Assembly (NCBI GenBank): GCA_022446825.1
Contig: JAKVBY010000028.1
Coordinates: 16,192 to 53,422 of the forward strand
Length of the DNA stretch: 37,231 bases
Reading direction: 5' to 3'
DNA from: Pirellulaceae bacterium
GTDB taxonomy: Bacteria; Planctomycetota; Planctomycetia; Pirellulales; Pirellulaceae
Shown: in pieces, positions 1-37,231 of the stretch
How positions within the stretch are numbered: position 1 is the first letter of the stretch
Layout of the letters: each line of letters starts with the position of its first letter
Position numbers and translations under genes: made by a program
The notes under the pieces: model-generated
What the model was told of the DNA's origin: nothing
The model's input: only the letters and a program-made list of their open reading frames with translations
Databases searched by the model: none

Positions 1-346
1 TGGCCAGCTCCTCCAATTCAACAGCCTGATTAATTTTGTCGAATTATTTCTTGGTCCTGATTCTCAACGGACCATCAGCAACGCATGTAACACAGAAAAC
101 CGGGCATCGTTTCGCAGGACCCGTCTCATCCGAAAATTTTGAGAGACCAAGTCATCCGGATATGGCAAAGACAAGCTGAAAGTACAAAAACAATTCCGCA
201 AAACAATCTAAGAATGCGACGGCTTAAAACGCGAGAGCATAAAATGGCGATTAATTTCTGAGCGACTAGAATCAAGAAAGCGGCATAAATATATCGGCTG
301 ATTTCGTCCATTCCTAACGAGTCTTTGCAAACGACCCTACCAAACG
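1..346. other. Gene-poor flank, no supported gene
   Basis: This AT-richer stretch lies downstream of the DUF3179 gene and runs to the window edge. The only sizeable open frame is on the minus strand (126-374). It would need a TTG start, overlaps the 3' end of the DUF3179 gene, lacks a visible ribosome site and gives an 82-residue Arg/Leu/Ile-rich peptide I do not recognise. I see no tRNA, strong terminator or repeat here. A short inverted repeat (TTCGGA/TCCGAA, 351-369) overlaps the end of the DUF3179 gene but has no T-run after it. Confidence 0.5.
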
Positions 347-1369
347 CTACTTCGGACCTTCGCTCCGAACCCAAGATTGCGAATCAGGGTGAAAACGGCG
401 CCAAGCTTCGATGTATGAAATCATGGCCGGAAGCGTTGTCAGTTGTTTTCCTTTTAGTAATCCTCTGACGGCGACACCTCGGAGCAAATCCCATTCGGAC
501 CCAGTTTCGATATCAAACACACCACTAGTTTTCTCAAAAAAATGAAGTTCTTGGCCATCACTTTGACGGACATGAATCACCGGAGTACCTGTCGAGGAAT
601 CGAAATAAACAATCACTGGCCGCCCATCAAATTGATCATTAGCGAGATTTTGCTTGTGAAGATCGCTGAAATGCCAATCCTTTGCATTCACCTCGTTGGC
701 CAAACCAACCAACATTTTGGCATCATGGTCAAAATGCTCATACATGTCTCGGTGGTAATCGTTGGTGATACGTTGAAGCGCACCCACTGTGGTAGCCGGG
801 TAACGCGATTTCCATAAGCCCCAAGTCGTGAACAAACTAGGAAACACCGCTAACTTTGTACCTTGTTGCGCACCATCCACTGCCAGTCCAAGCATTTGAC
901 TCCAACTGGTGTGCGTTTCCTGGTCTTCTAAAACAAGGCCCTGTCTCCATTGTAATCCGGAAAGAAAAAACGTTAAAACAGTGCCGTCTACTTCTCTGGC
1001 ATACACGATGCCGTTATGACAAAGATTTCAAAATGTGACCGCTAAGGGCACCTCACCCAAAACATCATTAAAAATCTCGCGTTCCGGACCGGACAGCATA
1101 TTTGCCGGATAAGCCCTGGCAATTCCCGCGACTTCAACACCAATGACCAGTTCCTGCTCATCCAGATACTTCGACGCATCCGTCGCCGAATAAACCTCCA
1201 GCTTCACAATCGGGGCTCTGGGATGCGTTACTCGCCGCAAATCTGAATGATTTGCTGATTTTTCTTGCTGCGGGGGGCCGACAAAGCACCAGTAGCCAAG
1301 GAAAATCAGCACACAAATGCCCAGAATCCAGCCAACCGATTTGAGGCCACGCTTATTTCGCTCTACCAT
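347..1369 (-). CDS. DUF3179 membrane-anchored protein, probable selenoprotein (UGA = Sec114)
   Basis: The frame is open from an ATG at 1369 to a TAG at 347 (340 codons), apart from one TGA at 1028-1030 (codon 114). Both halves match DUF3179. The N-terminal half has a membrane anchor (about residues 12-31) and a GIARAYP...FNDVLGEVPLAVTF block. The C-terminal half has DGTVLTF..SGL, SWSQ, ETGSEWDLLRG and a final AWRRFHPD block. As I recall the family, VTF or VTY is followed by a CxxC motif (VTYCPLC). Here the sequence is VTF-TGA-N-L-C-H, so the TGA replaces the first Cys and gives UxxC. The seven codons between the TGA and the next possible start (GTG at 1006) read NLCHNGI, which also fits the family. 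There is no frameshift or second stop. I therefore annotate one selenoprotein rather than two genes. The alternative is a nonsense mutation in a pseudogene. DUF3179 has no established biochemical role; a redox role is inferred from the CxxC position. Confidence 0.8.
998..1030 (-). promoter_or_regulatory. Candidate bacterial SECIS element after the in-frame UGA
   Basis: Counting the U of UGA as 1, bases 19-23 (GGCAU) and 29-33 (AUGCC) form a perfect 5-bp stem closing the loop CGUGU (24-28). The loop has G at its second position, followed by U (25-26). In the E. coli fdhF SECIS the critical loop bases are G23 and U24 on the same count, so spacing and loop identity agree closely. The lower stem is irregular; CUU (7-9) with AAG (38-40), or GUC (11-13) with GAC (43-45), could extend it. 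The fold was worked out by eye. No SelA, SelB or tRNA-Sec gene is in the window. Confidence 0.6.
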
Positions 1370-1434
1370 GATACCTGTTTCGCTCGTTCCAAACCCATCA
1401 TTGCACAGAAACCATCGTCCAGTCAGTTTCCATC

Positions 1435-2436
1435 ATGCCATTTCAATCCATGACGTCGCATCTACTATTATTCGTGGTTTACAGTTTTCTGCTCGCAAGT
1501 CCTGCGCTGGCAAATGAAAGCACGACCATTCACAAACATAGTTCCGCCGTTTTTCCTGATAAAGAAACTGCTATCGAAAAGTTAACGGAACGTGATCAAT
1601 TCGTCGAGGCAATGAGCCGTTTCGACCGTCAAAGTCGCTTACAAAGTGATACTGATGTTACGACCGAAGCATACCTGGAGTTCGTTTCCCAACACGTTCT
1701 AGACTGGAACGACGACGAAATTAAGCTCGTAAAATCGGTTCTCACCTCCCTGGAGGAAAAATTTCGCCCCTATCAATTGCCCTTCCCAGAACACGTGCTG
1801 TTCGTAAAAACTGATGGAAAAGAAGAAGGAGGCGCGGCCTATTGTCGTCGTAATATGGTCGTTTTGCCGGCACCCCGCGTGGCTGTCTCCCGGGAACGTC
1901 TTGAAAGACTGATCATTCACGAGCTATTCCATGTGCTGAGTAGCCACAATCCCAAACTTCGACAGAAGCTGTATTCAATTATTCAGTTTGAAACAGGTGC
2001 AGAGATTCCACTCCCCTCGTCTCTTGCTGAAAGAAAGTTGACCAATCCTGATGCTCCCTTGGTAAACTCCGTCATATCCTTGACGCACAACGAAAAGGAA
2101 ATAACGGTAACGCCCATTCTTTTCTCTAAGGTTGAAAAATATGAATCAACACTTGGGGGACCATTTTTTAAATTTTTGGAGTTCAAGTTGATGGTCGTTG
2201 TCCAGGACGAGTCACAATGGAAACCTCTCCTCGTGGATGATGCGCCCGTCCTGCTGAGCCCAGGCAAAACACCTGATTACATCAAAAGAATCGGAAACAA
2301 CACGGGATACATTATTCACCCTGATGAGATCCTGGCAGATAACTTTGTGCATCTTATCCTGCAGGCCAAGGATTTGGAAACACCGCACATTGTCACACAA
2401 ATGGGGGCACTACTTACGGACAGTGGGACTGAATGA
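1435..2436 (+). CDS. Secreted HExxH zinc-metallopeptidase-like protein
   Basis: This 333-residue protein starts with a signal peptide (hydrophobic core about 9-20, then ASPALA, cleavage near residue 26). A RLIIHELFHVLSSHNP segment places an HExxH motif at 162-166. A later HPDEILADNF segment supplies a plausible third gluzincin-type ligand at Glu298 with Asp302 four residues on. I infer a zinc-dependent peptidase or peptidase-like protein acting outside the cytoplasm, but I do not recognise a named family. The start is the ATG at 1435; an ATG at 1450 would still leave a signal peptide. It diverges from the DUF3179 gene across 65 bases. Its stop is only 6 bases from the stop of the convergent membrane protein gene. 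Confidence 0.75.
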   Translation: MPFQSMTSHLLLFVVYSFLLASPALANESTTIHKHSSAVFPDKETAIEKLTERDQFVEAMSRFDRQSRLQSDTDVTTEAYLEFVSQHVLDWNDDEIKLVKSVLTSLEEKFRPYQLPFPEHVLFVKTDGKEEGGAAYCRRNMVVLPAPRVAVSRERLERLIIHELFHVLSSHNPKLRQKLYSIIQFETGAEIPLPSSLAERKLTNPDAPLVNSVISLTHNEKEITVTPILFSKVEKYESTLGGPFFKFLEFKLMVVVQDESQWKPLLVDDAPVLLSPGKTPDYIKRIGNNTGYIIHPDEILADNFVHLILQAKDLETPHIVTQMGALLTDSGTE

Positions 2437-2442
2437 TTCGTC

Positions 2443-3327
2443 TCACGGACTCGGCGCCGTTATTGCGTTAAAATGCACTGTGACGTCGACAGGATCATGT
2501 GAAGATCGTTGCAAGCGAAGCTCTAACCGTGCACCATAAGTCTGACTCTCTCCAATTTTGATCGTCGCCTCTGGTCCGGCAACTTGGATGACTTCTAGGT
2601 GTGGTCGATGTTCTAAAGGGGGACAAAATCCAACGTGCAAATTCAATGATCGCTCGTCGGCTGCAAAAGTTCCCCGTAGAAAACCGTTGATCGATTCGAT
2701 TCCGTTGGAATCCGATCTGCGCGTCAACTGCTGAACAATGTTCGCAGCACCTTCTTCACCACTAAGTTCCAAATCAACTTGAGTTTCCAATTCGTCCAAC
2801 TCACCAAGTCTGACAGAACCTAGTGTCTGCGCGGACAAATCATCGGCGTTCCCTATCTCAGACACTCCCCGCGCACTATGCGTGGGCCAAGAAATAACTC
2901 GCCAATAAAAGAGCCAAGAGGTAACTTCACTCGTTCCAATGATGAACGTCGCGAGAATACCGAACGACGTCCCGTCTAGCCAATCGATAAAGGTGGCTAC
3001 GTAAAGAATTGCAGAGCAACTTGCCAGCACAAAGAGTGCACGTCGATTCTCGCACGCCGAGGTCGTCCATGGCAGGACTTGCTCCACGAAACGCAAACCC
3101 GTATTACAACTCACGAAAACAAAGGTTGTGCCCAACAATTCCAGCGGACTAAGCCTGATTTGTCCAACTTCGAACCAGCGACAGAATGCCAGAAAAACCA
3201 ACATGGCCCAAATGGCCAGCAAGCCAGTAGTAATTACTGTTTCTGAAAAACGATTCAGCAGCCATTGGCTACGATCGGTAAATCTACCTGTGGAAACATC
3301 CATGACTTCCAACTTTGCCGCCCGCAA
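2443..3327 (-). CDS. Hypothetical four-helix membrane protein downstream of metK
   Basis: The product (294 residues from the TTG at 3327) has an N-terminal half with about four hydrophobic segments (roughly 29-50, 62-79, 97-114, 120-145). A soluble, acidic C-terminal half (about 165-294) follows. I do not recognise a family. The TTG start has a good AAAGG ribosome site 6 bases upstream; an ATG at 3303 (MDVSTGRF) is the alternative and has weaker spacing evidence. It begins 28 bases after metK on the same strand, so it is probably cotranscribed with it. The Cys residues are scattered and form no motif. No function is assigned. Confidence 0.65.
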   Translation of the reverse strand: MRAAKLEVMDVSTGRFTDRSQWLLNRFSETVITTGLLAIWAMLVFLAFCRWFEVGQIRLSPLELLGTTFVFVSCNTGLRFVEQVLPWTTSACENRRALFVLASCSAILYVATFIDWLDGTSFGILATFIIGTSEVTSWLFYWRVISWPTHSARGVSEIGNADDLSAQTLGSVRLGELDELETQVDLELSGEEGAANIVQQLTRRSDSNGIESINGFLRGTFAADERSLNLHVGFCPPLEHRPHLEVIQVAGPEATIKIGESQTYGARLELRLQRSSHDPVDVTVHFNAITAPSP

Positions 3328-3355
3328 ACGGCACCTTTAGTTTAAACAGAACACT

Positions 3356-4540
3356 CTAGGAACTGGCGGCGCAAGCATTTTCCACAGCTGCCGCCAGTGC
3401 CTTAGCGCATTCGGTCGATTCCCAGGTGAAGTCGGAATCTTCCCTACCAAAATGTCCGCCTGCAGCGGTCTTACGGAAAATTGGACGACGCAATTTCAAA
3501 TATTCGATAATCCCACTCGGTGATAATGGAAAAAACTCTTGTACAACTCGGCATATCTCATCTTCGTCGATACGTCCCGTACCTTGCGTATCCACACGGA
3601 CACTGACGGGATCCGAAACGCCAATCGCATAAGCAAGTTGCACTTCACAACGGTCGGCAAGCCCAGCTGCCACAATATTTTTAGCAACGTGGCGCGCCAT
3701 ATAGGCTGCACTACGATCGACCTTTGTTGGATCTTTGCCGCTGAACGCACCACCGCCATGCCGACCCCAGCCACCGTAAGTATCAACAATGATCTTGCGA
3801 CCAGTCAGCCCACAGTCTCCATGGGGACCACCCCGGACAAAACGGCCTGTCGGATTAATGTGATAGGTGATATCACCGGTAGCGATGTCTTCCGGCAAAA
3901 GCGGTTTCACAATTTGTTCAATGACGTAGTCACAAATCTGTTCATGAGAAACATCATCGGAGTGCTGCGTCGAAACCACCACCGTATCGATACGAACCGG
4001 TTTGTTTCCCTCATATTCAACCGTGACTTGGCTCTTGCTATCAGGTCGCAGCCAATCTACCTCTCCGTTTTGACGGGCGGCAGTTAAGCGATTTGTGATC
4101 CGATGTGAAAGGGCAATCGGGAGCGGCATTAATTCCTCAGTATCGCCACAGGCGTAGCCGAACATCAACCCTTGATCACCGGCACCAATGTCTTTTCCTG
4201 TCTCGACATTATCATTAACGCCTTGAGCAATATCCGGACTCTGCTTGTCGATCGAAACCATCACCGCACAGGTATCAGCGCAGATTCCCATATCATCATC
4301 TGTATAACCGACGTCACGAATAACATCCCGAACAACTTGTTGGTAATCCACAACGGCTTTCGTGGTGATTTCACCTGCAATCACTGCAACTCCGGTTGTG
4401 ACCATCGTTTCACAGGCAACTCGACTCTGCGGGTCTTGGCCGAACAAGGCATCGAGAACGCCATCAGAGATTTGATCGGCTAATTTGTCGGGATGCCCCA
4501 TGCTGACAGATTCGCTCGTAAACAGATATTTTTCGGACAC
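3356..4540 (-). CDS. metK: S-adenosylmethionine synthetase
   Basis: MetK makes S-adenosylmethionine from methionine and ATP, releasing phosphate and diphosphate, and works in the cytoplasm. The 394-residue length is typical. Family landmarks are the N-terminal [17 protein letters not shown] block, the signature GAGDQG (119-124), the [18 protein letters not shown] block (232-249) and the glycine-rich [19 protein letters not shown] region (262-280), which carries phosphate- and metal-binding residues. The ATG at 4540 has an AAGGAG ribosome site 10 bases upstream and a clear promoter. The ending (ENACAASS) matches planctomycete and proteobacterial forms in general shape. I do not recognise a SAM riboswitch in the roughly 70-base leader. 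Confidence 0.97.
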
Positions 4541-4616
4541 CGTGGATGTGCTCCTTGTTCGTTAGATCGACGCGTTTTCGGAGAAGCTGCCGCTAAGCCT
4601 CTGCGCTCAAGCGAGC

Positions 4617-4646
4617 ATTATACGCACACCGGTTTGGATCGGACAA
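4617..4646 (-). promoter_or_regulatory. Sigma-70-type promoter for metK
   Basis: On the minus strand, TTGTCC (4641-4646) and a perfect TATAAT (4617-4622) are separated by 18 bases. Transcription would start near 4610 and give a leader of about 70 bases before the metK ATG. The element starts immediately after the waaA stop, so metK can be transcribed independently of the secA-waaA unit. Confidence 0.65.
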
Positions 4647-4651
4647 CCGAT

Positions 4652-6049
4652 TCAGCACGCCTCGCGCGCGGATGATTCCGTGATGTGCGTGTTATTCCTG
4701 GATTTATCTAACAACGGATGATTTCCACCAACCCGTCGCCAATGTTTCACGACCGACCTTCTGCCAGTCACCCATGGGAACCGTTGCCGAAGCAACCCCA
4801 CTGTGCGATCTGTCGCACCTTGATTTTCAAGTACCAATTGCTGTGCTCGACAAGCTTGTTCGGAGACAAACTGGCGATCCGTTAGACAACGTTCAACAAA
4901 GGCTGTTAACTCCTTACCGTCCTCCACAATCGTACAGCAGTTGGCTTTTTTCATCCGCTTGACAATATCGCGAAAATTCTGAGTCTTGGGCCCAAAGGAA
5001 ACAGTCGCCCCATAAGCTGCCGGCTCGATCATATTCTGGCCTCCCCGACTACCAAGGCTGCCACCAACAAACGCGATACTCGCCGTACCCCACCAAAACC
5101 CTAACTCGCCAATCGAATCCACGAGTAAAATTCGTGCCTTGGGATCTGGGTGCGTTTTTTCCAACGCACTTCTTCGCTGCCAAGACACATTAGCCCGTTC
5201 AAGGATCTCGGCAACTTCGTCAAATCGTTCTGGATGACGAGGAACAAGCAGCAACCTTAATTTCGGATAATCTGTCCGTAATTTTTGAAACGATTCTAGA
5301 GCCAACAACTCTTCCGGGGCTTGGGTACTACCGGCAAGAAATACAATATCGTCAGGCGATATTCCGGCTAACTGCGATAACGCGACGGTTGTCGGATTTT
5401 TGCAGTCCATTCGTGCGCCATCAAACTTAAGTGAACCCGTGATGACAACCGATTCCTGCAGCATGCCAAGCTGCCTGAAACGTTCGGCTGATTCCCCGTC
5501 TTGTGCTGCAACTATGTCTACAGAAGTCAGGATGCGCCGCATCCAAGGACGGATCCATGCATAACCACGAGCGCTCTTCTGACTCAAACGCCCATTGATC
5601 ACAGCCACCTGTCCACCCTGCCGTTTCACTGCAGTAATCAGATTAGGCCACAGTTCTAATTCAGCCAGCACCAACAAATCTGGGTGCAATCTACGAACGG
5701 CTGCTGCCGTCGACCAGGAAAAGTCTAAGGGACAATAAAAAACGCGATCCGCACCAAACTTTTTCTGGGCTAAATCAAACCCGGTTTTCGTTGTGGTTGA
5801 AATAACACAGCTGGCATTGGGACAGGCGGTTTCAAATCGGGTCACCAAAGTTGTTAAAAGATTTACTTCCCCGGCGCTAACTGCATGGAACCATACACAA
5901 ACTCGATCGCCGTCTCGTCGGAGAGTTCGTCCTAAAAACTTTGCTCCATAACCTTCGCGATACTTACCTTTCCAGACAGCTGAATAGAGCAACCACGGCA
6001 AAGCGGCTGTAATGGCAAGCAAGTAGATAAAATTCAAGAGGTAACGCAA
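4652..6049 (-). CDS. waaA: 3-deoxy-D-manno-octulosonic acid (Kdo) transferase
   Basis: WaaA (KdtA, family GT30) adds Kdo from CMP-Kdo to the lipid A precursor on the inner face of the cytoplasmic membrane. The 465-residue protein has an N-terminal membrane anchor (about 3-22). The acceptor-side motif HAVSAGE at 55-61 includes the expected catalytic Glu. ELELWPNL lies at 130-137. The nucleotide-binding half has GSTQAPEE (240-247), LVPRHPERF and a GGSL...GGQNMIEPAAYG block (329-347). The C-terminal extension after about 425 is basic. The start is a TTG at 6049, chosen because GGAAAGGA lies 7 bases upstream. The gene follows secA by 48 bases and is probably cotranscribed. It is the main evidence in this window that the organism makes lipid A with Kdo. 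Confidence 0.93.
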   Translation of the reverse strand: MRYLLNFIYLLAITAALPWLLYSAVWKGKYREGYGAKFLGRTLRRDGDRVCVWFHAVSAGEVNLLTTLVTRFETACPNASCVISTTTKTGFDLAQKKFGADRVFYCPLDFSWSTAAAVRRLHPDLLVLAELELWPNLITAVKRQGGQVAVINGRLSQKSARGYAWIRPWMRRILTSVDIVAAQDGESAERFRQLGMLQESVVITGSLKFDGARMDCKNPTTVALSQLAGISPDDIVFLAGSTQAPEELLALESFQKLRTDYPKLRLLLVPRHPERFDEVAEILERANVSWQRRSALEKTHPDPKARILLVDSIGELGFWWGTASIAFVGGSLGSRGGQNMIEPAAYGATVSFGPKTQNFRDIVKRMKKANCCTIVEDGKELTAFVERCLTDRQFVSEQACRAQQLVLENQGATDRTVGLLRQRFPWVTGRRSVVKHWRRVGGNHPLLDKSRNNTHITESSAREAC

Positions 6050-6051
6050 AT

Positions 6052-6065
6052 GGGAATCCTTTCCC
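6052..6065 (-). promoter_or_regulatory. waaA ribosome site inside a self-complementary segment
   Basis: The sequence GGGAAAGGATTCCC contains the purine-rich ribosome site GGAAAGGA seven bases before the TTG start of waaA. It can also fold as GGGAA-AGGA-TTCCC, a 5-bp stem with a 4-base loop. The site fixes the waaA start and could be partly masked by its own hairpin. Regulation is inference only. Confidence 0.5.
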
Positions 6066-6097
6066 CATGAAACACACGCTAAAGACCGTCAGACAAA

Positions 6098-9000
6098 TTA
6101 CTGGCCCATATGGCAGTTCTTGTACTTCTTACCGCTACCGCACGGACAGGGAGCATTACGGCCGACTCGTTCACCACGATTGCGAATCGTCTCGGGTTTA
6201 TTGTCCTGGCTATTCTGAATGGCAGCTTCTTGTTCCGAAGCAATTTCACTGGCCGACTGAGCATTTGCATGTTGCGCAGAAGTTTCCACCCATGTCGAAC
6301 TAACAAAATCGCCGGACAAATCCTCCATCCGGAAAATCAAGTCCGTGGCCCGCTCGCCGATGGATTGCCACATCGCATCAAAAAGCCGCATACCTTCTTT
6401 TTTATATTCAACCTTGGGATCCTTTTGCGCATAGCCTGACAATCCAACGCTGCTGCGGAGGTGGTCCATCACCAACAAGTGATCCTTCCATGCCGTATCG
6501 ACGATCTGCAAAAGAAGTTGCCGTTCCATACGGCGCATTTCAGGACGATAGCGATCTTCGACTGCCATCGACAGCTTGCGTTCCAGGTCCTCACGACCCA
6601 TGCCAGATATTTCATCCGTGGAGATTTCACAGGATAGGTTTTCTTCCAGCCATTGGGAGAGGCCTTCCAAAGCACCATTTCCTCCTCTGTTTTGGTGAGC
6701 TGTTTTCCCATCCGATTCAACACCAAAAATACTCTCCACTTTTTTCTGAACGGCAAGCGTTACTTCATGTGCTAATTTTTGATTTTGACGACTATGCTCA
6801 ATTAAAACTGCTCGAATTTCATCTCGTTGTTTGTTTTTCAGATCTTCCAAACTCAATTCCGAGTCAAAGCGGCTTTGAAACCAAGCTACTAAACCATCCC
6901 GATCAATTCTCGCGCTCGCGCCGGCAGAGGTATACCGTTGCAATCCAACCATGACAGGGTATTCGGACTCTTTCTCGTCATAGGCCTGCTGCGCCCGCTC
7001 GAAAACAAGGGCCTTAAAATCAGCTGGGTCAAGGTTCTTAATGCGATCGAAGTCGATGTCAAAGCCAAACTTAGTTTTCACCCAGGCAATCGCCGTTCTT
7101 TGCCCTGCATCTTCATCTAACAGGGAAGATCCAGCGCTCAGATCAATGTCCCCGATCGCTCGCTTTGCCCGCTCCAACAAAATCTCGGCGACACCATCTC
7201 GTCCGGCTTTCCTGAGATCACGATCCCGAAAGTCCGTCCCCCAGCGGGTGTTGGACAGCTTGGCAATCGCTTCCCAATTCCAATCGCTGGAATCTTCACC
7301 ATCGGGAAGATTTTCTTCAATTGTGTCAAACACTTGTGTTTCTGCCGCGCGCTGAGCCTCATCCTTGGCATAAGCTTCTGCCCCTTCGAAATCAGTCCCA
7401 CGAAAATCTCGCGGCTCCAACTCGGTCGACAATCGACTTCCGGCCCAATCGGCAAACGTTTCGACACCATAATCACGTCGAGAAAAATTGCCTAGAAATT
7501 CTTCTACTTGCTCTCGAATGGCTTCAACAATTAAATCACGGCAGTTAGCCCCATCCAGAATCTGCTGTCGATAGCCGTACACCCGTTTCCGCTGCTCGTC
7601 CATCACTTCGTCATATTCAAGCAAATTTTTTCGGATTTCAAAGTTGCGCTCTTCGACCTTTTTCTGAGCTGCTTCGATCCGGCGAGTAACCATTTTGCTT
7701 TCAATTTTCTCGCCTTCCTGCATGCCAAGCTTGTCGAGAATTGACTTCACCCATTGTCCCGCGAAGATTCTCATCAAATCATCTTCAAGTGACAAAAAGA
7801 AGCGACTGCTTCCCGGATCTCCCTGACGACCGGTACGCCCGCGAAGTTGCAAGTCGATCCGTCGTGCTTCATGACGCTCCGTTGCAACAACGTGCAGACC
7901 ACCCAGTTCCTTGACGCGAGCACCCTGCTCTTTCATTTGCTCTTTTTCTTCAATCTCCTTGACCAAGCCTTCCCATTCATCATGAGGTACGTCGAGTCGT
8001 GTTTCATAAGTATCCTGCAGGCGCGCCCAAGCCATTGTCTCCGGGTTCCCGCCCAAAACAATGTCAGTACCACGACCGGCCATATTGGTAGCAATGGTCA
8101 CCGCACCCAGTCGCCCCGCCTGCGCTACGATATCGGCTTCGCGTTTGTGATGCTTGGCATTGAGCACCTCATGCTTGACACCGCTTTGATCCAGTAGCTT
8201 CGAGAGCTGTTCGCTTTTTTCAATCGATACTGTGCCAACAAGTATCGGCCGCCCCTTCTTTTCGATTTCTTTAACCCGAGAAAGTTGAATCTCATTTTTT
8301 TGTTTACTGCCCTGAGGCTGAAAAATAAGACTGTTGTCGTTTTCTTTCAGGAGCGTGCCCCAATGCTCATTGCCATTACTTTCAACAATTACGTCCCATC
8401 TGTTTAATCGCTCTATCTCTTCAGCAAGTGCGGCGAACTTTTCATTTTCAGTTCGATAAATAACGTCGGGATGCTCCTGGCGTATCAGTTCGCGGTTTGT
8501 CGGAATGGCGATCACGTCTAACTCATAAATCTTCCAAAACTCACCGGCTTCGGTCATGCCGGTCCCGGTCATGCCACAGATTTTGTCGTACAGCTTGAAA
8601 AAATTCTGCAGGGTGATCGTAGCCAACGTCTGAGTTTCTTCCTTGATCCGTACGTTTTCCTTCGCTTCCACCGCCTGATGCAACCCATCGCTCCACTGGC
8701 GACCTTCCATTAAACGGCCAGTGAACTCGTCGACGATAACAACACTGCCGTCTTTAACAACGTAATTCACATCACGTTGATAGAGATTGTGGGCTTTCAG
8801 CGAATTATCAATCAAATGTGGCCATTCCATGTTGCCGGCTGTAAAGAAACTTTCCACTCCAGCAAGCTTCTCTGCCTCACGAACGCCTTCGTCGGTTAAA
8901 TGTGCAGAATGATCTTTCTCATTAACGACAAAATCAATCTCTCGTTTTAGCTGCCGCGAAATTCGGTCGGCCTCAGCATACTTACGTACATCTTGATGGG

Positions 9001-9772
9001 CCGGCCCGGAAATAATCAGTGGCGTGCGGGCTTCATCGATTAAAATGTTGTCGACTTCGTCGATAATGGCAAACGTCAATCGCCCTTGCGATTGTTGACG
9101 TTCTTTAGGGTATCGATCGTCGCCCGATGCAGCCGGTCGCATATTATCACGCAGATAATCAAATCCAAATTCATTGTTCGTTCCGTACGTAATGTCACAG
9201 GCATACGCTTTTTGCTTGTCGCTGACATCCATGTCGTTTTGAATCGCCCCAACGGTCAAACCCAATCCCATATAGATGGGGGCCATCCATTCCATGTCAC
9301 GACGCGCTAAGTAGTCGTTTACTGTGACCACGTGAACACCCTTACCACTGATGGCGTTCAAATAAGCGGGTAAGGTAGCAACGAGAGTTTTGCCCTCTCC
9401 GGTCACCATTTCCGCGATCGCACCACTATGTAACACGATGCCACCAATTAACTGAACATCAAAATGTCGCATATTCAAGAAACGACGTCCCGCCTCACGG
9501 CAGACGGCAAAGGCTTCCACGAGAATGTCGTCTTCGGTTTCTCCCGCCTTCAGCCGCTGACGAAAATTCTCTGTCCTTTCTTTTAATTGCTCATTCGAAA
9601 GGTCCTGTATTTCTGCTTCCAGCGCATTGATCGCATCTACCTTGACTTGAAGTCTTTTGATAAAGCGCGCATTCGAAGAACCAAACAGTGAGGTGATGCT
9701 GCGTTCAAAACCGCGCATCAAACCACCGAAAAAGATTCCCAAGAATTCCCAAATTCGTTCGAGTACAGCCAT
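6098..9772 (-). CDS. secA: Preprotein translocase ATPase SecA, enlarged form
   Basis: SecA drives secretory proteins through SecYEG by ATP hydrolysis. At 1224 residues it far exceeds the roughly 900 of E. coli SecA. Visible parts are Walker A MVTGEGKT (122-129), DEVD (238-241) with the following EARTP, the preprotein cross-linking domain (about 236-385), [11 protein letters not shown] (561-571) in the second nucleotide-binding fold, and [21 protein letters not shown] (about 645-665) with the arginine finger. Helical scaffold and wing regions follow. The C-terminus carries a zinc-binding SEC-C motif (C1209, C1211, C1220, H1221). Extra length comes from about 42 residues inserted near 458-500 and from about five repeated helical modules at 773-1077, where E. 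coli has one. waaA follows in the same direction. Confidence 0.97.
   Translation of the reverse strand: [1224 protein letters not shown]
6542..7456 (-). repeat. Five diverged helical modules within SecA
   Basis: Residues 773-1077 contain about five copies of a module of roughly 40 residues: an aromatic-rich helix followed by a short acidic turn and an amphipathic helix. Copies begin near 773 ([14 protein letters not shown]), 831 (WNWEAIAKL), 893 ([15 protein letters not shown]), 961 ([14 protein letters not shown]) and 1038 ([14 protein letters not shown]). Each resembles the single E. coli segment that ends in an ERI...Y helix before the conserved LDSLWKEHL region. Copy identity is low, so this is an old amplification visible only at protein level. 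Confidence 0.55.
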
Positions 9773-9899
9773 AATTCTCAGATGAGGAACCCGGCAGGAG
9801 GTGTTAAGAAGGTAAAGTCAATGTGTGGCAGCGAGCTGATGGCCCATCAAACGTCATCCCAAACGACTGTTCAGCGCGTAACATATGCCCGTGGCGAAG

Positions 9900-9926
9900 T
9901 TTATAGCGATCAGCCAGACCGGTCAA
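9900..9926 (-). promoter_or_regulatory. Possible secA promoter
   Basis: On the minus strand TTGACC (9921-9926) and TATAAA (9900-9905) are each one base from consensus but only 15 bases apart, which is short. Transcription from here would give a secA leader of about 120 bases. No better pair is visible closer to secA. Confidence 0.35.
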
Positions 9927-9999
9927 CGGTGTTTTTGCCGTCTACTAAGTGCTCCGCAGGCGACAATAACAGGACGATTAGGATAAACTTTCTTTCCCT

Positions 10000-10037
10000 A
10001 TTGCCCGTGCTGACGACCCGCTCGTCCCAGGGGCAAT
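10000..10037. other. Strong imperfect inverted repeat (RNA hairpin candidate)
   Basis: ATTGCCC (10000-10006) pairs with GGGCAAT (10031-10037). Inside it, CTG pairs with CAG and ACGA with TCGT around a CCCGC loop, leaving small bulges (GTG on one side, CC on the other). Neither flank has a T-run of terminator type. It lies about 230 bases upstream of secA and about 100 bases upstream of the PhnP-like gene. Confidence 0.4.
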
Positions 10038-10135
10038 CTCCTGAACACCCTCAGCCGTTCACAAATCGCTCTGCGAGACCTATCACGACCCCATAACCGT
10101 CTAGGCAATCATGCCGCTTCAATCATTGAGTACCA

Positions 10136-10942
10136 GTGCCTAAAACTCCCTACACGACCGACATTCGTCACCAATTGATCCTGTTAGGAACCGGTACGTC
10201 CGTCGGAGTTCCCGCTATTGGCTGTGGCTGTGAAGTCTGCACAAGCGATGATCAGAGAAACAATCGTACACGTTGCTCTGTGATCCTCGGACTCCCCGAG
10301 GGTAATTTGTTGATTGACACGCCACCTGACCTGCGCACCCAGTTATTGCGAGAAAAGATAGGTATTGTTGACAGTGTTGTCTTTACTCATGAACATGCCG
10401 ACCACATTTTTGGGCTCGATGATCTGCGTCTGTTTCAATTTTACCTTGGACATTCGGTCCCTATCTTCTGTAATCACTCTGTAGAACAACGCATTCGTAA
10501 ATCATTTGACTACGCCTTTCGTGACGAAGAAGCTACACATCCTGGCGCCGCTCCGCAAATACATTTTCATCCCATCGACGAAAAACCGTTCGACATACTC
10601 GGATCCACTATCATTCCGATCCCCTTGAAACATGGACCTCGGTTTGATGTCCTCGGCTTCAGAATTGGCAATATTGCTTATTGCACAGACACAAATCACA
10701 TTCCAGCAGCAAGTGAATCTTTACTTCTAGATCTGGACGTCCTCATCCTCGATGCCCTACGTCCGCGCCCTCATGCCACCCATTTTTCGCTGGAAGAAGC
10801 AATCGCAACAGCCCAACGTTTGAAACCGAAGCAAACATACTTCACCCACGTTTCACATGAGTTGGATCATGGTGCCACAAATGCCTCGCTTCCCAAGGGA
10901 ATGAAGCTTGCGCATGACGGGTTACGCTTGGAGTTAACGTAA
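10136..10942 (+). CDS. Metallo-beta-lactamase-fold phosphodiesterase, PhnP-like
   Basis: This 268-residue cytoplasmic protein has the metallo-beta-lactamase HxHxDH metal motif as HEHADH (85-90). It also has the opening LLGTGTSVGVPAIGC and a CGCEVC cluster (30-35), which in PhnP-type proteins binds a structural metal. Later landmarks are an invariant-type LKHGP, a YCTDTN loop and a THVSHELDH ligand block near the C-terminus. PhnP cleaves cyclic phosphodiesters of ribose in phosphonate degradation; no other phn gene is nearby, so the true substrate is open. The GTG start at 10136 is the first start before the conserved strand; no clear ribosome site was seen. Confidence 0.85.
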   Translation: MPKTPYTTDIRHQLILLGTGTSVGVPAIGCGCEVCTSDDQRNNRTRCSVILGLPEGNLLIDTPPDLRTQLLREKIGIVDSVVFTHEHADHIFGLDDLRLFQFYLGHSVPIFCNHSVEQRIRKSFDYAFRDEEATHPGAAPQIHFHPIDEKPFDILGSTIIPIPLKHGPRFDVLGFRIGNIAYCTDTNHIPAASESLLLDLDVLILDALRPRPHATHFSLEEAIATAQRLKPKQTYFTHVSHELDHGATNASLPKGMKLAHDGLRLELT

Positions 10943-10949
10943 AGCGGCT

Positions 10950-10966
10950 CCAGCTGAGCAAGCTGG
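10950..10966. terminator. Weak hairpin between convergent genes
   Basis: CCAGCT-GAGCA-AGCTGG forms a 6-bp stem with a 5-base loop, just after the PhnP-like stop and before the stop of the convergent protease gene. Neither side carries a proper T-run, so it is at best a weak bidirectional terminator. Confidence 0.3.
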
Positions 10967-11022
10967 GATCTTGGAAACTGTCCTAAGCAACCTCGTTGCA
11001 CCATAACAATCGGCGCGCGAAA

Positions 11023-13155
11023 TTAGCTCCGGCTGGCAAGCGTATTGTCGTTCAACACATCCAAGTAATCGATCATAATCGAGATCACTTCATTAAAGTA
11101 GAAATTGCGTTCTACAACTTCTTCGGTGGAGTCGTTGACTTGCTCTTCGAACTGTTTTTCTTCTTCCTTTTCAGCATTTAATTCAGCACGTTCTAAGAAA
11201 AACTGTTCTTCGTTCAAAGTCACTTTTTTCTTTTCTTTTTGAGCGCGATAACGGTCGATGTTCTTTAGCAATTTTGCAAAATCCTCCGATTCCGTGCGAC
11301 GTTCGCTTGATCGCTTTCGCAGCGTGGTCAGGATCTCGTTGTTAACCAAGTCAAGTTCCTTAAACGCTGCAGCCGGAACACGGTTGAATTCCAAGGCATA
11401 ATCCAAATCGGATTCGCTGACGTCCATGAAATTCGTTAGAGACGGCAGGACGATATCAGAAAGAACACCCCGTTTTTGCGTACTGTCACCGTTAGGACGA
11501 TAAAATTGCTGCATCGTGATCTTCAAAGCACCCAGATTCGGTGGCTTAGGAATCGGAAACAATTGCCGCCCCAGGTCGAGTAGGCTCTGGACAGTGCCCT
11601 TTCCATGTGTCGATTCGTCACCAATGACAAGACCTCGTCGATAGTCTTGAATTGCACCTGCCAAGATTTCACTGGCACTAGCGCTAAATTTGCTCGTCAA
11701 AACAATTAAAGGGCCTTTCCACACCATACCTCGTTCAATATCAGGCAGCGGGTGTATGTCATCTCCAGAATCCTTGACTTGAACCACCGGACCATGATCG
11801 ATAAATAGCCCAGTCGTGCCAATTGCCTCGTTGAGACTTCCACCACCGTTGTAACGCAAATCCAAAATGACCGCATCGACACCCTGCTGGTTAAATCCAT
11901 CGACTTGGTTTCCCTTCGCGTCCACACCACCATTGATAATTCTGCGCAAATCTTTCGTTGTGCTGCGGTAGTTTTTCTCACCTCGTCTCGCTGCTTCCAT
12001 ATCCATATAAAAGCTGGGGAGATCGATCACGCCAACCTTGTAGGGACTGCCGTCAGTTTTTTTTCCTTCTTCAAACACAACGCCGCGAGCCGCACTATCC
12101 TCTAATTCAATCTTGGCGCGAATGATCGTGATGACTTTGGTCTCTGAACCATCTGCCGGTTTGATACCAAGGCGAACGGTAGTACCTGCTTTACCACGAA
12201 TCAATTGGACAACATCATTGAGCTTCATGTCCAAGACCTCGACCATATCGCCTTCGCTGTTTTGCCCAACGCTCACGATCCGATCCTCGACCTGAAGTTC
12301 GCCCTGTCGATCTGCTGCACCACCTTTGATGATCTTTGTCACAACCGTGTAACCGTCCGTACCACGTAACGCTGCTCCAATACCATCTAACTGAAGTCGC
12401 ATTTGAATCTGAAAATTTTCGAAATTGGTAGGTGACATAAAGGTCGTATGTGGATCGAGACTCGCCGTGATGGATGACAGAAACATCTCCAACAACTCGT
12501 CGCCGTCAATTTGGTGCATACGATTCCGAAAACTGCGATAACGGCGTTGAAGACGCTCGACAGCCTCATCGCCAACCGTGTCGTCATCTTTGAGCACGAG
12601 CAATTCATATTTGATCCGCTGACGCCACCGATTTCGGGATTCTTCGGCATTCATCGCGTAGACCGTACTTTTCGGATCCGAAGTCATCTCTTCGGTCAGT
12701 GAAAAATCAAATGTTCCCTCCAGAAGTTCGCCTACCAGGGCAACTCGTTCGTCCACTCGTTCTAGAAACCGTTCAAACACGATATACGCAAACGAGATGT
12801 CACCACTATTAAACATGTCATCTAACTCTTGGTTGCGCGGCATGAATTCAGAAATATCAGCTTGGTAGAAGTAGATCTTCATCGGATCCAAAGATCGCAA
12901 AAATCCCTTCATAGCACGCTGCGAAATTTCATCATCTACCGATCGCTTGGACAAATGTTGATTTTTAATCAGGCTGGAAACCGTAATTGCAACTCGCCGA
13001 TCTTTGGCGGTTGGTTTCGTTAGCTCCGCAACAACACTTCGTTCGACTCCAACAAACGTAATGGCATAAACAATCAAAAATAAAGAAACCGCAGAGAAGC
13101 GGCGTTGCAAAAACACAACGGAACTGGCCATGAATCGTTCCTTGGAAAGGGTCAT
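11023..13155 (-). CDS. prc: Carboxy-terminal (tail-specific) processing protease
   Basis: This is an S41-family protease that cleaves proteins from their C-terminal tails in the periplasm. The 710-residue product has a membrane or signal segment at about 20-38. An alpha-helical N-terminal domain with MKGFLRSLDPMKIYF follows. A PDZ domain lies at about 250-340 (IGAALRGTDGYTVVTKIIKGGAA). The catalytic core contains LDLRYNGGGSL (431-441), SKFSASASEILAGA with nucleophile Ser493, and HGKGTVQ with general base Lys519; compared with E. coli Prc the Ser-Lys spacing is one residue longer. The C-terminal region (about 600-690) is a charged coiled-coil-like segment as in Prc. It diverges from an FHA/sigma-54 activator across 233 bases, which makes that activator a candidate regulator. 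Confidence 0.93.
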   Translation of the reverse strand: MTLSKERFMASSVVFLQRRFSAVSLFLIVYAITFVGVERSVVAELTKPTAKDRRVAITVSSLIKNQHLSKRSVDDEISQRAMKGFLRSLDPMKIYFYQADISEFMPRNQELDDMFNSGDISFAYIVFERFLERVDERVALVGELLEGTFDFSLTEEMTSDPKSTVYAMNAEESRNRWRQRIKYELLVLKDDDTVGDEAVERLQRRYRSFRNRMHQIDGDELLEMFLSSITASLDPHTTFMSPTNFENFQIQMRLQLDGIGAALRGTDGYTVVTKIIKGGAADRQGELQVEDRIVSVGQNSEGDMVEVLDMKLNDVVQLIRGKAGTTVRLGIKPADGSETKVITIIRAKIELEDSAARGVVFEEGKKTDGSPYKVGVIDLPSFYMDMEAARRGEKNYRSTTKDLRRIINGGVDAKGNQVDGFNQQGVDAVILDLRYNGGGSLNEAIGTTGLFIDHGPVVQVKDSGDDIHPLPDIERGMVWKGPLIVLTSKFSASASEILAGAIQDYRRGLVIGDESTHGKGTVQSLLDLGRQLFPIPKPPNLGALKITMQQFYRPNGDSTQKRGVLSDIVLPSLTNFMDVSESDLDYALEFNRVPAAAFKELDLVNNEILTTLRKRSSERRTESEDFAKLLKNIDRYRAQKEKKKVTLNEEQFFLERAELNAEKEEEKQFEEQVNDSTEEVVERNFYFNEVISIMIDYLDVLNDNTLASRS

Positions 13156-13388
13156 TGGGGCAGAACAGGGGAGTATCAGCAGTTTTGATAGACTTTAAGA
13201 TCGTACGCAGTTTTGGGGCGCGGAGCAAGATCGATGTCCCATGGCATCTCTCCAACTCCTCTTCCTTTGGTGGATATAATAACCTTCTGTGGTGTCTGGC
13301 ACGAAAGCGGTATCTATCCTAAAACTTGTGCTGCTACGGATGACATTTTGTACTTGACCGCCCTAATCCATCATGCCGAGAACGGCTA

Positions 13389-15227
13389 GTGTACAGTTAT
13401 ATCCGAATGACGAATGGTCCGCGTGCCGGCACAACGTTTATGCTCGATTCCACCAAAGGAATGCGCATCGGACGTAGTATCGACTGCACGGTCGTGTTGT
13501 CGGACCCTCTCTCTTCTCGTGAACATGCGACAATTCGATATGAAAATGATGCTTGGTGGTTGCGCGATCAATCTAGTCGAAATGGTTCTTTCGTCAACGG
13601 GCAAAAAACCGATGAGGCCCAATTGATCGCCGGCTGTTCCTTCCGACTCGGTTCAGCAGATTTTTCCTTCGAGCAATCGGAGACGCTACCAAATCCTCAA
13701 GCAGACGGAGACGTAGGACTCCATGAAACCATTGTCCGCGACCAACCTGTTGACCCTCAAGATACGGGCAAGCTGGCGCTCGCTAAACTCAGCGAGGAAC
13801 GACCAGCCCAAGATTTTTTATTACTACACCAACTGAGCATACAATTACTGGGCATCGAGTTACCCGATGAAGTCGCCGCAGTTTCTTTAGAACTTCTGCG
13901 GGATCGCACTAAGGCTGAAACTGCAGGTTTTTTCTGGGTCAGCGATGACGGACAACTCAAGCCAAAAATGGTAGTGCCCCAATCTGGTGAAAACCGCGTC
14001 AGCTTAAGCAATTCTCTGACAAAGCTGGTGAGCGAACAACGACGCGCCATCTGGATCTGCAATCAACCATCAGCCCTGAACACCGACAGTCTTAGTCGCG
14101 TCGCAGACGCATTCTCAATTCCGATGATCCATGAAGAAAAAACGGTCGGCGCCGTTCACGTCTATCGTGAAAACCGGCCCTTCGATGAAAGTGATTTTGA
14201 GTTTGCCAAAGCGGTCGCGAATATTATGGCTATCGCCTTAATGCGAGCGCGACAACAAGCAACGCTGATGGCCGAGCACGATCGACTCGTAAACAAAACC
14301 GCCGGATTTGACGAGTTGATCGGTGAGAGCAGTCCGATGCAAGAGTTGAAGTCCAAGATTAAACGCATCGGTCGCGCCACCGGCTGTGTACTCATTCGCG
14401 GAGAAAGTGGTGCCGGAAAAGAATTAGTAGCTCGAGCACTCCACCGCGCCAGTGCACGCGCCGATCGCCCCATGCTTGCAGTTAACTGTGCAGCGATTCC
14501 ACGCGACCTTATGGAAAGTCAGTTGTTCGGACATCGCAAAGGCGCTTTTACAGGCGCTGAGTCGGATCACATCGGTTGGTTTGAACAAGCAAATACCGGT
14601 ACGCTTTTTTTAGACGAAGTTGGAGAGATGACGCTGGAAGGTCAAGCGAAACTTTTGCGAATTCTTGAAGGTCATCCCTTCTTGCCGGTAGGTGGCTCGA
14701 AAGAAATCACCGTCGATGTGAGAATCATCGCAGCGACCAATCGTGACTTACGCGAATTTGTCCGAGACAAAACCTTTCGCGAAGATCTCTACTATCGACT
14801 CAGTGTTTTTGAGCTCTACATTCCGCCGTTACGGGATCGCGGAAATGACATTGAAATACTTGTTGATTTCTTCCTAAAACATTTCCGCACGCAACATGGC
14901 CGCCCCAATCTGACTTTGTCTCCAAAGGCACGTGCGAAACTACTCTCGTATCAATGGCCCGGCAACGTGCGGCAACTCCGCAATGTCGTCGACAGTGCGG
15001 TGGTCATGGCGGAACTCGATGAACGGATCGAAGTGGACGACCTGGGCTTACACGACGTTCAATCTTCCGATGAATTAGAATCGCTGCGGATCGACTACTG
15101 GGAGCGAAAGTTAATCAAGGAGGCACTTGGACGCACGAAGGGAAAAGTGCCGGACGCATCACACCTCTTGGGAATCGGACGCGCGACTTTGTACCGAAAA
15201 ATTGACGAGTACGGGATCGAACGATAG
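13389..15227 (+). CDS. FHA-GAF-sigma-54 activator (AAA+, Fis-type HTH)
   Basis: This 612-residue enhancer-binding protein activates sigma-54 promoters. An FHA domain (about 1-98) shows IGRS, a SSREHA block, SSRNGSFVNG and Asn65, so it probably reads a phosphothreonine partner. A GAF-like domain covers about 145-285. The AAA+ domain (about 308-545) has Walker A GESGAGKE (338-345), the sigma-54 contact loop GAFTGA (385-390) and Walker B LFLDEVGE (406-413). It also has the LYYRLSVF and WPGNVRQL blocks. A Fis-type helix-turn-helix ends the protein (570-612, LLGIGRATLYRKI). No receiver domain is present. The GTG start at 13389 keeps the whole FHA domain; an ATG lies 18 bases further on. The YheT-type gene follows by 19 bases. 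Confidence 0.93.
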   Translation: MYSYIRMTNGPRAGTTFMLDSTKGMRIGRSIDCTVVLSDPLSSREHATIRYENDAWWLRDQSSRNGSFVNGQKTDEAQLIAGCSFRLGSADFSFEQSETLPNPQADGDVGLHETIVRDQPVDPQDTGKLALAKLSEERPAQDFLLLHQLSIQLLGIELPDEVAAVSLELLRDRTKAETAGFFWVSDDGQLKPKMVVPQSGENRVSLSNSLTKLVSEQRRAIWICNQPSALNTDSLSRVADAFSIPMIHEEKTVGAVHVYRENRPFDESDFEFAKAVANIMAIALMRARQQATLMAEHDRLVNKTAGFDELIGESSPMQELKSKIKRIGRATGCVLIRGESGAGKELVARALHRASARADRPMLAVNCAAIPRDLMESQLFGHRKGAFTGAESDHIGWFEQANTGTLFLDEVGEMTLEGQAKLLRILEGHPFLPVGGSKEITVDVRIIAATNRDLREFVRDKTFREDLYYRLSVFELYIPPLRDRGNDIEILVDFFLKHFRTQHGRPNLTLSPKARAKLLSYQWPGNVRQLRNVVDSAVVMAELDERIEVDDLGLHDVQSSDELESLRIDYWERKLIKEALGRTKGKVPDASHLLGIGRATLYRKIDEYGIER

Positions 15228-15246
15228 CCGCACACCAACAATTCGC

Positions 15247-16245
15247 ATGTCAGATTCAAGTTTTCCGTGTTTCCAGCCACATCCCTTGCTCAGAAATGGT
15301 CACTTGCAGACGATTGCTGGAGCCTACTTAAACACTAGCTGCGTCATTCCACCTGCCCAAAAACATCGCCTGCGACTTGCGGATGGTGACACCCTCATAC
15401 TTCATGACAATTGCCCAAGCAATTGGCAACCAAATGATTCTTCTGTCATTCTTGCTCATGGGCTAACAGGAACTCATTCTACCTCTTATATGGTCCGCAC
15501 GGCCGCTAAACTACTGGCCCGTGGTTGTCGGACATTCCGTCTGGATCTACGTGGCTGCGGTGACGGATTTTTGCTCGCGCAGGGCCTCGGCCATGCCGGC
15601 CGCAGTGAAGACCTTTTCAGCGCCGTTCAAAAAGTTACCGCGATTTGCCCTGATTCATCTCTCACTTGTGTTGGATTCTCTCTCAGTGGGAACATGCTTT
15701 TAAAAATGCTGGGAGAAAGGCCCCAAGCCTTACCCAACCAACTTGAAAACGCTGTCAGCATTTCAGCACCGATCGACACGCGGCTCTGCTCTCTCACAAT
15801 GCAAAAGGGAATTTCGCGGTTTTATGGAACCAAATTCGTCCGCGAACTCATGCGCCAGCTGAGGAAAAAGCAAGCCGCGATTAGCGGGTTTAACAGAGAA
15901 AAGCTGTATCCCACTCCTCGCACCATGTTTGAATTCGACGATCACGTGACCGCACCCCTCAGCGGATTTGAAAACGCTGCTGCATACTACAGAGAAGCCA
16001 GTTCTGTGAGAGTTGTCGAGCACATCACTACAAGAACTTTGGTAGTATCTGCCGTCGACGACCCGCTCGTACCTGTCCGTACATATCAAGAAGCCAAGTT
16101 TTCCACAGCGGTTACGCTAGACATACAACAACATGGCGGCCATTTGGGATTCGTCAGTGCAAAAAAAGTGCAGAGCGATCGACGCTGGCTTGATCAGCGA
16201 ATTACCGAGTGGATCATGCCAAAGCGTAATTCTCGAAAAATTTAG
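15247..16245 (+). CDS. YheT-family alpha/beta hydrolase
   Basis: The ATG at 15247 gives 332 residues starting just before the family hallmark PHPLLRNGHLQTI (11-23). Further landmarks are the oxyanion-side HGLTGTHSTSY (71-81), the LRGCG turn, the nucleophile elbow GFSLSG with Ser145, the acid segment DDPLVP (271-276), and HGGHLGF (296-302) with the catalytic His. YheT-type enzymes are cytoplasmic carboxylesterase-like hydrolases of uncertain substrate. An upstream in-frame start at 15127 would overlap the activator gene and adds nothing conserved, so I rejected it. The 19-base gap suggests cotranscription with the sigma-54 activator. Confidence 0.87.
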   Translation: MSDSSFPCFQPHPLLRNGHLQTIAGAYLNTSCVIPPAQKHRLRLADGDTLILHDNCPSNWQPNDSSVILAHGLTGTHSTSYMVRTAAKLLARGCRTFRLDLRGCGDGFLLAQGLGHAGRSEDLFSAVQKVTAICPDSSLTCVGFSLSGNMLLKMLGERPQALPNQLENAVSISAPIDTRLCSLTMQKGISRFYGTKFVRELMRQLRKKQAAISGFNREKLYPTPRTMFEFDDHVTAPLSGFENAAAYYREASSVRVVEHITTRTLVVSAVDDPLVPVRTYQEAKFSTAVTLDIQQHGGHLGFVSAKKVQSDRRWLDQRITEWIMPKRNSRKI

Positions 16246-16459
16246 TCGGCGCGGTTGATTTCGTGTCCTTTCTGCGCTTGTTCTCTCGCGAGTTTATGCA
16301 CTTTGGTGAGGCTAATCGTCGGGAACATTGGATTCCCAGATAGGACTCCTTCGACAAAGGTCAAACGGGCCTGTGAGCATTGACACGCTGGCGAATTGGG
16401 TTGCCGTCGGCTACGATGCTCAAATAATCGCTGAGGTAAATTTGCCCAAGGACTCCATC

Positions 16460-17737
16460 ATGCTACACACTCCCCTCCAACTGTCCGTTTTTTTGTTTTT
16501 GTCGGTACTCTCTTCCTGTGCATTTGCTCAAGAATGGACGCGTTTTCGTGGTCCTAACGGAACGGGATACAGTGACACAAAAACTATTCCTGTCGAATTT
16601 TCTGAAGCCGATTTTAATTGGAAGGCAGAATTACCGGGCATTGGCCATTCCTGCCCAGTGGTCTGGGGAGAGAAGTTATTCTTGCTGAGTGCCGACCCCA
16701 CCGACGCAACACGCTATGTGCTGTGCGTAAATTCGCGGACAGGAATAATCGAATGGCAGAAAACGTTTCCTTCAGAAACCCATCAATTGCACGCGCGAAG
16801 TAGTTATGCCTCCTGCACGCCAACCGTCGATAAAGATCGCGTCTACGTCGCCTGGTCAGAACCACAACAAATCACCTTCAAGGCTTTCACGCACGAGGGC
16901 CAAGAGGTGTGGAGTAAAGACCTCGGACGTTGGCAAAGTCAACATGGATGGGGCGCATCGCCAATTCGTTACAAAGACCTTGTAATCATCCACAACTCAC
17001 AGCAGGCCAACGGATTAAAAGAAGGGGAAGAGCCGGGTGACAGTTTTATGATGGCTTTTCACGCAGCCACCGGCGAAGAAGTGTGGCAGACTCCTTTAGT
17101 CAGCGTTAACGTCTGTTACTCGGTGCCGTTTATCTATTCGCCACCCAACGGCGGACCTGACGAATTAGTCTGTGTTAGCACGGGGAACGGAATGTTTAGC
17201 CTCAATCCCCTGACCGGTAAACAGAATTGGGGACTGAATGACGGGCTGTTTAAAATGCGGACGGTCGCATCTCCAATCACGGCAGCTGGCCTCATTTTTG
17301 GAAGTACGGGATCCGGAGCTTATTCAGGCAACTATATCGTCGCGGTCAAACCCGGAAAAAATCCGGAACTCGCTTATGAAATTAAAAACAGTGGTAAGTT
17401 CAAAGCACCATATGTTCCTTGCTACCTGGCATACGGCGATCTGATCTTTATGATTTACGACCGCGGTTTTATCAGTTGCTTGGATGCCGTCACGGGCAAA
17501 ATCCATTTCACCGAGCGCACCCAAGCAAACTTCTCGGCTTCCCCAGTGCTGATCGACGACAAAATCTACGCCGTCGATGAAGAAGGGGTCGTATGGGTCT
17601 GGGCCGCAGACAAAAAATATAAGCTATTGGCTAAAAATGAACTCGGGGAAGCAAGCCGCTCGACTCCAGCCGTCTCAGGTGGCCACTTGTTCATACGAAC
17701 TTACTCTCATCTCATTTCCATTGGTGCTGGTTCGTAA
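16460..17737 (+). CDS. Exported PQQ-like beta-propeller protein
   Basis: The 425-residue protein begins with a clear signal peptide (hydrophobic 7-22, then CAFAQ) and the EWTRFRGPNGTG opening typical of the large planctomycete family of PQQ-binding-like (WD-like) repeat proteins. Repeated blade motifs follow, for example PVVWGEKLFLLSADP, CTPTVDKDRVYVAW, ASPIRYKDLVIIHN, ASPITAAGLIFG, SASPVLIDDKIYAV and STPAVSGGHLFIRT. I see no catalytic methanol-dehydrogenase-type signature, so it is more likely a scaffold or binding protein than a PQQ enzyme. The start at 16460 is supported by AAGGA 8 bases upstream; a longer frame from 16328 would bury the signal peptide. The next gene begins 36 bases on. 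Confidence 0.85.
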   Translation: MLHTPLQLSVFLFLSVLSSCAFAQEWTRFRGPNGTGYSDTKTIPVEFSEADFNWKAELPGIGHSCPVVWGEKLFLLSADPTDATRYVLCVNSRTGIIEWQKTFPSETHQLHARSSYASCTPTVDKDRVYVAWSEPQQITFKAFTHEGQEVWSKDLGRWQSQHGWGASPIRYKDLVIIHNSQQANGLKEGEEPGDSFMMAFHAATGEEVWQTPLVSVNVCYSVPFIYSPPNGGPDELVCVSTGNGMFSLNPLTGKQNWGLNDGLFKMRTVASPITAAGLIFGSTGSGAYSGNYIVAVKPGKNPELAYEIKNSGKFKAPYVPCYLAYGDLIFMIYDRGFISCLDAVTGKIHFTERTQANFSASPVLIDDKIYAVDEEGVVWVWAADKKYKLLAKNELGEASRSTPAVSGGHLFIRTYSHLISIGAGS

Positions 17738-17773
17738 TTTGACGCGATCATCCTCACAGCCTCACAATTACTC

Positions 17774-20700
17774 GTGAAAGATCCGACTCGCTGGCAATTC
17801 TGGATCGACGTCGGTGGCACTTTCACGGATTGCCTCGCACGTCAGGAAAACGGTCCTTTACTGCGCCGTAAAGTGTTAAGTTCGGGTGTCATGCTAGGAG
17901 CCGTTGATTCCAGATCTACAGCCCTTCGCATCATCGACCCGACAAAACAAACAGACCCCGACGATTTCTGGAAGGGTTATGAACTCCGGCTCTTTCAATC
18001 ACATGGCGTTTGTGTCGGGCAGTCTGTGATCAAGAGTTTTGATTCCCTCACAGGTACTCTACACCTAGAAAATCGGCTGAATATCGATAGTCGACAATCT
18101 TACACGTATGAACTATCGGCGGGCGAAGAAGCCCCCATTCTCGGCATTCGCCTGCTGCTGGGAGTCAAGTTATCTGAATCACTCCCTAACATTTCGGTAC
18201 GACTGGGGACAACGCGGGGAACCAATGCATTGCTCACACGGTCTGGTGCCGAGACCGCTTTCATCACAACAGCGGGCTTTGGTGATGCATTGCACATTGG
18301 GTATCAAAACCGCCCCAACTTGTTTGAATTGGCCATCAAAAAGCCGGTGCCTTTATTCAGTGATGTCTTAGAGGTCCAAGAGCGCGTCACCGCCAACGGT
18401 GAAATCCTCACAAAGCTTTCACCAGATGCCCTGCGTGCCTCACTCACTCAACTTCGAGCAACCGGTATTCGGTCCTTAGCGGTCTGCCTACTCAATGCAT
18501 ATCGTCATCCCGAACATGAGCTACTCGTGGGACAAATTGCAGGAGAAGTTGGCTTCTCAGAAGTCAGTCTCTCGCATGCGGTCGCCCCGCTGATAAAGAT
18601 CGTTGCTCGAGGTGACACGACGGTTTTAAATGCCTATCTCAATCCCATTTTGCGCCAATATGTCGACAAGATACGACAGTCACTGGGCGAACAAAGTGAT
18701 CTTCGCTTACTCACCTCATCCGGTGGGCTTGTCACCGCAGAACGATTTGTTGGTAAAGATAGTATTTTGTCGGGACCGGCCGGTGGGGTCGTCGGGTTTT
18801 CACGTGTTGCCCAGGCCGCTGGGTTCTCGAAATCCATTGGCTTTGACATGGGAGGAACCAGTACCGATGTGTCCCGTTTTGATGGTCGATACGAACTGCA
18901 GTATGAAACAGAAAAAGCTGGAGTCCGCGTCGTCGCACCAATGCTTTCTATCGAAACCGTCGCAGCCGGCGGGGGCTCCATTTGCCGATTCGATGGAATC
19001 AAATTGATCGTCGGTCCCGAAAGTGCTGGCGCCGATCCAGGTCCAGCCTGTTATGGACGCGGTGGCCCCCTGACCATCACGGACATTAACTTTTACTTAG
19101 GGAAAATTTTGCCTTCGCGATTTCCACTACCGCTTGATTCCAAGGCGGTAACACTGCGTCTCGAAGAAATTTCCGCATCCATCACCGCCACCACCCAACA
19201 AAGTATCAATTTAACGGAACTAGCCGAAGGGTTTCTTCAGATTGCCAACGCAAACATGTCCAAGGCGATTCGTTCTATCTCCATTGCCAAGGGCTACGAC
19301 CCACGCAATTATGCCTTAGTCTCTTTCGGTGGAGCGGCCGCGCAACATGCCTGTGCGGTGGCCAACGAACTGGGAATCCAACAGATCCTCAACCATCCGG
19401 ATGCAGGCCTGCTCAGCGCCTACGGCATTGGCCAAGCCGATGTAATTCGGCACCGAGTCGCAGGAGTTTATCGTGCCTTCTCTCAAGAGACGCTCAATTC
19501 GCTCGAGCAAACGTTTGCAGCATTAACTACGGATGCCACATCAGAAGTCCTTGCAGAAGGCATCCCGGATGAAAAAATTCGCGTATCACGCTCATTGGAC
19601 CTTCGCTACCAAGGTACCGATGTTCCGCTCACCATTACAGAACCAGCTGACAGAAATTACGGCGCGGCATTCGCAGATGAACATCGCCTCCTCTATGGGT
19701 ATACGCACGACGAACGTGGACTGGAAATCGTCGCCCTGCGGGTGGAGATCGTCGGGCAATCCGATGACAATTTGCCGCCATCAAAACGTCAAGTGCGTGT
19801 CGTCGCCTCCCCAGAAAGTCACCATGATGTCACCTTTTCCGGTGCGCTGATAACTTCTCCCGTCTTTCCCCGCGACACGCTTACACCTGGTTGTTATATC
19901 GAAGGCCCGGCCATCATCACAGAGGAAACGTCGACCACCATCATTGATCCTGACTGGACAGCTGAAGTGTTATCTCAGGGTGAGTTGCTTCTCCTGCGAA
20001 AACCGGCATCCGTCAACAGCCGTCGCCCACCAATCCAAGGTTCTTTCAACAACACTTCATCTCAAGAACCGCTGCTCTCTGACCGTCCCACCGCCGACCC
20101 CATCATGCTGGAAATTTTTAACAACCATTTTGCAGCGATTGCAGAGCAAATGGGGATCACTCTACGGAACACCGCCAGTAGCGTGAATGTCAAAGAACGG
20201 CTTGACTTCAGTTGCGCTGTCTTCACATCGGAGGGGGATTTGGTTGCGAACGCACCCCATATTCCCGTTCACTTGGGCGCTATGAGTCAAACGGTAAAGT
20301 GCATCTTGGAGGACAACCCCACAATGAAACCGGGTGACGTCTTTGTAACCAATGACCCCTATCGTGGTGGTTCTCACTTGCCCGACATAACGGTGATCAC
20401 TCCCATCCACGACTCCAACACTTCTCGTTTATTATTCTTTACCGCCAGCCGAGCTCACCACGCCGAAATCGGCGGTGTCACACCAGGATCAATGCCACCG
20501 TTTTCCAAAACACTTGGGGAAGAAGGTGTGCTTATCCGTAACCACAAGCTGGTCGATAAAGGAATTATCCAACTGGAAAACATCCGTCAACTGCTGACAT
20601 CAGGGCGTTTTCCTTCTCGAACTCCTCAGGACAATCTCTCTGACCTGGAAGCACAAATCGCAGCCAATGCTCAAGGTGGCCGCGAACTCCAGCGGCTTGT

Positions 20701-21652
20701 GCGTGCCTATTCGTTGGAAACCGTCGACCTCTACATGCGACAGATTCAAACTGCAGCCGAACATAAATTACGTACGGCGCTGCAGACCCTAGCCGATGGA
20801 AAGTATCCCTTTATCGACTATCTAGATGACGGTTCACCCATTGCTGTGAACATTTCTATTTTCGGCGATGAAGTAAAGATCGACTTCACCGGAACAGGAC
20901 CGGTTCACTCTGGCAATCTCAATGCAAACCGAGCAATCGTGACTGCGGCAGTCATGTACGTTATGCGTTGTCTGGTTGACGACGACATGCCACTCAACCA
21001 GGGCCTCTTGAATCCTGTCGAACTGATCATTCCCCACAGCCTACTCAATCCGCCAGAGTCCAAGGATCCAGAACAATCGGCAGCGGTGGCTGGTGGAAAT
21101 GTCGAAACTTCCCAAAGGGTTGTCGACGTACTCCTGGGCGCACTTGGCTTGGCTGCGGCGAGTCAAGGTACCATGAATAATGTCTTATTCGGCGACGAGA
21201 GCTTTAGTTATTACGAAACGATTTGTGGCGGCGCCGGGGCGACACCGCAGGCTGCGGGAACGGATGCAATTCAGACCCACATGACAAACACGCGTTTGAC
21301 GGATCCCGAGGTAATGGAACAACGGTTTCCCGTGCGCGTGCGTGAATTCAAGATTCGCCGAGGCTCTGGTGGACCGGGAAAGTTTCGCGGGGGAAATGGT
21401 GTGATTCGCTCGATCGAGTTTCTCAAAAAACTCGATGTGTCGATCGTATCACAACGGCGACAGGCTCATGCACCCTATGGCATCTTGGGAGGTAGTGCGG
21501 GTAAGCAGGGAGCAAATTTGATCGTGCGCAAAAACGGAACTATCGACAATCTGGCTGGCTGCAGCTCTTTTTCGGCAAATCAAGGCGATACCTTAGTTAT
21601 TAAGACGCCCGGAGGTGGTGGAGCAGGGGATCCCCTGTCGCACGATTCATAA
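17774..21652 (+). CDS. Fused HyuA-HyuB hydantoinase / 5-oxoprolinase family protein
   Basis: This 1292-residue protein joins an ATP-dependent HyuA-type half (about 1-735) to a HyuB-type half (about 775-1292), the same order and near the same length as eukaryotic 5-oxoprolinase. Landmarks of the first half are WIDVGGTFTDC (9-19), LGTTRGTNALL, SGPAGGVVGFSR, the actin-like GFDMGGTSTDVSRFDG, TVAAGGGSICRFDG and GADPGPACYGRGG. The second half begins DPIMLEIFNNHF (775) and has HIPVHLGAMSQTV, DPYRGGSHLPDIT, FTASRAHHAEIGG and the C-terminal GGGGAGDP. Family members hydrolyse cyclic amides such as 5-oxoproline or hydantoins at the cost of ATP; the exact substrate cannot be read. The GTG start at 17774 lies just upstream of the first conserved strand and lacks a good ribosome site. 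It probably shares a transcript with the propeller gene. Confidence 0.92.
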   Translation: MKDPTRWQFWIDVGGTFTDCLARQENGPLLRRKVLSSGVMLGAVDSRSTALRIIDPTKQTDPDDFWKGYELRLFQSHGVCVGQSVIKSFDSLTGTLHLENRLNIDSRQSYTYELSAGEEAPILGIRLLLGVKLSESLPNISVRLGTTRGTNALLTRSGAETAFITTAGFGDALHIGYQNRPNLFELAIKKPVPLFSDVLEVQERVTANGEILTKLSPDALRASLTQLRATGIRSLAVCLLNAYRHPEHELLVGQIAGEVGFSEVSLSHAVAPLIKIVARGDTTVLNAYLNPILRQYVDKIRQSLGEQSDLRLLTSSGGLVTAERFVGKDSILSGPAGGVVGFSRVAQAAGFSKSIGFDMGGTSTDVSRFDGRYELQYETEKAGVRVVAPMLSIETVAAGGGSICRFDGIKLIVGPESAGADPGPACYGRGGPLTITDINFYLGKILPSRFPLPLDSKAVTLRLEEISASITATTQQSINLTELAEGFLQIANANMSKAIRSISIAKGYDPRNYALVSFGGAAAQHACAVANELGIQQILNHPDAGLLSAYGIGQADVIRHRVAGVYRAFSQETLNSLEQTFAALTTDATSEVLAEGIPDEKIRVSRSLDLRYQGTDVPLTITEPADRNYGAAFADEHRLLYGYTHDERGLEIVALRVEIVGQSDDNLPPSKRQVRVVASPESHHDVTFSGALITSPVFPRDTLTPGCYIEGPAIITEETSTTIIDPDWTAEVLSQGELLLLRKPASVNSRRPPIQGSFNNTSSQEPLLSDRPTADPIMLEIFNNHFAAIAEQMGITLRNTASSVNVKERLDFSCAVFTSEGDLVANAPHIPVHLGAMSQTVKCILEDNPTMKPGDVFVTNDPYRGGSHLPDITVITPIHDSNTSRLLFFTASRAHHAEIGGVTPGSMPPFSKTLGEEGVLIRNHKLVDKGIIQLENIRQLLTSGRFPSRTPQDNLSDLEAQIAANAQGGRELQRLVRAYSLETVDLYMRQIQTAAEHKLRTALQTLADGKYPFIDYLDDGSPIAVNISIFGDEVKIDFTGTGPVHSGNLNANRAIVTAAVMYVMRCLVDDDMPLNQGLLNPVELIIPHSLLNPPESKDPEQSAAVAGGNVETSQRVVDVLLGALGLAAASQGTMNNVLFGDESFSYYETICGGAGATPQAAGTDAIQTHMTNTRLTDPEVMEQRFPVRVREFKIRRGSGGPGKFRGGNGVIRSIEFLKKLDVSIVSQRRQAHAPYGILGGSAGKQGANLIVRKNGTIDNLAGCSSFSANQGDTLVIKTPGGGGAGDPLSHDS

Positions 21653-21672
21653 AGGCCAAGCTGCAAAAAACT

Positions 21673-22944
21673 CTATTCTTTTCCCGCAATGGCTGCCGCC
21701 TGCTCTCCGGTAGAATGGTTGCCGTCAGAGAAATCACTGCCGCGCTGCGCGGCAATCCGCAACAACAAAAAGCCAATAGCCAGCATGCCGATCCCGGCAA
21801 ACATCGGCCAAAGAACGTTCCCAAAAAACAAGGGAATGCCCACCAACGGACCTACAATCCGAGCCAGAGAACTGATGCTTTGAGCCAGGCCCAGGACGAC
21901 ACCTTGCTGGGCTGGGTCACTTCGCCGGGATATCAGTGCATTCAACGACGGTGTGATAAAGGCAAACCCCGCGACACACACGGCCAAGGCAATGAGCAAA
22001 ATTGCAAACGATCCTTGAATTTGCGAGAGCGACAGCAACAACAGACCAAGGATCATAATAAAGACTCCACTCCCCGCGAGAGCGATTTCCGACATTCGCT
22101 TCGACAGCTGACGAACGATGCCGCCTTGAATTAATGCCAACATGAATCCGATATAGGCAAAACAGAACAAGACTTCGCGCAAATCGAGAGCAAATCCATC
22201 TTCCGTTTTTAGCAATAGTGAAAGCACGGACTCAAAACTACCAAAGGCCACAACGCATACGAACGATGTCAAAAGCAAAAGGCCGATCGAGGGAATCGCC
22301 AAGGCACTGGCGGAAGATCGATAGAGCATCCATGAACGAAGCTGGGGGACCTTTTTTTCGGTCAACGATTCTGGCAAAACAAAAATTGCGCTCAGCAAGG
22401 CAAGCGCAGAAAGACCAGAGGCTGCATATCCTGGCAATGGACTCAATTCTCCCGGAGGTCCTAATAAGGCGAGGGCACCAAAAAGTGGCCCAAATGTGAA
22501 TCCAAGTCCGAACGCGGCGCCAATCAAAGCCATCCCTTTGGTGCGATTTTCGAGCGTGGTGACATCTGCGATGTAGGCATGCGCCGTCGAGATAGTGGCA
22601 CCGGCAATGCCCGCACCAATGCGTGAAACAAACAGAAGTAAGAGGCTGGTTTGAATCGTCGCCAGGGCAAATAGTCCATAGAAAATAACCGAACCCAAGA
22701 GACCCACAATCAAAATTGGCCGACGCCCTACACGGTCAGAAAGTCGTCCCCAAAATGGAGCAAAAATAAACTGCATAATGGAGTAGCTGCTCATGAGCAG
22801 CGCAATCGTCCAACCTGCACTGTCAGTCGCAAAAGTAGTCGCGTAAATCGGTAACAGAGGTAAGACAATACCGAAACCAAGTAAGTCAATAAAAACCGTC
22901 AAAAAGACGACAAACAACGATCCTTGACGTGGTGAATCTGTCAT
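21673..22944 (-). CDS. MFS transporter, TetA-like drug-exporter group
   Basis: The 423-residue protein has about 12 membrane segments. The first helix reads VFLTVFIDLLGFGIVLPLLP, as in the TetA/Bcr-type drug:proton antiporters. The loop after helix 2 carries MFS motif A (GRLSDRVGRRP), and helix 5 carries a GLGFTFGPLFGA motif C-like run. Substrate is unknown; export of a small hydrophobic compound is the family norm. I prefer the ATG at 22944 over the TTG at 22953, which would add only three residues. The gene converges with the hydantoinase-type gene (20-base gap, no terminator seen) and diverges from the PaaK-like operon. A hairpin lies directly before the start. Confidence 0.9.
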   Translation of the reverse strand: MTDSPRQGSLFVVFLTVFIDLLGFGIVLPLLPIYATTFATDSAGWTIALLMSSYSIMQFIFAPFWGRLSDRVGRRPILIVGLLGSVIFYGLFALATIQTSLLLLFVSRIGAGIAGATISTAHAYIADVTTLENRTKGMALIGAAFGLGFTFGPLFGALALLGPPGELSPLPGYAASGLSALALLSAIFVLPESLTEKKVPQLRSWMLYRSSASALAIPSIGLLLLTSFVCVVAFGSFESVLSLLLKTEDGFALDLREVLFCFAYIGFMLALIQGGIVRQLSKRMSEIALAGSGVFIMILGLLLLSLSQIQGSFAILLIALAVCVAGFAFITPSLNALISRRSDPAQQGVVLGLAQSISSLARIVGPLVGIPLFFGNVLWPMFAGIGMLAIGFLLLRIAAQRGSDFSDGNHSTGEQAAAIAGKE

Positions 22945-22955
22945 GAAATGCAAAT

Positions 22956-22968
22956 CGCCTGAGAGGCG
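22956..22968 (-). promoter_or_regulatory. Short 5' hairpin before the MFS start
   Basis: On the minus strand CGCCT-CTC-AGGCG forms a perfect 5-bp stem with a 3-base loop, ending 11 bases before the ATG at 22944. AGGCG is also the only purine-rich candidate ribosome site, so the hairpin may limit translation. Read on the plus strand it is followed by TTTT, but no plus-strand gene ends here. Confidence 0.35.
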
Positions 22969-22979
22969 TTTTCAGTGGG

Positions 22980-23008
22980 AGAATAGGGTCTGCGATTGCC
23001 TGGCACAA
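22980..23008 (-). promoter_or_regulatory. Possible promoter of the MFS gene
   Basis: TTGTGC (23003-23008) and TATTCT (22980-22985) are 17 bases apart on the minus strand, giving a leader of about 30 bases that contains the short hairpin. The hexamers match only three and four of six positions. If correct, the CRP-type palindrome is centred about 72 bases upstream of the start site. Confidence 0.3.
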
Positions 23009-23026
23009 TGAACCTGGCACAATGAA
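22999..23026. repeat. Tandem 14-bp direct repeat
   Basis: CCTGGCACAATGAA occurs twice without a gap or mismatch (22999-23012 and 23013-23026). It overlaps the putative -35 region of the MFS gene and lies next to the CRP-type palindrome. It may be a duplicated regulator half-site or recent slippage. Confidence 0.8.
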
Positions 23027-23037
23027 AATGGTTGGAC

Positions 23038-23053
23038 TGTGACCCGAGTCACA
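23038..23053. promoter_or_regulatory. Perfect CRP/FNR-type operator palindrome
   Basis: TGTGACCCGAGTCACA contains TGTGA-N6-TCACA, the exact E. coli CRP core spacing, and is symmetric over 6-bp arms. It lies in the 214-base spacer between the divergent MFS gene and the PaaK-like operon. A CRP/FNR-family regulator of the host is the likely reader; its identity and effector cannot be inferred. Confidence 0.6.
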
Positions 23054-23158
23054 CTACCGAAGATAAACGGGAATGGCATTAGTCGCAATGTCGCCATCAG
23101 AAGTGAGCGAACCTAACAACCCCTAACGATCGGTTTCAAACAGCGGTATCATGCGTTC

Positions 23159-24427
23159 ATGCCAACGTCCTCTGCCCAGCGTCGTCAGTTCGAACAAATG
23201 CCACGCACGGCACTTGCGCGCTATCAATTGGATCGTTTAAACGAACTGATCGAGAAAATTTGGCAGAAAAACAAATTTTATACCGAGAAGTTGTCCCACG
23301 TCACCTTTCCACTCGCATCTATCGAACAACTCGTCGGGTTGCCGTTTACCTTCAAGGAAGAGTTAGTCGCAGCGGCCAGCGAAGGTCGACCGGGCAATCT
23401 GACGTATCCCATTGAACGTTACACGCGGTTTCATCGGACGTCTGGGACACAAGGACGCCCCCTGGTCATCCTGGACACGTGCGAAGATTGGAAATGGTGG
23501 ATTTCCACTTGGCAATACGTTCTCGATGCCGCGAATCTCGGTGACCAGGACCGTGGGTTCATGGCGTTTTCCTTTGGACCCTTCATTGGATTCTGGAGTG
23601 CTTTCGATGCAGCCGCCGCACGTGGAATCATTGTCATTCCAAGTGGCGGCATGAGTAGCCTTCAGAGGCTCGACTTCATGCGGGCGACAAAATCCAATGT
23701 GCTATTTTGCACACCAACATACGCCCTGCATCTCATGGAAGTAGCTGCAGAGCACAACCTGGACGTGGCCTCACTCGAAATTCGCAAAATCATCGTGGCT
23801 GGAGAACCCGGCGGTAGCGTACCGGCTATCCGAGAACGGATTGAGAGTGCCTGGCAGGCCACGCTGATTGACCACTCCGGAGCTTCCGAAGTAGGTCCAT
23901 GGGGCTATGCCGATGAAAAACGCCAAGGGTTGAAGGTAGTGGAATCAGAATTTATTGCTGAATTTCTCTCCGTAGAAACAGGACTGCCTGCCACGGAGGG
24001 TGAGTTATCAGAACTGGTCATCACGACTTTGGGGCGAACGGGGTGCCCCGTAATCCGATACCGCACGGGAGATCTCGTTCGTCCGCGCTGGAATTCATCA
24101 GAAACCAATCGTTTTGTACTCCTAGAAGGGGGCGTCCTGGGAAGGTCTGACGACATGATGATCATTCGTGGCGTCAACATTTTCCCCAGTTCCTTGGAAC
24201 AGATTCTACGTAGCTTTCCTGAAATTGTGGAATTTCGCATTACCGCATTCAAATCGGGTGAGATGGATGTCCTTTCCGTCGAAATTGAGGATCGCCTCGA
24301 ACAGCCACAACGTGTTGTGGAAGAATTCCAAATTCGGCTGGGACTCAACGTCACAGTTGAAAACGTACCTCTCGGATCGCTGCCAAGATATGAAGCCAAA
24401 GGAAAGAGGTTCGTAGACAAGCGATGA
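23159..24427 (+). CDS. PaaK-like AMP-dependent acyl-adenylating enzyme
   Basis: The 422-residue protein belongs to the phenylacetate-CoA ligase branch of the ANL adenylating superfamily. It has the phosphate loop TSGTQGRP (94-101), a DHSGASEVGPWGY block (238-250), YRTGD (301-305) and the hinge region GRSDDMMIIRGVNIFPSSLE (328-347). A C-terminal lysine-bearing segment YEAKGKRF (411-418) carries the expected adenylation lysine. Known relatives activate aryl or other carboxylic acids to acyl-AMP and then acyl-CoA. The substrate here is unknown, and the enzyme may hand the acyl group to something other than CoA. The start is the ATG at 23159 without a strong ribosome site. Its stop overlaps the next start (ATGA). 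Confidence 0.88.
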   Translation: MPTSSAQRRQFEQMPRTALARYQLDRLNELIEKIWQKNKFYTEKLSHVTFPLASIEQLVGLPFTFKEELVAAASEGRPGNLTYPIERYTRFHRTSGTQGRPLVILDTCEDWKWWISTWQYVLDAANLGDQDRGFMAFSFGPFIGFWSAFDAAAARGIIVIPSGGMSSLQRLDFMRATKSNVLFCTPTYALHLMEVAAEHNLDVASLEIRKIIVAGEPGGSVPAIRERIESAWQATLIDHSGASEVGPWGYADEKRQGLKVVESEFIAEFLSVETGLPATEGELSELVITTLGRTGCPVIRYRTGDLVRPRWNSSETNRFVLLEGGVLGRSDDMMIIRGVNIFPSSLEQILRSFPEIVEFRITAFKSGEMDVLSVEIEDRLEQPQRVVEEFQIRLGLNVTVENVPLGSLPRYEAKGKRFVDKR

Positions 24428-25674
24428 CTAACGCCACATTTTTCTCCCAACAACGCCCACAGTTTCCTGCTCTGTCGCGAGAATTTAGCGGCCACCCAGC
24501 AGTCTTCTTCGACGGCCCTGCCGGCACGCAAGTACCACAACGAGTGATCGACGCAGTCAGCAATTACTTTGCCACGATGAATGCGAACCATGAAGGCCTG
24601 TTTCCCACCAGTCTCGAAACGGACGCGATGCTCGATGAGGCCCACCGCGCATGCGCCGCTTTTGTTGGCAGCGATGATCCCGAAACGATCGTTTTCGGGG
24701 CAAACATGACTTCCCTTACCTTCGCACTGTCTCGCTCCTTGGCGCGCGAATGGCAACCGCAAGATGAGGTCATCGTGACACGTTTGGATCACGACGCCAA
24801 CGTGAGTCCCTGGGTCATGGCGGCAGCGGACGTAGGTGCCAAGGTTCATTTTGTGGATCTCCACAAAACAGACTGCACGCTTGATTTAGAGGATTTTCGA
24901 GCGAAACTTTCGCCAAGAACCAAACTTGTGGCCGTTGGCTGCGCCTCGAACTCCGTGGGAACCATTAATCCGGTCCATAATCTTTGTCGTTGGTCACGAG
25001 AAGTCGGCGCCCTGACCTTCCTCGATGCCGTTCACTTTGCGCCCCATCGGCTGATCGACGTGGCCCAATTCGGCTGCGATTTCCTCGCCTGCTCTGCCTA
25101 TAAATTCTTCGGACCACACATCGGTATCCTCTGGGGACGCCGTGAACTTCTCGATCGATTAACCGCTTATAAAGTTCGCCCCGCCAGTGATGCTTTACCA
25201 GACAAATGGATGTCCGGAACGCAAAATCACGAATGTCTGGCGGGCGTCATCGCAGCAATTGACTATTTAGCGGATGTGGGACGCGCCTTGGTTCCAGGTC
25301 AGACTGATCGTCGCCCGGCGTTGGCAGCCGCGTTTGAGGCGATTGAAACCTATGAGCAGTCTTTATTACAACCCTTAATTGAGGGAATTCAAAGCCTCGA
25401 GGGTTTCACCATTTGGGGAATTACGGACCCCGCACAATTTGCGCAGCGGGCTCCTACCATTTCAATCACCCACCGTGATTTGCCTGCAGCAACGATCGCC
25501 GAACGGTTGGGTGCCCGAGGAATTTTTGTCTGGCACGGAAACTATTATGCCTTAGAGTTGTCCGAGGCGTTGGAACAGGAACCCGAGGGGATGGTTCGCA
25601 TTGGTTTGATCCATTACAACACTCGAGAAGAAGTCGATCGCCTCATCCAGGAACTACGGAATATCACTGAATAA
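24424..25674 (+). CDS. Cysteine-desulfurase-like class V aminotransferase
   Basis: This 416-residue PLP enzyme has the class V fold landmarks FFDGPAGTQVP (28-38), FGANMTSLTFALSRSL (91-106), the cofactor-contact Asp in FLDAVHFAPH (199-208) and the Schiff-base lysine in ACSAYKFFGPHIGI (Lys227). It resembles the cysteine-desulfurase-like subgroup that is separate from IscS, NifS and SufS. I see no IscS-type mobile Cys loop, so sulfur transfer is not assured; a lyase or aminotransferase role is equally open. The 4-base overlap with the PaaK-like gene implies translational coupling, and the DUF971 gene begins 4 bases after the stop. The three products probably act together. Confidence 0.88.
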   Translation: MTNATFFSQQRPQFPALSREFSGHPAVFFDGPAGTQVPQRVIDAVSNYFATMNANHEGLFPTSLETDAMLDEAHRACAAFVGSDDPETIVFGANMTSLTFALSRSLAREWQPQDEVIVTRLDHDANVSPWVMAAADVGAKVHFVDLHKTDCTLDLEDFRAKLSPRTKLVAVGCASNSVGTINPVHNLCRWSREVGALTFLDAVHFAPHRLIDVAQFGCDFLACSAYKFFGPHIGILWGRRELLDRLTAYKVRPASDALPDKWMSGTQNHECLAGVIAAIDYLADVGRALVPGQTDRRPALAAAFEAIETYEQSLLQPLIEGIQSLEGFTIWGITDPAQFAQRAPTISITHRDLPAATIAERLGARGIFVWHGNYYALELSEALEQEPEGMVRIGLIHYNTREEVDRLIQELRNITE

Positions 25675-25678
25675 TGCC

Positions 25679-26005
25679 ATGAGCTTTCATCCCACAGAAT
25701 TAAAGATCGTCGAAAACGATAAACTACAGATCGCCTGGAGTGATGGAACACAGACCGCATCGGCGCTACGAGAATTGCGCGACAAGTGTCCCTGCGCCAG
25801 TTGCCGAGAAAAACGCAAGCAAGCAGCTCAAGAAACCGATATTTTACCTGTGATTGCACCCAACGAAACAGAGCCCCTGAGGCTCGTCGGCATGAAGCCT
25901 GTCGGCAACTACGCTTATACTTTGAGCTGGAATGATGGTCATGATACAGGCATCTTCAGCTTTGATCTGCTACGACAGTTGGGAACCATCATTGCTGGAG
26001 ATTAA
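25679..26005 (+). CDS. DUF971 (GBBH-like N-terminal domain) protein
   Basis: This 108-residue protein is a stand-alone DUF971 domain, the small fold also found at the N-terminus of gamma-butyrobetaine hydroxylases and near some Mrp-type iron-sulfur ATPases. It shows the opening HPTELKIVENDKLQIAWSDG, a LRELRDKCPCASCR segment with Cys37, Cys39 and Cys42, and the closing GNYAYTLSWNDGHDTGIFSFDLLR. The Cys cluster suggests metal or iron-sulfur binding. No function is established for the free domain. It closes the three-gene operon; a strong terminator follows 45 bases later. Confidence 0.9.
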   Translation: MSFHPTELKIVENDKLQIAWSDGTQTASALRELRDKCPCASCREKRKQAAQETDILPVIAPNETEPLRLVGMKPVGNYAYTLSWNDGHDTGIFSFDLLRQLGTIIAGD

Positions 26006-26049
26006 ACAGGCCTACAGGGAAGAATCGCTGACGGAATGAATCACCTACA

Positions 26050-26083
26050 AAAAAGCCTGACGCCACAAAACGTCAGGCTTTTT
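26050..26083. terminator. Strong bidirectional rho-independent terminator
   Basis: A 13-bp perfect stem (AAAAAGCCTGACG with CGTCAGGCTTTTT) encloses an 8-base loop. A-rich and T-rich ends let it stop transcription in both directions, between the DUF971 gene (+) and the DUF4340 gene (-). Confidence 0.93.
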
Positions 26084-26116
26084 CTATTCCCGAATTCTGC
26101 CTGCTTTGGCAGGCGT

Positions 26117-27838
26117 TTAAAATCCACCTTGTGGAAATCCTCCGGCCCCCGGAAATCCACCAGGAGCAGGAGCTGCGGGTGGAGGCTCTGGCGCACCTTC
26201 GATGCCTTCGTCTTCCAGCTTTCGCAACGCATCGACACCAAATCCTTCTTTCTTGGCCTCTTCACTTTCCTGAATCAAGTCTCCACGACTTAAATGAATT
26301 TTTTTGTACACGTCCTCCGCAATGACGTAATACCAGTCGGCAAAGCGTGCATTCAAATCAGCCACTTTGTTTGCCGCAACCTTCACCTTTTCATCATACT
26401 CCTCTTGCTTGCGTTGATTCTCTTTCGTGATTCGTTCTCGCTCACGTTCGAGTTCCGACTTCACTTCCTCAGCATCGATTTCAGCTGCATCTGCGTCGTC
26501 TTCAATAGAAGTCTCCTCCACTGACTCGCTGGCGTCCTCACTGGCCTCTGTTTCCTCAGTTGCCTCATCTTCTTCCGCCTGACCTGAGGAGGCTTCATCT
26601 TGCCCTGAATTTCCCTCCACCGTCTCCGCTTCGGGGCCGGCTGGAAGTTCGGGAACGGGTTCCAATTCAGGTGCTGGAATCTTCGACATATCCAGTTGAG
26701 CTGTCACAAACAAATATCGATTCAGATTTCCTTCGTCGTCACCCGCACCAACAATTTCACCAAAACGCAGCTGATACTGAACACCGTCTTCCATGCCAAT
26801 GGTCACTTCGCCATTGACCGCGCGCAGATCCACCCCACCCTCTTCGGTTCGAGCTGGAATGAATCCACGCTGAAAAAGGTCTTGGACGGCTTCATTGTCT
26901 TCCAGAAAGTCATCACCAGCCCGCAAATCGGCACCAAAACCGGCGGGTTTACGACGGATGTCTACGATCTTCAAGTCATCCAGCGCGGACTTCATGTCGT
27001 TTAATTTCGACTTATTCAATTCCTCAATGTCGGCTAATTTTGTTTCCACGGGATCAACTCCCGCATAAGAAATCATTTTATCTAGATCCCAAGAGCTGTT
27101 CGTACTATCCCAGCGTACCGCGATATCGTGGCGGCGCGTGACTTCAAATCTCAGACGACCGGCCTGCAACGTTTGTACAATCGAATAATCTTCCAGGGCT
27201 ACGGTACTGATGTCCCAAGCATTCAGCTTGAGAAGATCATCTTCAATCCAATCTTCAAACTTCGTGGAAAGTTTTTCAGGGTCGATCTCTACAACATAAA
27301 TTGCATCTTCTGAACCACGTTTACGCACGTAGTACTGCCCTTCTTCGTCTTTGCGTTTTTTCCCCACGATCAACTGAGCCAAATTGTTTCCGCTGGCATC
27401 TTGGACAACGACGAGCGTCCCCACACCTTCATCCGCCGCTTCAATTGTCTCCTGATCCGGTTCGACAACACCGAACAATTCGTGATCTTTTTTAAGTCGC
27501 GAAACAAGGTGCAGAATCTTTAAGTCAACCAGACTACCGGCAACATCTTTCATTTGATCTTCGGCGTCTGCTGGATAGTTATTATGGGATGGGATGACCC
27601 ACTGATTATCTGCACCGATCGCGACCTTAAAGCGGGAAAATTCGCCTAGTTGGTCGTCGTAGCGGGTGATCTCAAGACTTGCGGCATCGTCGGGGTTTTC
27701 CAATTGTGGAAACATAACCTGATTAACGGTCGCCGCTTCGTCATCGAATTCTTCGTAGGTCGGCCGCGACAAAATTGCGCCCGCTAAGACAAAAGCGGCA
27801 ATTCCGACAAAAATTAATGTTTTAACAGGTTCGGTCAT
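26117..27838 (-). CDS. DUF4340 protein of a Gld-type ABC cassette
   Basis: The 573-residue protein has an N-terminal membrane helix (about 7-23) and a long extracytoplasmic part. Its DUF4340 features include KKDHELFGVVEPD (116-128), LIVGKKR, GQYYVRKRGSEDAIYVVE (167-184) and the W..DDLLKL pattern (197-204). Proteins with this domain commonly accompany GldG-type ABC genes and are thought to work with them at the cell surface; the exact role is unknown. Residues 393-465 form a very acidic Glu/Ser/Ala linker, followed by a charged helix (465-500). The C-terminus is rich in Pro and Gly and ends in three GGF units. It lies 128 bases after the permease/GldG gene on the same strand, with an intervening hairpin. 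GGAG near the ATG at 27838 supports the start. Confidence 0.85.
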   Translation of the reverse strand: MTEPVKTLIFVGIAAFVLAGAILSRPTYEEFDDEAATVNQVMFPQLENPDDAASLEITRYDDQLGEFSRFKVAIGADNQWVIPSHNNYPADAEDQMKDVAGSLVDLKILHLVSRLKKDHELFGVVEPDQETIEAADEGVGTLVVVQDASGNNLAQLIVGKKRKDEEGQYYVRKRGSEDAIYVVEIDPEKLSTKFEDWIEDDLLKLNAWDISTVALEDYSIVQTLQAGRLRFEVTRRHDIAVRWDSTNSSWDLDKMISYAGVDPVETKLADIEELNKSKLNDMKSALDDLKIVDIRRKPAGFGADLRAGDDFLEDNEAVQDLFQRGFIPARTEEGGVDLRAVNGEVTIGMEDGVQYQLRFGEIVGAGDDEGNLNRYLFVTAQLDMSKIPAPELEPVPELPAGPEAETVEGNSGQDEASSGQAEEDEATEETEASEDASESVEETSIEDDADAAEIDAEEVKSELERERERITKENQRKQEEYDEKVKVAANKVADLNARFADWYYVIAEDVYKKIHLSRGDLIQESEEAKKEGFGVDALRKLEDEGIEGAPEPPPAAPAPGGFPGAGGFPQGGF

Positions 27839-27920
27839 TATCCCAACTCCACCATGTTGATTGCAAAAGTTCGGTTTTGTTTTAGTTTGGTTTACACCAG
27901 CAGGTTCTACGGCCTACCGC

Positions 27921-27954
27921 AGATGGTGCAAAACGCTCTCCGTTTCGCACATCT
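27921..27954 (-). promoter_or_regulatory. Intercistronic hairpin before the DUF4340 gene
   Basis: On the minus-strand transcript AGATG and TGCGAAACG pair with CGTTTTGCA and CATCT around a GAGAG loop. This gives 14 base pairs (one G-U) with one bulged C. No T-run follows, so it is unlikely to be a simple terminator. It may set mRNA stability or the ratio of DUF4340 protein to the upstream products. Confidence 0.55.
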
Positions 27955-27966
27955 ACGATCGTCGGC

Positions 27967-30876
27967 TTATTTCAATCTGGAACGCGCAATACCTTCACGC
28001 TCCCGTGTGCGGCGATAGATGAACACCAGAATTCCCAAGAGTAAGGGGGGGATCGGCGGCACCGCCACAGCCCAGATCTTATATTCTTTTTGCACCTTAT
28101 CGACGTCTCGTTCCGATTCACGACGAATTTTCTCCGTATCGGCATCGCGTTTACGCGCGGCTTGCTGGACTTTGAGGGCCCGACGTCGATCTGCAACTTG
28201 GTCTAACATTGCCAGACGTTGCTGTTCAGCCTGCAGGGCCGCCCGTACATCCTCCCCTTCTTCTTGACGCTCTAGCAGTTTATTGACTCGCTGCTGAGCT
28301 TCACCAAGATTGGCCTCTTTTTCTTCCTCAGCCGTAGCCACCTCCGCATCATACTTGCCCTGAAAATCCAAACGCTTTTTGGTTTCTTCGTCACGTGCTT
28401 TCTGCACTTCGGCTTCAATGATCTTCAAAGTCGTGTGGCGCGACTTGCGTTTGCGAATCTCCACATAATCTTCATCACCTACCAATGAATCAACAATGTT
28501 CAAAAGAAAGGTCACATTTTCAAACTGCCAATTTAAATCGTCGTTTTCGTCCGGTTGCGCGCGAATGCGTAAGAATGCTGAGCTCATTAAATCTAAATCA
28601 GCAACATAGACAACATGCAACGACCGATTTACTGGTTCGCTGGCAGAGCTACTCTCTGCCTCTTCAGCTGCCTCATCTGCTGTATCCTCCGAGTCTTCCT
28701 TGCCGTCCGAACCAGCGCGAATACGGGCGGCGACAATCTTCATTTGAGCATCCGCTTCTCCACGCTTTCTCTGTAATTCCAAACGGTCGCCTTGATTATC
28801 TTTAAAATCCTGATAGGCAATGCGCCCCGAAAACTCACTGGTGCTCACAAGTTTCGTGAACTTTAGTTCCGTATCCGATTTGGGTCGGATGAGGCCCGGC
28901 ATGGGAAAGAAAAGTTCATCCAATCCAGAAGTAATCTTGTCGTCCTGGTTAATCGTATCTTCAAATCCAGGCGCCGTGCGACGCACAAAAATCCATTCTT
29001 CGGGAATGCCTTGAATCTTTAGCTTTGGATAAGGGTTATAGGGTTGCCAAACCAACTCAGGTTGAAACACGCCCATCCCTGTCGTGCCAGGGGACTCGAT
29101 GCCCAGGACTTCCCAAAGTCGCTGAATGTCGGCTTTCGGAGGAGGTGGACCGCCACCCCCGCCACCGAACATCCCCATCATGCCACCACCTCCAGGTCGA
29201 GGATTGGGCTCTCCGGTAGGAATAATGTAACTCATGAACGCAGGTAGTGGATCTTCAAAGATAGCCGTCGGAACTCCTGCCTCAATGGCAACGACTAGTT
29301 CTTCCATGGCCTCGGGACTCAAGCTGGAGGGCTGCACAACCAACAAGGCAGCATACTTTTCCGTGTCAATTGGCGTTGCCGGGTCGACCTCCTCCACGTC
29401 AAACTGTTTCTCTAATTCGCCTACGATCTCCTGCTTGGGAATCTGCTGAAAACCGGCGGACATTCCACCCATTAATTGGGCTCCCGTCCGCACGACACCT
29501 AATTTTCGTCGCTCGCCCTTGGACACCGTACTAATCGAACGGATTAATTCATATTCAACGGGAACCCCATAATCGAAGAAGGGAATGACTACCTTCTCCA
29601 AACCACAGGTCACTGCGGCACCCATAATAATTTCATCGTCTTCAATCTTTCCCTGCGAACGGGAACGCACAAATTGAGGCTGAATGCCAAACCGTTCTTC
29701 GGCCAAAGCAGCCGCATCGCTAAAGGTTTCTAAACCATCGTGGATTGTTACCTCGATGTGCTGACCAGCCGATTTCTTGAATTCCTTCAGCAGCGAAATA
29801 AGGTCGTATTTCGTCTGAACATAGACTTCCGGAACATTGGCACTAACAAACGCATCCACCATGATGCGGTGCTCTGGCTGGAGTTCCTCAATAATCTTCA
29901 GAGTATCCTCTGACAACGAACTGACTTTGTCATCCGTCACATCCCAGCGGACAACATCATAGTTGCCGAAAAAGATCGTTAAGCCTAAGACCAAGGCAAT
30001 CAGCGCAGTGACCCGTGCCAGATAGTGGAAAAACATCGACGAACCATGCTGAGCGCCAGCCCAGTGACGCACACCAATTAATATCTGGCTGATATACAAC
30101 CCCAAGCCGATGATCATCGCGAAGTAGATCACTGATGAAATGCTAATCACACCGCGCCCCAAATCGTCTGCGTTGACCGCAATACTCCAGCCAGCTACTC
30201 CGCGGGCGAAGTTACTGTCAGGCACAATCACATCAGCCCACTGAGCAAAGACAAAGGGAGAATTCAAAACCACCCCTAAAATGAAGCTCACGGTGAGGTT
30301 GCTCGTCAAAAAGGAAGCCACCATCCCGACCGCCAACATTGCCATGCCGGTTAACCAGTAGCCAAGGTAGGTCCCCATGATCAAACCAGCATCTAATTGG
30401 CCGTCTGTCAGCGAGACCAGCATCGAATAGTTACAGATTTGTGAGTAAATCAACGAAGCCGTGAAGATCGAAGCCGCCGCAAGATATTTCCCAATCACGA
30501 TGTCAAAATCGCCGGCGGGTAATGTCAGCAGCAATTCGTCCGTACCCTGGCGACGTTCTTCAGCCCAAATACTCATGGTGATCGCGGGAATGAAGATCAA
30601 CATGACCAAGGGGAGATATTTGTTGAGTTGATCCAAGTTGGCAAGATTTGCGTTAAAGAACTCGTGAGGCCAAAACGCCGCAAAAGATGTCAGCAAAACA
30701 AACAGGAACAGAAAAACATATCCCGTCGGGTTGCTGAAATAGCCCACAAAGTTTCGTCGCAAGACCGCCAAAGCAGCCCGCTTACGGAGCCCCAAGGGTA
30801 ACGCGATCACCGCTAATAGAGCCACAAAGAGTAAATCGATGCCTACCATCGTCGACATTGCCTTTAACCATGCCAT
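27967..30876 (-). CDS. ABC-2 permease fused to a GldG-type auxiliary domain
   Basis: The 969-residue protein combines two roles that are separate in GldF and GldG. Residues 1-305 hold about seven or eight membrane segments with the ABC-2 permease pattern (SNPTGYVFLFLFV, FIPAITMSIWAEERRQGTDELLLTLP). Residues 310-670 match the GldG-type extracytoplasmic domain (DKVSSLSEDTLKIIEEL, GAAVTCGLEKVVIPFFDYG, EYELIRSI, KLGVV). A low-complexity loop rich in Gly, Met and Pro (558-580) interrupts it. An acidic stretch (724-748), a NVTFLLNIVDSLVGDEDYVEIRKR block (787-810) and a coiled coil (about 812-930) follow. A last membrane helix (about 934-955) ends with basic residues. It follows the ATPase gene by 145 bases. 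Transport of a substrate or mechanical work on surface polymers are both possible. Confidence 0.87.
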   Translation of the reverse strand: MAWLKAMSTMVGIDLLFVALLAVIALPLGLRKRAALAVLRRNFVGYFSNPTGYVFLFLFVLLTSFAAFWPHEFFNANLANLDQLNKYLPLVMLIFIPAITMSIWAEERRQGTDELLLTLPAGDFDIVIGKYLAAASIFTASLIYSQICNYSMLVSLTDGQLDAGLIMGTYLGYWLTGMAMLAVGMVASFLTSNLTVSFILGVVLNSPFVFAQWADVIVPDSNFARGVAGWSIAVNADDLGRGVISISSVIYFAMIIGLGLYISQILIGVRHWAGAQHGSSMFFHYLARVTALIALVLGLTIFFGNYDVVRWDVTDDKVSSLSEDTLKIIEELQPEHRIMVDAFVSANVPEVYVQTKYDLISLLKEFKKSAGQHIEVTIHDGLETFSDAAALAEERFGIQPQFVRSRSQGKIEDDEIIMGAAVTCGLEKVVIPFFDYGVPVEYELIRSISTVSKGERRKLGVVRTGAQLMGGMSAGFQQIPKQEIVGELEKQFDVEEVDPATPIDTEKYAALLVVQPSSLSPEAMEELVVAIEAGVPTAIFEDPLPAFMSYIIPTGEPNPRPGGGGMMGMFGGGGGGPPPPKADIQRLWEVLGIESPGTTGMGVFQPELVWQPYNPYPKLKIQGIPEEWIFVRRTAPGFEDTINQDDKITSGLDELFFPMPGLIRPKSDTELKFTKLVSTSEFSGRIAYQDFKDNQGDRLELQRKRGEADAQMKIVAARIRAGSDGKEDSEDTADEAAEEAESSSASEPVNRSLHVVYVADLDLMSSAFLRIRAQPDENDDLNWQFENVTFLLNIVDSLVGDEDYVEIRKRKSRHTTLKIIEAEVQKARDEETKKRLDFQGKYDAEVATAEEEKEANLGEAQQRVNKLLERQEEGEDVRAALQAEQQRLAMLDQVADRRRALKVQQAARKRDADTEKIRRESERDVDKVQKEYKIWAVAVPPIPPLLLGILVFIYRRTREREGIARSRLK

Positions 30877-31021
30877 GACAGTCTACTACTCCCGAAATGA
30901 GTTAATTCATTGAATTCGAAATTTGAAAATTGCAGCTGAAAGGAGCCTCTTCACTTTTCCCATACGTCCCACAGCCAGCTTCGCCAGGAACACAGAGTGT
31001 CCCATGGCAACCACAATATCC

Positions 31022-31762
31022 TCAGGCAACCGCATCGGATCGAGTCATTTCATGAAATGCTTCTTCGAGCCCCTTGCCCTGATTAAGATCTTTCACCGGT
31101 CCATCATAAACAAGTCGTCCTTCATTGATGAGGATGACTCGGTTGGCCATTGCCTCGACCTCTTGCAAGATGTGGGTCGATAGTAAAATCGTCTTCTGTT
31201 CGCCTAACTTGCGGACCGTCGAGCGCACATCGCGAATCTGATTCGGATCTAGCCCCGCGGTCGGTTCATCCAAAATCAACACATCTGGCTCATGCAAAAG
31301 AGACTGTGCTAAACCAACACGTTGACGATACCCTTTGGAGAGCTTCCCAATCGGTTTATGAAAGACGCTGGCTAGTGAACACAAATCGACCACGGCTTCA
31401 ATACGCTCTTGTTTTTGCCCCGCTACCATCCCACGAGCATCGGCAAAAAACGACAACAAAGCACTCGGGGTCATGTCATGATACAAGGGGCCATTTTCTG
31501 GCAGATATCCCAGCCGCGGTGACCCTTCCAACCGCTGCGTCTGCATGTCGTACCCAGCAATCCGCGACTTTCCTTCCGAGGGAGCTAAATATCCTGTCAA
31601 CATTTTCATCGTGGTGCTTTTCCCAGCTCCATTGGGGCCGAGAAACGCCACGACGTCACCCTCATTCACGGTAAAGGTCACTTCACGAGCCGCGGCAAAC
31701 ACGCCATAGAATTTTGAGAGACCTTCGGCCTCAATCATCGGAGTATTTTTTTGATTTGCCAT
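31022..31762 (-). CDS. ABC transporter ATPase, GldA/CcmA-type
   Basis: This 246-residue ATPase powers the adjacent permease. It shows Walker A GPNGAGKST (42-50), the ABC signature LSKGYRQ (141-147) and Walker B VLILDEPTAGLDP (161-173). The switch His lies in LLSTHILQEVE. The segment RLGYLPENGPLYHDMT (83-98) matches the Q-loop region of GldA-like proteins, with Glu where many ATPases have Gln. It is first in a three-gene minus-strand unit with the permease/GldG fusion and the DUF4340 protein. Confidence 0.93.
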   Translation of the reverse strand: MANQKNTPMIEAEGLSKFYGVFAAAREVTFTVNEGDVVAFLGPNGAGKSTTMKMLTGYLAPSEGKSRIAGYDMQTQRLEGSPRLGYLPENGPLYHDMTPSALLSFFADARGMVAGQKQERIEAVVDLCSLASVFHKPIGKLSKGYRQRVGLAQSLLHEPDVLILDEPTAGLDPNQIRDVRSTVRKLGEQKTILLSTHILQEVEAMANRVILINEGRLVYDGPVKDLNQGKGLEEAFHEMTRSDAVA

Positions 31763-32071
31763 AACAGTACGTTCCGTTTAGATCATCCGAAATTTCAGTC
31801 ACATTTGACTTGTCCGGCGCCCCAGAAAATTCGACACGCGGCAGGCAAGAAACAAAGAAAGATTTAGCCTAGAGGCAAGTCCCTTGAAGACTCGCTTTCA
31901 CACATCTAGTTCTAAGATGGCATTCTCCCACCAGCAAAATCTTCTAACACAACGAGAAACCAAACCTCAGGTTTCCTTCAGGGTAGGCAACCATCCTCAT
32001 CAGATGGCACCTCCAATTTAGGCGTCTTGGCCGATCACTTCAACCGGCCTGGAACCACTCTTCGACGTGAT
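31763..32071. other. Intergenic region between nadB and the ABC cassette
   Basis: This 309-base spacer follows the nadB stop and precedes the ABC ATPase start, both on the minus strand. It holds two short inverted repeats: GAAACC/GGTTTC (31956-31975) and CCATC/GATGG (31991-32007). On the minus-strand transcript the first is followed by a T-containing run (TCGTTGTG), so it may be a weak nadB terminator. I could not identify a convincing promoter for the ABC unit, and I see no gene. Confidence 0.45.
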
Positions 32072-33700
32072 TTATTCAACAATTTGCTCCGTAAATTGCC
32101 GATCTCCTCGCTTTACCGCCAAATGCTTCCGCCAGGCTCCCACGCTTTCGGGAAAATCCGACCTCAGGTGCACTCCACGGGACTCCTCACGAACCAACGC
32201 ACCACGGACCATTACGCGTGCCACGGTCAGCATATTCTGCAATTCCCACCCAGAAGGATCCGAAAATTGCTGTCTCAACACATATTGGCACCAAGTATCA
32301 ATCGATTCAGCAGCATCCAGGAGATGACGTCGATCCCGATAAACCCCCATCGAATGCCACATCAGACTCTTGAGCGCATTGCGAATGTCCCATAAATCCA
32401 GTGGTTCGGTACTCTCTTCAACCACTCGATTATTTAAGGGCAATGCCTTGAATTCATCTGCTAAGTTTGCGGCCGCCTGCGAAGCACCCGCCCCCGCGCG
32501 GGCACCGAACACCAGGCCTTCCAGCAAACTATTTGATGCCAGCCGATTTGCGCCGTGCAGACCGCTTGATGTGACCTCACCAGCAGCCCACAAACCGGGA
32601 ACTGACGTTTTTCCGAAATCGTCAACGGTCACACCACCAATCATGTAATGGGCGCCAGGACGGACAGGAATGCGGTCACAAGTGATGTCAATCCCGAACT
32701 TTCGACAAGTGGCTGCGATGCCAGGAAACCTGCTTTTAACGAAATCTGGATCGAGATGGCTCAGATCGAGATAAGTACAGGGATGTTGCGTTGTCTTCAT
32801 GCGTTGAACAATTGCCTGGGCAACCACATCGCGGGGAGCCAATTCGCCCCGAGGATCAATTTCCGGCATGAAACGATGTCCATCTCGATCGACGAGGTAA
32901 GCGCCTTCTCCACGCACTGCCTCCGTGATCAAGCTACGAATGCTACCAGCAATGTACAACACCGTCGGGTGAAACTGCACAAACTCCATGTCTCGCAACT
33001 GCGCACCAGCACGGTAAGCCAAGGCATGACCATCTGCAGTCGCCACCTCCGGGTTGGTTGACTCACGATAAAGTTGGCCCGTCCCGCCCGTACAAAGAAT
33101 CGTCTGCTTTGCCCAAACCAGCGTTTTACCCCGTTTTTCTGCAATCAACGCCCCACAACACCGCTTGTCGTGCGTTAACAAATCGACCGTAAAAGCATTC
33201 TCCCAAATGGTCACATTCCGCAACTTGCGAGTCCACTCAATCACAGCTCGCATCACTTCCTCGCCGGTTGCATCGCCTAAGGCGTGTACAACGCGATTCG
33301 AACTGTGGCCCCCTTCACGCCCCAACGTCAGTTCGCCCTCTTCCTGATCGAACTTGGTTCCCCACCGAATCAGTTGACGAATCTGCTCGGGAGCCTGACG
33401 CACAACCATTTCGACCACCGACCGTTCGCATAACTTGCCGCCCGCCGCCATAGTATCCGCCACGTGATCTTCAAAACGGTCTTCCGGAGCCAGCACTCCG
33501 GCGATCCCTCCCTGCGCATAACGGCTGTTTGATTGTTTCAATGCATCCTTAGTGACCAGCAACACCGATTGCTGGGGAGACACTGCATTGGCTGCACGTA
33601 GTCCAGCCAGACCACCACCGACAATGAGCACATCTGTGAAAAAATGAGGGACTTGCTTCGGATCAAACGAAGCGATGTATCGCGGTGCGGAATCAGTCAC
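32072..33700 (-). CDS. nadB: L-aspartate oxidase
   Basis: NadB oxidises L-aspartate to iminoaspartate with FAD, the first step of bacterial NAD synthesis from aspartate. The 542-residue length from the GTG at 33700 is typical. Landmarks are the FAD-binding DVLIVGGGLAGLRAA near residue 23, the SRYAQGGIAGVL block, GREGGHSSNRVVHALGDATG with catalytic-site residues, MEFVQFHPTVLY, EAVRGEGAYLVDRDG, PGAHYMIGGVTVD and the LHGANRLASNSLLEGLVFG block. A longer frame from 33838 would add 46 residues that overlap the upstream gene and look unlike NadB, so I chose the GTG. Start and upstream stop share GTGACTGA (8-base overlap). nadA and nadC are not in the window. Confidence 0.95.
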   Translation of the reverse strand: MTDSAPRYIASFDPKQVPHFFTDVLIVGGGLAGLRAANAVSPQQSVLLVTKDALKQSNSRYAQGGIAGVLAPEDRFEDHVADTMAAGGKLCERSVVEMVVRQAPEQIRQLIRWGTKFDQEEGELTLGREGGHSSNRVVHALGDATGEEVMRAVIEWTRKLRNVTIWENAFTVDLLTHDKRCCGALIAEKRGKTLVWAKQTILCTGGTGQLYRESTNPEVATADGHALAYRAGAQLRDMEFVQFHPTVLYIAGSIRSLITEAVRGEGAYLVDRDGHRFMPEIDPRGELAPRDVVAQAIVQRMKTTQHPCTYLDLSHLDPDFVKSRFPGIAATCRKFGIDITCDRIPVRPGAHYMIGGVTVDDFGKTSVPGLWAAGEVTSSGLHGANRLASNSLLEGLVFGARAGAGASQAAANLADEFKALPLNNRVVEESTEPLDLWDIRNALKSLMWHSMGVYRDRRHLLDAAESIDTWCQYVLRQQFSDPSGWELQNMLTVARVMVRGALVREESRGVHLRSDFPESVGAWRKHLAVKRGDRQFTEQIVE

Positions 33701-36700
33701 GGCGGCTATTTGCGGCGCGAGAAACGCCCTTTTTGTAGGAATTAAATCGGTCAAATAACTCAGCGGGCGGCCTGGAGAGATCACTGGATTCTTGCAAACC
33801 CTGCATGTCGTCATCCGACAATTCACCTTGGCGTACACGCAATCCGCTCCGCCTCAATCCTAAGCTACGGAGGTTTTCCGTCAATTCATGTTGGCCGCTG
33901 GCATCTCCTGTCGCTGCCGTCCGCCTCAACTTTTTCCAGCGTTCCAGAAATTCTTGTAATTCGGCCTGCGTCCAACCCAACTTGTCGAGTAATTCCTGCT
34001 CCGCTTGAGTGTCTTGATCTTCCAAACGCTCTAAGACCAGATCTGTCGCTTGCCGCGCATAGTCCAAATTGGCTGCTTCTCCAGGCGGCACTACTCCACC
34101 TGAATTGCCAAGGCGTCCATCATCATCCCCAGGAATTCCGCCTCCCGTCGGATTTCCCGCACGTCCCTGGCCATCTTGGTTTTCCGCCGCATCTCCATCC
34201 TGATCGGGTCCGCTGTTGTTCTCCGAGGAGGGGCCAGGCGTCAGCGCATCCGCCGACTTATCTTTTCCACCCTGCGAGGAAGCCGTTTCGCGTAAACCAC
34301 TCCCCTGGCCCGACTGCTCCCCCGTTTGCCCTGTTTTTCCATCGGCCGCTTGTTTCTCACCAGCCCGCTCCGAAGTTTCCCCAACGCCGCTTTCGTTCGA
34401 TCCGGCGTTGCCTTGGTCTGCCGAGGTATTGCTGCCAGCTGTATCGTTTCCTGCCTGATTGGCACCCTGCCCTCCACCTTTTCCGCCACCGCCACTCTGA
34501 TCCCCACTCGTGGACCCTTCAGAATCCGATTGTTTGTTGCTGGCGCTGGAGGACTGTGCCGGATCTGACGGTGATGCTTCCGAGTTATTTGAAGTAGGTT
34601 TTTTCGCGCTGTCACGATTGTTTCCTGTCGACTCCGGTGCCCCTTTTTTTTCTTCACTGGCATTCCCGGCACCTGCCTCACCCGCATCACCCAGGCCGGG
34701 GTCCTTACCCACATCCTGGGCTTCATCCTGTTTACTTCCCTCTTGGTCTGCCGTTCCCGCAGCCCCCGCCTCTGGGGAGCCAGCGTCTTGAGGTGATTGC
34801 TCCGCAGAGTTTTCCTTCGCAGGGCCCTCGGCGGCATTTTCCGTGTCTCCCCCTGTCGTGTTACTCTGGTCACCTTGCTGAGATGACGATTCCTGCGCGG
34901 TCGCAGGAGAAGGCTCTGCAGCAGGCACCGCCTCACTCCCTGCTTCACTCGACTCGTCTGCCGCAGCGGCAGCCGTGTTGCCTGGCGGCTGTGACGTCTG
35001 TTCCGCCGCTCCTTCCCTGGGAGCCTCTTGACGATCTCGCTCGGCAAAGTGCTCTAATGCCTTCTCAAAGACCTCGCCGTCATGCAACGGCTCGTCACTT
35101 GGATTCGTGTTGCCTTCACCTGTGTTGCCTTCACCTGTAGGAATTCCTTCCTGTCCACTCTCGGTCTCCGAACTGTCACCTCCCGTGTTGCCACTCGGAG
35201 AAGTTTCTCCCTTGCCTGCCGCAACATTGCCAGCGCTCTGTTCCGACGAGGAATCACCCGAAAGTTCTTCCGCACGGTCCTCACTCTGCCCAGCCGCCGA
35301 GGAGGTATTACCCGCTTGATCCTCTTTGTCACCGTCGCCTTGCTCATCACCTTGCCTTGCTTCGGCATCCTCTGATGGCATCTCTTCACCAGCCTCCGGC
35401 GGCATCTCCGCGACGGGCTCTGTGGGCTTTCCCCCATTCCCTTCTTCTTCGCCAGCCAACCCATCCCCTTCCTCTTGGGCAGGAAGACCTTCCGGAGCGA
35501 CAATCCGCAATAAGAAGGCTTCGGACTCTCCCGTGTTTGGCTGAAACTGCTCGTTGCTGGCGGACCCGCGGTTGTCTGTAGCTACGGCAAAAACAATGAC
35601 TTCCTCACCAGCCACTAAACCATAAGTGGCCGGTCGAAAATCAAATCGCTCAATAACTTGCCCTACCTTACCTGTTTCCGAGACCATCAGCACTTCACGA
35701 AAAACTTGCTTTTCTCCGGTCCGAGCCACGACCTGCAATTCACTTAGAGCAAAATCCGGATCAATGGCCCGGACCTCAATCAGTTGCTGCCCATCTTGGG
35801 GAACTTCCACGCTCAATTCCACCGGACTCAAAATTTCGACTTCCGGACTTAGGTCAGCAATGACATTGATCTGATGCAAAATCGGCTGCTGGCTTCGAAC
35901 ACCGGTTAGATTCTTAAACCAAGTCTGATAGGAAAGATGCACCGGTGTTCTCCGGTCATCCTGCAATTCCAGCACAAAGGACACTTCGGCATCTCGATCG
36001 TTACACTTCATTACCAAGCCATGACCGTGCATACCCTGCTCATGAGGAGAATTTAACAACGGGTCAAAGTCGACATTGGCGGTATGAATCGGCTGGTTCG
36101 CACGCGCATACAGGGTCACTGTGGTTCCTTCAATGGCTTCCAAGTCACCCTGCCGTTCCACCACTCGTGGGGGCCGACCCGTATACCCAGGAAACTTATA
36201 CTCCACACGTTCAATCAAGATTGTGGGAGCAGGTAACACCGTCAGTCGATAGGACTCAGTCGTCGCGTCTCCGGCGACGATACGATACTTGAGATCCTGC
36301 TGAATTCCAGCAGAACTCTCAGGAGCTTCGCATTCATATTGAAATCCGTCTGCAGATAGGTTCATCGCAACGATGCGATCTTCTACTCGCCCATCAAGCG
36401 TTCGGTAGATCATCTTGACCGAGTCATCCTCACTAACTCCTTGGACGTCCGCCGATACACTTACCATCTGCCCATAAAAAACGGTCTTTGTTCCAGGCGA
36501 GACTCTTGTAATGGCGACCCTTGCAGGCCGCTTAATATCTGCCCAAGGTGCACCAATGCGTCGCACGGTTTGAAATATGTCTTTGGGTGACAGCATGGTG
36601 TAAATTGCGCTGGCAAGTAGAACAGCAATCAACACATAGCCCATACGAATGACTTTCGATCGATCGACTGCCGTGTCAACGGAGACAGCGGACAAGTCCA

Positions 36701-37154
36701 CGGCGGCTCGCTGACGCATTGCTTTCAGTACGGCCACACGCACCTTGTGTTGCTCGTTGCGCAACAATAAGAAATTAATCAAACTGTTCTTTAACGCCGG
36801 TTGCCCTTGCTCAATTTGTTGCGCCACATAAATTGGATTAATCTCACGAAACAACAGCGGTGCGACGGCCCTTACGCTATAAACTAAAACTCCACCGAGG
36901 AGTACCACCAGTGCCAGCCAGCGGCTCCAAATAGCAAGCTCCATTCCCCAGTGATCGATACAGGCTAAGATCAGTACGTAACTCACAATACCGACGGACA
37001 GCAACATCAGGGAACTGAACAAATCGACAAGTTTGACTTGCAAACGGGTCTTTGCCAAACGCGTTTCAATGTACCGCTCACCTTCATCGCTCAACGAAGG
37101 CGATGTCTGGACGGGTGGCGGAGTCGGCGAGAGGTTAGTCGTGCCCGTTGCCAT
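33693..37154 (-). CDS. Large membrane protein with a disordered Ser/Gly/Glu tract
   Basis: The 1153-residue product has two membrane segments at about 43-66 and 76-96 and a third at about 170-187. A large folded part (about 200-555) with beta-rich repeats follows, including a VEYKFPGYTGRPPRVV block typical of big planctomycete membrane proteins resembling the DUF4175 type. Residues 560-1025 are low complexity and probably disordered, rich in Gly, Ser, Glu, Gln, Asn and Asp. They are interrupted by one helix-like segment (687-714, with a FEKALEHFAERDRQE core). The last 125 residues (1028-1153) are again ordered and helical (ARQATDLVLERLEDQ, WTQAELQEFLERWKKLRR). Function is unknown; cell-envelope integrity is a guess. 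The ATG at 37154 has GAGGA six bases upstream, but the frame stays open to the window edge, so the gene may start further up. nadB overlaps its end. Confidence 0.75.
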   Translation of the reverse strand: MATGTTNLSPTPPPVQTSPSLSDEGERYIETRLAKTRLQVKLVDLFSSLMLLSVGIVSYVLILACIDHWGMELAIWSRWLALVVLLGGVLVYSVRAVAPLLFREINPIYVAQQIEQGQPALKNSLINFLLLRNEQHKVRVAVLKAMRQRAAVDLSAVSVDTAVDRSKVIRMGYVLIAVLLASAIYTMLSPKDIFQTVRRIGAPWADIKRPARVAITRVSPGTKTVFYGQMVSVSADVQGVSEDDSVKMIYRTLDGRVEDRIVAMNLSADGFQYECEAPESSAGIQQDLKYRIVAGDATTESYRLTVLPAPTILIERVEYKFPGYTGRPPRVVERQGDLEAIEGTTVTLYARANQPIHTANVDFDPLLNSPHEQGMHGHGLVMKCNDRDAEVSFVLELQDDRRTPVHLSYQTWFKNLTGVRSQQPILHQINVIADLSPEVEILSPVELSVEVPQDGQQLIEVRAIDPDFALSELQVVARTGEKQVFREVLMVSETGKVGQVIERFDFRPATYGLVAGEEVIVFAVATDNRGSASNEQFQPNTGESEAFLLRIVAPEGLPAQEEGDGLAGEEEGNGGKPTEPVAEMPPEAGEEMPSEDAEARQGDEQGDGDKEDQAGNTSSAAGQSEDRAEELSGDSSSEQSAGNVAAGKGETSPSGNTGGDSSETESGQEGIPTGEGNTGEGNTNPSDEPLHDGEVFEKALEHFAERDRQEAPREGAAEQTSQPPGNTAAAAADESSEAGSEAVPAAEPSPATAQESSSQQGDQSNTTGGDTENAAEGPAKENSAEQSPQDAGSPEAGAAGTADQEGSKQDEAQDVGKDPGLGDAGEAGAGNASEEKKGAPESTGNNRDSAKKPTSNNSEASPSDPAQSSSASNKQSDSEGSTSGDQSGGGGKGGGQGANQAGNDTAGSNTSADQGNAGSNESGVGETSERAGEKQAADGKTGQTGEQSGQGSGLRETASSQGGKDKSADALTPGPSSENNSGPDQDGDAAENQDGQGRAGNPTGGGIPGDDDGRLGNSGGVVPPGEAANLDYARQATDLVLERLEDQDTQAEQELLDKLGWTQAELQEFLERWKKLRRTAATGDASGQHELTENLRSLGLRRSGLRVRQGELSDDDMQGLQESSDLSRPPAELFDRFNSYKKGVSRAANSRRD
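34080..35477 (-). repeat. Low-complexity coding tract
   Basis: This DNA encodes the disordered tract of the 1153-residue protein and contains many short imperfect GGx, SSx and GAx codon runs. One exact tandem unit encodes TGEGN-TGEGN near 35107-35136. The biased composition creates long spurious open frames on both strands, which I do not annotate. Confidence 0.7.
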
Positions 37155-37231
37155 CAGATCCTCACCTGTTACGAAAAGAGGTTGGCCCTCACCATACCTC
37201 GTCCAACGAATTTCGTCATGGTAAACTAACT
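37155..37231. other. Window edge upstream of the large membrane protein
   Basis: On the minus strand the frame of the 1153-residue protein is open through this whole stretch without another start codon of ATG, GTG or TTG type. An upstream coding region outside the window may therefore continue into it. The GAGGA ribosome site just before 37154 argues for the annotated start. Confidence 0.5.

Follow-up and report, generated by a model that had tools for sequence, protein, structure and literature searches.

The window analysed here, a stretch of 37,231 nucleotides from a Pirellulaceae bacterium, contains a gene of the DUF3179 family that is interrupted by a single in-frame TGA codon (Table 1). 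The gene is read on the minus strand from an ATG at position 1369 to a stop codon ending at 347, without any frameshift, and the lone TGA is codon 114. The initial annotation had described a single TGA in an otherwise intact frame of 340 codons without giving the strand; this holds on the minus strand, and the motif V-T-F-U-N-L-C is found at the TGA as claimed. A plus-strand reading of the same region contains many stops and was rejected as a gene. It had also been anticipated that gene calling would split the frame into two short proteins, and the list of open reading frames indeed gives one of 113 aa (1028-1369) and one of 219 aa (347-1006). The Pfam profile DUF3179 (PF11376) spans the TGA, matching residues 58-330 with 177 bits compared to a cut-off of 27; an NCBIfam search gave no matches. 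Residues U114 and C117 are the sole Cys/Sec residues of the mature domain, C19 and C28 falling within the N-terminal hydrophobic segment. The genes between 3356 and 15227 of the window are ordinary and code for a SAM synthetase, a Kdo transferase, SecA (1224 residues), a protein of metallo-beta-lactamase fold, a tail-specific protease and a sigma-54 regulator.

Table 1. Features of the DUF3179 gene, in positions of the window
Feature	Position	Strand	Remarks
DUF3179 gene, putative selenoprotein gene	347..1369	-	340 codons and a stop; one TGA read through
In-frame TGA, codon 114, putative Sec codon	1028..1030	-	Aligned with the first CxxC cysteine of relatives
Cys117 codon, partner of Sec114 in U-N-L-C	1019..1021	-	
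Hydrophobic segment at the N-terminus (residues 11-31), probably a membrane anchor or signal	1277..1339	-	Sequence; helix 15-27 in a low-confidence part of the model
N-terminal half of the domain, residues 56-205, with UxxC	755..1204	-	Rieske-like fold in the model
C-terminal domain half, residues 215-335, without CxxC; homologous to the N-terminal half	365..727	-	Rieske-like fold in the model
SECIS-type hairpin GGCAU-CGUGU-AUGCC	998..1012	-	Begins 15 nt past the UGA; apical loop at a distance of 20 nt; G in the second loop position

All four sel genes whose search had been proposed at the outset are present in the source genome (6.17 Mb in 153 contigs, 94% complete). The selA gene (560 bits) adjoins selB (371 bits) on contig C77; selD lies on C132 (275 bits), and C134 carries a tRNA-Sec whose anticodon is tca (69 bits, with ARAGORN concurring). 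The selD match is contained within a frame of about 742 codons (G000:C132:34937-35854; L021, L062), whose N-terminal part, we presume, resembles the NADH-dehydrogenase-type fusion of other SelD proteins.

DUF3179 is present in 25 of 60 related genomes, with many copies containing exactly one TGA. When these relatives are read through, the TGA is nearly always placed in the column of the first Cys. The nearest subfamily reads A-T-W-U-H-L-C-H-N-G-I-V-Y and another one V-T-Y-U-I-I-C, while Cys forms carry T-W-C-H-L-C, T-W-C-E-L-C or V-T-Y-C-P-L-C at the same column. The alignment suggested by the initial annotation thus returns either TGA or Cys in homologues. Scanning GTDB genomes with patterns that put no constraint on the Sec column produced 74 loci, which belong to Planctomycetota, Verrucomicrobiota and Poribacteria where a phylum is recorded; nearly all have TGA in the first-Cys column, and since the patterns were those of the Sec subfamily, this share is valid for that subfamily and not for DUF3179 overall. 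The combined set comprises 72 distinct TGA sequences (including that of the window, and mostly from Planctomycetota and Verrucomicrobiota) versus 13 Cys sequences. That 72 distinct sequences share a TGA at one position is beyond chance. The subfamily to which the window protein belongs can be written [W/F]-U-x-L-C-x-N-G and occurs in Planctomycetota, Verrucomicrobiota and Poribacteria; going by these sequences, the Sec form prevails in it.

A frame that stays open across a TGA would also be expected if the codon were read as another amino acid following a change of the genetic code, for instance as Trp, or by unspecific readthrough. However, the corresponding column in relatives holds Cys and not Trp, and long genes nearby, secA (6098-9772) among them, have open frames under the standard code. 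With a covarying hairpin accompanying the TGA forms in addition, we assign next to no probability to this explanation.

The hairpin was compared in 71 of the 72 TGA sequences; L031, whose hairpin is its own, was set aside. At the fourth stem pair (21-29), 51 of the 71 sequences have A-U and the other 20 have G-C, with zero exceptions: a change from Ile to Val is matched by a silent TAT to TAC change in a Tyr codon. At the third pair (20-30) we find C-G 66 times, U-A three times and U-G twice, and the tip pair closing the GU (23-26) is C-G in 65, G-C in three and A-U in three. Counted by eye, the tree shows the switch from A-U to G-C at about seven distinct points, and the switch hence does not represent a single inherited event. 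In the Cys homologues the stem has mostly gone, three of its five positions being paired in only 3-5 of the 13 sequences. The bacterial SECIS model given in PMC13188914 has a loop of 3-9 nt, a stem of 4-16 bp, a G in loop position 1 or 2 and a spacing of 16-37 nt. The hairpin of the window fits this description with its CGUGU loop, 5 bp stem, G at position 2 and 20 nt spacing, but the isolated 21-nt hairpin, at -5.7 kcal/mol, is weaker than the threshold of -7.5 stated there. A 46-nt piece reaches -10.4 kcal/mol, although another register is then preferred. Taken singly, the hairpin does not stand out in folding energy (z about -1.8), and it is therefore covariation that carries the case for a SECIS element.

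Together, the sel genes and tRNA-Sec, the TGA/Cys column and the covarying hairpin support the selenocysteine-containing DUF3179 protein put forward in the initial annotation. We estimate from these sequence comparisons a probability of roughly 0.95 that the TGA at codon 114 is decoded as selenocysteine. SelB carrying Sec-tRNA(Sec) would read the UGA as Sec, guided by the hairpin 15 nt downstream. If instead the TGA were a true stop created by a recent nonsense mutation, the gene would be a pseudogene or yield a short product; the two open reading frames in the list and the long branch of the window row in the tree would be in line with such a view. It is made very improbable, however, by the conservation of the same TGA in three phyla, where a covarying hairpin accompanies it and the frame continues beyond it, by the Sec machinery in the genome and by the hairpin of the window itself, which has the commonest hairpin sequence of the set.

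The distribution of selA points in the same direction as decoding by Sec insertion. Among the 60 related genomes, selA scores above the cut-off in 37, including all 12 with a TGA-bearing DUF3179 copy (hypergeometric P 0.0013, a value which ignores kinship among genomes). In one of these 12, G020, the TGA lies in a damaged copy and off the Cys column, so that strictly 11 genomes count. Among the 30 genomes behind the GTDB loci, selA is found in 25 of the 27 with TGA. A selA match was absent in the two others, one of which has a tRNA-Sec while the second lacks both; this is possibly due to incomplete assemblies. For the Cys forms, a search for both selA and tRNA-Sec found neither in the genomes of L086 and L142, while both are present in that of L114. 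In a tree built with the Sec/Cys column masked, and whose root is not fixed, the Cys rows L086, L108, L114 and L032 are interspersed among Sec rows, which fits a repeated change from Sec to Cys; L032 and L142 form long branches. UGA/Cys switching alongside the Sec machinery would offer a clean case for studying the loss of Sec. The window row groups with the Sec rows L071 and L074 (98/81), its own branch being long (1.66), and the protein may thus have undergone some relaxation. A separate observation concerns L048/L057 (G020:C14) and L108 (KatS3mg110), where a Cys form among Sec rows keeps a hairpin GUGA-CGUUU-UCAC after the codon, perhaps a SECIS relic; a second, damaged DUF3179 copy lies about 5 kb from this Cys form.

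As to where the protein acts, the N-termini of most relatives resemble, by eye, signal peptides, anchors or lipoprotein signals, which suggests that these proteins probably work outside the cytoplasm. The window protein would accordingly be exported and anchored in the membrane. A confident AlphaFold2 model of it has a mean pLDDT of 89 (92 for the N half alone), and hhalign shows homology between the two domain halves (E 1.2e-26). In a VIA-align comparison, the C half superimposes on 5cxm with Z 8.4 and 2.3 A over 91 residues and the N half on 3c0d with Z 9.4 and 3.4 A over 98 residues; for each half the best 50 rows are all Rieske domains. By itself, Foldseek matched neither half to anything below E 0.001, the Rieske rows emerging with VIA-align, and a sequence search against solved structures returned none at E up to 1. 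Compared by hhalign to a small alignment of the five Rieske matches of the genome, one of them read in a wrong frame, the value was 0.64. Middling Z scores and a profile comparison without sequence link suggest resemblance in fold rather than membership among Rieske proteins. Both halves, as modelled, are similar in fold to Rieske [2Fe-2S] domains, but they lack the cluster ligands. The idea that U114 replaces a Cys of the Rieske cluster was dropped: judged from aligned ranges and strand order, U114 is placed near an early-strand turn outside the cluster loops.

In the predicted structure Sec114 and Cys117 would form a UxxC pair on a beta-hairpin of an extracytoplasmic domain whose two homologous halves are Rieske-like. 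Most probably this pair would cycle between selenol/thiol and selenenylsulphide, and a protein undergoing such a cycle would act as an oxidoreductase. A role as an anchored selenol/thiol redox protein outside the cytoplasm is what we favour with some confidence. It is conceivable instead that Sec is inserted as proposed and that UxxC binds a metal or an iron-sulphur centre in the Rieske-like domain, an alternative which concerns function alone, the decoding step being common to both. A CxxC located at a hairpin turn is reminiscent of metal knuckles, and the match of both halves to Rieske domains would also speak for a metal site. On the other hand, Z scores near 8 can reflect a common arrangement only, the comparison with the Rieske matches of the genome found no sequence relation, and the ligand pattern CxH...CxxH is absent from the window protein, U114 and C117 having no further Cys/Sec beside them in the mature domain. 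We therefore consider a metal site unlikely. The genomic context gives no functional hint for the redox role or any other, since the 57 neighbouring proteins from more than 30 loci include no recurrent family (the commonest is seen in three).

Earlier work has described Sec genes and selenoproteins in planctomycetes (PMC4807772), and a DUF3179 domain-containing selenoprotein (pfam11376, UxxC/T) already appears in PMC9312934 and PMC13188914, in the passages found there as one table line each without a function. The earlier guess that Sec members of the family might be on record is thereby borne out. The proteins listed there and that of the window belong to the same family and have Sec as the first residue of UxxC; the gene described here is hence a well-supported further member and not a new phenomenon. 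A literature search for DUF3179 found no function for any member, an Idiomarina study having a table entry only. What is added here is the prevalence of Sec in one subfamily, a probable extracytoplasmic location, the homologous halves, their Rieske-like models and a CxxU subfamily. Plain ORF calling cuts genes of this kind into two. In planctomycete-like bacteria an entire subfamily seems to be selenium-dependent outside the cytoplasm, and the predicted fold would provide a first handle on the function of the DUF3179 family.

Several other DUF3179 copies deserve mention. In L055 (G025:C35:700-2900) and L056 (G004:C335:24000-25878), from another subfamily, TGA occupies the same column, but the Cys precedes it (C-S-Y-U) and no Cys follows immediately. 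Both carry a strong hairpin some 15 nt past the UGA, with differing stem sequences. This CxxU arrangement is absent from the UxxC/T motif as given in the table lines of PMC9312934 and PMC13188914. A further branch is represented by L059 (G013:C109:900-3200), which reads V-S-F-U-A-V-C and has its own hairpin GGCGUC-GGUCU-GACGCC. The gene at L051 (G015:C125:29400-31400) shows the UxxT motif (W-U-P-A-T), has a SECIS-like hairpin and contains a second in-frame TGA upstream (R-A-U-A-Y-P) for which decay or an assembly error is possible. Tentatively, and as a speculation, DUF3179 could go back to an ancient duplication and be a relative of the Rieske fold that lacks the cluster and has turned into an exported Sec redox enzyme; the position of the partner Cys would be specific to the subfamily (UxxC, CxxU, UxxT), as would the SECIS hairpin. 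Finally, L052 (G015:C82:2000-4200) is a DUF3179 gene with an intact CxxC and a TGA off the Cys column (G-N-U-P-V-A-V), probably an example of a TGA that does not encode Sec.
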